A stretch of DNA of 64,000 nt, taken from contig NZ_CP015104.1 in assembly GCF_002214525.1 (NCBI RefSeq), forward strand, positions 682,001-746,000, given 5' to 3'. Shown here piece by piece: positions 1 to 64,000 of this stretch (position 1 is its first letter; each line of letters opens with the position of its first letter). A model generated the notes under the pieces. The model was not told the DNA's origin. It saw nothing but the letters and a program-made list of their open reading frames with translations, and searched no databases. Origin of the DNA: Thermococcus sp. P6. GTDB taxonomy: Archaea; Methanobacteriota_B; Thermococci; Thermococcales; Thermococcaceae. The translations under genes and the position numbers were made by a program.

Positions 1-893
1 CCCTCCTTCATGAAGGCGTGGCTCATGTGCTTCGTGTTCTTTGCAAAACCGACGTTACCCCTGTGATCAACCATGATGATGCCCATGGTGTCCCTTCCGA
101 AATACCGGGTCGCGAGGCTTATGGCAGCTTCACTGGCCGCCTGAGCATCCATCCCGAGTCTTACGAAATCTGTGGCGCTTTTCGCCAGAACGAGCCTCAT
201 GGCGACCTCTCCAAGACCCGTGCAGGAGGCCCCGGCCACCTCGTTGGCGTAGGTTCCGCCGCCGATCATCGGCGTATCGCCCACCCTGCCGAAGACCTTG
301 AGGAACACGCCACCGGTGGAGGTTCCCGCGACCACCTCCTCCCCATCGAAGGCCACGGCACCAACGGTGCTCCTGAGGACCTCGGGGTAGCGCTTAACCA
401 GATCGTTGAGCTTCTTCCAGTGCTTAACCTCTCCCTTTTCGAGCAGCTTTTTCCTGAGCTCCTCCCACTGCCTCCGCCTCTCCTCGGTTACGGGATCGTA
501 CTCTTCGAAGCCCATGATCCTCGCGAACCTCACCGCCCCTTCACCGCTGAGCAGGACGTGATCGGTTTCCTCCATCACCTTTCTCGCAACGCTTATCGGG
601 TTTTTGACCCCCTGTATACCTGCAACGGCGCCAGCTTCCAGCGTTCTCCCGCGCATTATGGCCGCGTCCATCTCGACCCTGCCGTCAAGGGTCAGAACGC
701 TTCCGGTGCCCGCGTTGAAGAGGGGATTGTCCTCCAGAACCTTAACAGCCTCCTCCACGGCATCGAGGGCCGAACCGTTCCCGAGCTCCTTCCAGCCAGC
801 AAGAACGGCCTCCCTGACGCCCTCGATTACCTTCGGAATGCGCTCATCCTTCTTTATTGTGCCCGCACCACCGTGAACTATTATCGCCCGCAT
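1..893 (-). CDS. Plant-type L-asparaginase / isoaspartyl peptidase (C-terminus cut by window edge)
   Basis: Ntn-hydrolase of the plant-type asparaginase family, which hydrolyses L-asparagine or isoaspartyl peptides after self-cleavage into alpha and beta subunits. About 297 codons are present; the last few residues lie beyond base 1. The N-terminus reads MRAIIVHGGAGTIKKDE, typical of the family. The autocleavage site and nucleophile are in RSTVGAVAFDGEE, with the catalytic Thr near residue 176 (codon 368-366), followed by the glycine-rich GTSTGG and the substrate-binding GGTYANEVAGASCTGLGE. The ATG at 893 is preceded by GGTGG. A TATA-like TTTTTAACC lies about 30-40 bases upstream. The sequence closely resembles the characterised thermococcal enzyme as I remember it. 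The family is certain; in vivo substrate preference is not decided by sequence. Confidence 0.95.
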   Translation of the reverse strand, partial: MRAIIVHGGAGTIKKDERIPKVIEGVREAVLAGWKELGNGSALDAVEEAVKVLEDNPLFNAGTGSVLTLDGRVEMDAAIMRGRTLEAGAVAGIQGVKNPISVARKVMEETDHVLLSGEGAVRFARIMGFEEYDPVTEERRRQWEELRKKLLEKGEVKHWKKLNDLVKRYPEVLRSTVGAVAFDGEEVVAGTSTGGVFLKVFGRVGDTPMIGGGTYANEVAGASCTGLGEVAMRLVLAKSATDFVRLGMDAQAASEAAISLATRYFGRDTMGIIMVDHRGNVGFAKNTKHMSHAFMKE

Positions 894-984
894 GGAACCA
901 CCGTTGTTCAAAAAAATCAAAAGGTTAAAAACATTATGGAAACGAGAAGATGGTAAGCTTATTCAATGGGGCCATTCTGTTCTG

Positions 985-1004
985 ACGAATGTGACAACAT
1001 TCGT
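985..1004. repeat. 8-bp inverted repeat with 4-base spacer
   Basis: ACGAATGT and ACATTCGT are separated by GACA. They sit between the 3' end of the PhoU-like gene and the asparaginase promoter, both on the minus strand. The element could be a hairpin at the end of the upstream transcript or an operator; no T-run follows, so it is not a standard terminator. Confidence 0.55.
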
Positions 1005-1016
1005 TCTATTCGGTGG

Positions 1017-1931
1017 TTATCCAACTGCCATATTTATTATGGTCTCCCCTATGTTCTCGAGGTACTCCAGTATCCTGCGGTAGCTCTCAAGGGCTATGGA
1101 CCGGCGGTAGTCTATGGAGTCTATCTCCCTCCTGAGCTCGAGCATGAGGTTGTCTATCCTGCTCAGGTCCCTTTCCTCGATCTGCGCTATCATCTGGTCG
1201 AATTTCTCCCTCAGATGGGGCACGTTAACCTCCTCGGGGTTCTCGGCGATTCTCATTACGTGGTCCCCTATGCGCTCGATGTTCCTTACTATGAAGAGTA
1301 TGCCGAGCAGATCAAAGGTCCTCCTGATTATGCCGCTCCCCTCGGTGACCTCCCTCTTGTTGAGGAGCCTGTTTACCGCCCGGATGATGAGGAAGTAAAA
1401 CCTGTCCAGCTCGTTTTCCAGATCGTTTATGTCCCTCAGTATCTCCCTCTCCCCCGGTGAGCTCACGAGCAGCTCGAGGTCGCCGAACATCGAGAGAACC
1501 AGAGAGCGAATCCTGTTGAGGATCTCGGCAAGGTTGATCTCGTCCTCATCGAGGAGGCTCTTCGCGACGATGCGCTGGGGTTCATCGAGTATTATCTCAA
1601 CGCCGGGGAGACTCTGGAGGATCTTTCGCATTTTGACCTTGTAAACGGGCATCTCGTCCTTGAGCCGGATCTCCAGAACGTCGTAACCCTGAATATAAGC
1701 AGAAATCACGAGCCTCACCGCCATTTCCGGGGAGTACTCACCGGAGACCTCGAGGACTTTCTTCTCACTCGCCTCCCTAAACTCCCTCGGGAATACCGTT
1801 AGGCTACCGTCAGGGTTGAGGAGGAGGGGAACGCTATCGCCCTGTTTGAGACCGTGCTCCTTCACCCACTTCTTCGGGAGTGAGATTATGTAGGAACTCC
1901 TACCCGTGAACTGAATCTTCCGGAACTCCAT
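1017..1931 (-). CDS. AbrB/SpoVT-domain plus PhoU-domain phosphate regulator
   Basis: 304 aa. Residues 1-50 (MEFRKIQFTGRSSYIISLPK, then KEHGLKQGDSV) form a SpoVT/AbrB swapped-hairpin DNA-binding domain. The rest is the helical PhoU fold, with the E/D-rich repeats near residues 185-300 (for example NIERIGDHVMRIAEN) that bind metal clusters. PhoU proteins modulate phosphate uptake and Pho signalling; the fused DNA-binding domain is common in archaeal versions and suggests direct transcriptional control. The ATG at 1931 has GGTGG six bases upstream; a GTG at 1940 lies inside that ribosome-binding site, so the ATG is preferred. No phosphate transporter is adjacent. Confidence 0.88.
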   Translation of the reverse strand: MEFRKIQFTGRSSYIISLPKKWVKEHGLKQGDSVPLLLNPDGSLTVFPREFREASEKKVLEVSGEYSPEMAVRLVISAYIQGYDVLEIRLKDEMPVYKVKMRKILQSLPGVEIILDEPQRIVAKSLLDEDEINLAEILNRIRSLVLSMFGDLELLVSSPGEREILRDINDLENELDRFYFLIIRAVNRLLNKREVTEGSGIIRRTFDLLGILFIVRNIERIGDHVMRIAENPEEVNVPHLREKFDQMIAQIEERDLSRIDNLMLELRREIDSIDYRRSIALESYRRILEYLENIGETIINMAVG

Positions 1932-1960
1932 AGATGCCACCGTCGATATATAGAGTCCGG

Positions 1961-1975
1961 GAGTTATAAAAGGTT
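1961..1975 (-). promoter_or_regulatory. TATA box for the PhoU-like gene
   Basis: The minus strand reads CCTTTTATAACT about 33-43 bases ahead of the ATG at 1931, placing initiation close to the ribosome-binding site. A second TATATA lies nearer the start but too close to serve this ATG. Confidence 0.6.
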
Positions 1976-2012
1976 TTAGGTTCGATCTTCCTGAAGTAGG
2001 GCGGTGAAGGCA

Positions 2013-2597
2013 TCAGTCCCCTGCGAGCTCGATGCCCCTCTCGAGGGCCCTGAAGTTAACCTCCCAGAGCCTTTCCCTGAGCGTGAGCCTTATTCCCTCC
2101 ATCAGGGACTCCTTCCTCAGTGGAATGAGGCCCTTACCGTGGGCGTAGCCGAGCATCAGTACGCCGAGGGTTCTGGGGTTTATTCCATCGGCCTCCCGCT
2201 GGAAGTCCAGCACCTGCACGGGGCATATTCGCTTTAGGGCCCTTCTTATCTCGTCGAGCTCCGGATACGTCTCCTTCCCCACGAGGGTCGTTGCCGTGTG
2301 AACCGGATAGGCGTTGACCACAGCCACGCTGTCCTTTCCAAGGAAGCGGGCGTTTCTCAGGGCCTCGGCGGGTTCAAGGGCTATCATCAGGTTGGCCTTC
2401 CCCTCCTCGATGAGGGGCGAATAAACCGCCTCCCCGAAACGAAGGTAGCTGAGAACACTCCCGTAACGCTGGCTCATACCGAGGGTCTCGCCTATCCTGA
2501 CGTTGTAGCCCTCGTGCATGGCGGCGTTCCCGACTATCCTCGAGAGGGTTAAACCACCCTGTCCGCCAACACCCGTGATTATCAGGTTGAACTCCAC
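2013..2597 (-). CDS. iorB: Indolepyruvate ferredoxin oxidoreductase, beta subunit
   Basis: 194 aa. Beta subunit of the TPP-dependent enzyme that oxidatively decarboxylates aryl pyruvates, derived from aromatic amino acids, to aryl-acetyl-CoA with ferredoxin as acceptor. The N-terminus EFNLIITGVGGQGGLTLSRI carries the gamma-type GGQGG motif, followed by GETLGMSQRYGSVLSYLRFG and ALEPAEALRNARFL, all typical of archaeal IorB. The start is GTG at 2597, with GGTGGTG seven bases upstream; longer reading frames upstream have no support. The alpha subunit (iorA) is normally immediately upstream, but here the upstream gene is lysS and downstream is the PhoU-like gene, so the partner must be elsewhere. 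The family call is secure; the exact 2-oxoacid is inferred. Confidence 0.9.
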   Translation of the reverse strand: MEFNLIITGVGGQGGLTLSRIVGNAAMHEGYNVRIGETLGMSQRYGSVLSYLRFGEAVYSPLIEEGKANLMIALEPAEALRNARFLGKDSVAVVNAYPVHTATTLVGKETYPELDEIRRALKRICPVQVLDFQREADGINPRTLGVLMLGYAHGKGLIPLRKESLMEGIRLTLRERLWEVNFRALERGIELAGD

Positions 2598-2713
2598 GAG
2601 CACCACCGGGGGAGCTTGGAACGGGGACCTAAAAACCTGCTGGCAAAGAAAATTCAGTGAATTCTTTGAAATACCGAAAGATAAGCCGAAAAGGGAGGAA
2701 GAGGCTGAAAGGT

Positions 2714-4294
2714 TCAACCCTCCATGCGGAGGCGCTTTACGACGAACCCCCTGTCGATGGAAGCCAGGAAGGGTGCGAGCCTCGGTCCGCGGTCCCTCCC
2801 AATGAAAACCCTGTAAAGAACCCTAAACCACTCCCTGCTCTGGATCCCGCGTTCCTTTGCAATGGAATAGAGGACGTTGTTCAGCTCCTCGACCGTGAAG
2901 TTCCGGTGGTTCTCAAACCACCCCGCCAGCTCCAGCATGGCCTCCCTTACCTTCTCCCCAAGTTCCAATTCGGGGGGGTTATCCAGCAGGGTGAACTTCA
3001 CGTTGTCCGGGGCGTACTTCTCGACCCAGTTTCTGGCGAGCTTTATCCGGAGGTTTGTTCTCTCAAGGTCTTCCTCCTCGAGGTTCTCCGGCAGGTGTCC
3101 CTGCTCCTGAAGGACGCGGATTATGCCCTCATCGTCAAGGTGGGGCATCTGGACGAGTGTAACCAGAAACCTGAAGGGGGCCTGTGCCCTCAGCCTCTTC
3201 GGGACCCGGGGCATCGAGAGTTCGTAGGTTCTGCGGAGTTCCTTCTCCTCCTCGGGGTTACCCGGACTTTCCAGCCCGAAGTAGATCCTCTCAACCCTGT
3301 CGAACTCGTCGTAAAGGTTGAGAAGACCGAGGCCCAGATCCAACCTGAGCTCCTTGTTCGGCCTCGACCGGGCGTAGATGAAGCGTATTATCCCCGGCTC
3401 AAGGACCTCGTAGAGGTCGCTCAGGAGTATGACGTTGCCCTTACTTCCGGACATCTTGCCCCTCTGCCCCTTGATACCCACGAACTCGTACATCAGAGTC
3501 AGAGGCGCCAGCCGGCCGAAGACCTTCTCCACTATCTCCTTTCCGGTATCGTAGGAACCGCCCGCTGCCAGATGGTCCTTCCCCGCCGGCTCGAAGTCCA
3601 CCCTGAAGTGGCTCCAGCGCATCGGCCAGTCAACCCTCCACCTGAGCTTCACGTTGCCCTCCCTTATGTCCGTCTCGCCCTCGCTTCCACAGTGGGGGCA
3701 GCGGTAGGAAACCTTCCATTCACCGTCCCACGAGACGAACTCAGCCTCCTTCCGGCATTTCGGGCAGTACACCATAACCGGCTGCCAGTTCTCATCGAGG
3801 GGCGGTTGCTTTGCCCTCTCACGATAACCGTCGAGTATGGCCTTTATGACGTCGCGCTTCTGGAGGGCCAGCCTCACCTCCTCCGCGTACTCACCCGACC
3901 TGTAGAGCTCGTAGGCGTGGAGGAAATCCACCTCTATCTCGAGCCTCCGGACTTCCTCCTCGAAGAGGGCCATAAAATGTTCGGCGTAGCTGTCGTGACA
4001 GCCCCACGGATCCGGGACCTCTCTGACGGGCTTTGTGAGGTGCTCCCTCCACTCCGGGGGAACGTTCTTCGGAACCTTTCGGAAGCGGTCGTAATCGTCC
4101 CACATGTGTATGTGCCTCACCCTCTTTCCCCTATCCCTCAGGGCGTGGCCGACTATGTAAGCGGTAAAGAACTCCCGGAAGTTCCCTATGTGAACGTAAC
4201 CGCTCGGGGTTATTCCACTCTCAACGACGTACTCCTCCTTATCGCCGTGCTCCCTGATGATCTTCTCCGCCATGTAATCCGCCCAGTGAACCAT
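2714..4294 (-). CDS. lysS: Lysyl-tRNA synthetase, class I
   Basis: 526 aa. Charges tRNA-Lys with lysine. The Rossmann catalytic core shows HIGN at residues 35-38 ([12 protein letters not shown]) and KMSGSKGN near residue 280. A zinc ribbon, CPKC...CPHC, is inserted around residues 170-195, as in archaeal class I enzymes. The C-terminal helical anticodon-binding domain ends with [14 protein letters not shown]. The start is ATG 4294 with GGTGGTG four bases upstream; an in-frame GTG at 4303 lies inside that site. A TATA box (GCTTAAAAGCC, about 4325-4335) lies 31-41 bases upstream. The intergenic gap to iorB is 116 bases, so co-transcription is uncertain. Confidence 0.97.
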
Positions 4295-4409
4295 TTTCAC
4301 CACCGGGCATACCTGATTCCGAAGGCTTTTAAGCTTAAGCTTTCAGACGGCCGTCAGCGATGGAATCAAGGATAAGGGGAGTCACCGTCCAAGAAGAAAG
4401 GGCTTCAGT

Positions 4410-4973
4410 CTACCGGGCCCACCGAACCTTGAGGCTGTCCTTCCTCACCTTCTCGAACTCCCCGACGAGGGCCCTCCCGGTTTTCTCCATGAACCCCTTT
4501 ACATCATCTATCCCTATCTCCCTCAGGCCTATGGCGGAGACTCCCTCCGGAACGCCCTTTGCTTCCACGTTTATCCCGATGTGGATCTTGACGCTTACCG
4601 GAGAAACCGTCGCTATTGATACGCTGAGCTTCCTGCCGTTGACGTAGATATCATCGCCCCTGCGGGTGGTCCTCACGCCGTACTCCCCGAGAACCTCACA
4701 GAGTTTTGCGATGAAGAGCTTCTGCAGGGTAGAGGCGAAGAGCGCGTTTACCAGATCAAAGACCTCAACGATGTAGTGAACCATGTCGTCGCTTTTTATC
4801 TCCCTGCCGGCGCGGAGGTCCTCGATGTCGACCATCTCCTCGATCTTAACGTCGCACTTTCCCCTGAAGACGACGAGCGAATCGCCCAGAACTCCGAATT
4901 TCCGGTAGGCCCAGTGACTCCCTATGGCGGAACCGTCGTAGTCAACACGTTCCTCAAGGATGAGCAGTTCCAT
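4410..4973 (-). CDS. DUF366 family protein
   Basis: 187 aa, function unknown. The sequence MELLILEERVDYDGSAIGSH, then FRGKCDVKIEEMVDIEDLRAG and DDMVHYIVE, matches the archaeal DUF366 family as remembered. The conserved start is the ATG at 4973, preceded by GGGGGATG; a second in-frame ATG at 4979 cannot be excluded. The open frame continues upstream into the 23S rRNA 3' region, which is not coding. The gene begins 52 bases after the 23S processing stem on the same strand, and I see neither a good TATA box nor a T-run in between, so read-through from the rRNA operon is possible. Confidence 0.8.
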   Translation of the reverse strand: MELLILEERVDYDGSAIGSHWAYRKFGVLGDSLVVFRGKCDVKIEEMVDIEDLRAGREIKSDDMVHYIVEVFDLVNALFASTLQKLFIAKLCEVLGEYGVRTTRRGDDIYVNGRKLSVSIATVSPVSVKIHIGINVEAKGVPEGVSAIGLREIGIDDVKGFMEKTGRALVGEFEKVRKDSLKVRWAR

Positions 4974-5024
4974 AAGCATCCCCCGGAGATCCTCAAAAGG
5001 CATGAACAGAAACGTAATGAGGTT

Positions 5025-5051
5025 GGACCGTGCACAGGCCGATTGACCTGT

Positions 5052-5060
<9 letters not shown>
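5025..5060 (-). ncRNA. 3' half of the 23S pre-rRNA processing stem (bulge-helix-bulge)
   Basis: The plus-strand segment 5025-5048 is the exact reverse complement of 8126-8149 (24 bp). Inside this outer helix the two strands form a canonical 3-4-3 bulge-helix-bulge: bulge ACA (5049-5051), four pairs CAAA:UUUG (5052-5055 with 8122-8125), bulge AAA (8119-8121), then inner helix UGCCC:GGGCA. This is the substrate form cut by the archaeal splicing endonuclease. Confidence 0.9.
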
Positions 5061-8113
<3,053 letters not shown>

Positions 8114-8119
<6 letters not shown>

Positions 8120-8149
8120 TTTTTGGGTCAATCGGCCTGTGCACGGTCC
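8114..8149 (-). ncRNA. 5' half of the 23S processing stem
   Basis: Pairs with 5025-5060. The outer helix is 24 perfect base pairs, followed by the CAAA:UUUG four-pair helix and the AAA bulge that marks the 5' cut. It lies 79 bases downstream of the spacer tRNA. Confidence 0.9.
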
Positions 8150-8228
8150 TCATCGTGACCCCTGTTCGGGGCCTAGGACCCTTCCACCCCGAGCGTGGCT
8201 CGGGATGTGCACCTTCTCCATCTCTTCG

Positions 8229-8305
8229 TGGTGGACCGGCCGGGATTCGAACCCGGGGCCTTCGGCTTGCAAAGCCGACGCTCTCCCAGGCTGAGCTACC
8301 GGCCC
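8229..8305 (-). tRNA. tRNA-Ala (anticodon UGC), rRNA spacer tRNA
   Basis: Cloverleaf with acceptor GGGCCGG/CCGGUCC, including the G3-U70 wobble pair that defines alanine identity. D-arm GCUC...GAGC, anticodon loop CUUUGCAAA with anticodon UGC, and T-arm CCGGGTTCGAATCCCGG. A73 is at 8232 and CCA is genomically encoded (8231-8229). It sits between 16S and 23S, only six bases from the 16S processing stem, the usual euryarchaeal position. Confidence 0.98.
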
Positions 8306-8311
8306 ACGGAT

Positions 8312-8346
8312 GGCAGGCCCGACATCCCTTAAACCCCCCGGACGGA
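8312..8346 (-). ncRNA. 3' half of the 16S pre-rRNA processing stem
   Basis: Bases 8312-8328 pair perfectly (17 bp) with 9913-9929, and 8336-8346 pair with 9895-9905 (11 bp). Between them are a UAAA:UUUA four-pair helix, a GAC bulge on the 5' strand and a GG bulge on the 3' strand, so this is a relaxed rather than perfect bulge-helix-bulge. Confidence 0.8.
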
Positions 8347-8358
8347 CTTTCCGGCGAT

Positions 8359-9841
<1,483 letters not shown>

Positions 9842-10224
9842 TGAGCAAGGAGTACGGCCGGTGGGACTTCCCTCGAAGGGGAAGTACCAAAATATCCGTC
9901 CGGGGTTTAGTCGGGATGTCGGGCCTGCCTTACCCCCGAGGGGTCCCCCTTTCGGGGTTTCCTCGGGAGCGCACCTTTTGTGACCCGGGCTGGAGGGCGG
10001 GGTTCATGAGCGGGTGCTTTGCACCTCATCCCCCCGACGCCGCCGTCTTGGCGCCCGGGTTTGTCGCGCCCTATTCGGGCGCTCCACCCTATAGCTCGAG
10101 ACCCCCATAGTGAAAAATTTTTGCAAAACGTATTTCCGGGGACCTTTCTAAAAAAGTAAGCTGTCAAAAAGCTCCATAAGAACTCACTATAATAAACATA
10201 AAAATGCTAAAAACCGGCGTTCCC
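9842..10224 (-). promoter_or_regulatory. rRNA operon leader and probable promoter region
   Basis: The stretch between prs and the 16S gene is 383 bases and holds no gene. Bases 9895-9929 are the 5' half of the 16S processing stem. Bases 9930-10100 are a very GC-rich leader with several self-complementary runs. Bases 10105-10200 are AT-rich and contain TATA-like stretches (AAATTTTTCA at 10111-10120 and TTTATTATAG near 10187-10196, minus strand), so the rRNA promoter most likely lies here. I cannot choose one TATA box with confidence. Confidence 0.6.
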
Positions 10225-11076
10225 TCATGGGCCGCTCGAAAGCCTCATTATGTCGGGGGTCAGGTCTATCCTCGAAACCGGGGTGGGTATGGTGTTCGTG
10301 ACCGCGAGCTCGTCCACCGCGCTGCTCACCCTCTCTATCGCCCCCTCCGCGAAAATCCCGTGGGTGGCCGCGACGAAGACCTTCCTCGCACCCATGTCCC
10401 TCAGCAGGTTCGCGGCGCGGATCATCGTTCCTCCGGTGCTTATGATGTCATCCACTATGAGGACGTTCCTCCCCCTGACCTCAACGTCACCCGGGGTCAT
10501 GCGAACCTCGGTTGGAGAGATGCGGACCTTTTGGAAATGGCCGTAATCCAGCCCCAGCCTTTCGGCAACGGCTTTAGCCCTCTCCAGAGCCCCTTTATCG
10601 GGAGCGAGGACCGTTCCCTCACCGAGCTTCTCCCCGAAGTACTCGGCCACGGCCCGGGCGGGCGAAAGGTTAACGGCCTTTCCCGGAAAGAAACTCAGCG
10701 TTCCCGGATTGTGGATGTCGAAAACGTAGAGCTCGTCGTAGTAAAGGCCGAGGGCTCTGAGCACGGCCCTGATGCTCACGGGCTCCCCTTCCCTGCTTGC
10801 CCTGTCCTGACGGGAGTAGGCCATGTACGGGATGACGGCCCTGAGTCTCCGAACCCCTCCCTCACGAAGTGCGTCCGCGATGAGGAGGGACTCGATAAGT
10901 TTCTCATCCTGCGGGGCAAAGGTCGACTGAACGACGGTAACCTCATCCGGAAAGTCTGCGACCCGGACGTACTTCTCCCCATCCGGGAACTTTCTTATCT
11001 CAACCTCAAGGATCCTACCACCCATGGCCTTTAATGGGCCTTCAAGGTGCCTGCCACCGCTTCCGATAACGAACAT
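10225..11076 (-). CDS. prs: Ribose-phosphate pyrophosphokinase (PRPP synthase)
   Basis: 283 aa. Makes 5-phosphoribosyl-1-diphosphate from ribose-5-phosphate and ATP for nucleotide, histidine and tryptophan synthesis. Tandem phosphoribosyltransferase-type domains: N-terminal [14 protein letters not shown] and [12 protein letters not shown], the flexible-loop region [15 protein letters not shown], and the C-terminal PRPP loop [14 protein letters not shown] near residues 205-220. It is about 280 residues, the short archaeal form. ATG 11076 has GGGTGAT four bases upstream; ATGs further upstream overlap that site. The gene ends just before the rRNA leader on the same strand. Confidence 0.96.
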
Positions 11077-11129
11077 CGCCATCACCCTTTGCCGGTTGGG
11101 TGTTAAATCATGAACTTATAAAGCCACCG

Positions 11130-11843
11130 TTATACCAGAAGAACGGCAATAACCCCCGCGAGGAATACCCCGTCAAAGGTTCCCGCACCCCCTATGCTGA
11201 CCATCGGGGCACCGAGCCTTTTGAGCTTCCCCCAGTTCATCAGATCCGCTCCTATGAGAACGCCCATCGTTCCGCTAACGTAGGCCACCAGCGTGGGGTT
11301 GTCCCCTCCGAGGGTCCAGCCGAGGAGCACCGCTATGAGCGGGGGCAGGAACATGGGCATCGCTATCCCGAGGCCCCTGACGGGCCTTGCCAGTGCGTGG
11401 CTGAAGAGGGCCGCTATAAGGGTTGCCAGAAGCACGTTGAAGAGGGTGGAGAACCTGCCGAGAAGGATCAACCTCGTGACCTCGTAGAGGACAACGCTGA
11501 GCGGAACCAGTGCCCCGCCGACGTTCACCGCTATGACCACCTTCCTCTCGGCCCAGTCGAAGTAGGGAACCGGGTAGGGGATACCGAGGAAGCGGACTTC
11601 CCTCAGGCCGATGATAGGCTCGTAGGTGGTCTCCTCCGCCACGGGGATGTTTATGAAACTGCCGAAGAGCGAGAAGAGAAAGAGGGTGTAGGCAACCCCG
11701 GGGGGAATGCCGAGCCTCGCGAAGGCGGTCGTGACCATACTCGAAAACACGAAAAAAACGACCATGAAGAGGATGAACATGATGAGCAGAAGGGGGAGCG
11801 AAACGGGGGGTATCAGGAAGTGCCTTCCTCTCACCACAACCAC
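11130..11843 (-). CDS. DUF1614 family membrane protein
   Basis: 237 aa, unknown function. The N-terminal hydrophobic stretch SLPLLLIMFILFMVVFFVFS is followed by about six further membrane segments (for example VVIAVNVGGALVPLSVVLY and AMPMFLPPLIAVLLGWTLGG). It ends with a glycine-rich helix, SIGGAGTFDGVFLAGVIAVLL. The layout and the conserved GSFINIP and GGAGTFDGVFL motifs fit DUF1614. Several GTG codons (11843, 11837, 11834) could start it; none is clearly best. Probable TATA boxes lie at 11880-11887 and 11851-11859 on the minus strand. It is divergent from the UPF0173 gene and ends about 50 bases before prs starts. Confidence 0.75.
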   Translation of the reverse strand: MVVVRGRHFLIPPVSLPLLLIMFILFMVVFFVFSSMVTTAFARLGIPPGVAYTLFLFSLFGSFINIPVAEETTYEPIIGLREVRFLGIPYPVPYFDWAERKVVIAVNVGGALVPLSVVLYEVTRLILLGRFSTLFNVLLATLIAALFSHALARPVRGLGIAMPMFLPPLIAVLLGWTLGGDNPTLVAYVSGTMGVLIGADLMNWGKLKRLGAPMVSIGGAGTFDGVFLAGVIAVLLV

Positions 11844-11949
11844 CGTCCTGAAGGATTTTATGTAGCTTACTCAACAGGGGTATTAAAAATCTATGCCCAA
11901 CGAAAAACTTTAAGTCAACTTCGCCGAAACCACAGAAGGAGGTATTAAC

Positions 11950-12585
11950 ATGAGGATCATCTGGTACGGACACGCGTGCTTTTGGGTCGAGACGAGGGGT
12001 GTGAGACTGCTCATCGACCCTTATCCCGAGGTTGACGACGACAGAATCGGAGGGGTGGACTACATACTGATAACCCACGAACACGCTGACCACTACGGCA
12101 AGGTCGAGCTGCTCTCGAGGCTGAGGGACGCGACGGTGATAGGGCCCAAGCAGGTTTACGTGATGGCGATAAGTGACGGTGTAACGAAGGTCAGGGAAAT
12201 AGAAGGTGGACAGACCTTAGAACTCGAGAACGGGGTTAAGGTTACGGCGGTTTATGTGGAACACCCCTCGAGCCAGTACCCCCTGGGATACCTGATAGAG
12301 GGGGAGGTAAGGGTATTCCACACGGGCGACACCTACCCAGCACCGGCCTTCCAGAGGCTCAGGGGAAAGGTCGACGTCCTCATGGTTCCCATAAGCGGGC
12401 GTTCGACTGCAAACGAGCGCGAGGCGGCCCAGATTGTCGAGGACATAAGGCCCAGAATAGTTATCCCCATGCACTACGGGGTTTACGGTGAGGGAAACGT
12501 CGAGAAGCTTCGGGAAGAACTGAAGAAGAGGCGCGTCTGGACTTTGCTTCGCCCGATGGAGCCCTACGAGGAGCTCACCCTTTAG
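11950..12585 (+). CDS. UPF0173 metal-dependent hydrolase (metallo-beta-lactamase fold)
   Basis: 211 aa. Short metallo-beta-lactamase-fold protein. The metal-binding motif THEHADH lies near residues 42-48, with GDTYPAP near 118 and MHYGVYGEG near 172 providing the later metal ligands. The N-terminus [15 protein letters not shown] is characteristic of the UPF0173 family. The substrate is not known for most members. ATG 11950 has GGAGGT eight bases upstream and a TATA box (AAAACTTTAAG, 11904-11914). It is followed 11 bases later by radB and is probably co-transcribed with it. Confidence 0.9.
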
Positions 12586-12596
12586 CGGTGAGGGGA

Positions 12597-13274
12597 ATGC
12601 TCACCACCGGGGTAAAATCACTGGATAAACTTCTCGGGGGCGGCATAGCCGAGGGCGTTCTAACCCAGATCTACGGGAGCTTTGCCGCGGGTAAGACCAC
12701 GCTGGCAGTGCAGGTTGGACTCCTCAGCCCCGGAAAGGTCGCCTACGTTGATACCGAGGGGGGCTTTTCCCCGGAGAGGTTGAGGGGAATGGCGGAGGCG
12801 AGAAAACTCGAGCCGGATCGAGCCCTCCAGAGGTTCGTACTCTTCACACCGTGGGATTTCAGGGAGCAGGGGCGGGTCATAGGCGGTCTCAAGAGGGTCG
12901 TTGACGGCTCCTTTTCTCTGATAGTCGTTGATTCAATAACCGCCCACTATCGCGCGGAGGAGCGGAGGAAAGGCCTGACGAACGAACTGGCGAGACAGTT
13001 GCAGGTTCTTCTCTTCATAGCGAGGAGGAACAACATTCCTGTTATCGTCATAAATCAGGTCCACTTTGACAGTGGCACCGGGGGGATGCGAGCAGTTGCG
13101 GAGCACACCCTCGGCTACCGCACCAAGGACATCCTCAGGATGGAGAGGCTGAGCACCGGTCGAAGGATCGCGGTACTCGAAAGGCACCGCTTCCGGCCGG
13201 AGGGCGGTGTGGCCTACCTCAGAATAACGGAAAAGGGAGTGGAAGAGGATAATGGACCTCAGATCCTGTCGTAG
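12597..13274 (+). CDS. radB: DNA repair and recombination protein RadB
   Basis: 225 aa. RecA/RadA paralog found in euryarchaea, thought to assist RadA in homologous recombination. It is a single RecA core domain without the N-terminal helix-hairpin-helix of RadA. Walker A is GSFAAGKT at residues 27-34, Walker B is SLIVVDSIT, and INQVHFD follows. The start is ATG 12597 ([16 protein letters not shown]) with GGTGAGGGGA just upstream; an in-frame GTG at 12588 lies inside that site. The last 16 bases overlap the end of the convergent FAU-1 gene. Confidence 0.95.
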
Positions 13275-14674
13275 ACTTCCTGAGCTATCCTCAGGGCCGA
13301 GCGGTAGAGTTTCTCGGTGATGATGCCCTCCTCGTAGTGCGCCGTGAGTTTGTCCCTGTCTATTATCTCCTTCCTGCCGTCCGGCCACCTGACGATGTCC
13401 ACCTCGAGATCAACGTACCTTGCCCTATCGGGGTACACCTCCACGGGAGTGTTGATGTTGTAGTACTCTCCCTTCAGGTTGCCGTTTCTGTCGTAGTATC
13501 TATGCACGAACCACCATTTACCCGCCTCTATCTCCGTTATCACGTAGTCCCCGAACTCTATAGGAACGTCCAGACCGTCGTAGAATTTTCCCGCCTTGAG
13601 ATGGCGCCTGAAGGTTACCTTCAGCGGATCGGTTGATACCTCAACCACCTCGCCGGGCCCGATCTTTATCCTCTGGCCGTCGGGCTTGCAGTGCTCAAGG
13701 CTGAAGAGCCATCCCTTTCTGGGCCCCCTGCTGGCCACCAAGGTCTCCCAGAAGGCCGCGTTTACCTTATCCCTGTGGCCGGGAACCTTCGAAAGGATTC
13801 CCTCCGCTATCTCCACGGCAAAGCTCAGCTCCACATCGTAGGCCTTCAGCCGGTGGTGGCCCTCGATCGTAGGGATAACCTCGTTCCTTATACCGTCAAG
13901 CTTTCCCTTCGCGCCCCCTCCGAACTCCACCTCGTATATGTCCCTCCCCTCAACGATAAGGGACGGAGCCGGGTAGGAGTCGGCCTCCTTGAGCCTGTCC
14001 GCCAGTCTGGAGAGTTTTATTATCTCGTCCCTGAGGGTGTTCCAGTCCTTGTAGGCCGCCGCAGTTCTCCAGAGAACGCCCCATTCGCCGAGATCGATAC
14101 TCAATCCAAGGATCCTGAGCCTTTCACGTTCGCTCTGATCCCTTATCTTCCGGGATATCTTGACGTGCCTCTGAGCACCCACTGGCTTGGGTATCAGGAC
14201 GGCGTAATCCCCGGGAAGCGTGGGGGTAATGCTCAGCCTCGGCAGGACGTCGTGCTTTCTGACCTGCACGACAAATTCATCGCCCTCAACCGCCTCGGGA
14301 AGCTCCTTCACCGGAACCGTTCCAATGGCGCTTCCAATGTCCACGTAGACGTAGCGCTCGTCCTTCTTAACCACCATACCCCTGTAGATGCCGTAGAGCT
14401 GGTAGGGAAGCTTCCTGAAGAAAACGTCTATGAACTCCTCCTCAAGAACGCTTTTAACGTCCTCAACCTTTCTACCGACGAGGATTACCCCGTGGTGGTC
14501 TTTTTTGTCGTAAACATCGACGTCAAACTCGTCGTAGGTCTTCTCAAGGTTAAAGCGCTCGACTATCCTGTTGCTTGGCTGGGCAATTCCGAAGCCCCTG
14601 TCGAGGAAGAGCTTTGTCAGGGCCGTCGAGTAGATGCCCCTAACCCGAACCGAAACTCCTGTGTCTGTAGACAC
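13259..14674 (-). CDS. FAU-1 family RNA-binding protein / probable ribonuclease
   Basis: 471 aa. FAU-1 of Pyrococcus binds AU-rich RNA and is proposed to act as an RNase E/G-like nuclease in rRNA maturation. The N-terminal half resembles the S1-containing part of RNase E/G ([22 protein letters not shown] near residues 100-120). The C-terminal part (EPLKVTFRR-like segment to the end) is a DUF402 domain with [18 protein letters not shown] and [14 protein letters not shown]. The start is GTG 14674 ([20 protein letters not shown]), with GGTGGTGAAG directly upstream. It overlaps the preceding hypothetical gene by 35 bases, so the two are translationally linked. Confidence 0.88.
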
Positions 14675-15386
14675 CTTCACCACCCCTCATTTTCTTTTCC
14701 ACCACTCCTATGAGAGTCAGGCCCTCGAGTATCTCGCCGGCCTTCTCGACGCCGCTTAGCTTTTCAACGTTCCTCGCCTCAACCCAGAGCAGTCCTCTGG
14801 AGTGCCAGTCCATCAAAGCCCTCTCAACCTTATGAACGTCACCGGGATGGGTGTAGAGCCTGAACAGGAAACCCCTCAGGGTTTCGAACTCGCTCTGGAG
14901 TTTCTTAATCTTTTCGAGTTCTCCCATTATACCCGAAGGCACCTTTTTCTCCTTTTCGCCCTCCAGAAACGGGCCCAGCTCCTCGACCTCTTTCATGATC
15001 TCGCTGAGCGCCTTCCAAACGGCGTAGTCGTAAACCTTGTGGAACTGCATGAGCCTGTCGAGGGCCGTGGAGAGCTTTAACCTCGTCTCGTAATCCTTCC
15101 CCCTGGCGAGAACGTGGAGGACCTCCTCGAGACGGAACTTCATCTGGTGCTCGTTGCGGTAGAGCTCCTTCGTCTGCTCCTCGATTCGACCGCCGAAACC
15201 ACCTGCCTCCCGGTAAAGGGACGAGGCAACCTCGAGCATCTCACCGGAGAGGGCGTAAAGGTCCTTAACCTTCTCGGCGAGGGCTTCCCATTCCATCTCA
15301 CCGTAGATCCCGGAGAACCTCTTTTCAAAACTGGAGTGAAGCGTCTTAAGTTTTAAAAGCATCTCCCGAAACTCCTCAACCTTCAT
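14640..15386 (-). CDS. Hypothetical helical protein upstream of FAU-1
   Basis: 248 aa, not recognised. Residues 1-170 are almost entirely charged helix (for example [20 protein letters not shown], then [19 protein letters not shown]), suggesting a helical bundle. Residues 180-240 ([20 protein letters not shown], then [17 protein letters not shown]) look like a winged-helix domain. No Cys pairs or signal peptide. The 35-base overlap with FAU-1 suggests a shared RNA-related role, which is inference only. ATG 15386 is preceded by GGGGAGGTTCCTC. It is divergent from moaA. Confidence 0.7.
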
Positions 15387-15400
15387 GAGGAACCTCCCCT

Positions 15401-15501
15401 GTGATAATCTCAGGCTCCCCCTACTTGTAGTTTTCGATGGGGCGTGTTAAACACAATAGCTTACCCACAATCTTTTTTTAAGTCAAAACGCTCATTATCA
15501 C
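15401..15501. promoter_or_regulatory. Divergent promoter region of moaA and the helical protein gene
   Basis: The moaA TATA box is TTTTTTTAAG at 15473-15482. The minus-strand TATA lies within a perfect palindrome, GTGTTAAACAC (15444-15454). Two inverted octamers, GTGATAAT (15401-15408) and ATTATCAC (15494-15501), sit near the two starts, about 93 bases apart. They could be regulator half-sites, but nothing proves it. Confidence 0.45.
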
Positions 15502-15510
15502 GGTGGTTTA

Positions 15511-16437
15511 ATGACCTTTTACGACCGCTTCGGCAGGCCGGTAACGAACCTGAGGATCTCCCTGACCCAGAAGTGCAACTACCGCTGCTTCTTCTGCCAC
15601 AGGGAGGGCCAGCACTTCATCGCCCAGCTCGAGCTCACCCCCGAAGAGATAGAGAGAATCGTTAGAGTGGCGTCGAGGGCTGGAATACGGAAGGTCAAGC
15701 TAACGGGCGGGGAGCCCACCGTGAGGAAAGACCTGATCGAGATCGTGAGGCGGATAAAACCCTACCTCGTGGACCTCTCCATGACGACCAACGGGAGCAG
15801 GCTAAAGGAGCTGGCGAAACCGCTGGCCGAAGCGGGCCTCGACAGGGTCAACGTTTCCCTCCACAGCCTCAAACCCGATGTTTACAGAAGGATCACGGGC
15901 GTTGACATGCTGGACACCGTCCTCAAAGGGATAAGGGAGGCAACCAAACACCTCTCCCCCGTAAAGCTCAACATGACGGTTATGAGGGGCCTCAACGATG
16001 ACGAGATATGGGATATGGTGGATTTTGCGGCGAGAAACGGTGTTATTCTCCAGCTGATAGAGCTCGAGGCCCCGAGAGAGCTCACTGAGACGGGCTTTTT
16101 CCGGAGGTACTTCTACCCGCTGAAACCCGTTGAGAAAAAACTCGAGCAAATGGCCGTTGAAACCCGCGAGAGGCGGATGCATAGGCGGAAGAAGTACTTC
16201 ATCCCAACGGACTACGGAACCGCGGAGGTTGAGGTGGTAAGGGCCATGCACAACACGGTTTTCTGTGCCAACTGCACGAGACTCAGGGTAACCTCCGATG
16301 GGAAGTTCAAGACCTGCCTCCTGAGGAGCAACGACCTGATAGACTTTGCGACGGCCCTCAGAAACGGGGCGAGCGATGGTGAGCTGCTCGAGATCCTGAG
16401 AAAGGCCGTCCTCATGCGGGAGCCCTACTGGAGGTAA
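15511..16437 (+). CDS. moaA: GTP 3',8-cyclase (molybdenum cofactor biosynthesis protein A)
   Basis: 308 aa. Radical SAM enzyme that starts molybdopterin/tungstopterin synthesis from GTP, needed for the tungsten enzymes central to Thermococcales metabolism and for the molybdopterin oxidoreductase at 22.9 kb. The radical-SAM cluster ligands are C22, C26 and C29 (CNYRCFFC), with SAM contacts LTGGEPTVR near 70. The second cluster is formed by C252, C255 and C269 ([18 protein letters not shown]). The bacterial C-terminal GG tail is absent, as in other archaeal MoaA. ATG 15511 has GGTGGTTTA upstream and a TATA box at 15473-15482. Confidence 0.95.
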
Positions 16438-16476
16438 GCGTTTTAAGGTTTCCCCCGAACCCCACCCGGTGAGAGG

Positions 16477-17484
16477 TTGCCCGCGGTGAGGGTTCCGAAG
16501 GAGAGGGCCGAATCCCTTAAAGAAAGGCTGAAAAAACTGGGCCTTTACGATGGTAAGAGACGCCCAAGGCGCGATGGTGATTCCGTTCTCCTCCCGGTTA
16601 TAGAAGACCCGGGAATAGAGGGACTCGAGGTGCTCCCCATAGACCTCCCCCTGAGGCCTGAAAGGCAGATATACGTGACCCTCGAGGACGTTCTCAGGGA
16701 AAAGCTGAGCGAAGAGGAACTGAGGCACCTCATGAGGTACGACGTGATAGGGGACATAGCCGTGGTTCGGATAGCCCCTGAGCTCGAGCACCGCGTTGAG
16801 GATATCATCGGGGGCCTCAGGAAGGTTCACCCCTTTCTGAAGGTGATAGCGAGGAAGGGCTTCCACAGCGGTCCCTTCAGGGTGGGGGAATACTCCGTAA
16901 TCTGGGGCGAGAACAGGCTCGAAACCGTTCACAGGGAGAACGGCGTTGAGATAAAGGTTGACCTCGGCAGGGTGTTCTTCAACCCCCGGATGAAGGGTGA
17001 GCGCTACAGGCTCGCCCGGCTCGTCCGCGACGGCGAGAAGATCCTCATACCCTTCGCCGGTGTTCTGCCCTATGCCCTCGTTATAGCCCGCCGTAAAAGG
17101 GTCAAAATAACGGCCGTCGAGCTGAACGAGGAGGCTTACAGGCTCGGCCTCGAGAACCTCGAGCTCAACAGAAAGAGGTTGAGGGGAGAGGTGGAGTTCA
17201 TACACGGGGATGCCTTCAGGATCCTTCCGGAGCTTCCGACCTACGACAGGGTGATAAGCCCGACCCCGAGGGGTGTCGATGCCCTGAGCCTGACCCTCTC
17301 AAAGGCCGGGAGGTTCCTCCACTACTACGACTTCGTCCACGAGGCAAAGATGGGAGAATTCAGGGGGAGGATAATTGAGCACTGCCGGAAAACCGGAAGG
17401 GACTGCGATGTGAGAATAAAGAAGGTCAGCGACTTCAAGCCGCACACCTTCAAGGTCTGTGCCGACGTTCACATCAAAGGATAA
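16477..17484 (+). CDS. Trm5/Taw2-like class I tRNA methyltransferase, diverged
   Basis: 335 aa. Overall fold and order match the Trm5 family (tRNA m1G37 methyltransferase and wyosine-pathway relatives, COG2520). D1-like residues 1-45 (AVRVPKERAESLKERLKKLG), a linker domain with LMRYDVIGDIAVVRI, and a Rossmann methyltransferase domain with VFFNPRMKGERYRLARLV. Two catalytic motifs differ from the family norm: motif I reads PFAGVLPYAL (Leu197 where FAGVGPF has Gly), and the NPP/NLP motif is SPTP (Ser261). It may be a thermococcal subfamily, have altered substrate, or be impaired. The start is TTG 16477 or GTG 16486, behind GGTGAGAGG. Confidence 0.78.
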   Translation: MPAVRVPKERAESLKERLKKLGLYDGKRRPRRDGDSVLLPVIEDPGIEGLEVLPIDLPLRPERQIYVTLEDVLREKLSEEELRHLMRYDVIGDIAVVRIAPELEHRVEDIIGGLRKVHPFLKVIARKGFHSGPFRVGEYSVIWGENRLETVHRENGVEIKVDLGRVFFNPRMKGERYRLARLVRDGEKILIPFAGVLPYALVIARRKRVKITAVELNEEAYRLGLENLELNRKRLRGEVEFIHGDAFRILPELPTYDRVISPTPRGVDALSLTLSKAGRFLHYYDFVHEAKMGEFRGRIIEHCRKTGRDCDVRIKKVSDFKPHTFKVCADVHIKG

Positions 17485-17492
17485 AGGGAAAG

Positions 17493-18923
17493 TCAGCCCT
17501 TCTTCATGAAGTCGAAGAGGCTCGCCTGCTTGCCCTTCTTCTCCTTCTTCTCCTGCTTTTCCTTCTTTTCCAGAGGTTCCATCTCCTCTTCCGCCTTCCT
17601 GAGCTCCTCCTCGCTTATCTCCACGGACTCCCGGGTTGCAGCTCTGACGTGCTCCTCGAGTTCCGACCTCTCCCTCAGTTTTTTCTCGATGTTCATGCTC
17701 TTTCCCCATATCGTCCTGGCCTTCTCTCCATCCCCGGCTATGAACTCAACCTCCTTAAGGTCGAGATCGAGGTAGACCACGAAGTGGGCCGCCATGTCAG
17801 GGTTGTGCCTGAAGACCACCCTCAGCAGGTTCAGGGTTTCGAGCGCCTCAACCCTCGCCATGTGCATTTCCTTCATGATCTTCCTGAGGACCGAGTCCCT
17901 TAACGAGCGCTCCCCCTTGCTCTCGGTGAGGAGCTTTATCGTCCTCGGCGGGTAGATCCTTACAAAGCCCTTCCTCTTAACCCCCGCAACCGCAACCCCT
18001 GCGGTCATCATGTCGTTTGCGTACTTCCAGAGACCGTAGTTTCCGGTTCTCTGGGCCCGGCCGAGGTATATGTCCGCCCTGCTCAGGGCATCGTAGGCGT
18101 GGGCTATGTCCTCAGGCCGGGAGTAGACGTAGGGCAGATTCTCGGATATCCACTGAAGGAGCTCGTGCGGGAACATGTCAACACCGAGAACGGCCATCTT
18201 GGCCTTCCATGCGTTGTCCGTCGCGAACAGCCCTGCCAGAGCCCGAAAAACGCTTTTCTCAGTATCGCGGTAGGCGAGGACTTCCGTCGCATCCTCCAGA
18301 CTGGAGGAAACGACCGTCTGAAGGTCGTTTATAGCGGCCCTGAGGTCACCGCTTGACCTCTTCGCTATCTCGTAGAGGAGCTCCTTCGGAACGGTCAGGC
18401 CTTCGGCGTGGAGTATCCGGACGAGCCCCTTTATGACGTCCCTCTGCGTAAGGCGTTTGTATTCAACTATCTGGGCCTTCCGCCTTATCTCAACCGGAAC
18501 CTCCCAGTAGTGGTTGGCCGCCATGACTATCGGGTTCCGGGCCCTGTCTATGAGCTTCGCTATCTCCCTCGCCCCGCCGGGCTCGATGTTATCGGCCTCG
18601 TCAAGGAACACGAGCTTCCTCCTCTTTCCAAGGATGTCGAGGGTGTAAGCGGCCTGAACGTAGCGCTCCACCTTTTCGTAGGTCCTCTCGTCACTCGCGT
18701 TGAGCTCGATTACCTCAAAGCCGTATTCCCTCGCCAGGGCGTATACTGTAGCGGTTTTGCCCGTTCCCGGGGGGCCGGCCAGGATTAAGGCCTTCTTCTT
18801 AGGGGGTTTGCCCCCAAGCCATTCCTCTACCCACGCCCTGACCTGCTCCACCGCCCGGGTCTGGTTTATGATCTCCCTGAGGCTCCTCGGACGGTACTTC
18901 TCGACCCACGGGACCTCCGGCAT
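17493..18923 (-). CDS. rfcL: Replication factor C, large subunit
   Basis: 476 aa. Clamp-loader subunit that, with four small subunits, opens and loads the PCNA ring on primed DNA. AAA+ ATPase with Walker A GPPGTGKT at residues 50-57 and Walker [11 protein letters not shown], followed by the helical collar domain. The C-terminal tail is a lysine/glutamate-rich linker ending in the PCNA-binding PIP box [11 protein letters not shown]. No intein. ATG 18923 lies five bases after the rfcS stop (18929), so the pair is translationally coupled. Confidence 0.97.
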
Positions 18924-18928
18924 GGTCA

Positions 18929-19909
18929 TCACTTGCCCATTATGGTGAACTGCGCCAGAAGGGCCTCCAGCTGTATCATCTCGTTGGCCCCCTCGACGAG
19001 GCGGAAGTTGTACTCCCCTATCCTGTCGGCCAGAGCCACCTTCCTGTCCTCCGGTATGGGGAGGCTGAAGACCTCCCTGTGCATCTGAATGAGTATATCC
19101 TCCCCGCTCAGGCCCTGTTTCAGGAGCACGTCCCTGAGCTTCTCCCTCGCCTTGAGGAAGTTGCCCTCCAGAGCCAGCTTCATTATCTCCCTGACGTCCT
19201 CCGGTCTCGCCCTGCTCGCCACGAGGAAGACGTTCTCGTCGGTTATCCTCGTGTCGAGAGCCGCGGCTGCCTGAAGAACGTTTATGGCCCTCCTGAGGTC
19301 TCCTTCGGCCACGTAGAGAAGTGCTTCGAGGCCGTCAGGGGTCAGTTCAAGTCCCTCGTTTTCGGCTATGAGCTCTATGCGCCTCGCTATGTCCTCATCG
19401 TTAAGTGGCCTGAAGCGGAAGATGGCACACCTCGACTGTATCGGCTCGATGATCTTCGAGGAGTAGTTGCAGCTGAGTATGAAGCGAACGTTGTTGGAGA
19501 ACATCTCCATCGTTCTCCTGAGGGCCTGCTGGGCATCCTGAGTTAAAGCGTCGGCTTCATCGAGGAAGATTATCTTGAAGCTCGCACCCCCTATGGGCTT
19601 CGTTCTGGCAAACTCCTTCACCTTCTCGCGAATGACGTTGATGCCGCGCTCGTCGCTCGCGTTCAGTTCGAGAAAGTTGTGCCTCCAGCTTTCTCCGAAA
19701 AGCTCCCGCGCGAGGCACAGCGCGGCGGTCGTCTTTCCAACGCCCGGTGGTCCGGCGAACAAAAGGTGGGGCATGGAACCGGTTTTAACGTAGTGTTTAA
19801 GCCTCCTGACTATGTGATCCTGACCGACCATGTCGTCGAGCCTCTGAGGTCTGTACTTCTCGACCCACGGCTTTTCGAGAATCTTAACCTCCTTTACCTC
19901 CTCCGGCAT
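18929..19909 (-). CDS. rfcS: Replication factor C, small subunit
   Basis: 326 aa. Small subunit of the clamp loader. EKYRP box near residues 17-21, Walker [10 protein letters not shown] at 53-61, Walker [11 protein letters not shown], sensor 1 SCNYSSKI, and the SRC arginine-finger motif QSRCAIFRF. The Walker A region is uninterrupted, although some Thermococcales rfcS genes carry inteins. ATG 19909 is preceded by GTGGTAACC. The TATA box (GACTTAATAC, 19943-19952 on the minus strand) is 34-43 bases upstream. Confidence 0.97.
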
Positions 19910-19942
19910 GGTTACCACTTCCGTGAGACCATCGACCCGGGG

Positions 19943-19977
19943 GTATTAAGTCTTTTGTATGTGAAAAACTTTTATAC
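19943..19977. promoter_or_regulatory. Back-to-back TATA boxes for rfcS (minus) and the Kbl gene (plus)
   Basis: Minus-strand GACTTAATAC at 19943-19952 serves rfcS. Plus-strand TTTTATAC at 19970-19977 serves the Kbl-type gene, whose ATG is 31 bases downstream. The two elements are about 18 bases apart, so initiation in the two directions may compete. Confidence 0.6.
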
Positions 19978-20007
19978 TTTAATGTCCAAGAACCAGCGGT
20001 GGTTCTC

Positions 20008-21195
20008 ATGGGGAAGCTTGACTGGATTCGTGAAGAACTGGAAGAGCTCAAGGAGAAGGGCCTTTACGTGACCATAAGAAAGCTTGAAAGCTCCCAGGGG
20101 CCGTGGATTGTGGTCGATGGGAAGAAAGTTCTCAACATGTGCTCCAACAACTACCTCGGCCTCGCGGCGCATCCGAAGATAAAAGAGGCCGCCATAAGGG
20201 CCATTCTCGACTACGGCGTCGGTGCCGGAGCCGTTAGGACCATAGCCGGGACGATGGAGTTGCATGTTGAGCTCGAGGAGAAGCTCGCCAAGTTCAAGAA
20301 GAGGGAGGCAGCCATCCTCTTCCAGAGCGGCTACAACGCGAACCTCGGTGCCCTGAGCGCCCTCCTGACCAAGAAGGACGACGGCGTGTTCATCAGCGAG
20401 GAGCTAAACCACGCAAGCATCATAGACGGAATGCGCCTCAGCGGTGCACCCAAGGTCATCTACAAGCACCTCGACATGGAGGACCTGAAGAAGAAGCTCG
20501 AAGAGGTCAAAGACAAAAAGAAGAAGCTCATAGTGAGCGATGGCGTGTTCTCAATGGACGGTGACCTCGCCCCCGTTCCGGAGATGGTGGAACTCGCGGA
20601 GCAGTACGATGCCATGGTGTACATAGACGACGCCCACGGTGAGGGTGTCCTCGGAGAGAGCGGCAGGGGTATAGTGGACCACTTCAAGCTCCACGACAGG
20701 GTGGACTTCGAGATGGGAACGCTCAGCAAGGCCTTCGGTGTCATCGGCGGTTACGTTGCCGGGCCGGAGGAGGCGATAGACTACCTCAGGCAGAGGGGAA
20801 GGCCCTTCCTCTTCTCGAGCGCACCGAATCCGCCGGACGTTGCCGCCGCCATAGCCTCAGTTGAGATACTCCAGAAGAGCGATGAACTCGTTAAAAAGCT
20901 CTGGGACAACACCAGATTCCTCCAGAAGGGTCTCAGGGACCTCGGCTACGACCTCGGCAACACGAAGCACCCGATTACGCCGGTTATGCTCTACGATGAG
21001 AAGAGGGCTCAGGAGTTCTCGAAGCGCCTTTACGAGGAGTACAACATCTACGCGCAGGCCATAGTCTATCCGACGGTTCCGCTCGGAACTGCCAGAATAA
21101 GGCTCGAGCCGTCGGCAGCTCACAGCAAAGAGGACCTTCAGTACGTGCTGGACTCCTTCGAAGACCTCGGGAAGAAGACGGGCTTTTTGAAGTGA
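20008..21195 (+). CDS. kbl: Glycine C-acetyltransferase / 2-amino-3-ketobutyrate CoA ligase family
   Basis: 395 aa. PLP-dependent alpha-oxoamine synthase, fold type I. In threonine degradation Kbl converts 2-amino-3-ketobutyrate and CoA to glycine and acetyl-CoA; sister enzymes make 8-amino-7-oxononanoate or 5-aminolevulinate. Visible motifs are [38 protein letters not shown] and the PLP lysine in [12 protein letters not shown] (Lys241). No biotin or threonine-dehydrogenase gene is adjacent, so the Kbl role is the likeliest by thermococcal precedent rather than by context. ATG 20008 follows GGTGG with 5-6 bases spacing. Confidence 0.88.
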
Positions 21196-21206
21196 TGCCC
21201 TCCCTC

Positions 21207-21214
21207 TTTTTTTT
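21207..21214 (+). terminator. T-run terminator after the Kbl gene
   Basis: Eight consecutive T residues begin 12 bases after the stop, the usual archaeal intrinsic termination signal. No stable hairpin is needed or seen. Confidence 0.65.
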
Positions 21215-21273
21215 GGTTACCATCAAAAATTTAAGTAAACGGGAAGGGTTCACGATTTTTAATTCTTAATGGT

Positions 21274-21286
21274 AAAGTTTATAAGG
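21274..21286 (+). promoter_or_regulatory. TATA box for the secreted protein gene
   Basis: AAAGTTTATAAGG lies 31-43 bases ahead of ATG 21317. The flanking 50 bases are similar to those ahead of the second copy at 33.2 kb, so the promoter was duplicated together with the gene. Confidence 0.65.
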
Positions 21287-21316
21287 AATTATGAAGCAAT
21301 TGATATGGGTGTTGCC

Positions 21317-22774
21317 ATGAAAATCAAAAAACCCCTGCTGGTTCTTCTAACGTTGATCCTCATTGGAGGAACCATGGTGGGGGCTTTAAACTACACCACA
21401 AACAACAACGAAACGGTAGTCAAAATCTTCGGCTACAACGCTTACAGAATACACGGTTCAGGGCGTTACGTTATTTACTACCCCCTGCCCAACGGAAGCG
21501 TTAAAATCCTCAAAAGGGGGAAAGCCGGCTTCTTCCCGACCTTCGTCAAGGTACCCGAAGAGGAATGGGTTAAAGCCCTCTCAACCGGAGAAAAAGCCCT
21601 CTATGCTCCACCAACCCCCCTAATACTCTACGTTACTGAAGACGGAAAACTCGGAGTCAAAAGCCTGAGCACGAGCAGGGTGGAACTCGACGGGGAGAAC
21701 GCCCTCGACCTGAAAGGTGGAATTCAAACCACTGAATTAAAAACCGTAAGCGGAAAAGAAGCCGGAGTTCAAACGAGCCACTCGTGTCCAAACCAATGGA
21801 TAGACTTGGGGGGAAGGTACTGTCTCAACCCCCAGTGGGACCTCCAGTTCGACAGTACTGCAAAAGCAAAAACCTTCAACGAATGGATTTCAGTTGCGGG
21901 CTTGAAGGTGGAGAACAACGCCGCAGAAGAAGTGGATTTTGACTGGATACTCTACCTCACCAGGAGCACTTACAGTTACTGGACGGTTGGAATTGGGGTG
22001 GGGCCCTTCACGGTCCTCAGCGTGTCCAAAGGAAAACAATTCGACGGCTGGACACTTTATGTAGACTATCAATCGTTCCCTTACCTGACGGTTAATTCTG
22101 ATAACTGGGGGAGGTATCTAAACATTAAGGTGGAGTACATTGTAGCTCACGCCAAGGTTTCCGCTTACGACAAGTTGAGGGGTGACTACGTGGACATAGA
22201 CGTGGCTAAAGTGTACCCCATGAAAATCCACAGCACCGGAAAGTATAGGATACGTGAGTCCCCTACAAAGGGCACTTACTTCACGGAGGCAGACGGGGAC
22301 AACGCTCCGAGAATAACCACCACCCCCAGCATGTGGAGAATCCCGAATGATGCCGATTGGAAGAGGAAATGGTTAAACGCCGGAAGCTGGGAAACTGTTG
22401 TTGACATTTACCAAACCCAGGGCAGTAGTTTCTCTTCAAGCACCAGTCTGAGCATTCCGATTGGTTATGCGGGTGGGAAGTACCTCGCGAGTTTGAGCCC
22501 AACCCTCTCAAGAGTGGCCAACACCCTCAGTCTAACGGTCGGATTCCACACTTACACGGGTGCATTTTCATATGCAAAATACAGCGTTTATGTTAAGCCC
22601 AAGAAGGATTGTTATGGGATGTACAGTGTTTTTGGGGTTAATTGGGAGTTGACCGGGCCGGAGGTTAGTGTGCCGATGGTTTTCAGCGTTGTAACGGATG
22701 GTAAAGTTTCGTCCCCACCCTGCGATCCGAGGACCGGTACCTGCACAACCTCCGAAGAGACGGCAGAAGGTTGA
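21317..22774 (+). CDS. Secreted thermococcal protein of unknown function (full-length copy)
   Basis: 485 aa, not assigned to a named family. Residues 1-25 (MKIKKPLLVLLTLILIGGTM, then VGALNY) form a signal peptide or membrane anchor. Residues 30-135 form a first domain (VVKIFGYNAYRIHGSGRYVI, YYPLPNGSVKILKRGKAGFF, VPEEEWVKAL) shared with the short copy at 33.2 kb. Residues 155-470 are beta-rich, aromatic and Ser/Thr-rich, with Cys residues in SHSCPNQW, GRYCLNP, KKDCYG and the tail SPPCDPRTGTC that could form disulfides outside the cell. ATG 21317 is chosen because GGTGTT precedes it and the second copy starts at the same place; an earlier ATG at 21305 is possible. Confidence 0.8.
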   Translation: MKIKKPLLVLLTLILIGGTMVGALNYTTNNNETVVKIFGYNAYRIHGSGRYVIYYPLPNGSVKILKRGKAGFFPTFVKVPEEEWVKALSTGEKALYAPPTPLILYVTEDGKLGVKSLSTSRVELDGENALDLKGGIQTTELKTVSGKEAGVQTSHSCPNQWIDLGGRYCLNPQWDLQFDSTAKAKTFNEWISVAGLKVENNAAEEVDFDWILYLTRSTYSYWTVGIGVGPFTVLSVSKGKQFDGWTLYVDYQSFPYLTVNSDNWGRYLNIKVEYIVAHAKVSAYDKLRGDYVDIDVAKVYPMKIHSTGKYRIRESPTKGTYFTEADGDNAPRITTTPSMWRIPNDADWKRKWLNAGSWETVVDIYQTQGSSFSSSTSLSIPIGYAGGKYLASLSPTLSRVANTLSLTVGFHTYTGAFSYAKYSVYVKPKKDCYGMYSVFGVNWELTGPEVSVPMVFSVVTDGKVSSPPCDPRTGTCTTSEETAEG

Positions 22775-22843
22775 AGGGCTACAAGAACCGTCGTGTTCTC
22801 AGGAATTGGTTCCTGGTTTTCTACCATTAAAATTTTTGATTCT

Positions 22844-22866
22844 CCAAACCCCCGGGAAAGGTTTGG
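22844..22866. repeat. 7-bp inverted repeat upstream of the molybdopterin oxidoreductase
   Basis: CCAAACC (22844-22850) and GGTTTGG (22860-22866) are separated by nine bases. It lies just before the TATA-like CGTTTTAAAC (about 22882-22891), so it could be an operator as well as a terminator of the secreted protein gene. Confidence 0.45.
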
Positions 22867-22921
22867 ATAAAGGGAAATAAACGTTTTAAACTTTCCTCGT
22901 TACATGCCCACAGGTGAGCCA

Positions 22922-24838
22922 ATGTTCAGCGTGTGTATGAGGGATTGTTATGACACATGTTCATTGATAAGCAGGTTTAAAGATGGGAAGCTTGTAGTAA
23001 AGGGAAACCCAGAGCACCCGATTACAGGAGGATTTCTCTGCCCGAAAGGAGCACTCCTTCCAAAGTGGTTTCACAGCGGAGATAGACTCAAGGTCCCTCT
23101 AATAAGGGCGGGAAAAAGAGGGGAACAAAATTTCAGGGAAACTTCCTGGGAAGAGGCCATTTCAATGGTGGCGGATAGGCTCAGGGAAACGATTAGGGAA
23201 CATGGAAGTGAGAGCGTTTTGGTGTACCAGTATTCGGGGGACAGGGGCATAATAAATTATTCCTTTCCGCTACGATTGTTCCATTATCTGAACGCATCCA
23301 TGCTTGACTATGGGATTTGTGACAGGGCGGGCCAAGAGGCTCTAAAGGATGTTTATGGCACTGCTGTTGGAGCCGACCCGGAGGCACTCAGGGATCAAAA
23401 ATTAATTGTTTACTGGGGCATAAACGCATTTTGGACCAACCTCCATGGATTTGTGCTTGCCGAAAAGCTTGGGCTTGAGAGATGGACGGTAGACGCTGTG
23501 AAAAGTGAAACTGCCAAGAGAAGCGATAAATTCTTTCAAATAAAACCCGGCACCGATGTTCTCTTTGCCCTCGGGATTGCAAAGCTTATAATAAAGAATG
23601 AGCTTTATGACGAAGAATTCATCCGGCAGACTACCTTCGGGTTTGAGAAATTCAGGGATTATGTGTCAAAGATTGAACTGGAGTTCGTGGCGAGTGAAAC
23701 AGGGATTAAAAAGAGCGAGATTGAGGAGTTCGCCTTTGAATACTCCGAGAAGAGGGGAGTGATCCATATAGGTTACGGTATGCAGCGCTCCCTTGCCGGA
23801 GGTGAAGCCGTGAGAGCAATCTCCCTCCTGCCAGCCCTCGTAGGGCACAGATTCGGCTTTATATATGATATGAAATCCATTGACAAGAGCTATGCCGAGG
23901 GGGCATTTCTAAGGAAGGGAAAGATTAAGCGGATTCCCCAGATGAAACTTGCGGAGTACATAGAAAAAGGGGATATCAAGTTCCTCTACATTTACAATGC
24001 GAACCCTCTGGCTTCTCTTCCAAATCAAAACCGGCTCAGAAAAGCATTTGAGGAAAGCGATGTCTTTGTTGTGGTTCACGATATATTCCTAACGGATACC
24101 GCTCTATTCGCGGATGTTGTTCTCCCGGCCAACACATTCTTCGAGCGCCTGGATATTGCCGATTCCTATTACCACCGCTACGTTGCCCTAAACGAGCCTG
24201 TGGGGCGATTGCATGGAAAGAGCAACTATGAGGTTACAAAAATGCTGGCGAGTGCCCTTGGGATTAAAAATCCCTATCTGTACGAGCCCGAGGAGGAGAT
24301 AATACGCAAAATCCTTGAGAAAAATGGCCTGAGCTTTGAGGAGCTTAAGAAAAAGGGGTTCATCCGGGTCTCTGAAGGCCCCCGTGGATACAGCACACCA
24401 AGCGGAAAAATTGAATTCTTCTCCCAAAGAGCCCTTGGGAGGGGTTTAAAACCTTTTCCTGAATACAAGCCCATGAAGGGAAAGGGGCTTCAGCTTTTAA
24501 GTCCTACCCACAGGATGACCATAACGAGCCAGTATCACAACACCTATGGAATGATTGATCCGGACCTCCATATGAACCCCGAGGATGGCGCGGTTAGAGG
24601 AATTGGCGATGGGGAGAGGGTCCAGGTTTACAACGAAAGGGGAGCCATTGAAACAAAGGTTAAACTTACAGAGGACGTTCCCCGGGGAGTCGTCGTGCTG
24701 TACAAAGCATTTTGGCCAAAAATCCTGGGCTGGAACGTCAACTTCCTCACGACCGATGAGGTTGATGAAGGATACGGGAACTCATCCGCATATCACTCCA
24801 CATGGGTGGAGGTTAGAAAAGCAGGCCGGGAAAAATAA
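22922..24838 (+). CDS. Molybdopterin (Mo/W-bis-PGD) oxidoreductase, [4Fe-4S]-containing
   Basis: 638 aa. Member of the DMSO reductase/formate dehydrogenase superfamily. The N-terminal cluster ligands are C5, C9, C13 and C40 (VCMRDCYDTCSL, then GGFLCPKG), with the electron-transfer Lys42. Cys133 in DYGICDRAG is at the likely position of the metal ligand. The C-terminal dinucleotide-binding domain (RMTITSQYHNTYG, MNPEDG, GIGDGERVQV) is complete. No electron-transfer subunit, membrane anchor or chaperone gene is adjacent, so the electron partner is unknown. The gene is visibly more AT-rich than its neighbours (ATT, AAA, GGA codons), suggesting acquisition. ATG 22922 follows CAGGTGAGCC; an upstream ATG at 22904 lacks a ribosome-binding site. 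Confidence 0.9.
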   Translation: MFSVCMRDCYDTCSLISRFKDGKLVVKGNPEHPITGGFLCPKGALLPKWFHSGDRLKVPLIRAGKRGEQNFRETSWEEAISMVADRLRETIREHGSESVLVYQYSGDRGIINYSFPLRLFHYLNASMLDYGICDRAGQEALKDVYGTAVGADPEALRDQKLIVYWGINAFWTNLHGFVLAEKLGLERWTVDAVKSETAKRSDKFFQIKPGTDVLFALGIAKLIIKNELYDEEFIRQTTFGFEKFRDYVSKIELEFVASETGIKKSEIEEFAFEYSEKRGVIHIGYGMQRSLAGGEAVRAISLLPALVGHRFGFIYDMKSIDKSYAEGAFLRKGKIKRIPQMKLAEYIEKGDIKFLYIYNANPLASLPNQNRLRKAFEESDVFVVVHDIFLTDTALFADVVLPANTFFERLDIADSYYHRYVALNEPVGRLHGKSNYEVTKMLASALGIKNPYLYEPEEEIIRKILEKNGLSFEELKKKGFIRVSEGPRGYSTPSGKIEFFSQRALGRGLKPFPEYKPMKGKGLQLLSPTHRMTITSQYHNTYGMIDPDLHMNPEDGAVRGIGDGERVQVYNERGAIETKVKLTEDVPRGVVVLYKAFWPKILGWNVNFLTTDEVDEGYGNSSAYHSTWVEVRKAGREK

Positions 24839-24924
24839 ACCCATTGGTTTTGATTCCTTGGGGGCAAACCGGAACGTGATTCCATAGAGGAGTGCATCAC
24901 TTTTCTGGGCTTTTTACGTTTTCC

Positions 24925-25455
24925 CTAAAACTTCACCCAGTTAACCTGATAATAGACCACGTCGTTGTCCTCGTCAACAACCGCCATCACCATGTTCTTC
25001 CTGACGCCGTGGGCCACCCTCACCCTTGCGGTGATGTCGTTGGGGGATATGCGGGCGTTCTCGGGGACGACCCAGACCAGCCACTGGGAGTGCTCCTCCA
25101 TCCCGCGCCTGTAAACCCGGAAGTGCGAACCGAACTTGAGGGCCGACTTGACGGTGTAGCCACGATCCCTCAGGTCCGTGTAAACGAGGAGCTTTATGTC
25201 GAACTGATCGTCCCTCTTCCTCCCGAGCTCCACCAGTTCCTCGAAGGAAAGCTCCTTCTTCCCCCTAAAAACCCTTATCCTTCCCTTTTTCAGAAGGTAG
25301 GCCGCCTCGATGAGCGAGAGGAAGAGCCTACCGTTTATCACCTCACCGAAGTAGCGTTTGTTGTAAAACCTGTTTATGGCCTTCTCCCCCTCGCTGAAGA
25401 CCCTGTCACCGCTCAGCTGAAAGGTTACGGGTTCCTTCAATCCATCCCACCCCAT
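24925..25455 (-). CDS. endA: tRNA-splicing endonuclease, homotetramer/homodimer-type subunit
   Basis: 176 aa. Cuts bulge-helix-bulge motifs in pre-tRNA introns and pre-rRNA stems, such as the one around the 23S gene in this window. N-terminal domain followed by the nuclease domain with GSHFRVYRRGMEEHSQWLVW. The predicted catalytic triad is Tyr115, His122 and Lys153 (VRKNMVMAV). The length of about 175 residues is that of the alpha4 class. ATG 25455 overlaps the end of rimI by 19 bases; TTG 25440 (LKEPVTFQLSGDRV) with GGTGGG upstream would match the family N-terminus better and is a real alternative. Confidence 0.93.
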   Translation of the reverse strand: MGWDGLKEPVTFQLSGDRVFSEGEKAINRFYNKRYFGEVINGRLFLSLIEAAYLLKKGRIRVFRGKKELSFEELVELGRKRDDQFDIKLLVYTDLRDRGYTVKSALKFGSHFRVYRRGMEEHSQWLVWVVPENARISPNDITARVRVAHGVRKNMVMAVVDEDNDVVYYQVNWVKF

Positions 25456-25937
25456 TCTTCGGCCGGCAGAAGCATGTAGTAAGCGTCCTCACCGTCAAGA
25501 TAGTAGCCGACTATACGCTTTATCTTCCTGAAGCCGAAGCGTTCGTAGAGCTTTATGGCACCCTCGTTGCTCACCCTGACCTCAAGACCTATGTAGCGGG
25601 CACCCTTCTTTATGAGCCTTTCGATGGCCTCCTCGAGCAGGGCCGAACCCACGCCGTTTCCCCTGTAGGCGGGATCAACGGCGATGCTCATTATGTGCCC
25701 CTCGAGGTCGGGCCGCAGGTAGCCCATCACGTAGCCGATTATCTTACCGGAGTACTCGGCCACGAGAAAGGTGTCCGGGTTGTTCTCGAGGAAAACGAGG
25801 AACACTCCACGGGGGTACTCCTCACGGAAGGATTGCCTCTCGATCCTCACGACTTCCGGGATATCGAAGAGTTTTGCCGGCCTTATAACGACCATCGCCA
25901 GTGGAATCCGGGAAGGTTTCCTGAGGGACGTGCTCAT
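25437..25937 (-). CDS. rimI: RimI/Ard1-type N-terminal acetyltransferase (GNAT)
   Basis: 166 aa. GNAT-fold acetyltransferase that acetylates protein N-termini; archaeal members act broadly rather than only on ribosomal protein S18. Acetyl-CoA binding motif A is MSIAVDPAYRGNGVGSALLE, preceded by VAEYSGKIIGYVMGYLRP and followed by EVRVSNEGAIKLYERFGF. ATG 25937 lies 23-30 bases after a TATA box (CCTTAAAAG, 25959-25967 on the minus strand) and has no clear ribosome-binding site, which fits a leaderless message. ATG 25895 (MVVIRPAKLFD) is an alternative. It is co-transcribed with endA through a 19-base overlap. Confidence 0.9.
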   Translation of the reverse strand: MSTSLRKPSRIPLAMVVIRPAKLFDIPEVVRIERQSFREEYPRGVFLVFLENNPDTFLVAEYSGKIIGYVMGYLRPDLEGHIMSIAVDPAYRGNGVGSALLEEAIERLIKKGARYIGLEVRVSNEGAIKLYERFGFRKIKRIVGYYLDGEDAYYMLLPAEEWGGMD

Positions 25938-26004
25938 GTTTTAAACTACCCCCAAGGGCTTTTAAGGATTGAGGGAGGACCGCGATAACCCCACTCCGCT
26001 GAGT

Positions 26005-26015
26005 AAAGTTTAAAA
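26005..26015 (+). promoter_or_regulatory. TATA box of the herA-mre11-rad50-nurA operon
   Basis: AAAGTTTAAAA lies 32-42 bases ahead of the herA ATG, which also has GGTGAT upstream. No other promoter is evident until the end of nurA. Confidence 0.65.
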
Positions 26016-26046
26016 TCCCCGGGGATAACAACCATCAGGTGATATC

Positions 26047-27798
26047 ATGCGTATAGCAGAGAGACCCGACGAGCCGGTCGGGATCGTGACCGGTGAAGCG
26101 ACCGTGAACTCCTTCCAGTTCTACGCCCGTCCCGATGCCGACCTCAGGTTCGGGGATTTTGTGGTTGCAAAGCTATGCAGGGAGACCCGGGATAGGGGGT
26201 GCAGGCTTGGAGAGAACGCGGAGTGGGTTCTTGGAACCATCAGGGGCATAAAGAACATCAACTGGCTCCTCAGCGAGGGAAAGAGCACCTTCGGGAGCCT
26301 TGATCTGGATCTGAGGGAGTACGGGGAGAGCATAGGAGAGAACGAGGCTTTGATAGTTACCGTTCATATTCTGGGGCGGATAAGCTTCGGAAAGAACGTT
26401 GAGATAGTCCCCAGCCGCGTGCCCGTTCCGAACGGGAACGGCGTCTACAGAGCCAGCACGGAACTCCTCAGGGCCCTCTACCGCGGAGGCGAGGGGTTCA
26501 TTGAGCTGGGGACGCTCCTCCTGCGGGAAGACGTGCCCGTATACCTGAACGTTGACGAGCTGATTTCGAGGCACTTCGCAATTCTGGCGGTTACAGGAGC
26601 CGGCAAGAGCAACACCGTCTCCGTTATGCTCGGGGGGCTGATAGAGAAGCTGAGGGGAACCGTGGTGGTGCTCGATCCCCACGGCGATTACGTGAACCTG
26701 AGCCTCCCGGAGACAGGCACCGATTACGTTAACCTCATAGAGGCAAAGATCCGGCCGGAAGATATGGACGGCGAGGAACTGGCCGACCTCATGGGAATAG
26801 GAAAGAACGCCCCCATACAGCGCTCCTACCTCATACGTGCATGGGACACCGTCCTTCACGAGAACCCCGGTTTAGGCGGGAGGGAAGCCATAAATGCCAC
26901 CCTGAAGGTCCTTCGAGACTGGATCTCCAAAGGCGAGGGCAGGTACTGGGACCCGCACTCCAATGAATACTCCGAGGTGGAAGAGATAAAGGCGGACGAG
27001 AAAAAGACCATAATGAGGCTGACGATGAGGATATCCCGCTTCATGAGGAACTACGGCCACCTGCTCTCAAGCGAGGACATGGTGGCATCGATCGAGGCCG
27101 GAAAGGTGAACGTCATAGACCTCGGACCGCTGGACGAGAACCAGATGAAGCTCGTCGCATCGAAGCTCCTTGAAAAGATCTTCGAAAAAAGGATGGACTA
27201 CGAGAAGGCAAAGAAGAGGCTCGAACACCTGAGGAACAGACCCGGAAATCCGGAAGAGGTGAAGGAACTCGAGGAGGTCATCCGCTCGGTGGAGGCATCC
27301 TATCCAGCCCTTTCCGAGCCATTACTTGTGGTGGTTGAGGAGGCCCACATATTCGCACCCAACAATGAGGGGGGCGAGGTCGTCAGGGTCCTCGGCAGGA
27401 TAGCGAGGGAAGGGAGGAAGTTCGGCGTCGGACTTGGTCTCGTGTCCCAGAGGCCGAGCAGGCTCAGCGAAGACGTCCTCAGCCAGACGAACACGAAGAT
27501 AATCATGCGCATAGTCAACCCGAGGGATCAGAACTACGTCATAGCGGCCAGCGAACAGCTGAGCGGTGAACTGATGGAGGACATCGCGGGCCTTGGAAAG
27601 GGCGAGGCCGTCGTGGTGGGGCAGGCGATAAGCCTTCCGGCACTGGTGAAGATCCACGACTTCAAGGCACTGGGAGGCAACTACGGTGGAGAGGACATAG
27701 GCGTCGTGAAGCGCTGGAAGGCGAGGCTGGAGCGCGAAAGGACCGAAAGGGAAAAGAGAGAGCTCTACGAAGAGGCCGGAGTGGAGGTAGACTTCTGA
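26047..27798 (+). CDS. herA: DNA double-strand break repair helicase HerA
   Basis: 583 aa. Hexameric bidirectional DNA translocase of the FtsK/HerA family that works with NurA in 5'-end resection. The N-terminal HAS-barrel domain covers residues 1-140. Walker A is AVTGAGKSN at about 181-189 and Walker B is [11 protein letters not shown] at about 424-434, with the sensor/arginine-finger segment [20 protein letters not shown]. The C-terminal [18 protein letters not shown] tail is basic and helical. First gene of the herA-mre11-rad50-nurA operon; its TGA overlaps the mre11 ATG (TGATG). Confidence 0.97.
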
Positions 27799-29102
27799 TG
27801 AAGTTCGCCCACATCGCAGACGTTCACCTCGGCTTCGAGCAGTACCGCCTCCCCTACAGGGCCCGGGAGTTCGCCAGATCCTTCGAGGAGGCCGTTGACA
27901 GGTCCATAGAGGAAGGGGTGGACTTTATACTCATAGTCGGTGACCTCTTCCACTCGAGCAGGCCCAGTCCCGGGACGATACAGGAGGCCTTAGAGGTGCT
28001 TGAAAAGCCGAAGAAGGCAGGGATACCCGTCTTCGCCATAGAGGGAAACCACGACAGGACCCAGAGGAAGGTGTCCGCCTACAACCTCCTCGAGAGGCTC
28101 GGCCTCCTCCACCTAATCGGCCTGAGGGATGAAAGGGTGGAGAACGACTTCCTGACGAGCGAGAGACTTGGAAGCAAATACCTCGTCAGGGGAACCGTCG
28201 AGACCGGAAGGAGAAGCGTTGAAATCCACGGAATAAAATACATGAGCGCCGCGTGGTTCGAGAAGAACAAACTAACGGAAATATTCAAACCGGAAGGAGA
28301 CGCCATCCTGATGCTCCATCAGGGGATAAAGGAGCTCGTGGAGAAGATGGCCGGGATCATCCCCGATAGCCAGCGCGACTACTTCGAACTGAGGATGAAG
28401 GACCTTCCCAAGGGGTACCGCTACTACGCCCTCGGCCACATCCACAGGGAGTTCGTCACGAGCTACGACATCGGAACGCTGGTCTATCCGGGCTCGCTCC
28501 AGCGCTGGGACTTCGGGGACTACGAGGTTCGCTACCGCTGGAACGGGAGGAGCTTTATTCCGGAGGCCGGCACAAGAAAGGGTTTCTACATCGTCGAAGA
28601 TTTCAAACCGAGGTTCGTCGAGCTTAAGGTGAGGCCCTTCGTGGACATCAAACTCAAAGCCGACGAGGAGACCGCCATAAGGGAACTGCAGCGCCTGAGG
28701 GAGAAGATACCGCGCGAGGCCTTCGTGAGGCTTGATATAAGCTGGGAAAAACCCTACGACGTTTCGGGTTTCCGGAGGATACTCGAGGTGGAACACCTCT
28801 ACGTAAGAGCACGCTTTGAGGGCAAGAAGGGAGTGCCCGGGAGTGGAGGCCTACCTGAACCCGGGAAGTACTTCACCCCCGTGGAACTGAAGACGATAAG
28901 GCTGGCAGGAGAAAAGGACTTCAACGAGGTCGATGCCGTGATCGAGCTCTTCCTGAAGGGCGAAGAGGAGACGGAACCAACGCTTACGGATGAAAAATCG
29001 GCTATAAAAGTAGAGCCAGTGGAGAGGGTAAAACCGGAGGGACCAAAACCCAAAAAGCCCTCAAACATTCTCGCGTGGATCGGTGGTGGAGATGAAGATT
29101 GA
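27798..29102 (+). CDS. mre11: DNA double-strand break repair nuclease Mre11
   Basis: 434 aa. Mn-dependent 3'-5' exonuclease and ssDNA endonuclease that forms the resection complex with Rad50. Phosphodiesterase motifs are all present: DVH (D8, H10), GDLFH (D49), GNHDR (N84, H85), LHQG, and GHIHRE. The numbering of the first five ligands is the same as that known for P. furiosus Mre11. The C-terminal 100 residues hold the Rad50-binding helices and a charged low-complexity tail. It overlaps herA by one base and rad50 by 11 bases. Confidence 0.97.
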   Translation: MKFAHIADVHLGFEQYRLPYRAREFARSFEEAVDRSIEEGVDFILIVGDLFHSSRPSPGTIQEALEVLEKPKKAGIPVFAIEGNHDRTQRKVSAYNLLERLGLLHLIGLRDERVENDFLTSERLGSKYLVRGTVETGRRSVEIHGIKYMSAAWFEKNKLTEIFKPEGDAILMLHQGIKELVEKMAGIIPDSQRDYFELRMKDLPKGYRYYALGHIHREFVTSYDIGTLVYPGSLQRWDFGDYEVRYRWNGRSFIPEAGTRKGFYIVEDFKPRFVELKVRPFVDIKLKADEETAIRELQRLREKIPREAFVRLDISWEKPYDVSGFRRILEVEHLYVRARFEGKKGVPGSGGLPEPGKYFTPVELKTIRLAGEKDFNEVDAVIELFLKGEEETEPTLTDEKSAIKVEPVERVKPEGPKPKKPSNILAWIGGGDED

Positions 29103-31749
29103 GAAGCTCATCGTGGCCGATTTCCGATCTCACCGGTTAACTCAGGTCGAGTTCAAGGACGGGATAAACCTGATAATCGGCCAGAACGGAAGCGGTAAGA
29201 GCTCCCTCCTCGACGCGCTCCTCATCGGCCTCTACTGGCCCAGCAGACCGAAGGACCTGAGGAAGGGGGACTTTCTCAGGATAGGAGGGAACTCCACGGA
29301 GATAACCGTCTACTTCGAGAAGGAAGGCGTTAGGTATCAGGTCCATAGAAAAATAACGAAGGGCGTGGCCTTTGCGAAGTATCACGACGGAACGTCGTGG
29401 AAGCACGTTTCCGAGACCAGCCATAAGACCGTAAGGGACTGGATGGAAAAGCTCATCCCGTACGATGTTTTTCTCAACGCCATTTACATAAGGCAGGGCG
29501 AAATCGATGCGATCCTCGAGAGCGACGAGAGCAGGGAGAAGGTGGTGAGGCAGGTTCTCGGCCTTGACAGGTACGAAAACGCCTACAACAACCTCCTCGA
29601 AGTGAGGAAGGAGATAGACAGAAGGATAAAATCGACGGAGGAGTTCCTGAAAAGGACGGAGAACATCGACGAACTCATCAGGGATATGGAGAAAAAACTC
29701 GAGAAGACCCTCAAGGAGATAAAGGAACTCTCCAGAAGGATTCCGGAGCTGGAGAAAGAGCTGAAGGAGGCGAGAGAAAAGCTCAACCACCTCAAGGAGC
29801 TTAAGGGAAAGATCGATAGCCTCAGGCTCGAGATCAAGGAAAGTGAAGGAAGGAAGGAAGCCCTCAAGAGCAAGCTGGCCGAACTCGAGAAACGCATCTC
29901 CGAGGGCGAGAAAAAGGTGAAAGAGCTGGAGGAGAAGGTTAAGGAGCTAAAGGGACTTAAGGAACGGAGCGAGCAGTACCTAAATCTATTGAAATTCAGA
30001 GGGTACTACGTGGAGGAGAGGGGAAAAAACGAAGGGCTGGCCGGGAAATACAGGACGGGAATAGAGGAGATCGAAAAACGCCTCGCCGAGCTGGAGAAGG
30101 TTGAAAAGCAGCTCGCCGGGATGAAGAAGAAGGCCGACGAGCTCAGGAAAAAGTTGAGGGAGCTGGAGGAGGAAGCCAAAAGGTATGAGAAGGTTAAAAC
30201 CCTGCTGAAACAGCTAAAAGACCAGAGAAATCGCCTGAAGTACTCCGAGGAAGAAATAGCGAATCTTTCCTCCAGAATCGAGGAAGCAAAAGCCCGGAGG
30301 GAGGAGATTCTGGAGGAACTTCAGAAGATACAGGGGGAACTCGGCGGGCTCAAGAACCTCATAGGTGAGAGGAACAGGGCGATAAAGGAGCTGGAGGGGG
30401 CAACGGGCAGGTGTCCCGTCTGCGGCAGGGAGCTGACGGAGGAACACCGGAATGAGATAATCGAAAGGTACAGAAGGGAGGTTTTAGAAGCCTCCGGGGA
30501 AGTTAAGAGGCTCAAGGAGAGGAAAGAAGACCTGAACAGAGAACTCCGGGAAATAACAGAGATTCTGAAGGGGGAGCGGGAACTCACGGAGCAGAAGACG
30601 ATACTCGAGGATATCAAAAGGCTCGAGGGGGAGCTGAAGAAATACAACGTCGAAGAACTGCGTAGAAAAGGGAAGGAATACGAGAAGAGCAGGGAAGACC
30701 TGAACAGGCTTGAGGGCGAGCTAAAGAGCATGGAAAATGAGCTTAAAAAGAGGGAAGAGCTCGAAAACAGGAAAAAAGACCTCGAGGAGAAGCTCAGGTC
30801 CGTGGAGCTCCGGCTGAAGGAACTCGATAAAGAGCTCCGGGAGAGGGGTTTCTCGAGCGTCGGGGAGCTCGATGCGAAGCTCGAAGAGCTCAAACCGTTC
30901 TACGAGAGGTACCTCCAGCTGAAGGGTTCGGAAGAGGAGCTCAAAAGGGAGCGGGAGAAACTGGAGGGGCTCCGGGGGGAGCGCGAGGAGACGGAAAGAA
31001 ACCTCAAAGCAGAGGAAGAAAATCTGAAGGCGCTTAAGGAGGAACTAAAAGAGAAGGAAGCACTTTACAGCGAGGAAGAGCATAAAAGAACCGAAGAACT
31101 CGTCTATTCACTGGGTGAAGAGCTGGCAGGGATGAGGGCGAATCTAAAAGCCCTTTCAAAGGAGCGCGATGAACTCACGAACAACCTCGGTAGACTCAGG
31201 GAGGAGAAGGAACTCAGGATCAGAAAGAGGAAGGAACTGGAAGGTCTCAGGAAAGCCCGCGAAGATGTTCAGAAGCTGAGGGAAAAGCTAAAGCGCTACA
31301 AGGCCATGCTGAGGGAGAACGCCCTCTCAAAGGTCGGCGAGCTGGCAAGCGAGATATTCGAGGAACTCACGGAGGAGAAGTATTCGGGGATAACCGTCAG
31401 GGCCGAGGAGAAGAAGGTAAGACTCGGGGTGGTGTACGACGGCAGAGAGTACGGCCTCGGTTTCCTCAGCGGTGGGGAGAGGATAGCCCTTGGTCTGGCC
31501 TTCAGGCTCGCACTGTCCCTCTATCTGGCGGGGGAGATAAGCCTGCTGATTCTGGACGAACCGACGCCCTACCTCGACGAGGAGAGGAGGAGAAGGCTCG
31601 TTGACATAATGCAGCGCTATTTAAGGAAGATCCCTCAGGTGATAGTCGTTTCCCACGACGAAGAACTGAAGGACGCTGCGGACAGGGTGATAAGGGTTAG
31701 CCTCGAGAACGGCGTATCAAGGGTCGAAGAGGTAAGGATGGAGGTGTGA
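29092..31749 (+). CDS. rad50: DNA double-strand break repair ATPase Rad50
   Basis: 885 aa. SMC-like ABC ATPase that tethers and processes DNA ends with Mre11. Walker A GQNGSGKS at residues 30-37, then about 270 residues of coiled coil. The zinc hook is CPVC at 441-444 ([14 protein letters not shown]), at the middle of the protein, followed by the returning coiled coil. Signature motif [19 protein letters not shown] near 791, Walker [15 protein letters not shown] and H-loop VVSHDEE complete the ATPase. The start is ATG 29092, with GGTGGTGGAG directly upstream. The repetitive look of 29.6-31.3 kb is coiled-coil coding bias, not a DNA repeat. Confidence 0.98.
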
Positions 31750-31751
31750 GG

Positions 31752-33074
31752 ATGTACAGGCTCATGGACAGGGGGAGCGTTGACAGGATAAAGAGGATGC
31801 TCCTGAAGGGCTACAACATGGCTCGGGAGAGTCTAAAGGCCATAGAGTGGAGGGAACTTCCGGAAAGGAGGAAGAGCAGGGTCTACGCCATCGACGGGAG
31901 TCAGGGAAAGCAGAGGCTCAGCGGAACGATTATTTACGCGGTCTCGAGCTACGCCTTCGGCAACGGGGCACCCTACAGACTGGTCCACACCAACGCCATG
32001 CTCTACAATCAGGGCATATCCGACCAGATAATCCGCCTCCAGATGGAGACCCTCGAAAACAAACTCGGCTTTCTGGCCGGAAAGATCGGGAAAGTGGATT
32101 ACGTGATGATGGACGGAACCCTTACCGGCTCGCTCACGAGGCCACCCGTGTATCCGGAGAGCGTGAAGGGACTGACCACCATAGAGACGGTTCTGGGAAG
32201 TGAAGCCCTTGAGGAGCTCGTGGAGAGGTTCGTCGGGATGCTCGACGAGCATTACAGGGAACTTGAAGAAAGACTCCGAAAGGGGGAGCGGGTGAACAAC
32301 GGGGTCGTTCTGGCTGACGAAAAGCTCGAGGAGTTTTCCGGGTTCTACGAAGCCATGGAAGGGTCCACCGTAAGGGATTTTTCGGGGAGCATCAGGATCG
32401 ATAGGAAGACCCTCGAAAGCTACAGGGATAGCGGGATGAGCGCGGGGGAGATGATCGAAAAGCTGTTGAGCGAGTACGGGGAAGGGCGGGAGCTGGGCCT
32501 CGATGACGCGAGGAACGCCGTCCACGTCGTCCTCGGTTATCTGGAGTACCTCTACTCCCTCGAGAGGCTCCTCGGGAACGGGGAGTTCGATCTCGTCTAC
32601 GTCGCCAAGAGCTTCTACAACAGGAAGCTGACCCAGAAACTCGGCCTGGACATCGTTGACGTGCCCTATCTGGACGCTTACCTGAGGAAGGCCTACGGCG
32701 AGGAAAGGCCCGGCTACTACGTGATAACGCAGGGAACGAAGATAAGCCACAGAATGCCAAGGGTCCTCAGGAAACGGTTCCCGGCCGTTAAGAACACCAT
32801 GGAAAGGGGCGTTCCCATGGCCTACATCCGGACGATGAAGGGGGGCGTCATATACCTCCTACAGAGCAACCGCGAGATAGACGACGACCTCCTGTCGGCT
32901 CTCCTGTGGCACGAGAGAAACGGCTATTTCAGGCCCCTCCAGAGGGCCCACGAGGGTGTGAAGATCGAGAGGAAAACCTTTGAGGCTGAACTTGGGGCAC
33001 TGCTCAACACGATAAAGGCAGAGAACCCGGAGCTCAGGGTTTTCCTGAAGTACGGGAGAAGCCCGCTGGAGTGA
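31752..33074 (+). CDS. nurA: 5'-3' nuclease NurA
   Basis: 440 aa. Partner nuclease of HerA in DNA end resection. The NurA catalytic core begins with [15 protein letters not shown] (Asp48 in the DGS motif) and continues with [14 protein letters not shown] and late acidic/aromatic motifs near [20 protein letters not shown] 31752 follows the rad50 stop after two bases, with GAGGTGTGAGG as ribosome-binding site; an overlapping GTG at 31746 is less likely. Last gene of the four-gene operon; a short T-run near 33099 may terminate it. Confidence 0.95.
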
Positions 33075-33160
33075 CCCCGGGAGAGAAGCCTTTCCTCTTT
33101 TTAACCTCAGGAGTTCAGGTAAACCGGAAGGGCCCACGATTTATCAATCTTCAATAGTAA

Positions 33161-33171
33161 ATTTTATAAAC
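33161..33171 (+). promoter_or_regulatory. TATA box for the truncated secreted protein copy
   Basis: ATTTTATAAAC lies 30-40 bases ahead of ATG 33201. The surrounding 55 bases align with 21234-21290 ahead of the full-length copy (shared core AGTAAAC/CGGAAGGG...CACGATTT). Confidence 0.6.
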
Positions 33172-33200
33172 TATTCAACGGAATTAATATGGGGATAGCT

Positions 33201-33605
33201 ATGAAATTTAAAAAACCCCTGATGGTGGTCCTAACGCTGGCCCTCATAGGAGGGGCCGTACTGGGAGCTCTGAACTACGTGGCGGACAACGACGAAGAGG
33301 TAGTCAAAATCTTTGGCTACAACGTGTACAAAATACACGGATCCGGTAACTACACCATCTACTACCCCCTGCCCAACGGAAGCGTTAAAGTCCTCAAAAG
33401 GGGGAAAGTCGGCTTCTTCCCGGTGTTCGTGAAGGTACCCGAAGAGGAATGGGAGAAAGTGGCGGGGGGAGATGGCCTCTTTGCAGCGCCGACTCCAATG
33501 ATGCTCTACGTTACCGAGGACGGAAGATTCGGAATCACAAGCCTGAGCGCGAGCAGGGTAGAACTCGGCGAGCAGCCAGCTCTCGATCTAAAAAATGAAA
33601 CCTGA
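33201..33605 (+). CDS. Short paralog of the secreted protein (internal deletion copy)
   Basis: 134 aa. Signal peptide MKFKKPLMVVLTLALIGGAV plus the first domain of the 485-aa protein at 21.3 kb: KIFGYNVYKIHGSGNYTIYY, PLPNGSVKVLKRGKVGFFPV, FVKVPEEEWEK and SRVELGEQPALDLK align residue by residue. It stops at TGA 33603-33605. Directly after, 33606-33623 is identical to 22743-22760 at the extreme 3' end of the long copy, but two bases out of frame. It therefore looks like a duplicate that lost the central ~1 kb and acquired a frameshift at the scar. The remaining domain is intact and may still be exported. Function unknown. Confidence 0.8.
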   Translation: MKFKKPLMVVLTLALIGGAVLGALNYVADNDEEVVKIFGYNVYKIHGSGNYTIYYPLPNGSVKVLKRGKVGFFPVFVKVPEEEWEKVAGGDGLFAAPTPMMLYVTEDGRFGITSLSASRVELGEQPALDLKNET

Positions 33606-33640
33606 GCACAACCTCCGAAGAGAAATCCGAAAGCTGAAGG
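33606..33640 (+). pseudogene. Remnant of the 3' end of the secreted protein gene
   Basis: Eighteen bases (33606-33623) match 22743-22760 exactly, and the following bases match partly up to the old stop. Read in its own frame it gives STTSEEKSES then stop, against TTSEETAEG then stop in the long copy. It is separated from the preceding reading frame by a two-base difference. Confidence 0.7.
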
Positions 33641-33698
33641 GGTTTTTCCTTTTTAAATCCCTCAACCCGAAAGGTTTAAACGACTGGACAAATAATCC

Positions 33699-34721
33699 AT
33701 GACCATGAGAAAGTGGCTCCCGACGCTGATAGCGCTGTCGCTGCTGGCCGGCTTCCTTGGGGTCTACGTCGGTTCCGTTAGTTTATCCCCCTCGGACGTA
33801 ACCGCCAGCGTCTCCTACGGCCTGAAGCTGACCCTCTCAAGGATCTTCCCTTCGGTGAACCCCGGGGAAAGGCCCCGGGCTTTTATCATAGTCTGGAAGC
33901 TCCGCCTTCCGAGGGTGCTTCTGGCGTACCTCGTCGGCCTCTCCCTCGCGAGCGCCGGCGTTGCCAGTCAGGCGGTCTTCAGAAACCCTCTGGCGGAGCC
34001 CTACATAATAGGCGTCAGCGCCGGGGCGGGAATAGGTGCGGCCCTGGGCGCGATCTACGCTCCCTCCCAGATGGGAACCCTCGCCCTGATCTCGGCGCTC
34101 CTCTCCGTGTTCATCGTCTACGCGGTCTCGAGGGTGGACGGCCACGTTCCCGTGGATACCCTGCTCCTGGCCGGGATAGCCTACGGCTTCATTGCGAGCG
34201 CCGTGACGTGGTACATCATCCTGAGTCAGGGCGAAAGGGCCCACTTAACGTGGATGTGGATGATGGGGAGCTTCAACGGGTCAAGCTGGGACGAAGTGGG
34301 CAGGATGTTCTTCATATCCCTCATGGGCGTCGGGTTCCTCCTGTTGAAGTGGCGGGAGCTCAACCTGATCCTATTCGGCGAGGAGAGCGTTGCCCTCGGC
34401 CTCGACGTTGACCTTTACAGGAAGCTCTTCGTGGGGGCCATAGCCTTCCTAACGGCATTCGCCGTCTCAACCGCCGGGATAATAGGCTTCATTGGTCTCG
34501 TGAGCCCCCACGTAATGCGCCTCATCCTCGGCCCGAACCACAGAGATCTAACCCCCGCGAGTGCCCTCTTCGGCGGTTCCCTTCTGGTGCTGGCCGATCT
34601 GCTGGCGAGAACGGTGTCAAGACCCACGGAACTGCCCGTCGGAATAGTGACCGCGCTGATGGGGGGACCCTTCTTCCTCTACCTTCTGATCAAGCATAAG
34701 AGAGGTGAGCTGTACTCATGA
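33699..34721 (+). CDS. FecCD-family ABC transporter permease (iron/cobalamin type)
   Basis: 340 aa. Integral membrane subunit of a type II importer for siderophores, haem or vitamin B12. About ten hydrophobic segments; family motifs include WKLRLPRVLLAYLVGLSLAS, QAVFRNPLAEPYIIGVSAGA and GFIGLVSPHVMRLILGPNHR near residues 265-285, the cytoplasmic loop that contacts the ATPase. A TATA-like GGTTTAAAC lies about 20-25 bases before ATG 33699, with no ribosome-binding site, so the message may be leaderless (ATG 33705 is an alternative). It overlaps the ATPase gene by ATGA. No substrate-binding protein gene lies on either side. Confidence 0.93.
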   Translation: MTMRKWLPTLIALSLLAGFLGVYVGSVSLSPSDVTASVSYGLKLTLSRIFPSVNPGERPRAFIIVWKLRLPRVLLAYLVGLSLASAGVASQAVFRNPLAEPYIIGVSAGAGIGAALGAIYAPSQMGTLALISALLSVFIVYAVSRVDGHVPVDTLLLAGIAYGFIASAVTWYIILSQGERAHLTWMWMMGSFNGSSWDEVGRMFFISLMGVGFLLLKWRELNLILFGEESVALGLDVDLYRKLFVGAIAFLTAFAVSTAGIIGFIGLVSPHVMRLILGPNHRDLTPASALFGGSLLVLADLLARTVSRPTELPVGIVTALMGGPFFLYLLIKHKRGELYS

Positions 34722-35449
34722 GCCGGCTTGAGGTCGAGGTTTCCTTCTCCTACGGGGATAGAGAAGTTCTCAGGGACGTGCGCTTTACCGCAGAGAGAGG
34801 GGAGCTCCTCGGGGTGATCGGCCCCAACGGTGCCGGGAAATCCACGCTGCTCAAATGCATGGTGGGGATCCTTAAGCCGAAGGGGAGGGTGAGCTTTGGG
34901 GGAAAGAACCTTCTCAGGCTCAAACCCCGGGAAAGGGCCAGACTGATAACCTACGTGCCCCAGAGCTCCTTTCCGGAGTTTGCCTTTACCATAGAGGAGT
35001 TCGTCGAACTCGGAACCTACGCAACCCACGGAAACGTGGAGGATGCCCTCAGGGTGGTCGGCCTCTGGGAGCGCAGGGGGGAGGAGATAACCGGCCTGAG
35101 CGGTGGAGAATACCAGCTGGCCCTTATAGCGAGGGCTCTGGCGCAGGGGAGCAGGGTTATCCTCCTCGACGAGCCGACGAGCCACCTCGACATCAACCAC
35201 GCCCTGATGGTGATGGAACTCCTGAGGGAGCTGAGCCGGGAGAGGGTGATGATCGTCGTCCTCCACGACCTCAACATGGCCCTGAGGTACGCCGACAGGA
35301 TAGTCCTTCTCAACAAAGGAAGGAAGGAGTGGGAAGGAAAACCCGGGGAGCTAAAACCGGATATCATAGAAAGGGTTTACGGGATAAAGGCGAGGATGGT
35401 CACCCTCGACGACCACCGGATCATCCTGCCCGAACTCACAAAGGTTTAA
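34718..35449 (+). CDS. ABC transporter ATP-binding protein (FepC/BtuD type)
   Basis: 243 aa. ATPase partner of the preceding permease. Walker A GPNGAGKST near residue 37, Q-loop VPQSSFPEF, signature LSGGEYQLALIARALAQ, Walker B VILLDEPTSHLDI and H-loop VVLHDLNMALRYADRI. The LDINH D-loop is typical of FecE/BtuD proteins. The ATGA overlap with the permease means the two are made together. The substrate is not decided by sequence. Confidence 0.93.
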   Translation: MSRLEVEVSFSYGDREVLRDVRFTAERGELLGVIGPNGAGKSTLLKCMVGILKPKGRVSFGGKNLLRLKPRERARLITYVPQSSFPEFAFTIEEFVELGTYATHGNVEDALRVVGLWERRGEEITGLSGGEYQLALIARALAQGSRVILLDEPTSHLDINHALMVMELLRELSRERVMIVVLHDLNMALRYADRIVLLNKGRKEWEGKPGELKPDIIERVYGIKARMVTLDDHRIILPELTKV

Positions 35450-35482
35450 AACCCAACGGGAAAAGATTTGATGGGTGAGAGG

Positions 35483-36085
35483 ATGGAGACCAAAAAAACC
35501 GGAACAACAACCGTCGGAATAAAGGCCAGGGATGGAGTTGTTCTGGCCGCGGACACACAGGCATCCCTCGATCACATGGTCGAGACCCTCAACATAAGGA
35601 AGATAGTTCCCATCACCGACAGGATAGCGATAACGACAGCGGGAAACGTTGGGGACGTTCAGGCACTGGCGAGGACCCTCGAGGCAGAGGCGAGGTACTA
35701 CGCCTTCACGTGGAAGAGGCCGATGAGCACGAAGGCGATGGCGAACCTGCTCAGCAACATCCTGAACCAGAACAAATGGTTCCCCTACCTCGTTCAGATA
35801 ATCATAGGCGGTTACGTCAATGAGCCGACCCTCGCAAGCCTCGACGCCATGGGCGGACTCGTCTTCGACAGCTACACCGCAACCGGATCCGGAAGTCCCT
35901 TCGCCATAGCAGTCCTCGAGGACGGTTTCAGGGAAGGGATGAGCGTTGAGGAGGCCAGAGAGCTCGCCGTCAGGGCCGTAAGGACCGCGGGAAAGAGGGA
36001 CGTCTACACGGGTGACAGGAAGGTTCAGGTCGTCGTGATAACTGAAGAGGGCATGAAGGAAGAGTTCGTCGAGTTCAAGGAATGA
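35483..36085 (+). CDS. psmB: Proteasome subunit beta
   Basis: 200 aa. Catalytic beta subunit of the 20S proteasome. The short propeptide METKKTG is followed by [21 protein letters not shown], so autocleavage would expose Thr8 as nucleophile. The general-base lysine is in [11 protein letters not shown], and the Asp and Ser residues of the active site ([14 protein letters not shown]) are present, so this is a catalytically competent copy. Thermococcales usually encode two beta subunits; the other is not here. ATG 35483 has GGGTGAGAGG immediately upstream; earlier starts at 35468 and 35471 lie in front of that site. Confidence 0.96.
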
Positions 36086-36117
36086 GTCCCTTTTAATTTC
36101 TCCTTCGGGTTGGTAGC

Positions 36118-37218
36118 ATGGGGCTCCCAAAAAAGCCGGTCGTTCTCGGGCTGATGGCCCTTCTGATCGTAACCCTCTACACCGCGGATAGGTTCACGGC
36201 CAGTCCTGATGCGGTTCTTGATGAAGCAAACGAGATACTGGAGGAGGTCCAGGAGATAAGGAACCTCACCTTCAGGGAGAGCCCGGAGATCGTTGTTCTG
36301 ACGAAGGCCGAAGCCCTTGCCATGTGGAGGCCCGGAAAGGCCGACGTCGAGAGGATGAGGATAGAGGAGCTGACCTACAAGATGACCCTTCTCCTCCCGC
36401 CGGACTACGAATACGTCAAAGGCGAAAGCGAGAGGAAAGCGGGCTGGATAGCCGCGACGGTGGGGAACAGGGTATACATCATCCGGGAGAACTTCGCCCG
36501 GAATCCCGACGTCGCCAAGAGAACTCTTGCCCACGAGAGCGTTCACGTCCTTCAAAAACAGTGGTTCGATGCGAGGTACGGCGCGGACACCTACGACGGG
36601 ACTATAGCCGTTCAGGCCCTCATCGAAGGCGACGCCGACCTCGTGGCGGACTTATACTGCCGCAGGAACGGGATACCGATACACAAGATAAGCTCGCTGA
36701 GCGGTGACCCTCTGACGGACCTGCACATATTCCCCTACGTCTTTGGCGATAGGTTCGTGAGCTACCTCTACGAGAAAGGCGGCTGGAAGCTCGTTAACGA
36801 AGCTTACGGGCGTTACCCCCTATCGGCCCAGCAGGTCATGCACCCTGACCTCTACCTCGGGAACGTCACGCCCCTGGAGGTTGACCTCGACGTGCCGGAA
36901 TCCCGGGTTCTCAGGGAGGACAGGCTCGGCGAGTACTACGTCTACCTCCTCCTGAGGGACGTTGCGAAGATGGGGGAAAAGGAAGCCCTGAACGTTTCGA
37001 GCGCCTGGCGGGGGGACAGGCTCGTCCTGAGCGGTGACTCGACCGGCTACCTGTTGATGTGGAAGGTCGTCTTCTCGAACGAAAGGGCGGCAAAAACCTT
37101 CGGGGAAACCCTCTCCCGGCTTGCGGAGGGGAACGACTATGCAACCTACAGTATAACGGTCGAGAAATATTCGGTTCTCCTGAGGGCCGAGAGGAGAACG
37201 GGACGAACCACGCCCTGA
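36118..37218 (+). CDS. Membrane-anchored putative zinc metallopeptidase (HExxH)
   Basis: 366 aa, not assigned to a named family. Residues 7-24 (PVVLGLMALLIVTLYTAD) form an N-terminal membrane anchor. The zinc-binding HESVH is at 139-143 (RTLAHESVHVLQKQWFD), and Glu170 in ALIEGDADLVADLYCRR is the expected third ligand of a gluzincin, 27 residues after the second His. The rest (residues 185-360) is mixed alpha/beta and probably extracytoplasmic. It starts 33 bases after psmB, with GGTTGGTAGC before the ATG; a TATA-like TTTTAATTT also precedes it. Protease activity is inferred from the motif alone. Confidence 0.72.
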   Translation: MGLPKKPVVLGLMALLIVTLYTADRFTASPDAVLDEANEILEEVQEIRNLTFRESPEIVVLTKAEALAMWRPGKADVERMRIEELTYKMTLLLPPDYEYVKGESERKAGWIAATVGNRVYIIRENFARNPDVAKRTLAHESVHVLQKQWFDARYGADTYDGTIAVQALIEGDADLVADLYCRRNGIPIHKISSLSGDPLTDLHIFPYVFGDRFVSYLYEKGGWKLVNEAYGRYPLSAQQVMHPDLYLGNVTPLEVDLDVPESRVLREDRLGEYYVYLLLRDVAKMGEKEALNVSSAWRGDRLVLSGDSTGYLLMWKVVFSNERAAKTFGETLSRLAEGNDYATYSITVEKYSVLLRAERRTGRTTP

Positions 37219-37255
37219 AGAAGGTGGTGGATAAAGGAATTTCCGGGGTGATGAT

Positions 37256-38047
37256 ATGCTCGTTGGAACGGCCTTAATGCCCCACGGAAACCCCGTTCTG
37301 GAACCACCGGATCGAGAAACCGCAGAACTCGCCGGGGTCCTGAAGGAGGTTGGAAGGAGCCTCGCAGGGGTCGATGCCTACGTCCTGATAAGCCCGCACA
37401 ACGTCCGGATGAGCGACCACCTCGGCGTTGTAATGGCGGAAAACCTCATCTCGTGGCTCGGATTCGAGGGGAAGGAACTTCCGGGTGAATGGAAGACGGA
37501 CAGGGATCTGGCGGAGGAAATATACCGGACCGAGAAAGGGGCCGGAATGCCCGTGGTTGACCTGAACTTCGCCTCACTAAAAGGAAAGTACTCAAGGTGG
37601 CCCCTTAGCTGGGGGGAGCTGATACCCCTTCACTTTCTCGAGAGGAAGCCCCTCGTGTTGCTAACGCCCGCCAGAAGCCTGAGCAGGGAAAAGCTCGTGA
37701 GGTTCGGCGAGATCCTCGGGGAGGTGATTGAGGAAAGCAAAAAGAGGATTGCACTCATAGTGAGCGCCGATCACGGCCATGCCCACGACGAGAAGGGACC
37801 CTACGGGCTCAGGAAGGAGAGCGAGGAGTACGACAGCCGTATTATGGACATAATAAGGAGGAAGGGGCTCGAGGAGCTTCTCCACATCCCGGAGGAGCTC
37901 GTGGAAAGGGCCCTCGTGGACAGCTACTGGCAGATGCTCGTAATGTTCGGGGCCATGAGAAGGTTCGAATTCGAGTTAAAGGCGAGTGCCTACGCCCGTC
38001 CAACGTACTTCGGCATGGTAGGGGCGTTATGGCTCAGGAAAGGGTAG
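37256..38047 (+). CDS. LigB-like / class III extradiol dioxygenase family protein
   Basis: 263 aa. Fold of the DODA/LigB family, which cleaves aromatic rings with a non-haem metal; archaeal members are mostly uncharacterised. Probable metal-site histidines are in LMPHGNPVL (His10), LISPHNVR (His48) and SADHGHAHDEKGPYG, with SAYARPTYFGMVGALW at the C-terminus. The substrate is unknown, and Thermococcales have no classical aromatic degradation pathway. ATG 37256 has GGGGTGATGAT directly upstream. It follows the HExxH gene by 37 bases and may share its transcript. Confidence 0.82.
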   Translation: MLVGTALMPHGNPVLEPPDRETAELAGVLKEVGRSLAGVDAYVLISPHNVRMSDHLGVVMAENLISWLGFEGKELPGEWKTDRDLAEEIYRTEKGAGMPVVDLNFASLKGKYSRWPLSWGELIPLHFLERKPLVLLTPARSLSREKLVRFGEILGEVIEESKKRIALIVSADHGHAHDEKGPYGLRKESEEYDSRIMDIIRRKGLEELLHIPEELVERALVDSYWQMLVMFGAMRRFEFELKASAYARPTYFGMVGALWLRKG

Positions 38048-38064
38048 CGAATTCCTTCAACCTT

Positions 38065-38110
38065 ATCCCTTTTCCGGGAACTCCGGGGTGAACCCCTGAG
38101 GGGGACCGGA
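38065..38110 (+). other. Self-complementary GC-rich segment
   Basis: Contains GGGG-TGAA-CCCC flanked by CTC/GAG and by CCGG on both sides, so it can fold into a hairpin of about 7-12 pairs with internal mismatches. It follows the LigB-like gene and precedes an AT-rich promoter region. It may be a 3' end structure; no T-run follows, and no known RNA family is recognised. Confidence 0.3.
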
Positions 38111-38200
38111 AGATTGTCAGCAATAACTGAAGAGTTTTCAGTGGGATGGAAGTATAACAGAACAAATCACGTAAAATGCTTTCATTATTAAACAAAAACG

Positions 38201-38209
38201 GTTATAAAT
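38201..38209 (+). promoter_or_regulatory. TATA box for the cDPGS-like GTPase gene
   Basis: GTTATAAAT lies about 50 bases before ATG 38258, giving a short leader that carries GGTGGTTGGA as ribosome-binding site. The preceding 100 bases are AT-rich and gene-free. Confidence 0.6.
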
Positions 38210-38257
38210 GCCAAAAACAATAGGTCAATGCCTGATACAACTTTTGAGGTGGTTGGA

Positions 38258-39607
38258 ATGGCCGAAAAGAAGAGGAAAAGGGTGGTTATTCTTGGAGCGG
38301 CTGGGAGGGACTTCCACAACTTCAACACCTTCTTCCGCGACAACCCGGAGTACGAGGTAGTCGCCTTTACGGCAACTCAGATCCCCGATATAGAGGGCAG
38401 GGTTTACCCGCCGGAGCTTGCAGGAGAGCTCTACCCCAACGGAATCCCGATATGGAGCGAGGACGACCTTGAGAAGATAATCAAGGAGCACGATGTGGAC
38501 GTGGTGGTTTTCGCCTACTCGGACGTTCCTCACGAGCACGTGATGCACCTCGCGAGCAGGGCCCATTCAGCCGGGGCCGACTTCTGGCTCCTCGGACCGA
38601 AATCGACGATGATAAAGTCGAGCAAGCCGGTCATAGCCGTCACCGCTGTAAGAACGGGCTGTGGAAAGAGCCAGACCAGCAGAAAGGTGGCCCAGCTTCT
38701 TCAGGAGATGGGTTACAGGGTGGTTGCCATAAGACACCCGATGCCCTACGGCGACCTGAGGAAGCAGGTCGTTCAGCGCTTCGCCAGTTACGAGGATCTC
38801 GACAGGTACGAGTGCACCATCGAGGAGCGCGAGGAGTACGAGCCCTACATCGACAGGGGAATGGTGGTTTATGCGGGCGTTGACTACGAGAAGATCCTCA
38901 GAGAGGCCGAGAAGGAGGCGGACATAATCCTCTGGGACGGGGGGAACAACGACTTCCCGTTCTACGTGCCCGACCTCTGGATAGTCGTTACCGACCCCCA
39001 CAGGCCGGGACACGAGCTGAAGTACCACCCGGGTGAGACGAACTTCCGCTCGGCGGACGTCATAATCATCAACAAGATCGACACGGCCAACAGGGACGAC
39101 ATCCAGAAGGTCCGTGAGGACATCGAGAGGATCAACCCCAAAGCCATCGTCATCGACGGCGCCTCGCCGCTCTACGTTGACAAACCCGAGCTCATCAAGG
39201 GCAAGCGCGTTCTGGTCGTCGAGGACGGTCCGACGCTCACCCACGGTGGAATGAAGTACGGAGCGGGTTACATAGCGGCTAAGAAGTACGGTGCCGCCGA
39301 GATAGTCGATCCGAGGCCCTACGCCGTCGGCTCGATCATCGACACCTACAGGAAGTACAACCACCTTGACGTGATCCTGCCGGCCATGGGTTACGGGGCC
39401 AAGCAGATAAAGGAGCTCGAGGAGACCATAAACAGGGCCGATGCGGACGTTGTCATCATGGGCACCCCGATAGACCTCAGAAGGGTCATGAAGCTCAACA
39501 AGCCGGCCGTTAGAGTGAGGTACGAACTCGAGGAGATAGGCGAGCCGAAGCTCAGGGACGTCCTTAAGGAGTTCGTCGAGAAGTGCGAGAAGCTCAAGAA
39601 GGAGTGA
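38258..39607 (+). CDS. Cyclic 2,3-diphosphoglycerate synthetase-family GTPase (COG2403)
   Basis: 449 aa. Homolog of the methanogen enzyme that closes 2,3-bisphosphoglycerate into the thermoprotectant cyclic 2,3-diphosphoglycerate; function in Thermococcales is not established. The N-terminal Rossmann-like domain contains VVILGAAGRDFHNFNTFFRD. A P-loop AVRTGCGKSQTSRK is near residue 130, followed by ILWDGGNNDFPFY, VTDPHRPGHELKYHPGETNF and the nucleotide motif IINKIDTAN. The C-terminal part has THGGMKYGAGYIAAKKYGA and VIMGTPIDLRR. ATG 38258 has GGTGGTTGGA in front; ATG 38228 is close to the predicted transcription start and less likely. Confidence 0.78.
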   Translation: MAEKKRKRVVILGAAGRDFHNFNTFFRDNPEYEVVAFTATQIPDIEGRVYPPELAGELYPNGIPIWSEDDLEKIIKEHDVDVVVFAYSDVPHEHVMHLASRAHSAGADFWLLGPKSTMIKSSKPVIAVTAVRTGCGKSQTSRKVAQLLQEMGYRVVAIRHPMPYGDLRKQVVQRFASYEDLDRYECTIEEREEYEPYIDRGMVVYAGVDYEKILREAEKEADIILWDGGNNDFPFYVPDLWIVVTDPHRPGHELKYHPGETNFRSADVIIINKIDTANRDDIQKVREDIERINPKAIVIDGASPLYVDKPELIKGKRVLVVEDGPTLTHGGMKYGAGYIAAKKYGAAEIVDPRPYAVGSIIDTYRKYNHLDVILPAMGYGAKQIKELEETINRADADVVIMGTPIDLRRVMKLNKPAVRVRYELEEIGEPKLRDVLKEFVEKCEKLKKE

Positions 39608-39629
39608 TTTTTCTCCCCCTTTTGTTTTC
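39608..39629 (+). terminator. T-rich terminator after the GTPase gene
   Basis: Runs TTTTT, TTTT and TTTT follow the stop within 22 bases. This fits an archaeal T-tract termination region and separates the gene from the candidate RNA downstream. Confidence 0.5.
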
Positions 39630-39667
39630 CATCAAACCGGAAAGCTTTTAGGAAGAACCAAGAACTG

Positions 39668-39731
39668 TCATTGCCCGGGGAGTGCCGCCGAAGGCGGAGC
39701 CGATGAACCTGGGCGGGTTGTTACCCTTTTA
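39668..39731 (+). ncRNA. Candidate small structured RNA, family unknown
   Basis: A GC-rich island of about 60 bases lies between two convergent genes. It can form an outer helix GCCCGGG:CCUGGGC (7 pairs with one G-U), an inner hairpin CCGCC-GAA-GGCGG, and an asymmetric loop containing GAUGAA that recalls a K-turn. It is followed by GGGU-UGUU-ACCC-UUUU, a compact hairpin with a T-run. A TATA-like AAAGCTTTTAGG at 39642-39653 would place a start at about 39670-39678. It does not match box C/D or H/ACA rules or the riboswitch consensuses I know. The last bases overlap the yjbQ 3' end. Confidence 0.5.
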
Positions 39732-40142
39732 CTCCCCTATGATCTGAACCAGAACCCGCCTGTTCCTCGGTCTAACGTCGAGCTCGACGAAGAAGATCTG
39801 CTGCCACGTCCCCCTCACGAGCCTTCCGTTCACGACGGGAAGGCACTCGCTCGCACCGAGGAGGGTGGCCCTCAGGTGGCTGTGGGCGTTGTTGTCTATC
39901 CTGTCGTGGAGGTAGCCCTTACCCTTCGGGATGAGTTCCCTCAGCGTGTTTTTCAGGTCCTCCAAAAGGCCTCTTTCGTGCTCTATCGTTATTACCGCCC
40001 CGGTGGCCCCGGGAACGAAGATTAGAACCTGCCCGTTCTCTATTCCGGATTCCCTTACGAGGTCCTCGATATCCTGTGTCAGGTCAATCAGATCGATCTC
40101 CCCCTTCGTCCGGAACCTCAGTTCCCTCGTGAAGACCCTCAT
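39729..40142 (-). CDS. YjbQ / UPF0047 family protein (secondary thiamine-phosphate synthase)
   Basis: 137 aa, the normal family length. The family signature is GTWQQIFFVELDVRPRNRRV at the C-terminus, with HDRIDNNAHSHLRATLLGAS holding the conserved histidines. Bacterial YjbQ shows weak thiamine-phosphate synthase activity, but its main role is unsettled. Here it follows the ThiN-domain regulator by 51 bases on the same strand, independent contextual support for a thiamine link. ATG 40142 has GGTGGTGTT upstream. Confidence 0.9.
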   Translation of the reverse strand: MRVFTRELRFRTKGEIDLIDLTQDIEDLVRESGIENGQVLIFVPGATGAVITIEHERGLLEDLKNTLRELIPKGKGYLHDRIDNNAHSHLRATLLGASECLPVVNGRLVRGTWQQIFFVELDVRPRNRRVLVQIIGE

Positions 40143-40193
40143 AACACCACCGGAAGCGATAGTAAAGGATGATATTAAGGTTTACGGAGGACC

Positions 40194-41084
40194 TCAGAGG
40201 TTCTTCATGATTCTCCTGAGCTTATCCACGACCTCCATCGGGTTCCTTCCGAAGAGGTAAACGAGGGGCTCCACGCCAAGGCCTCCTTCGTCGATGACCG
40301 CATCGTAGAGGCCCTCCCTGAAGGGACTGACTATGGTTGTAACGGCCTCATCCTCGCTCAATCCCCCGGTTTTCACCCTCGCCACCCTGAGGCCACTCGA
40401 TTCGAGGGCCGTCTCCACGTCCCGTCCGTAGCGTACGTTAAGGACGCTCCTTACCTCGGGCCTTATTCCGGCAAGCTCCACGAGCAGTCGGGCGGTGAAG
40501 TGGCTCGCCCCGAACTCCGGTGGAAGGGCGAAGGGCTTTCCCTTCACGGTGGTTATCCTGCCCGGAACCGCGGCTATTTCATCGACGTCCCTCGGAGATG
40601 GAATCGCATAAGCGAAGTTGCTCCTTACCTCCGGGATGAGGGAGGGAAACCTCTCCTCCTCGAGGAGCTCCCTGAGGGCCACGCCAAGGACTTTGAGAAC
40701 CTCGCTACGGGATGGATCAGGGGAGAAGAGCGAACGGCAGATCTCTTCCCTTACACCTGCGTATTCCGAGTAAAATCTGCACAGGAATCCGTTCTGGAAG
40801 AGCTCCATCAAGCGCCTCGCCACGAGAAACAGAGAGTCTTCCCTGCTCCCGCCGGAGAGGATGAAACCGGAGACCTCCTCCGCTATCTCCTCAAGCTTCC
40901 TCGAGACCTCTTCGGGAGGGGTTTTGTACTTTCCGGCGAGGTACTTGCTGACCATGGCCTGAGTTATGCCCATGTAACCGGCTATCCCGGACTGCCTCAT
41001 GCCTTCCCGGTAGAGCCTCTCCGCTATCTTCGCCCGAAGGAAGGGCATCAGTTCCTCCGCCACGTACACGCTCGGGGTCCTCAT
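40194..41084 (-). CDS. HTH plus ThiN-domain protein, ThiR-type thiamine regulator
   Basis: 296 aa. Residues 20-60 (GMRQSGIAGYMGITQAMVSK, then YLAGKYKTP) are a helix-turn-helix of the Xre/Cro kind. Residues 60-150 form a helical linker. Residues 165-296 form a ThiN domain (EFGASHFTARLLVELAGIRP, RSVLNVRYGRDVETALESSG, VYLFGRNPMEVVDKLRRI), which binds thiamine phosphate or makes it from HMP-PP and HET-P. The HTH-ThiN fusion is the known ThiR repressor architecture of euryarchaea. ATG 41084 has GGTGGTGCT upstream, with a TATA box (AGGCTTTAAGC) near 41125-41137. It is divergent from pyrB. Confidence 0.85.
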   Translation of the reverse strand: MRTPSVYVAEELMPFLRAKIAERLYREGMRQSGIAGYMGITQAMVSKYLAGKYKTPPEEVSRKLEEIAEEVSGFILSGGSREDSLFLVARRLMELFQNGFLCRFYSEYAGVREEICRSLFSPDPSRSEVLKVLGVALRELLEEERFPSLIPEVRSNFAYAIPSPRDVDEIAAVPGRITTVKGKPFALPPEFGASHFTARLLVELAGIRPEVRSVLNVRYGRDVETALESSGLRVARVKTGGLSEDEAVTTIVSPFREGLYDAVIDEGGLGVEPLVYLFGRNPMEVVDKLRRIMKNL

Positions 41085-41122
41085 AGCACCACCCAAAACC
41101 CGGTTATTGGATTTTTGAAACG

Positions 41123-42578
<1,456 letters not shown>

Positions 42579-42580
42579 GC

Positions 42581-43165
42581 CTACCCCAGCAGGTGGGGAA
42601 CGCGCCTCAGCACGGGTATCGTGGATCCCAGACCGAGGAAGACGTCTATAGCGCTCTGGATGACGTTGGGAAGGCCTATGGCAATCCAGAAGGGAACCCC
42701 CGTCCACGCCTCAACGGTCTCGATGACCCGCTCCCTTGGAATGTCGAGAAAGAACTCGAGGGCCACGTAGTAGTTGAGGGCAACCATCAGCGGGACCCTG
42801 ATGGCTATGCCTATGAGGAAGGCCAGAACCGCAAAGACGGCGGTTCTCCTTCCATCGGCCTTCTCGAAGTCGAAGCGGGTGATCCTTCTTGCCGCTTCAA
42901 GGCCCAGGAGAACACTGAAGGTTGCGGTGGACTTCATCATGCCCCCGATCCAGCTCGCTGGAGAGACGAGCGAGAGTCCGAGGAAGAGCAGAACCACCGC
43001 CACGAGGCCACCGGCAAAGCCCGTGAGAAGGTAGGCCATTATCACCGGAACCGCCACGAGGTCTATCTTCATTCCCCAGACCATGGGCATCTCCACGGGG
43101 ATGACCTCCAGCATGAGCGAGAGGGCCAGCATCATCCCTATTATCGATACCTCCCTTGAGTTCAT
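42581..43165 (-). CDS. ECF transporter S component (probable vitamin-binding membrane subunit)
   Basis: 194 aa. Five to six membrane segments (VSIIGMMLALSLMLEVIPVE, DLVAVPVIMAYLLTGFAGGL, AVFAVLAFLIGIAIRVPLMV, then IGLPNVIQSAIDVFLGL). The pattern is that of RibU/ThiT-like S components, which bind a vitamin and use a shared energy-coupling module encoded elsewhere. The substrate cannot be told from sequence: riboflavin is plausible by resemblance, and the nearby ThiR/YjbQ pair makes thiamine or a precursor possible. ATG 43165 has GGTGGTGAGG directly upstream; the open frame further upstream crosses the divergent gene and is not coding. It is convergent with pyrI. Confidence 0.8.
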   Translation of the reverse strand: MNSREVSIIGMMLALSLMLEVIPVEMPMVWGMKIDLVAVPVIMAYLLTGFAGGLVAVVLLFLGLSLVSPASWIGGMMKSTATFSVLLGLEAARRITRFDFEKADGRRTAVFAVLAFLIGIAIRVPLMVALNYYVALEFFLDIPRERVIETVEAWTGVPFWIAIGLPNVIQSAIDVFLGLGSTIPVLRRVPHLLG

Positions 43166-43184
43166 CCTCACCACCGTGCCGGCG

Positions 43185-43225
43185 TTTGTTCCACAATTTA
43201 TAAATATTTGTTCCAATTTTAGAAC
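43185..43225. promoter_or_regulatory. Shared palindromic TATA box flanked by two TTTGTTCCA direct repeats
   Basis: ATTTATAAAT (43196-43205) is a perfect palindrome, 31-40 bases from the ECF start (minus) and 21-30 bases from ATG 43226 (plus), so it can serve both directions. The nonamer TTTGTTCCA occurs at 43185-43193 and 43207-43215, exactly 22 bases apart, on the two sides of the TATA element. GTTCCAATTTTAGAAC (43210-43225) adds an imperfect inverted repeat. This arrangement suggests a repressor site controlling both genes. Confidence 0.65.
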
Positions 43226-44080
43226 ATGGTTCCCTTCGAAAGAATCCTTAAAAAGGCAGAGCGGAAAGGGGGAGGGAGGAGAATGTTCACGGTCACGGAA
43301 GTGGAATCCCTCGTAAGGGAGATAAGAAGGAAAAACGGCTTTCCAGATAGTCCCTTCAGGATAGACGAGGTTCGTTACGATGAAGAGGGCGACAAACTCT
43401 TCATAATCGCCCACGACAGGACGGACAAGAGCGTCATAATAGGCAACAGCTTCGTAATAGGCAGGCTCCGCGAAAGGCTCGGGGTTGGGCAGGTAACCGT
43501 TTACTCAAACCTCGACCTCGAGATAAAGAGGAGAAAGCTCGAGGAAGCCGAAAAACTCGTCAGAGGGACGAAACTCGAGTTCCTTCTTCCGATAATAGAG
43601 GCCGAGAAGAGGTTTCCACCGAGGAAGTGGCCGGAAATCAGGGGGAACTTAAGAACCCTCGTCTTCATGAGCTTCAACGCGAGGGCCCTCCTCGGCTTTG
43701 CGGAGAGGCTTGGGCTTCCACACGACGCCGTGGGGCTAAGGTACTCCTTCCCGGGGTTGAAATACGAGCCCATGGAAGGAAAACCCAAGGAGATCTTCTT
43801 CCCCGAGGTGGAAAAACTCCTGAGAATCGCGGATGAAAGGGGAGCGGAGCTCGTTATGGCCGACTTTCCCTTCGGGCTTAAGTTCGAGGGTAAGGCGCTC
43901 CTCAACCCCTTTCGGTTGCTCCACATAGGGTTCTTTGAACTGAAGTACCTCTTCGGCTTCGAGAGGCCGGTGATCTACGACAAAAAGGCTTTAATCCGGT
44001 TCGTTGCGGAACTTACCTACGAGGGACTTATGGAATCAACGGACGGCGCCAACCTGATCTGGAGGATGTGGAAGAGATGA
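43226..44080 (+). CDS. Hypothetical protein, first gene of a three-gene operon
   Basis: 284 aa from ATG 43226, or 265 aa from ATG 43283. Not recognised. The N-terminal region (FTVTEVESLVREIRRKNGFP, DKLFIIAHDRTDKSVIIGNS) looks like a small alpha/beta domain. The middle (GTKLEFLLPIIEAEKRF, NLRTLVFMSFNARALLGFAE) and the end (ALIRFVAELTYEGLMESTDG) are mixed. No signal peptide, Cys motif or P-loop. The first ATG sits 21-30 bases after the shared TATA box, as for a leaderless message, whereas ATG 43283 has GGGAGGGAGGAGA in front. It overlaps the next gene by ATGA. Confidence 0.75.
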   Translation: MVPFERILKKAERKGGGRRMFTVTEVESLVREIRRKNGFPDSPFRIDEVRYDEEGDKLFIIAHDRTDKSVIIGNSFVIGRLRERLGVGQVTVYSNLDLEIKRRKLEEAEKLVRGTKLEFLLPIIEAEKRFPPRKWPEIRGNLRTLVFMSFNARALLGFAERLGLPHDAVGLRYSFPGLKYEPMEGKPKEIFFPEVEKLLRIADERGAELVMADFPFGLKFEGKALLNPFRLLHIGFFELKYLFGFERPVIYDKKALIRFVAELTYEGLMESTDGANLIWRMWKR

Positions 44081-44655
44081 TAGTCGGTGTGGTTGGGAAG
44101 ATCGCGGCCGGAAAGACCACGGTGGCAAAGCTCTTCGAGGAAAGGGGTTTCTGCAGGGTCTCATGCAGCGATCCTCTGGTGGACCTGCTGACGCACAACG
44201 TCTCGGCCTACTCGTGGATCCCGGAGCTGCCTCAAAAGAGGGAACCAACGAGGGAGAACCTGATAGAGTTCGGGAGGTACCTGAAGGAAACCTACGGGGG
44301 GGACGTTCTCATAAGGCTGGCAATAGACAGGATGAGGCACTGCGAGAACATCGTTATAGACGGCGTTCGCTCGAGGGAGGAAGTGGAGGCCATAAAACGC
44401 CTCGGCGGGGTGGTCATCTACGTGGAAGCTGATCCAAAGACGAGGTTCGAACGCCTCATGCTGCGGAGGGCAGGGAAGGACAGAACCATAAAGAGCTTCG
44501 AGGACTTTAAGGCCATGGACGATGCTGAGGAGAGGCTCTACAGGACGAGCGAGCTTAAAGGGGTTGTGGATTACGTTGTGGTGAACGAAGGGAGTATGGA
44601 AGAGCTAAGACGGAAGGTGGAAGCAATAATGGCGAAGATAAAAGGTAGGGGGTAG
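44077..44655 (+). CDS. P-loop nucleotide kinase-like protein (dephospho-CoA kinase-like)
   Basis: 192 aa. Walker A GKIAAGKTT at the N-terminus (MIVGVVGKIAAGKTTVAKLF), DGVRSREEVEAIKRLGG with the Walker-B-like acidic residue, and YVEADPKTRFERLMLRRAGK with the LID-type arginines. This is the layout of dephospho-CoA kinases and deoxynucleoside monophosphate kinases (COG0237-like). The characterised archaeal dephospho-CoA kinase is a different, GTP-using family, so the substrate here is open. ATG 44077 overlaps the preceding stop (ATGA). Confidence 0.8.
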   Translation: MIVGVVGKIAAGKTTVAKLFEERGFCRVSCSDPLVDLLTHNVSAYSWIPELPQKREPTRENLIEFGRYLKETYGGDVLIRLAIDRMRHCENIVIDGVRSREEVEAIKRLGGVVIYVEADPKTRFERLMLRRAGKDRTIKSFEDFKAMDDAEERLYRTSELKGVVDYVVVNEGSMEELRRKVEAIMAKIKGRG

Positions 44656-44660
44656 TGCCA

Positions 44661-45230
44661 ATGAAGCTCCTCATCGTAGCCCCATGCCTCTTGAGCCCCT
44701 TTTACGTCTACCGCGGGCCGAAGGAGAAGGAGTACGAGACGGCCCGGCGTATGAGAAGGCTCATCGGGAAGCTCGACGATGACTGGCAGGTCTTCGCCTA
44801 CCCGTGTCCGGAGTACGAGCTGGTCGGCTGGCCAAGGGCCCCGGCCAGCAGGGAAGTCTACGAGAGGCTGGGCATGCGCGAGAGGGTTAAAGTAACGGCG
44901 GAATTCATAGGGCGCGTTCTGACCGAGGAAAAGCCCGAGAAGGTTGTTTTCGTCGGCGTAAAGGGTTCCCCCACCTGCGGTGTGTTCTCCACCACCTCGG
45001 GCGATCCCGGGCGTTACCCATATTCCGCCATGGGGGAGTTCCGTTACCTCAAAAAGGAGGAGAGGCTGGGACGCTCGAAGGAGATAACCGGGGGAAACTT
45101 CAGGGAGGCAAAGCTTCCCGGGATACTCTTCGAGGTGCTGATGGCGAGGTTTCCGGAGGGGAGGTACGTGGAGTTCGACAAGGATAACGTAGACGAAAGC
45201 GTGGAGTGGATCGAAAGAGCCCTTGGCTGA
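44661..45230 (+). CDS. DUF523/TudS-like cysteine-containing protein
   Basis: 189 aa. The motif order resembles DUF523 (2-thiouracil desulfurase TudS-like): Cys in VAPCLLSP near residue 10, CPEYELVGWPRAPAS near 50, and GVKGSPTCGVFS near 100. In TudS three cysteines hold a catalytic [4Fe-4S] cluster. The spacing is similar but the family match is from memory, so the function is tentative. ATG 44661 is preceded by GGGGGTAGTGCC and starts six bases after the kinase stop. Third gene of the operon from 43.2 kb; convergent with glmM. Confidence 0.6.
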   Translation: MKLLIVAPCLLSPFYVYRGPKEKEYETARRMRRLIGKLDDDWQVFAYPCPEYELVGWPRAPASREVYERLGMRERVKVTAEFIGRVLTEEKPEKVVFVGVKGSPTCGVFSTTSGDPGRYPYSAMGEFRYLKKEERLGRSKEITGGNFREAKLPGILFEVLMARFPEGRYVEFDKDNVDESVEWIERALG

Positions 45231-45232
45231 GC

Positions 45233-46582
45233 TCAGGCCCTCCCTATGGCCTCCCTGACGAGCCTTTCAGCCCTCTCCATCAGGGCTCTGGCCGTCTTCT
45301 CGTCCCGGGCCTCGAGGGTTATGCGCATTATGGGTTCGGTCCCGCTCGGACGGAAGAGGATCCACCAGTCAGCGGTCTCGATCCTGATCCCGTCTATGTC
45401 TATAAGCCTGTCGTAGTAGAAGATCCCCGGGACTTCTCTCTCTATGATCCTCATTGCCCCGGCCTTCTTATCGTTGGGACAGGGTATCTTGGCCCTCAGG
45501 GTAACGTAGCGCGGAACCTCCTTCACCAGCTCGCTCAACGGGCCGAGTCTGTCGATCATCTCAAGTACGAGGGCCCCGGCGAAGATCCCGTCGGGAGTAA
45601 GGTTCCACTGGGGGATTATCCACGTCCCGCTCGGCTCACCCCCGAAGATGCCCCCGGATCTGGCCAGCTCCTCGGCAACGGCGACGTCACCAACGCGCGT
45701 TCTGACGACCTCCCCGCCGAATGACCTGACGTAATCGTCGAGGGCGAGGCCAGCATCGACGGTGGTTATGACCTGTCCCCTCCCGAACTTCCGTAGCATG
45801 TAGCCCGCCATGAGGGAGAGGATAACCTCGTACTCAACGAAGTTGCCGCCGTCGTCAACCACCCCTATCCTGTCGGCATCGCCGTCGTGGGCTATTCCGA
45901 CGTCGGCCTTCAACGAGGCAACGGCTCTGGAAAGGGCCTCCAGACTTTTCGCGTTGGGCTCGAGCTCCCTGACGAAGAAACCGCTCGGATGGGAGTTCAG
46001 GCTTAAGACCCTGTTACCGAGCTCGCGCTGCAGGTAGGGGGAGACGATGCTCCCGGCACCGTTGCCGGAATCCACGACCACGGTGTAGGAACCCTCAAGC
46101 TCGACCATCTCGAGGGCCCTTTCCACGTACTCCCTCCTTGGGTCGGCCCTTCTCAGGCTCCCGATCTCGTTCCAGCCGGCCCTTCTGAAGTTTCCAGATT
46201 CAAGGATTGCCTCGATTTCAGCTTCCATCTCGGGCGTGTAGGCCATGCCGTTCGGCTGCCAGACCTTTATGCCGTTGTACTGCGGCGGGTTGTGGGAGGC
46301 AGTTATGGTAACCCCTGCGTCGGCACCGTAGAGCCCGATGGCGAAGCCCGTGAGGGGGGTTGGGGCGAGGCCTATGTCCACCACATCAACCCCCGTTGAG
46401 AGGAGACCGCTTATCAGGGCATTCCTGAGCATCTCGCCGCTCGTGCGGGTGTCCATTCCAACGACCACCGTCCCGCCACCGAGGTAGGTGCCTATCGCCT
46501 TCCCGACGTTAAGCGCCAGTTCGGGTGTTAGTTTTTCGTTCACTACCTCCCTGATCCCACTGGTTCCGAAGTACCTTCCCAT
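45233..46582 (-). CDS. glmM: Phosphoglucosamine mutase / phosphohexomutase (alpha-D-phosphohexomutase family)
   Basis: 449 aa. Interconverts hexose 6- and 1-phosphates for sugar-nucleotide synthesis; thermococcal members act on glucosamine, mannose or glucose phosphates. The four domains carry the phosphoserine loop [10 protein letters not shown] (Ser96), the metal loop DGDADRIG near 240, the sugar loop GEPSGTW, and the phosphate loop [10 protein letters not shown]. The N-terminus [12 protein letters not shown] is typical. ATG 46582 has GGGTGATGCTC in front; the btpA-like gene ends 51 bases upstream on the same strand. Confidence 0.9.
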
Positions 46583-46633
46583 GAGCATCACCCCACGAAC
46601 GAAGGACCCTTCAGGATGGCTATAACGGTTTCG

Positions 46634-47419
46634 TCAGGGCGAACCCTTCCGGAGTTTTCCGGCGAGTTCAACGAGCCTGACCGCCCTCTCGATGGAAACC
46701 TCCCTTTCAACCCTCCCACCGCGCTTTATCCACGTCCCGACGATGAAGCCGTCCGCGTACCTCCAGAGGTCAGGAAGGTTATCGTAAGTCGTTCCGGAAC
46801 CCACAAGGACGGGAACCGGCGAGATTTCCTTTGCCAGCGCCAGCTTCTCCACATCCACCGGCCTGCCCGTGGCCCTTCCGCTGACCACGACGGCATCTGC
46901 CAGACCCCTTTCGACCGTGTCCAGCAGGGCATCCTCGAAATCGGAGAGATGAACGGCGTGCTTGACGTGCACATCGGCGAAGACCTCGATCCTCGAGGGA
47001 AGGAGTTTTCTGAGTCTGGCCAGCCCGTGGGCGATTCCCTCCACAACGCCCTGATCCGTGAAGGCAACGCCGCTCAGAACGTTGACCCTTATGAAGTCGG
47101 CCCTTACGGCGTAGGCTATGGAATAGGCTGCCATCCCGTCGTTTCTGAGAACGTTTATCCCGAGGGGAAGATGGATCTCATCCCTTACGGCCTTTGCAAC
47201 GGCCGTGAAGGCCGCAACAGTGGTCTTATCCGCGTACTTTGGGAAGGGGACGTCACCGAAGTTCTCCACCATCACGGCATCGAAGCCCGCCCTCTCAAGG
47301 GCCCTCGCGTCCCTCAGGGCCGAATCCACCACCCCCTCAAAGTCCCCGTCGTAGAGGTAGGAACCGGGCAGAGGTTTGAGGTGAACCATCCCGATGAGGG
47401 GCTTCCTTTCGAAATCCAT
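46634..47419 (-). CDS. BtpA/SgcQ family TIM-barrel protein
   Basis: 261 aa. Full-length BtpA-family protein: IGMVHLKPLPGSYLYDG at the N-terminus, GFDAVMVENFGDVPF, NVLRNDGMAAYSIAYAV, RVNVLSGVAFTDQG, FADVHVKHAVHL and VLVGSGTTYDNL. The fold is a TIM barrel with a phosphate-binding C-terminal half. Cyanobacterial BtpA stabilises photosystem I, irrelevant here; archaeal function is unknown, though related proteins may act on nucleosides. ATG 47419 has GGTGGTATC upstream. Probably co-transcribed with glmM. Confidence 0.88.
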   Translation of the reverse strand: MDFERKPLIGMVHLKPLPGSYLYDGDFEGVVDSALRDARALERAGFDAVMVENFGDVPFPKYADKTTVAAFTAVAKAVRDEIHLPLGINVLRNDGMAAYSIAYAVRADFIRVNVLSGVAFTDQGVVEGIAHGLARLRKLLPSRIEVFADVHVKHAVHLSDFEDALLDTVERGLADAVVVSGRATGRPVDVEKLALAKEISPVPVLVGSGTTYDNLPDLWRYADGFIVGTWIKRGGRVEREVSIERAVRLVELAGKLRKGSP

Positions 47420-47500
47420 GATACCACCGGAGAAAAGGGGCCGGGAAGGGTTAAGGCTTTTTCCATCGCTAATGTACAGAAATTTACATCGACGAAAACC

Positions 47501-47510
47501 CTTATATAAA
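47501..47510 (+). promoter_or_regulatory. TATA box of the transglutaminase-MoxR-DUF58 operon
   Basis: CTTATATAAA ends only two bases before ATG 47512 but 22 bases before ATG 47533. Transcription would start near 47530, so ATG 47533 is the likely start of a leaderless message and ATG 47512 is excluded from the transcript. Confidence 0.7.
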
Positions 47511-47532
47511 AATGTCGAGAGATGTTGACATC

Positions 47533-50500
47533 ATGGTAGGACGGAAGTACATCGCCTTTCTCACCCTGATCCTCATATCACTGGTGATAACGTCCGTGGT
47601 TCTTGGTCCGGCCATGATAGAGGTCCCCCCGGAAACGAGAAGCCTCGAGGGGCTGCTCCTTTCAAGGCTTCCACCCGGAAACGGAAGCAACGAAACCGGA
47701 CCGGTCACCGGGATCCCGGTCTCACGCCGCCTCCTGATAACCGGCGCCGCCCACACCCACTACCTAAGGCTCAACGTTTACACCGATTACGTGAACGGGG
47801 TCTGGACCACCAGAAACGCCACGAGGATTCCGAGCAACGTCATCGCGCCGCCGGAGGTGGACGTTCCCCACCACACGGAGCGGGACAGGATAACCGTGTT
47901 CTCCTTCCAGCCGATAACCGGCAACCTCTTCACGTCCCTCTACACCACCCGCGTTGATGCCACAGGCGTCGAAGCCATTCCCGGCTACAACCTCTTCCGA
48001 ACGGCCTTCAACGTTACCTCTTACTCCTTCTCTTCCGTGATCTACACCTTCGATTCGCCCTACCTGAGGAACCTCACCGCCGGGAACCTGACCGAATACC
48101 TGCAGGCCCCGAAGGATCCCCGGCTCGTTAACCTCGCCGGAAGGATCGAATCAGGCGGATCGGACTACGAAAAGGCCCTTGCCATAGCGGAATACCTGAG
48201 GACCCACTACCGGGTTGGAAATGCGGAGCCTCCAAACGGAACGGACAGGTTAACGTGGTTCCTCTTCGAATCGGGGGAGGGGAACGCTTACGACTTCGCC
48301 TCTGCCTTCGTGGTTCTCGCGAGGCTGGAGGGCCTTCCGGCGAGGCTCGTGGAAGGGCTCTACGTGGAAGCCGTCCCGCAGGAACAGGTGGTGACGGAGA
48401 GGAACAGACACTTCTGGGCTGAGGTTTACTTCGAAAAAGCCGGCTGGCTGATATTCGATCCCCTCCACAGGGACCCAAACGTCCACGTCCCCTTCGAGCT
48501 CAGCGTGGTTCCCTCCAGAACGGCCCTTGCTCCGGGTTCTTCCGGAAACGTTACCGTAAAGTTCGAGAGGGTCACCGGGGCGAACTCGAGCCTCACCGTG
48601 GAAGCCCCTTCCATCGGGGTGTTCCTTGCCAACGGATCCGGGATACACGACCTGACCATCAAGCTAAGGGAACCCGGACATTACCCCGTAACGGCGATTG
48701 CGACGGCAGATGAAGCATCGCAGGCTGCCTTCGGCTTCGTCACCGTTCCCGGAAACCTGACGGTAATCCCCGATCCTCCGGCCGTTAACCTCACCCGGGG
48801 CAAGGGGGCAGTCCTGAAACTCCACGTAAACGGTACCGCCCGGAACCTCGGGCTGGAAACGACCTCCCCGCTGGTCGAGAGGATCGAAGCCTTCAGCGGA
48901 GGGTTTGAGGTTACACTGAACGCCCCACCGGATTACCCGAACGGTCTTTACATCGTTGACTTTAAGGCCGTAACGGGTTCCGAAGAATACAGCATCCGCA
49001 TTCCAGTGCTGCTCAGGGAACCCACAGCGATCGACTTTTCCCTGCCCGCCACTCCAACGGCCGGCGATTTCCTCTCAATCAACGGCACCGTAAGCGGGGT
49101 CGTGAGCCCACCGGAGAAGGGGAAGGTCCCGGTGTTCCTGAACGACGGTAGGAGGGACGTTCTGATAGGCTACGGCAACCTCTCCAACGGGAGCTTTTCC
49201 GTTCCCGTCAGAATACCCGAATACCTGAAACCGGGGGTCTACCCGGTGGAGGTGAGTTACAACCCTCCCCCCGGCTGTGGATACCTTCCCTCGAAAGCCG
49301 TTAGGGAGCTCAGGGTAAGGGGTCTCGCGAGGTTCTCCCTGCCGGAGCTCATCCTCGTGAACCCCGGGAACGTTACCCTCGTTGGGGCCCTGATCGACGG
49401 TGCCGGGGACCCCGTGCCAGATGCGGGGGTAACCTACCACCTCGACGGGAACCTTACGGGTAGCTCAACAACCCTAACGGACGGGAGGTTTCCCATAAGG
49501 CTCAGCATCCCCTGGCTAGGGGGCCACAGCCTGACGCTCGAATACGGTGGAAGCGATGACTACTCCCCTGCCACCGCGAAGGTTAGGGTGGCGGCCGTTA
49601 AGTTCGAGGTTGAGGAGGAGGTGAAGGTCAAAGCCGGAAAACCAGTGGTGATATCCGGGAGGGTCCTCGGGATCAAAAACGCCACCCTCAAGGCGTACCT
49701 GTTCCCGGGGAAGACCTACGACCTCAAAATCGTCAACGGGCGGTTTAACCTCACCCTCGAGCCCTTCAACAGCGTCGGTGAGAGGTCCCTCGAATTCAGG
49801 CAGGGGGGCAGGGTCCTGAAGAGGATAACCATTGCCGTGGTCTCTCCGGTCAGAATAGAGCTCCTGACGGGGGAGGCAAGGGGCGGGAAAATCGCCAGGG
49901 TGAAGTTCAGGGTGGTGGACTTCAAGGGCGATCCTGTGGGGGGTCTGCCACTCAACGTGAGCCTGGGGGATCTCGCGTTTCACGCCACGACCAACGGATC
50001 GGGTATAGCGGTTATCGAAGTCCCCGTGGGGGAGAGGGAAGTCAACGCCACGGTCACCGTAACCTTTGAAGGTTCCGGCCACTACCTGCCAGCGAGGGAG
50101 AGCTTCCACGTCTTAATAGGCAAAAAGCGGAGTATCCCGTGGCCCTACATCGGCCTGATGGTTCTGATGGGCATTTTAATCCTCAGGCTCAGGAGAAAGG
50201 AGGAAGGGGAGGAGCGGACAAAGGAGAGAATGCTGAAGATAATATTCAACAACGGAATACCCCTCTTCCGGGAGGGGGAAGCGCTGGATATAAGCATAGA
50301 ATGCGATGGCGAGCCCGAACTTTACGTGAACGGAAGGCCCTTCGGGAAGGAACGGGACTTCAGGCTCATCCTTCCCCCCGGAGAGCATGAGGTGGAGGCG
50401 AGGTGCAACGGCATGGTGGAGAAAGCCCGGGTAAGGGTGGTGAAGAGCTACAACGAGGCGGTGGTGGAGTACTACGAGCGGTGCTTCCTTCCGTGGGCCA

Positions 50501-50706
50501 GAGGGGAAGGTGTGGAGGTTGAAGAGATGACCCCGCGGGAGATAGCCGAAACCCTTACGGACATGATGTATCCGTGGGAACCGATAGATGCCCTGACGGA
50601 CGTATTCGAGAGGGCCCGCTACAGCGGAGGATCCGTTGGAAGGGAGGAATTCATACGCTTCTACCGTTCCGTTCTTGAGGTTGTGGGAGGTGGCTGTGGT
50701 GTCTGA
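47533..50706 (+). CDS. Membrane-anchored transglutaminase-like protein with DUF4129 tail
   Basis: 1057 aa. N-terminal anchor (YIAFLTLILISLVITSVVLG). An extracellular transglutaminase-core domain lies near residues 190-310: YEKALAIAEYLRTHYRV, GNAYDFASAFVVLARLEGLP, RHFWAEVYFEKAGWLIFDP. The His and Asp of the triad are there, but the Cys position (G-x-C-x-x-F-A) is Ala252 (codon 48286-48288), so peptidase or crosslinking activity is unlikely. Several Ig-like beta domains rich in NxS/T sites follow. A second membrane helix (WPYIGLMVLMGILILRLRR, near 880) precedes a cytoplasmic domain ending in a DUF4129 segment (AVVEYYERCFLPWARGEGVE, SGGSVGREEFIRFYRSVLEV). First gene of a five-gene overlapping operon. 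Confidence 0.85.
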   Translation: MVGRKYIAFLTLILISLVITSVVLGPAMIEVPPETRSLEGLLLSRLPPGNGSNETGPVTGIPVSRRLLITGAAHTHYLRLNVYTDYVNGVWTTRNATRIPSNVIAPPEVDVPHHTERDRITVFSFQPITGNLFTSLYTTRVDATGVEAIPGYNLFRTAFNVTSYSFSSVIYTFDSPYLRNLTAGNLTEYLQAPKDPRLVNLAGRIESGGSDYEKALAIAEYLRTHYRVGNAEPPNGTDRLTWFLFESGEGNAYDFASAFVVLARLEGLPARLVEGLYVEAVPQEQVVTERNRHFWAEVYFEKAGWLIFDPLHRDPNVHVPFELSVVPSRTALAPGSSGNVTVKFERVTGANSSLTVEAPSIGVFLANGSGIHDLTIKLREPGHYPVTAIATADEASQAAFGFVTVPGNLTVIPDPPAVNLTRGKGAVLKLHVNGTARNLGLETTSPLVERIEAFSGGFEVTLNAPPDYPNGLYIVDFKAVTGSEEYSIRIPVLLREPTAIDFSLPATPTAGDFLSINGTVSGVVSPPEKGKVPVFLNDGRRDVLIGYGNLSNGSFSVPVRIPEYLKPGVYPVEVSYNPPPGCGYLPSKAVRELRVRGLARFSLPELILVNPGNVTLVGALIDGAGDPVPDAGVTYHLDGNLTGSSTTLTDGRFPIRLSIPWLGGHSLTLEYGGSDDYSPATAKVRVAAVKFEVEEEVKVKAGKPVVISGRVLGIKNATLKAYLFPGKTYDLKIVNGRFNLTLEPFNSVGERSLEFRQGGRVLKRITIAVVSPVRIELLTGEARGGKIARVKFRVVDFKGDPVGGLPLNVSLGDLAFHATTNGSGIAVIEVPVGEREVNATVTVTFEGSGHYLPARESFHVLIGKKRSIPWPYIGLMVLMGILILRLRRKEEGEERTKERMLKIIFNNGIPLFREGEALDISIECDGEPELYVNGRPFGKERDFRLILPPGEHEVEARCNGMVEKARVRVVKSYNEAVVEYYERCFLPWARGEGVEVEEMTPREIAETLTDMMYPWEPIDALTDVFERARYSGGSVGREEFIRFYRSVLEVVGGGCGV

Positions 50707-51688
50707 GTTCAACTGGGGAAGAACGGCCCTTTACACGGGGCTTCTAATCCTCCTCTACGTCCTCTCCGGGGTGATAGGTCCCCTAAGGGTTCTGATGGTC
50801 CCTGCGGGGGTTCTCGTTCTCTTTCTGGTGGGGGGCGACGTTGCGGAGAGGGCAAGGGGAAGGAACGCGGCTTTCATCGTCAGGACCCTCGGGGTTAGCT
50901 TTTCAGCTATCCTCCTGCCCTGGGAGTGGAGCTTTTCAGTGGCGCTGATCGCTCTCGGAGCCGGAACGGCCGCTCTGGCGCCAAGACTCAGGGATCATTC
51001 CCGGCTCATCCGGGGAACGGGGCTCGTCATAGCCTTCTACGGCATCTCAAGGCTTCCTCCCCTCGGGCCGGCTGGAAGCGTCTTCAGTTACGCGGGCGTT
51101 TTCCTGTTCCTCGGCTACGCTGCTGCAGAGCTCGGTGAAGGGCATCCCTGGGCCGAACCGATCGAGAGGAACCTGCTCGGGATGGGCATCCTCGGCGGGA
51201 TCCTCGGCCTCTATGCAACCGTGAGGGAAAGCCTGATCGAGAGCCATCCAAGTATGGTGTTCTACGGCGAATGGCTGGCCCTCCTGCTCGGGGTCATCGT
51301 TGCCGGAAGCATGGTGCATTCCTACGTGGGCGAGAAGGATCCCGAGGGCTACTTGCTCTCCCAGTGGAAAAGGCACGAGGCGGAAACCATGAGAAAGCTC
51401 GGTCCGGAAATGCGCGAGACGAGGAAAGCTGTCGAGGACTTCGTCGTGCGGGGCAGGAAGGGTCCCCTTCTGGCTTTCATAGCCTACTACGGCTCCCGGC
51501 TCTTCGACGAGAGGAGACGCTTTGAGGCTCTTATCGGAAAGATAGCCGATTACAGGGCGAGGGAGGTCTCAAGACTAACGCCCCTCTGGATAAGGCGCGC
51601 CTACGAGAGGAGGGAGCTGGAAAGAAGGGCCGGGATCGTTGAGGAGGTTTTTGGAGAACTGAGAAAGCTCATGGGATGGGAGTCGTGA
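50696..51688 (+). CDS. Multi-spanning membrane protein of the MoxR-DUF58 operon
   Basis: 330 aa, unrecognised. Residues 10-210 hold about seven hydrophobic helices (for example ALYTGLLILLYVLSGVIGPL, AGSVFSYAGVFLFLGYAA, WLALLLGVIVAGSMVHSYVG). Residues 215-330 are a charged cytoplasmic helical domain (GYLLSQWKRHEAETMRKLGP, YERRELERRAGIVEEVFGEL). The start is GTG 50696 or 50699, behind GGGAGGTGGCT, overlapping the previous gene by about 11 bases. Its end overlaps moxR (TGATG). Probably a membrane partner of the transglutaminase-like protein or the MoxR ATPase; that is inference from gene order. Confidence 0.75.
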   Translation: MVSEFNWGRTALYTGLLILLYVLSGVIGPLRVLMVPAGVLVLFLVGGDVAERARGRNAAFIVRTLGVSFSAILLPWEWSFSVALIALGAGTAALAPRLRDHSRLIRGTGLVIAFYGISRLPPLGPAGSVFSYAGVFLFLGYAAAELGEGHPWAEPIERNLLGMGILGGILGLYATVRESLIESHPSMVFYGEWLALLLGVIVAGSMVHSYVGEKDPEGYLLSQWKRHEAETMRKLGPEMRETRKAVEDFVVRGRKGPLLAFIAYYGSRLFDERRRFEALIGKIADYRAREVSRLTPLWIRRAYERRELERRAGIVEEVFGELRKLMGWES

Positions 51689-52659
51689 TGGAGTTAAAAG
51701 AGGCCTTTGAAACCCTTGGTGAGATAGTTGACAGGATTTCAAGCGTTTACATAGGGAACGAGGCCGTCATCAGGAAAACTCTGGCCGCAGCGCTCGTGAA
51801 CGGGAACGTTCTTTTCGAGGACTACCCCGGACTGGGTAAAACGCTACTGGCGAAGGCCCTTGGAAGGGTTCTGGGACTGAAGTACACGCGGGTCCAGTTC
51901 ACACCGGATCTTCTTCCGGCGGACATTCTGGGAACCAAGGTCTGGAGGCAGAACCTCGGAACTTTCGAGCTCATAAAAGGCCCGGTATTCACGAACGTTC
52001 TCCTCGCGGACGAGATCAACAGGGCACCCCCGAAGACCCAGAGCGCTTTGCTCGAGGCGATGCAGGAGAGGCAGGTGACCATCGAGGGCGAAACCTTCCC
52101 CCTCGAGAGGCCTTTTTTCGTGATAGCCACCCAGAACCCGATAGAGCTCGAGGGGACCTACCCCCTCCCTGAGGCCCAGCTCGACCGCTTTCTGGTGCGC
52201 CTCAGGCTCGGCTACCCAAAAACCCTGAGGGACGAGGTTGAGATCCTCGAAGCGCGTCTATCTTGGAGAAAGGACGACCCAACGGCCGACCTAAAGCCTC
52301 TGATCGATCGCGAGACTTTCGTGGAAATGCAGGAGCTCGTAGAGAGGCGGATCTTCATAGAAAGGGCCCTGCTTGAGTACATAGCCGAACTGATCAGGAA
52401 CGCGCGTTCCGATGAGAGGGTCGAGGCGGGACCGAGTCCCCGGGGAGGCATAGCGCTTATGAAAGTTGCCAAGGCAAACGCCCTCCTCGAGGGACGGGAT
52501 TTCGTCCTGCCGGATGATGTAAAGGCCTACGCCATCGACGCACTGGCCCACAGGGTTGTCGTCAGGCCGGAGTACGCCTTCGAAGGGGTTACCGGGGAGG
52601 AGATCATCAGGGAGACCCTGAGGAGAACGTCCGTTCCCAAAGGGGCTGAGGGTAGATGA
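51688..52659 (+). CDS. MoxR family AAA+ ATPase
   Basis: 323 aa. AAA+ ATPase of the MoxR subgroup, which acts as a chaperone or metal/cofactor-insertion factor, usually with DUF58 and VWA proteins. Walker A DYPGLGKTLLAKAL near residue 45, Walker B LLADEINRAPPKTQSALLEA, sensor 1 VIATQNPIELEGTYPLPEAQ, arginine finger QLDRFLVR, and the lid with SPRGGIALMKVAKA. ATG 51688 overlaps the previous stop by one base, and the gene overlaps DUF58 by ATGA. Confidence 0.95.
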   Translation: MELKEAFETLGEIVDRISSVYIGNEAVIRKTLAAALVNGNVLFEDYPGLGKTLLAKALGRVLGLKYTRVQFTPDLLPADILGTKVWRQNLGTFELIKGPVFTNVLLADEINRAPPKTQSALLEAMQERQVTIEGETFPLERPFFVIATQNPIELEGTYPLPEAQLDRFLVRLRLGYPKTLRDEVEILEARLSWRKDDPTADLKPLIDRETFVEMQELVERRIFIERALLEYIAELIRNARSDERVEAGPSPRGGIALMKVAKANALLEGRDFVLPDDVKAYAIDALAHRVVVRPEYAFEGVTGEEIIRETLRRTSVPKGAEGR

Positions 52660-53903
52660 GGAAGAGTCTTATCGGCTACGCCCTCTGGGCCGTACTCATC
52701 GGAACGATCTTCCTCTCGCCCGGGATGATAGCACTCGCGGTGGTGCCCCTCTCGGTCCTCGCCCTCGCGGTGCTCATTGACCCACCGGGTGGAATAGGGG
52801 TAAGACGAAGGCTCTCAAAGTCCGAAGTGTGGCTGGGGGAGGAGGTGGAGATCCGGGTAGAGGTTGAGGTGGAAAGGGGAATCGGGCTGGTCGTCATCAG
52901 GGATCCCCTCCCGAAGAGCGTCGCCCTGACCTCGGGAAACAACGTCGGGGTTTTCTTCAAGGGGCTCAAACCGCTGAGGGCTGAGTACTCCTACAGGATA
53001 AGGCCCCTCCGCAGGGGATCCTACAGGCTGCCGGAGAGTGAGGTGACGACGAGGAACCCCCTCGGGGTAAGGTACCTCTGGGGGCTTTACGGCGAAGAAC
53101 TGGAACTCAGGGCGATCCCCCGTATCATCAGGGCGGTTCCAATGGCACAAACGAGCAGAAAGGCGAGGATAAGCGTCCCCGAAACGAGCTTCTCGATAAC
53201 CGGGTCCCTCTCCACGGACTTCAGGGAGATAAGGGAATACCAAACCGGCGATCCGGTGAAGCTCATAAACTGGAAGGCCACCGCCCGGATCGGGAGGGTT
53301 ATGACAAACGAGTTCGAAAGGGAGGGCAAGAAGACGGTTCTCTTCGTGGTCGACGCAAGGGAGGGGATGAAGGTGGGGGCCGGAAGCGAGAGCCCCTACG
53401 AGCACGCCATGAACCTCGTCTCTTCGATGGCCCACCGCTTTCTGAGAAAGGACTACCACGTGGGCCTCTACCTGCTCGGAACCGGGAAGTTCCTGCCCCC
53501 CGCAACGGGACAGAGGCAGCTTCACGCGATGGTGCGGACCATGATGGAATTCGAGAGGGTTCAAACGGCTGAAGAGGGCTTCGACGATTCCATCGAGAGG
53601 CTGAAGAGGATCCTCCTTCAGTACAGACCCCTCGTGGTGTACGTCTCCAACGTGCTCGAGGGAACCCTCATGGAAACCAGAAGGGGAATCCTGAAGGTAA
53701 CGTCCCTTCACAGGGGAAGCTCCAAACCGGTCATCGTCGATGTTTCTCCGCCCCTCGAGGCGGAGGCGGGCACTTTGATCGAGATAGAGAAGAGGGTCAT
53801 AGCGGAGGAGCTCGAAAAGGCCGGTGCCTACGTCGTCCGCTGGCTTCCGGAACAGGAGGATACCGGTAGGGTGCTGAGCAGGTTGCTGGGGGAGATAGGA
53901 TGA
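52656..53903 (+). CDS. DUF58 (VWA-like) domain protein
   Basis: 415 aa. Two N-terminal membrane helices (YALWAVLIGTIFLSPGMIAL, AVVPLSVLALAVLI), then a beta-rich segment, then the DUF58 core with FREIREYQTGDPVKLINWKA near residue 195 and a VWA-like fold (KKTVLFVVDAREGMKVG, in place of a strict DxSxS MIDAS). DUF58 proteins are the standard partners of MoxR ATPases. The altered MIDAS suggests no conventional metal site. It overlaps both neighbours by four bases. Confidence 0.92.
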   Translation: MRKSLIGYALWAVLIGTIFLSPGMIALAVVPLSVLALAVLIDPPGGIGVRRRLSKSEVWLGEEVEIRVEVEVERGIGLVVIRDPLPKSVALTSGNNVGVFFKGLKPLRAEYSYRIRPLRRGSYRLPESEVTTRNPLGVRYLWGLYGEELELRAIPRIIRAVPMAQTSRKARISVPETSFSITGSLSTDFREIREYQTGDPVKLINWKATARIGRVMTNEFEREGKKTVLFVVDAREGMKVGAGSESPYEHAMNLVSSMAHRFLRKDYHVGLYLLGTGKFLPPATGQRQLHAMVRTMMEFERVQTAEEGFDDSIERLKRILLQYRPLVVYVSNVLEGTLMETRRGILKVTSLHRGSSKPVIVDVSPPLEAEAGTLIEIEKRVIAEELEKAGAYVVRWLPEQEDTGRVLSRLLGEIG

Positions 53904-54727
53904 ACTTCCGGGCGTTAAAACTGGCCGTCCTTCTGCCCGCGATAATCCTCGTGTCGTTTGCCTGTTCGGAGGTCTTTCAACCCGGAGGGTACCTCCTGAA
54001 AGCTGCCATCGGGATAATCCTCCTTGGGGTCTTCATCTCCACCGGTTCCGCCAGCGGGACGGTTTTCGTCTCAACGGTACTCTACTCCGTTCCCTACTCC
54101 ATAGTCCTGTCCCAGTTCCTGCCCATAGCCTTCCCCCGGGCCTACGAGGACCTTGCGGGGGCCATAATGAGAAACCCCTATTTCTCCAGCCCCCTGTCGG
54201 TGTTCACCCTAATGGTCCTCAGCATACTGAGCGATTACATCGAGAGGGCCGAGGGGTGGGATAACATCCTGAGTGGACTTGGATGGAAGGGCAGAGGGAC
54301 AGGGATCCTGACGTACGGTGCTCCGGTTCTCCTGCTGGCCTTCGCCCTTTCACTCGGCATACTGTGGCTTGGAAGGGTCCTGAACTTCTCAACAACCGGA
54401 ATCCTGCTGCCGGTTCTCATCCTCCTCCTCGGGGCGGTGAGCGGTTACCTTTCGAGGGAGACGGGAAGCTACAGGCGGGTTGTGGTTGCCACAGAGCTTC
54501 CACCCGTGAACGGGGAGGTACTGATAGAAACCCCCGAAGGTGTGGAAGCCGTGCCCCTGAGTCGCTCCATGGCCTCTGAATGGGAGGCCATCAGGGTGAA
54601 GAAGGAGCTGAAAAAGAGGCCCACGCGGGTTCTCCTGAAGATCGGAGAGAGGGTGGAAGTCCTGACGCCGTTAATGGAAAGCGTGGACGGGAAAACCCTC
54701 TTCCTGCTCTACCGGAAGGAGATTTAA
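53900..54727 (+). CDS. Membrane protein with C-terminal cytoplasmic beta domain
   Basis: 275 aa, unrecognised. About six hydrophobic segments in residues 8-185 (LAVLLPAIILVSFACSEVF, LLKAAIGIILLGVFISTGSA, GILLPVLILLLGAVSGYL). Residues 195-275 form a soluble domain with a beta pattern (RVVVATELPPVNGEVLIETP, RVEVLTPLMESVDGKTLFLL). Last gene of the operon that begins with the transglutaminase-like protein. Its stop overlaps the convergent DUF257 gene by four bases. Confidence 0.75.
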   Translation: MNFRALKLAVLLPAIILVSFACSEVFQPGGYLLKAAIGIILLGVFISTGSASGTVFVSTVLYSVPYSIVLSQFLPIAFPRAYEDLAGAIMRNPYFSSPLSVFTLMVLSILSDYIERAEGWDNILSGLGWKGRGTGILTYGAPVLLLAFALSLGILWLGRVLNFSTTGILLPVLILLLGAVSGYLSRETGSYRRVVVATELPPVNGEVLIETPEGVEAVPLSRSMASEWEAIRVKKELKKRPTRVLLKIGERVEVLTPLMESVDGKTLFLLYRKEI

Positions 54728-55401
54728 TCCCTTTGCATGCTTTTCAAAGCCACCAGATCTTTGAAGTCCACGGAGATCACGGAACCGAGGGTGGCGGGAC
54801 TCGTCGATTTCACCACCTTCACCCGGTACTCCCCCTCGATCAGCTCCCACCTGAGCACGGTGGTGAAGATTTCCTCCAGCAGGGGCAGGAGATCCGGGCT
54901 TCTCCTCTCCACAACCTCCCCGTTTATGAAGTAGAAGGCAAGGCGGCTTTTATCCCCAACGAAATTGGAGATGGTCCGGATGAGCCTTATCGATTCGTTT
55001 CTTCCAAAGGCCATGAAGAGCCTGTGAATGCCAAGAACCGGATTGAAAACGACCGTCTCCGGCGCAACTTTCTCATAAGCCTCGCGGTAGTAGTCAAAGT
55101 TGAGGGAGTACTTCTCCACATCGACCCTGCCCACGACGTTGCCGAAATTGTGCCTCCCGCCTATCTTTATCACGGGGATCTCCATCAGGTGTCCGGTGTT
55201 CAGTCCCATGAGCTCGAGACGGGTTACGTACTCCCGGAAGGTATCTGCAATGTCATCGATGATGATGTAATTACCGGCCTTCAGGTACTCTTCCATGAGA
55301 ACGTACAGCAGAATCTCGGGGGACGCTACCGGGGAATGCTCAACGAGAACACTCTCTCCGGGACGGATTCCAGAAAGTACGTTATCCATTCTCTTGATCA
55401 T
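54724..55401 (-). CDS. DUF257 family protein
   Basis: 225 aa. Thermococcales-specific DUF257 family, with a RecA/KaiC-like fold but a degenerate nucleotide site: IRPGESVLVEHSPVASPEIL stands where a Walker A loop would be, and YIIIDDIADTFREYVTRLEL where Walker B would be. Function unknown. ATG 55401 follows GGGATGAACG; the region upstream carries a T-rich spacer. It is a single-gene unit facing the MoxR-DUF58 operon. Confidence 0.75.
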   Translation of the reverse strand: MIKRMDNVLSGIRPGESVLVEHSPVASPEILLYVLMEEYLKAGNYIIIDDIADTFREYVTRLELMGLNTGHLMEIPVIKIGGRHNFGNVVGRVDVEKYSLNFDYYREAYEKVAPETVVFNPVLGIHRLFMAFGRNESIRLIRTISNFVGDKSRLAFYFINGEVVERRSPDLLPLLEEIFTTVLRWELIEGEYRVKVVKSTSPATLGSVISVDFKDLVALKSMQRD

Positions 55402-55479
55402 CGTTCATCCCATAAAGGGTCTGGGAGGGGAAACTATAAAAAAGTTATCCCGCACCCGGTTTTACTAAAAGCTCGACTT

Positions 55480-55929
55480 TCAGCGGACAACCATCGTCGG
55501 GGGTTTTATCTGACCTATGACCTCCTCGAGCAGACTGCCTATCCTCGTCTTCCCGCTCCTTCCGTAGGCCCCCATGACGACGAGTCCGTACTTTCCGGAG
55601 TTAGCCTCCTCGAGCACCGCCTTTCTGGCAACACCCTCAACTATCCTTATCGAGCAGTTCACCCCCTCCTCATGACAGAACTCAAGGAGGTTCGTCATGG
55701 TCTCCCTTATGTCCTTCTTCATCTCGTGCCACACCTCTTCCTCGAACTTTCGGACGTCCTCGAGGTCCTGAATCCTCATCCCCACGTTGAAGGCCAGCAC
55801 CTTGGCTTCCCGCCAGTCCATGGCCGAGAAGAGTGTGATCTTCCAGCCCTTCCTTTTCGCTATCGCTATCGCGTGCAGTGCCGCCTTCTGGCTCCACTTT
55901 GAACCGTCAATGAGCACGAGTATCCTCAT
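55480..55929 (-). CDS. Universal stress protein UspA-like (downstream copy)
   Basis: 149 aa. Usp fold: N-terminal MRILVLIDGSKWSQKAALHA with the DGS nucleotide contact, and a C-terminal VVMGAYGRSGKTRIGSLLEE that resembles the ATP-binding loop G-x2-G-x9-GS, but with a shorter spacing. It may bind ATP or another nucleotide. It starts three bases after the transporter stop and is third in the Usp-NhaD-Usp operon, so it may regulate the transporter, as Usp domains do in several ion carriers. Confidence 0.88.
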   Translation of the reverse strand: MRILVLIDGSKWSQKAALHAIAIAKRKGWKITLFSAMDWREAKVLAFNVGMRIQDLEDVRKFEEEVWHEMKKDIRETMTNLLEFCHEEGVNCSIRIVEGVARKAVLEEANSGKYGLVVMGAYGRSGKTRIGSLLEEVIGQIKPPTMVVR

Positions 55930-55932
55930 TCA

Positions 55933-57219
55933 TCACACCCCCACGTACTTCACCCAGATTATCAAGGTGCCCACGCCGACCGTAAGTAGCATTATCACGA
56001 GGCCAATCTTGAGGAAGTCCATGAAGGTTATTTTAACGCGCTCTCTAGCGGCGATACCCAGAACCACGACGTTGGCGCTTGCACCTATGGCCGTTCCGTT
56101 CCCGCCGAGGCAGGCTCCGAGTGAGAGCGCCCACCAGAGGGGATAAACGTTCAGAGAAACGCCCATCGACTTTATCAGGGGTATCATGGTGGCGGTCAGG
56201 GGGATGTTGTCCACTATGGACGAGGCTACGGCCGAGAACCACGTTATCACCACCACTGCCTCACCCGTCGTGTGGAGGTACGTTAAAAGCCAGCTCGCAA
56301 CGTCCTTTATAACCCCCGTCTGGACGAGGGAGCCGACTATGATGAAGAGCCCCATGAAGAAGAATATGGCCGTCCACTCCACCTTCTCAAGGACCTCCGT
56401 GGGCTCCATTCTGCTCCAGATCAGGAGAACCGAAGCGCCGGTGAGGGCAACCACCGCGGGATGGAGCCCGAGCCTGTCATGGACAAAGAAGAGCAGCACG
56501 ACGGCGATTATAACGGTAAGCGACTTCCGGAAGAGGGAGTAATCCCTTACCGCCTCCTCCTCCCTGAGGTTCTCGATGGTGGACCGGATCCGCTCCCTTC
56601 CCTCCGGGCTTATCCTCATCACGTTCCTGTAGGCAAGGTATATCACACCGACCGTCAGGATGAGATCCACCGCCGCTATGGGGCCCATGTTAACGAGGAA
56701 CTCGTTGAAGCTGAGCCCCGCGGCCGAGCCTATCATTATATTCGGGGGATCGCCGATGAGGGTGGCCGTTCCACCGATGTTGGAGGAGAAGATCTCCGCC
56801 AGAAGGTAGGGAACGGGGTTGACTTCCATGAGGCGGGCTATGTAGAGGAGCATCGGCGTGAGCAGGAGGACCGTCGTAACGTTATCGAGAACCGAACTGA
56901 CTACGGCAGTAACCACCGAGAAGAGGAGGAGGACCCTCATGGGGCTTCCCTTTGCAAGCTTCGCGGTTTTGATGGCTATGAACTCAAAGAGACCACTTTC
57001 TCTGGCGGTGTTGACTATCATCATCATGCCCACGAGCAGGAGCAGGGTTCCCAGATCCAGGTATTCCGGCACCTTTTCCCACGGGACCACACCGGCAAAA
57101 AGCACCAGTGAAGCGCCGAACAGTGCGGCAACCGTTCTATGAACCTTCTCGGTTATTATCAGGGCGTAGGTAAAGGCGAACACCGAGAGGGCTATGATCA
57201 TCTCTTCGCTGGGGGTCAT
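55933..57219 (-). CDS. ArsB/NhaD family ion transporter (IT superfamily)
   Basis: 428 aa. Eleven to twelve membrane helices of the ion-transporter superfamily that includes Na+/H+ antiporter NhaD, arsenite exporter ArsB and the P protein. Diagnostic repeats are SSVLDNVTTVLLLTPMLLYI, LIGDPPNIMIGSAAGLSFN, SSIVDNIPLTATMIPL and LGACLGGNGTAIGASANVVV, the two inverted halves of the substrate site. The actual ion cannot be read from sequence; sodium is the likeliest in a marine thermophile. ATG 57219 has GGTGATGCCC upstream, nine bases after the first Usp gene. Confidence 0.9.
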   Translation of the reverse strand: MTPSEEMIIALSVFAFTYALIITEKVHRTVAALFGASLVLFAGVVPWEKVPEYLDLGTLLLLVGMMMIVNTARESGLFEFIAIKTAKLAKGSPMRVLLLFSVVTAVVSSVLDNVTTVLLLTPMLLYIARLMEVNPVPYLLAEIFSSNIGGTATLIGDPPNIMIGSAAGLSFNEFLVNMGPIAAVDLILTVGVIYLAYRNVMRISPEGRERIRSTIENLREEEAVRDYSLFRKSLTVIIAVVLLFFVHDRLGLHPAVVALTGASVLLIWSRMEPTEVLEKVEWTAIFFFMGLFIIVGSLVQTGVIKDVASWLLTYLHTTGEAVVVITWFSAVASSIVDNIPLTATMIPLIKSMGVSLNVYPLWWALSLGACLGGNGTAIGASANVVVLGIAARERVKITFMDFLKIGLVIMLLTVGVGTLIIWVKYVGV

Positions 57220-57228
57220 GGGCATCAC

Positions 57229-57774
57229 CTAATAGATTATCGCCGGTTTTTCAACGTGCTGGACTATCTTGAGAACCACCGGACTGACGGACGGGGTTTT
57301 TCCCAGCTCGGAACCGTAGCTCCGGGATATCACGAGCAGGTCGAAATCGCGCGCGATGTTGATAACATCGTCGCTCTTGTTACCGAAGAAATACCTCCCG
57401 CTCGCCCTCAGCCCGATTTCCCGGAGCTTCTCAAGCGTTCGGGAGAGGACCCTCTCGCCGAGCTCCGCTTCGGTCCTTTTGAGCCTTTCTGCTTCCGTTT
57501 TTCCGAGGCTCTGCTCTATCATACGAAAGACCGTGCTGTCGGCCACGTAAACGATCTGCACGGATGCCCCGGCGTAAGCCCCGAGGGTGTCGTAGAGTTC
57601 CTCGGGGATATCGCGGGAAAACCTGTCCACCGCAAGAAGGATCGACGATATCTCGGGGAGAACGAGCTCTTCCGGGAGAAGGAGAAACTCACGGTAGTGA
57701 CGGATTATCTCCTCGTACCTGCCCTCGTTGATGTCCCTGAACTTCCTCGTGATGAGCCTGCTGAAGAGGTCCAT
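57229..57774 (-). CDS. Universal stress protein-like (upstream copy)
   Basis: 181 aa from ATG 57774 (an ATG at 57780 is alternative), both behind GGTGGGGG. Residues 30-181 match the Usp fold: SSILLAVDRFSRDIPEELYD, ASVQIVYVADSTVFRMIEQS, and a C-terminal DFDLLVISRSYGSELGKTPS. The canonical G-rich ATP loop is degenerate, so nucleotide binding is doubtful. First gene of the Usp-NhaD-Usp operon. The longer open frame upstream runs antisense to the Lon-type protease gene and is not used. Confidence 0.8.
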   Translation of the reverse strand: MDLFSRLITRKFRDINEGRYEEIIRHYREFLLLPEELVLPEISSILLAVDRFSRDIPEELYDTLGAYAGASVQIVYVADSTVFRMIEQSLGKTEAERLKRTEAELGERVLSRTLEKLREIGLRASGRYFFGNKSDDVINIARDFDLLVISRSYGSELGKTPSVSPVVLKIVQHVEKPAIIY

Positions 57775-57845
57775 TCGCATCCCCCACCATGGGGGGAGGA
57801 GAGCCTTATTTAAAGCTTTCGCCCTTAAAGGTTGGAACCGAAAAG

Positions 57846-57857
57846 GATTTATTAAGG
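57846..57857 (+). promoter_or_regulatory. TATA box for the secreted Lon-type protease
   Basis: GATTTATTAAGG lies 30-41 bases ahead of ATG 57887, which also has GGGGTGATGGGT upstream. The divergent Usp operon starts about 75 bases away. Confidence 0.6.
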
Positions 57858-57886
57858 CATGGAGAGCCGAAACGGGGGTGATGGGT

Positions 57887-59788
57887 ATGAAAAGGGCGTC
57901 CGTGCTTCTTTTACTCATGCTGGCCTTCATGCCCCTCTCGTCAGCCGTGCCATGCGGGGAGGGACACACGGTCGTTTTAAAGGCTCCGGCGGTTTCCAGA
58001 ACCTCCGATGGGGAGCTCATAGGAGTGGCCACCGACTTCGTCATCACGGTAACACCGGGAACGGGGCACGTTTACGTAGAGACGTGGCCCCTCGCGGAGG
58101 TGGACATGCAGGCGAGTGCCAGACTGGCGGCGCAAACCGCTGGAAAGATCCTCGGAGTTGACATGGACCGTTATGATGTGTTCATCCAGATAAAGGCGGA
58201 TTCTCCAATCATAGGCGGTCCCTCCGCCGGCGGGACGATGACGGTTGGAATAATAGCCGCCCTCGAAGGCTGGGCGGTAAACCCGAAGGTCATGATGACG
58301 GGCATGATAAACCCCGATGGAACCATAGGGCCGGTGGGGGGAATACTCGAGAAGGCCTCCGCGGCGCATCAGGCTGGAATGGAGCTCTTCCTGATACCCC
58401 AGGGCCAGCGCATCCAGTACGTTCAGGAAAGCCAGAAAAAGGAGATCGGAGGAATAGTGGAGATAAGCACCCGGACGAAAAGGGTTGACGTCGTCGACTA
58501 CGCGAGGGAGCGCTGGGGACTGACGGTGATCGAGATAAAGGACATCTACGATGCGGTTTACTACTTCACCGGCCACAGGATACCCCGCCCGAAGGCACCG
58601 GAGTACGTCAACGTGGACACGACCTTCCTGAGGGAGGATGCCCAGAAGGACTACGACAACACCACGGCCTATTACGGGTCAACGCTGGAGAAACTCAAAG
58701 CGAGCGACGTCGATTACGCCACCTACACCACCCTGAAGGAGGCAATGGGGGAAGCCGAGGCCATACTGAACCAGTCGAAGGAGAGCCTCGACGAGGGGAT
58801 GTACTACACGACCCTGAGCAAGGACTTTCAGGCGAGGATAATAATAAGGCACGTGGAGTGGTACATAGACACCACGGACGTTGAAGGCCTTCTGAAAAAA
58901 GTCGGCTCCATGATAAACGCCTCCGAGAGCGAGGTCTCAGGGGTAACGATCAGGGGCACGACGATGCTTCAGGCGATCGCGGCCGCAGAAGAGAGGATCG
59001 AACAGGCGAAGAGCCTGCTCGAAGAGGCCTGGAAGTACTACTACAACAACGACAGGTGGGATGCGATAGGGCAGGCGGCCTACGCTTACGAGAGGGCTCA
59101 GACGGCGGTTTTCTGGGCACGCCTCGGGGAGAGGTTCGCGGCCGGGGACGTTATAGATAGGGACGTCATCAAAACCACCGCAAGGGAGTACATAGACGAG
59201 TCCAGCCTCATAGTCACCTACATAGAGTCGATGTACGGAAGCACCACGGGCGATCTGAGCCAGAGCATTCAGGAGGCTGAAACCTACTACGAGAAGGGAA
59301 AGTATTCCGCGGCGCTCTTCACGGCCATGGAAGCCCGCGTTAGGGCGCAGGTCTTTCTGGACACGCTTGGAATAGACAACCGGACGGTTTTAAAGGACAA
59401 GCTGACGGGGATGGAAGAGGGGGCAAAGGTGGCCATCGCGACGGCCCAGAGCAGTGGTGTTACCCCCGTTCTGGCGATAGCCTACTACGAGTTCGCCAAG
59501 AGCTACGAGAAGAGCGCAGAGAAGACTGGTAGCATGGAGGACCTGCAGACGGCCATGATATTCTACCAGTACGCCCGGGAGACTGCCAACCTGTTCCTCA
59601 GCCCCGCCCGGCACACCACGGTGGAGACCGGCACCACCACGGACGTTCCCCAGATCATCGTTCCCACGGCGACGACATCTCCACCGGCTCCAGCGCCGGA
59701 AGAAAGGAAAAACCCCTCTTGGGCGGGGATGGCCCTGACGGCCCTCGTGGGGTTGCTCGCGGGCCTGGCGGTGGGCAAAAGGCTTTGA
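57887..59788 (+). CDS. Secreted Lon-type (S16) serine protease, membrane-anchored
   Basis: 633 aa. Signal peptide (KRASVLLLLMLAFMPLSSAV), then a Lon protease domain without any ATPase module. The Ser-Lys dyad is Ser113 in IIGGPSAGGTMTVGIIAAL and Lys156 in GGILEKASAAHQAG, 43 residues apart, the same spacing as in E. coli Lon. Residues 230-590 are a helical, acidic region of repeated helices (TLKEAMGEAEAILNQSKESL, AIAAAEERIEQAKSLLEEAW). A Thr/Pro-rich stalk and a C-terminal membrane helix (AGMALTALVGLLAGLAVG) hold it on the outside of the cell. Known as archaeal COG1750; physiological substrates are not known. Confidence 0.9.
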   Translation: MKRASVLLLLMLAFMPLSSAVPCGEGHTVVLKAPAVSRTSDGELIGVATDFVITVTPGTGHVYVETWPLAEVDMQASARLAAQTAGKILGVDMDRYDVFIQIKADSPIIGGPSAGGTMTVGIIAALEGWAVNPKVMMTGMINPDGTIGPVGGILEKASAAHQAGMELFLIPQGQRIQYVQESQKKEIGGIVEISTRTKRVDVVDYARERWGLTVIEIKDIYDAVYYFTGHRIPRPKAPEYVNVDTTFLREDAQKDYDNTTAYYGSTLEKLKASDVDYATYTTLKEAMGEAEAILNQSKESLDEGMYYTTLSKDFQARIIIRHVEWYIDTTDVEGLLKKVGSMINASESEVSGVTIRGTTMLQAIAAAEERIEQAKSLLEEAWKYYYNNDRWDAIGQAAYAYERAQTAVFWARLGERFAAGDVIDRDVIKTTAREYIDESSLIVTYIESMYGSTTGDLSQSIQEAETYYEKGKYSAALFTAMEARVRAQVFLDTLGIDNRTVLKDKLTGMEEGAKVAIATAQSSGVTPVLAIAYYEFAKSYEKSAEKTGSMEDLQTAMIFYQYARETANLFLSPARHTTVETGTTTDVPQIIVPTATTSPPAPAPEERKNPSWAGMALTALVGLLAGLAVGKRL

Positions 59789-59793
59789 AGTCC

Positions 59794-60915
59794 TCATCTC
59801 CTTTTCTTCTGAACCAGCCCCCTGAGGAACTCAACGTAAAGCTTCTTCACCCTCCTTACCGACTCGACGCTGACCCACTCGTCCGCGGAGTGCCAGTTCC
59901 CCCCCACGGGCCCGTAGACGAGCGTCGGTTTGCCGAGGTAGGTTGCGAAGTAGTTGAAATCGCCCACGCTCTTACCGTAGGTTACCTCCGGCCTAACACC
60001 GAAGACCCTCTCATGGGCCCTCAAAAAAGCCCTCACGAACCTGTTGTTAGCCCTGACGGTGTAGGGAAGCATGTCGGGCGTCGGGCGGTCGAACTTTTTT
60101 ATCACGACATCGCTCCTCAGGTCGAGCTTTCCAGCGAGGGCCATGAGCTCTCCCTTAACGCGCTCCCAGTCCTCACCGACCACAACGTGCCTGTCTATTA
60201 CCGCCCTTGCGTAATCGGGGACGCTCAGCCCGTCGGCGGAACCCTCGACGTGAAGCGTGCAGTAGGAACCCCTGCCCAGCTTCCCGTGACCCCTGAGCCT
60301 TATCCTTTCGAGGCTCCCCACGAACCTTCCAAGATCCTCAACGGCGTTTATTCCAAGGTAAGGCCTCGCTGCGTGGGCCTTTTTGCCGAAGAACTCGACC
60401 TCAACCACGAACCTGCCCCTCGCACCGAGCATGAGCCTCTCGTTGGTTGGCTCCCCCAGAAGGACGAGGTCCGAGTGATCGAGTTTCCCGCTCCTTATCA
60501 GCTCCCAGGCTCCCCTCGAGTAGCCCTCCTCGTCGCTCACGGCCGTGAATATGACGTTCGGCCTTTCCCGCTTCGGAAGGTTCCCGATCTCAACGAAGGC
60601 GGCCATCAACGCTGAAAGACCGGCCTTCATATCGGCGCTGCCGACCCCGTAGAAACGGTCCCCATCGAGCTCTCCCCACGGGTTCCGGGTCCAGCCGGGA
60701 GAAACGTTCACGGTATCCATGTGCCCGTTGAGAACCACCGTCGTCTTCCGCCCCGGGAGGTAGGCGACCACATCGTCCCCAAACCCCTCGACCGGGACGA
60801 GTTCCACCCTGAAGCCGTGCTCCTCAAGAAAGGACGCCACAAAACGCGAGATCTCCCCCTCCTCGCCGAAGGGAGAGCGGATCGAGACGAGCTTTTTAAG
60901 GAGTTCTACCTCCAA
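59794..60915 (-). CDS. M20 family metallopeptidase / ArgE-DapE type deacylase
   Basis: 373 aa. Zinc-dependent amidohydrolase of the M20 clan. Metal and catalytic motifs are NGHMDTVNVSPGW, GVGSADMKAGLSAL, SDEEGYSRGAW, LGEPTN and the C-terminal GGNWHSADEW; the dimerisation lid lies between about residues 170 and 280 (KKAHAARPYLGINAV). The substrate could be an acetylated amino acid or a dipeptide; it is not the LysW-linked pathway by context. The start is TTG 60915, with GGTGGTGGG in front; GTG 60921 and 60924 lie in that site. Adjacent to tRNA-Ala(CGC) and serA on the same strand. Confidence 0.9.
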   Translation of the reverse strand: MEVELLKKLVSIRSPFGEEGEISRFVASFLEEHGFRVELVPVEGFGDDVVAYLPGRKTTVVLNGHMDTVNVSPGWTRNPWGELDGDRFYGVGSADMKAGLSALMAAFVEIGNLPKRERPNVIFTAVSDEEGYSRGAWELIRSGKLDHSDLVLLGEPTNERLMLGARGRFVVEVEFFGKKAHAARPYLGINAVEDLGRFVGSLERIRLRGHGKLGRGSYCTLHVEGSADGLSVPDYARAVIDRHVVVGEDWERVKGELMALAGKLDLRSDVVIKKFDRPTPDMLPYTVRANNRFVRAFLRAHERVFGVRPEVTYGKSVGDFNYFATYLGKPTLVYGPVGGNWHSADEWVSVESVRRVKKLYVEFLRGLVQKKRR

Positions 60916-60984
60916 ACCCACCACCTTTAGGGTTTACGATCCGGTCATTTAAGGGTTTTGCCATCAACAACCCCTTTGAGCCCT

Positions 60985-60991
60985 AAAAAAA
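60985..60991 (-). terminator. T-run downstream of tRNA-Ala(CGC)
   Basis: Minus-strand CTTTTTTTAG, seven T residues, lies about 30 bases after the tRNA 3' end and is the likely tRNA transcript terminator. Confidence 0.6.
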
Positions 60992-61021
60992 GCCCCGGAG
61001 CGGGTATTGGAAACCGGAGAA

Positions 61022-61099
61022 TGGTGGACCGGGCGGGATTTGAACCCGCGGCCTCCGCCTTGCGAGGGCGGCGCTCGTACCAGGCTGAGCTACCGGCCC
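61022..61099 (-). tRNA. tRNA-Ala (anticodon CGC)
   Basis: Acceptor stem GGGCCGG/CCGGUCC, again with the G3-U70 pair specific for alanyl-tRNA synthetase. D-arm GCUC...GAGC, anticodon stem CCGCC/GGCGG with loop CUCGCAA giving anticodon CGC, and T-arm CGCGGGTTCAAATCCCGC. Discriminator A73 at 61025 is followed by an encoded CCA (61024-61022). Upstream, AAACTTTATAAGC (61124-61136, minus strand) is a good TATA box 25-37 bases away. No intron. Confidence 0.97.
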
Positions 61100-61123
61100 C
61101 CGATAGTGGCAAATCCAAAAAGC

Positions 61124-61136
61124 GCTTATAAAGTTT
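61124..61136 (-). promoter_or_regulatory. TATA box for tRNA-Ala(CGC)
   Basis: Minus strand AAACTTTATAAGC, 25-37 bases upstream of the tRNA 5' end, with an A-rich BRE-like stretch before it. Confidence 0.7.
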
Positions 61137-61203
61137 ATGGTGCTTCGTCTGAAAAAACCCAAACCAGAAATTAAAAAATCAAAATTGGAAAATTGGAAAG
61201 GGG

Positions 61204-62118
61204 TCACCCCTTCAAAACTTTAACGACCTTTTCAGCGACCTCAACGCCCGCCCTCATCTGGGCCTCAACGGTCGAAGCGCCTATGTGGGGCGTTAGAACC
61301 ACGTTGTCGAGCTTCGTGAGCGGGTGGTCCTTCGGAAGGGGCTCCTCCTCGTAAACGTCCAGACCGGCACCGGCGATCCAGCCCTCCTTCAGGGCCTTTA
61401 CGAGAGCCTCCGTGTCAACCACCGGCCCCCTCGAGGCGTTTATGAGTATGGCGGTGTTCTTCATGAGCCTCAACCTTTCCTCGTTGATCAGGTGGTACGT
61501 CGAATCCAGCAGGGGAACGTGGAGGGTCACCACGTCGCTCTCCCTCAGGAGGGTATCGAGGTCGACGAACCTTCCGCCAACTTCCTTTGCCCTTTCCTCG
61601 TTCGGATAGGGGTCGTAGAGCAGGACCTTCATCCCCAGTGCCTTGGCGATCTTCCCCACCTGATAGCCGATCCTTCCGAAGCCGACTATTCCAACCGTCT
61701 TACCCTCAAGCTCGATTCCCATGCACTGCTTCTTGGCCCAGATGCCTTCCCTCATCTTCCTGTCGGCGAAGGCCACCTTTCTGGCGACGTTGAACATCAG
61801 GGCCAGAACGAGCTCCGCAACGCTCCTTGAACTCGCCCCGGGGCTGTTGACCACCTCTATCCCGCGCTTCTTTGCCGCATCGAGGTCTATGTTGTCCAGC
61901 CCGACGCCGGCCCTTCCGATGACCCTGAGCCTTGGGGCGGCCTCTATGACCCTTGCCGTAACCTTCGGCTTGCTCCTGACGATCAGGGCGTCAACGTCCC
62001 CAACGAGTTCGACGAGCTTCTCCTCATCGGGGTATTCCGAGTAGACCACCTCTAAACCGGCCCCCCTAAGGACCTCGAAAGCCTTTTCGTGCAGCGGTGC
62101 CGCAACGAGAACCTTCAT
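61204..62118 (-). CDS. serA: D-3-phosphoglycerate dehydrogenase
   Basis: 304 aa. First enzyme of serine synthesis, oxidising 3-phosphoglycerate with NAD. Rossmann motif GFGRIGYQVGKIAKALG with acidic YDPYP after strand 2, catalytic Arg in INASRGPVVD, Glu in LDVYEEEP and His in LTPHIGAST. About 304 residues, without the C-terminal ACT domain of bacterial enzymes, as usual for Thermococcales. ATG 62118 follows GGTGAACGAAG. The DUF47 gene ends 11 bases upstream, so the two are likely co-transcribed. Confidence 0.93.
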   Translation of the reverse strand: MKVLVAAPLHEKAFEVLRGAGLEVVYSEYPDEEKLVELVGDVDALIVRSKPKVTARVIEAAPRLRVIGRAGVGLDNIDLDAAKKRGIEVVNSPGASSRSVAELVLALMFNVARKVAFADRKMREGIWAKKQCMGIELEGKTVGIVGFGRIGYQVGKIAKALGMKVLLYDPYPNEERAKEVGGRFVDLDTLLRESDVVTLHVPLLDSTYHLINEERLRLMKNTAILINASRGPVVDTEALVKALKEGWIAGAGLDVYEEEPLPKDHPLTKLDNVVLTPHIGASTVEAQMRAGVEVAEKVVKVLKG

Positions 62119-62129
62119 CTTCGTTCACC

Positions 62130-62777
62130 TCATCCACTCCTCTTTATGGCCATGAGCAGGACCTGATCGGAAGCGTCCTCCGCACGATCCGCGATGTCAC
62201 CCACCTTCGTCAGTATCTGGTTCCACACGAGTTTGGCGTAGGTCGTTACGGTTTCGCTTTCAAAAACCTTGCCCTTAACGTCGTACTCCACGGAATCGGC
62301 TTTTTCCTCCGCATCCTCGACAGCTTTGGCGAGCTCTATGGCCCTGCCAAAGTCCGAGTTAAGGGCCCTGACGGCATCCTTCAGGAGCGTGTAGGTTTCG
62401 ATGGCCGACTCAACGAGCCTCATGAACTCGCCCTTCAGCTCCTCCGGAACCTTCGGCCTCGCCAGTATCAACGTGTGCGAAGCGCTCTCGGCCGCGTCGG
62501 CCACCTGATCGATGAGCTCGCTCAGCCGCACGTAGTCACCTCTGCTTGCGGGAAGGAAGGCACCCTCGTAGAGCATGGTCTCGATTTCTCTTCTCAGGTT
62601 ATCGGCCTTGCTTTCAAGCTTCGCGACCTCCCCCTCGAAGGCCTTTGCCCTTTCAAGATCCCCGTCGAGGTAAGCGTCCATCAGCTCCCTGAAGGCCACC
62701 AGCGTTTCGCCAACGACTTCAAGGTGATTCTCGATCATTTCAAAAACGTTACCCTCCTTGCCTCCGAAGATGGCCAT
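62130..62777 (-). CDS. DUF47 / TIGR00153 family PhoU-like protein
   Basis: 215 aa. All-helical PhoU-like fold: GGKEGNVFEMIENHLEVVGE, ESKADNLRREIETMLYEGAF, SRGDYVRLSELIDQVADAAE, and a repeat EEKADSVEYDVKGKVFESET with GDIADRAEDASDQV. The KAD and GD repeats are the metal-binding elements of PhoU. Family members are usually next to a Pit-type phosphate transporter and regulate it; here the neighbour is serA, so the transporter must be elsewhere. ATG 62777 is preceded by GGGAGTAAG. Confidence 0.9.
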   Translation of the reverse strand: MAIFGGKEGNVFEMIENHLEVVGETLVAFRELMDAYLDGDLERAKAFEGEVAKLESKADNLRREIETMLYEGAFLPASRGDYVRLSELIDQVADAAESASHTLILARPKVPEELKGEFMRLVESAIETYTLLKDAVRALNSDFGRAIELAKAVEDAEEKADSVEYDVKGKVFESETVTTYAKLVWNQILTKVGDIADRAEDASDQVLLMAIKRSG

Positions 62778-62810
62778 CTTACTCCCTCAATACCTTATAG
62801 ACCGGAGGGT

Positions 62811-63731
62811 TTATTTACTTTTCTTCTGGCGATCCCGAAGGATGTTCTCCTTGGCTTTGATGAGCGCCCACAGTAGCTCGTTCCTCGGGGCTTCCAGACC
62901 TATGGAACGGGCGTGTTCGACGATCTTTCCGTGGATGTAGTCAACCTCCGTCCTCCTGCCCCGTCTTATGTCCTGCAGTGTTGAGTTGTAGTTCTCCCTC
63001 GTGCGCTCGACCGTATCCCAGAGAAGCTCGAGGGGATGAACCTCGAACTCGATGCCGAGCCCTTCGGCCACGAGACAGCCCTCTCTGGCGATTTCCACCG
63101 AGATGGCCTCAAGGTAAGGATCATCCTTCAGAAAACCGTTTTTGACCTCGAGAACCGTTCCAAGGCCGTTGATGACCGAGTTCACTATCGCCTTGGCCCA
63201 CTTCCAGCCCCGGGCGTTTTCGGTGAGGCGGGTCTCCAGACCGGAGGAGTTGAAAACCTCCGCGACCTCCACTACAAAGGGATCCGTTCCATCGGGATAC
63301 TTCCCTATGACGGTTACCCCCTTACCGGCCCACAGAACGTGGCCCCACTCAACGAGCATCGCACCGTTGGTCGTTATCCCACCGATGACGTTGGGCGTGA
63401 ACTTCAGGGCAAGGTCCTCGTTTCCAAGACCGTTCTGCACGCTCAGTATCCACGTTTCCGGCCCGATGCAGTTACGTGCGCACTCAAGGGCCGTTTTAGT
63501 GGAGTAGGACTTCGTGGAGAGTATCAAAAGCTCGGGAGGTTCCTCGGGGGCACTAACGCTCGCCTTCGGACGAACCGTGAACTCCTCCACCCCGGAAACG
63601 TGTAATCCATTCTCCCTCACGGCCCTTACCTGTTCCTCCCTGCCGATCAGCGTTACATCGTTCCCGGCCCTCGTCAGGAGGGCACCGAAGAGCGAACCTA
63701 TGCTCCCAGCTCCGAGCACGTAAATCCTCAT
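62811..63731 (-). CDS. panE: 2-dehydropantoate 2-reductase
   Basis: 306 aa. Makes pantoate for coenzyme A; thermococcal enzymes can use NADH and are feedback-inhibited by CoA. The N-terminal Rossmann motif is [28 protein letters not shown] near residue 97 and the catalytic Lys in [20 protein letters not shown] follow, and the C-terminal substrate site includes [23 protein letters not shown] 63731 has GGGGTGATGGG upstream, with a TATA box (GGGCTTTAAGG) at about 63761-63771 on the minus strand. Divergent from ogt. Confidence 0.94.
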
Positions 63732-63745
63732 CCCATCACCCCAAA

Positions 63746-63771
63746 GGGTTTAAAGGGTCATCCTTAAAGCC
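63746..63771. promoter_or_regulatory. Divergent promoters of panE and ogt
   Basis: Plus-strand GGGTTTAAAGG (63746-63756) is 29-39 bases ahead of ATG 63785. Minus-strand GGGCTTTAAGG (63761-63771) is 30-40 bases ahead of the panE ATG. The two TATA boxes are almost contiguous. Confidence 0.55.
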
Positions 63772-63784
63772 CTGCCGATGGGAG

Positions 63785-64000
63785 ATGCTGAGCGTTGAGA
63801 CCTTCAGTATGGGGGGAAGGAAAATCTGGATCGGCGTCTTCTGGGAGGAGAAGATTCAGGGGATAACCTTTTCCACGGAGCGGGAACCTTTCGAGGCCGG
63901 CCTGAAACGTCTTGAGAACTTCCTTAGGAAAAGGAAGGTCGAGATCGATGCAACACCGGAAGGTTCCGATTACCCGGAGCTCGTGAGGGAGGTTATGCTC
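63785..64000 (+). CDS. ogt: Methylated-DNA-protein-cysteine methyltransferase (N-terminal part, cut by window end)
   Basis: 72 codons to the window end. MLSVETFSMGGRKIWIGVFW, then EEKIQGITFSTER and FLRKRKVEIDATPEGSDYPE correspond to the N-terminal domain of thermococcal O6-alkylguanine-DNA alkyltransferases as remembered. The catalytic PCHR motif lies beyond base 64000, so activity cannot be checked. The likely start is ATG 63785, with GGGAG just upstream and a TATA box at 63746-63756. Confidence 0.85.
   Translation, partial: MLSVETFSMGGRKIWIGVFWEEKIQGITFSTEREPFEAGLKRLENFLRKRKVEIDATPEGSDYPELVREVML

Follow-up and report, generated by a model that had tools for sequence, protein, structure and literature searches.

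The window, the 64,000-nucleotide stretch of Thermococcus sp. P6 DNA that was analysed, contains two related genes on its forward strand, and all features described here lie on that strand. The longer gene (21317–22774; in-frame ATG also at 21305) was identified by ORF reading and codes for a protein of 485 amino acids with a predicted signal peptide. It is located after the KBL gene at a position designated site A. A TATA-like element, GGTAAAGTTTATAA, was read directly at 21271–21284 and is the putative promoter; the element recurs (AGTAAATTTTATAA) ahead of the copies in the genomes G007, G046, G047, and G050. Full-length homologues of the long protein in relatives share 58–72% identity with it. 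The N-terminal hydrophobic helix, and this feature only, suggests that the long protein and its family are secreted. Neither Pfam nor NCBIfam nor the PDB yielded a relative of the family, and no toxin-like family or fold was found for the long protein in these databases or by fold comparison of its front domain. The AF2 model of the whole protein, computed from a six-row alignment, is poor (pLDDT 38.6). A sortase-type reading of the CxPRTGxC end was considered and rejected, because neither a hydrophobic segment nor a basic tail follows this motif.

A molybdopterin-oxidoreductase-like gene (22904–24838 of the window) lies directly 3' of the long gene at site A. Its GC3 is 0.53, compared to 0.75–0.80 in its neighbours. 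It is missing from the corresponding place in the relatives compared, and is therefore likely a lineage-specific insertion.

The short gene (33201–33605; in-frame ATG also at 33189), recognized by ORF reading, alignment, and tree, is located 12 kb from the long gene and codes for a front domain of 134 residues with a predicted signal peptide. Its product is 70% identical to residues 1–133 of the long protein (the front domain, 21317–21715), and the DNA of this domain is 78% identical. The initial annotation had recognized this homology and had put its extent at about 140 rather than 133 residues. It had also noted a promoter match of about 55 bp, which turned out to be longer: about 85 bp upstream of the short gene (33119–33203) are homologous to 21235–21319, with identity in 60 of 86 aligned columns. 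Within this region, the TATA-like element of the short gene (33156–33169) pairs with that of the long gene at 21271–21284.

Behind the short ORF, the junction of a deletion and a relic of the 3' end of the long gene are found at 33600–33642. This stretch aligns with 22739–22779 in 34 of 41 bases plus a 2-nt AG gap; up to the stop codon, the long and the short gene read ACCTG--CACAACCTCCGAAGAGACGGCAGAAGGTTGA and ACCTGAGCACAACCTCCGAAGAGAAATCCGAAAGCTGA, respectively. The local alignment score is 24, compared to a maximum of 16 among about 500 random segments of the window. The exact 18-mer repeat that had been reported at 22743–22760 and 33606–33623 was found again and has no other exact copy in the single-contig 1.52-Mb genome; with up to three mismatches allowed, these are the only two matches in the window, where 0.04 would be expected by chance. 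Read in the frame of the long gene, the tail of the short copy gives TCTTSEEKSES*, which aligns with TCTTSEETAEG* of the long protein; the two stop codons therefore correspond to each other. The frameshift scar that had been proposed is present as the 2-nt AG difference, which creates a TGA at 33603–33605 and thus a stop at the junction. Its effect is small, because the short ORF would be only about 11 codons longer without AG. Aligned with each other, the two units are hence homologous in the upstream region, the front domain, and the 3' tail. Both ends of the parental gene are present in the short copy and its centre is missing, the arrangement left by an internal deletion. The missing segment comprises codons ~134–474 of the long gene (21716–22738, ~1,023 bp) and includes the region that, according to mosaic analysis, family members exchange (about residues 231–430).

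AF2 modelling of the short protein gave a moderate mean pLDDT of 62 (72–83 in the core), and the front domain is predicted to be a small beta-rich domain following the signal helix. A Foldseek search with this model gave no match at E ≤ 0.001; the only matches were weak ones to Ig-like folds (best E 0.013, TM below 0.4).

Occurrence and genomic sites of the family

Members of the family were found in 35 of the 115 genomes of a phylum sample, which all belong to one taxonomic family and represent five of its genera. Named records holding relatives are all from Thermococcus. The search of this group, which had been suggested by the initial annotation, yielded full-length homologues, and broken copies were common, but no short-only copy turned up in the 93 further genomes of that taxonomic family. 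The deletion scenario therefore withstands the refuting condition that the initial annotation had set, a conserved family of short-only copies in many genomes. Weak hits in three genomes had been considered as short-only candidates; those in G009 and G011 are an unrelated small lipoprotein, and the one in G012 is an apparently non-coding frame. No match to the family was found in plasmids, phages, or viral contigs, and carriage by mobile elements was dismissed on these grounds.

In many close relatives, the family gene occupies one of two sites. Site A follows the KBL gene and precedes a tRNA-endonuclease/GNAT pair; it harbours the long gene of P6 and the copies of G046, G047, G050, and G128. 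Site B lies between the genes for a FecCD-type ABC ATPase and the proteasome beta subunit, and is occupied in G034, G001, G012, G040, G024, and G004 and by the second copy of G046. In the latter genome both sites are therefore filled, with copies about 13 kb apart, the second of which is frameshifted. In the P6 window and in G046, sites A and B are separated by the HerA-Mre11-Rad50-NurA genes. They were not found between the two sites in the loci L037, L038, L041, and L042 (G034, G001, G024, and G004, respectively), where sites A and B are therefore close together. The short copy of P6 is situated near site B, but beyond the ABC genes as seen from there; it is flanked by NurA and the permease gene, and no other genome examined shows a copy at this position. 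The place corresponding to that of the short copy is a gap of about 2 kb, reaching from the NurA or GNAT gene to the FecCD permease gene, in L032 (G046) and also in L038 and L039.

Descent of the short copy and selection on its front domain

In trees of the front domain, the short copy is the sister of the long copy of the same genome, with support values of 100/98 for protein and 100/99 for DNA. Its branch is about ninefold longer (0.44 versus 0.05). The placement indicates that the short copy descends from the lineage of the long gene, and is also compatible with the conversion of an older copy. Together with the tail remnant and the homology of promoter and front domain, it supports the initial proposal of a duplication followed by the loss of about 1 kb of the centre. 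That proposal needs to be amended in its detail: the short copy came from, or was converted by, the lineage of the long gene, and paired copies are not unique to P6.

Selective constraint was estimated by means of a purpose-written codon model. For the short branch, ω is 0.31, which is significantly lower than 1 (p = 0.011) and higher than the background value of 0.098 (p = 0.005). The constraint on this branch thus appears relaxed in comparison to the background. The value of 0.31 pertains to the whole branch and combines the periods before and after the deletion. The 31 changes in the mature domain of the short protein all spare the 12 positions that are invariant in the family (p = 0.011) and are concentrated at variable sites (p = 1e-4). 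Since ω is lower than 1 and the invariant positions are untouched, selection has acted on the front domain during a large part of the period following the split. A neutral-stop simulation added little information, with P about 0.08.

The identity between the untranslated tail of the short copy and the long gene is 83%, compared to 78% in the coding part, and exceeds the ~61% that neutral sites would show at such a divergence (p = 0.002). Conservation of the tail at the level of the coding DNA suggests a recent deletion, and the constraint on the front domain may therefore be largely older than the deletion. This dating is weak, because the tail comprises 41 nt only and the 18-mer was chosen for its match.

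Broken copies and segment exchange in the family

Decay has occurred repeatedly in this family. The genomes G046, G047, and G050 contain frameshifted copies, G002 has a degenerate one, and in G112 a more distant copy is split. In a relic of G107, the first ~79 residues and roughly residues 125–387 are gone; here the family has undergone an internal deletion independently of that in P6. At this locus (L096:5355-5745), a promoter-like element was observed, as well as residues ~80–125 fused to ~387–471, plus stop codons.

As judged from the sequences, the family, of which the long gene of P6 is an intact member, is a mosaic, with a near-fixed front and an exchangeable centre whose types are common to several genera. 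Exchange of the centre by recombination, both between species and between copies, was observed in relatives and not in P6. Same-genome pairs in G112 (L061/L099 and L100) and in G007 (L003/L031) are identical in DNA over the first ~230 residues and divergent thereafter. In segment 291–375, one copy of G112 groups with the site-B genes of G001 and G012 (support 100/100; 89% DNA identity), whereas the other is closest to the site-A copy of G046 (G046_A; 93%); G001, G012, and G046 belong to a different genus than G112. Trees in which the G112 pair was forced together in this segment were rejected (p-AU 3e-67), as were those forcing together the six site-B genes L005–L010 (p-AU 1e-62). For most pairs of site-B genes, DNA identity is 92–97% over residues 1–135 but 55–67% over residues 291–375, and in pairs such as G034/G040 it returns to 96% at the C-terminal end; the identity of the flanking genes in this comparison is 70 to 98%. 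Along the G034/G040 pair, synonymous divergence is first 0.14, then 1.25, and finally 0.21. Synonymous and protein divergence rise together, and the pattern is therefore due to the exchange of segments and not merely to fast protein evolution. Two secreted proteins of ~520 residues without a Pfam match (L105:8532-10103 and L028:1498-3033) agree with the family in a C-terminal stretch and carry the CxPRTGxC end as well; they likely belong with it to a wider superfamily.

Origin and fate of the short copy

The short gene is probably a truncated paralogue in decay. The promoter and gene of the long-gene lineage would have been copied as a unit into the gap between the genes for NurA and the FecCD-type permease or, as an alternative first step, an older second copy would have been overwritten by gene conversion. 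The copy would then have diverged faster than its source gene, and an internal deletion of about 1 kb would have placed the final ~11 codons directly behind the front domain, at a junction where the 2-nt shift stops translation. We infer this order of events, and the recency of the deletion, from the comparisons described above. It is plausible that frequent recombination within the genes of this family is a source of internal deletions. Decay is in agreement with the occurrence of the short-only form in one of 94 genomes and with the independent breakage of other copies; the intact short ORF, signal peptide, and promoter element argue against it. It is possible, albeit clearly less probable, that the short gene is functional and that its secreted or membrane-anchored front domain acts alone, for example on the same cell-surface partner, or pairs with the long protein. 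The ORF is still open and could yield a secreted front domain, the break coincides with the end of the predicted domain, and the significantly lowered ω as well as the avoidance of invariant and other conserved sites would fit such a role. However, the branch covers a probably long period as a full-length gene, as suggested by the conservation of the tail, ω is three times the background value, and none of the 93 other genomes searched has a gene for the front domain alone. Decay is preferred because the constraint need not postdate the deletion and tail conservation suggests a recent deletion.

A further interpretation dispenses with a new duplication at this position: the short copy would be an old site-B copy, and gene conversion from the long gene would have replaced its promoter and front domain prior to the deletion. 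The short copy is only two genes away from site B, G046 has copies near both sites, and the front halves of the same-genome copies are identical in G007 as well as in G112. Nevertheless, this course of events is rather unlikely, given that the NurA/permease position differs from site B and that the upstream DNA of the short copy resembles that of its own long gene. The least probable proposal by a wide margin is that of the initial annotation, which saw in the short protein a possible decoy, cap, or immunity partner; the long protein would be toxic in this case. The mosaic structure of the family, which is reminiscent of polymorphic-toxin or VARTIG proteins (PMC8416519), would be in line with this role. 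The sequence contains no toxin domain, however, and comparison of the several sites of the long gene reveals no conserved neighbour specific to it that could be a partner. Moreover, relatives with an intact long gene lack a short partner, the short form being present in one of 94 genomes and the long one in many, and the signal of purifying selection may for the most part predate the deletion.

Relation to known systems

Truncated paralogues that originate from internal deletions keep both parental ends, lose the centre, and evolve at an accelerated rate. The short copy resembles them, and pseudogenes, in all three respects; in contrast to a typical pseudogene of this kind, its ORF is still open and equipped with signal peptide and promoter element. 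Polymorphic toxin systems combine a conserved front with an exchangeable segment. The present family differs from them in that it has neither a toxin domain nor an adjacent immunity gene, and in that its variable part lies away from the extreme C-terminus.

The VARTIG module (arCOG07710/arCOG14200) is confined to Thermococcales and consists of secreted proteins with a segment that is variable due to inter-species recombination; pseudogene fragments occur among its copies (Makarova et al. 2021, PMC8416519). The arCOG07710 gene heads a putative operon of genes for small membrane proteins, and its product contains Ig-like (CARDB/E-set) domains and a C-terminal motif D[ND]NxxxG[GD], also given as DNNxxxGG (PMC8416519). 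The present family is likewise restricted to Thermococcales, predicted to be secreted, and broken in some copies, and in relatives contains a recombining variable segment. Unlike VARTIG, the ~485-residue gene is solitary and found at recurrent housekeeping sites next to KBL, tRNA-endonuclease, ABC, and proteasome genes. It also lacks the DNNxxxGG motif and ends in PCxPRTGxC instead, and the exchanged part is central (~290–375), with a C-terminal end that is often conserved again. For the Ig/CARDB domains of VARTIG, Pfam gave no match in the family; the model of the front domain matches Ig-like folds only weakly, and the rest is poorly modelled. In its sequence evolution, the family resembles a VARTIG-type variable surface protein, yet it is not classed as a member.

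It is conceivable, though unlikely, that these are undescribed solitary mosaic secreted proteins of Thermococcales serving in contact, recognition, or conflict between cells or with viruses, and that the short gene is a still-working derivative of the front domain that, for example, occupies the same anchor. Viewed in isolation, the truncated gene adds another to the known decaying paralogues, and its truncation looks like a case of ordinary gene decay. It leads, however, to a family that is absent from Pfam and NCBIfam and for which VARTIG, whose operon and C-terminal motif it lacks, is the one comparable system found described in these archaea. Its front is nearly fixed between species while its centre is traded even between genera, which is the pattern expected of a surface involved in recognition or conflict.
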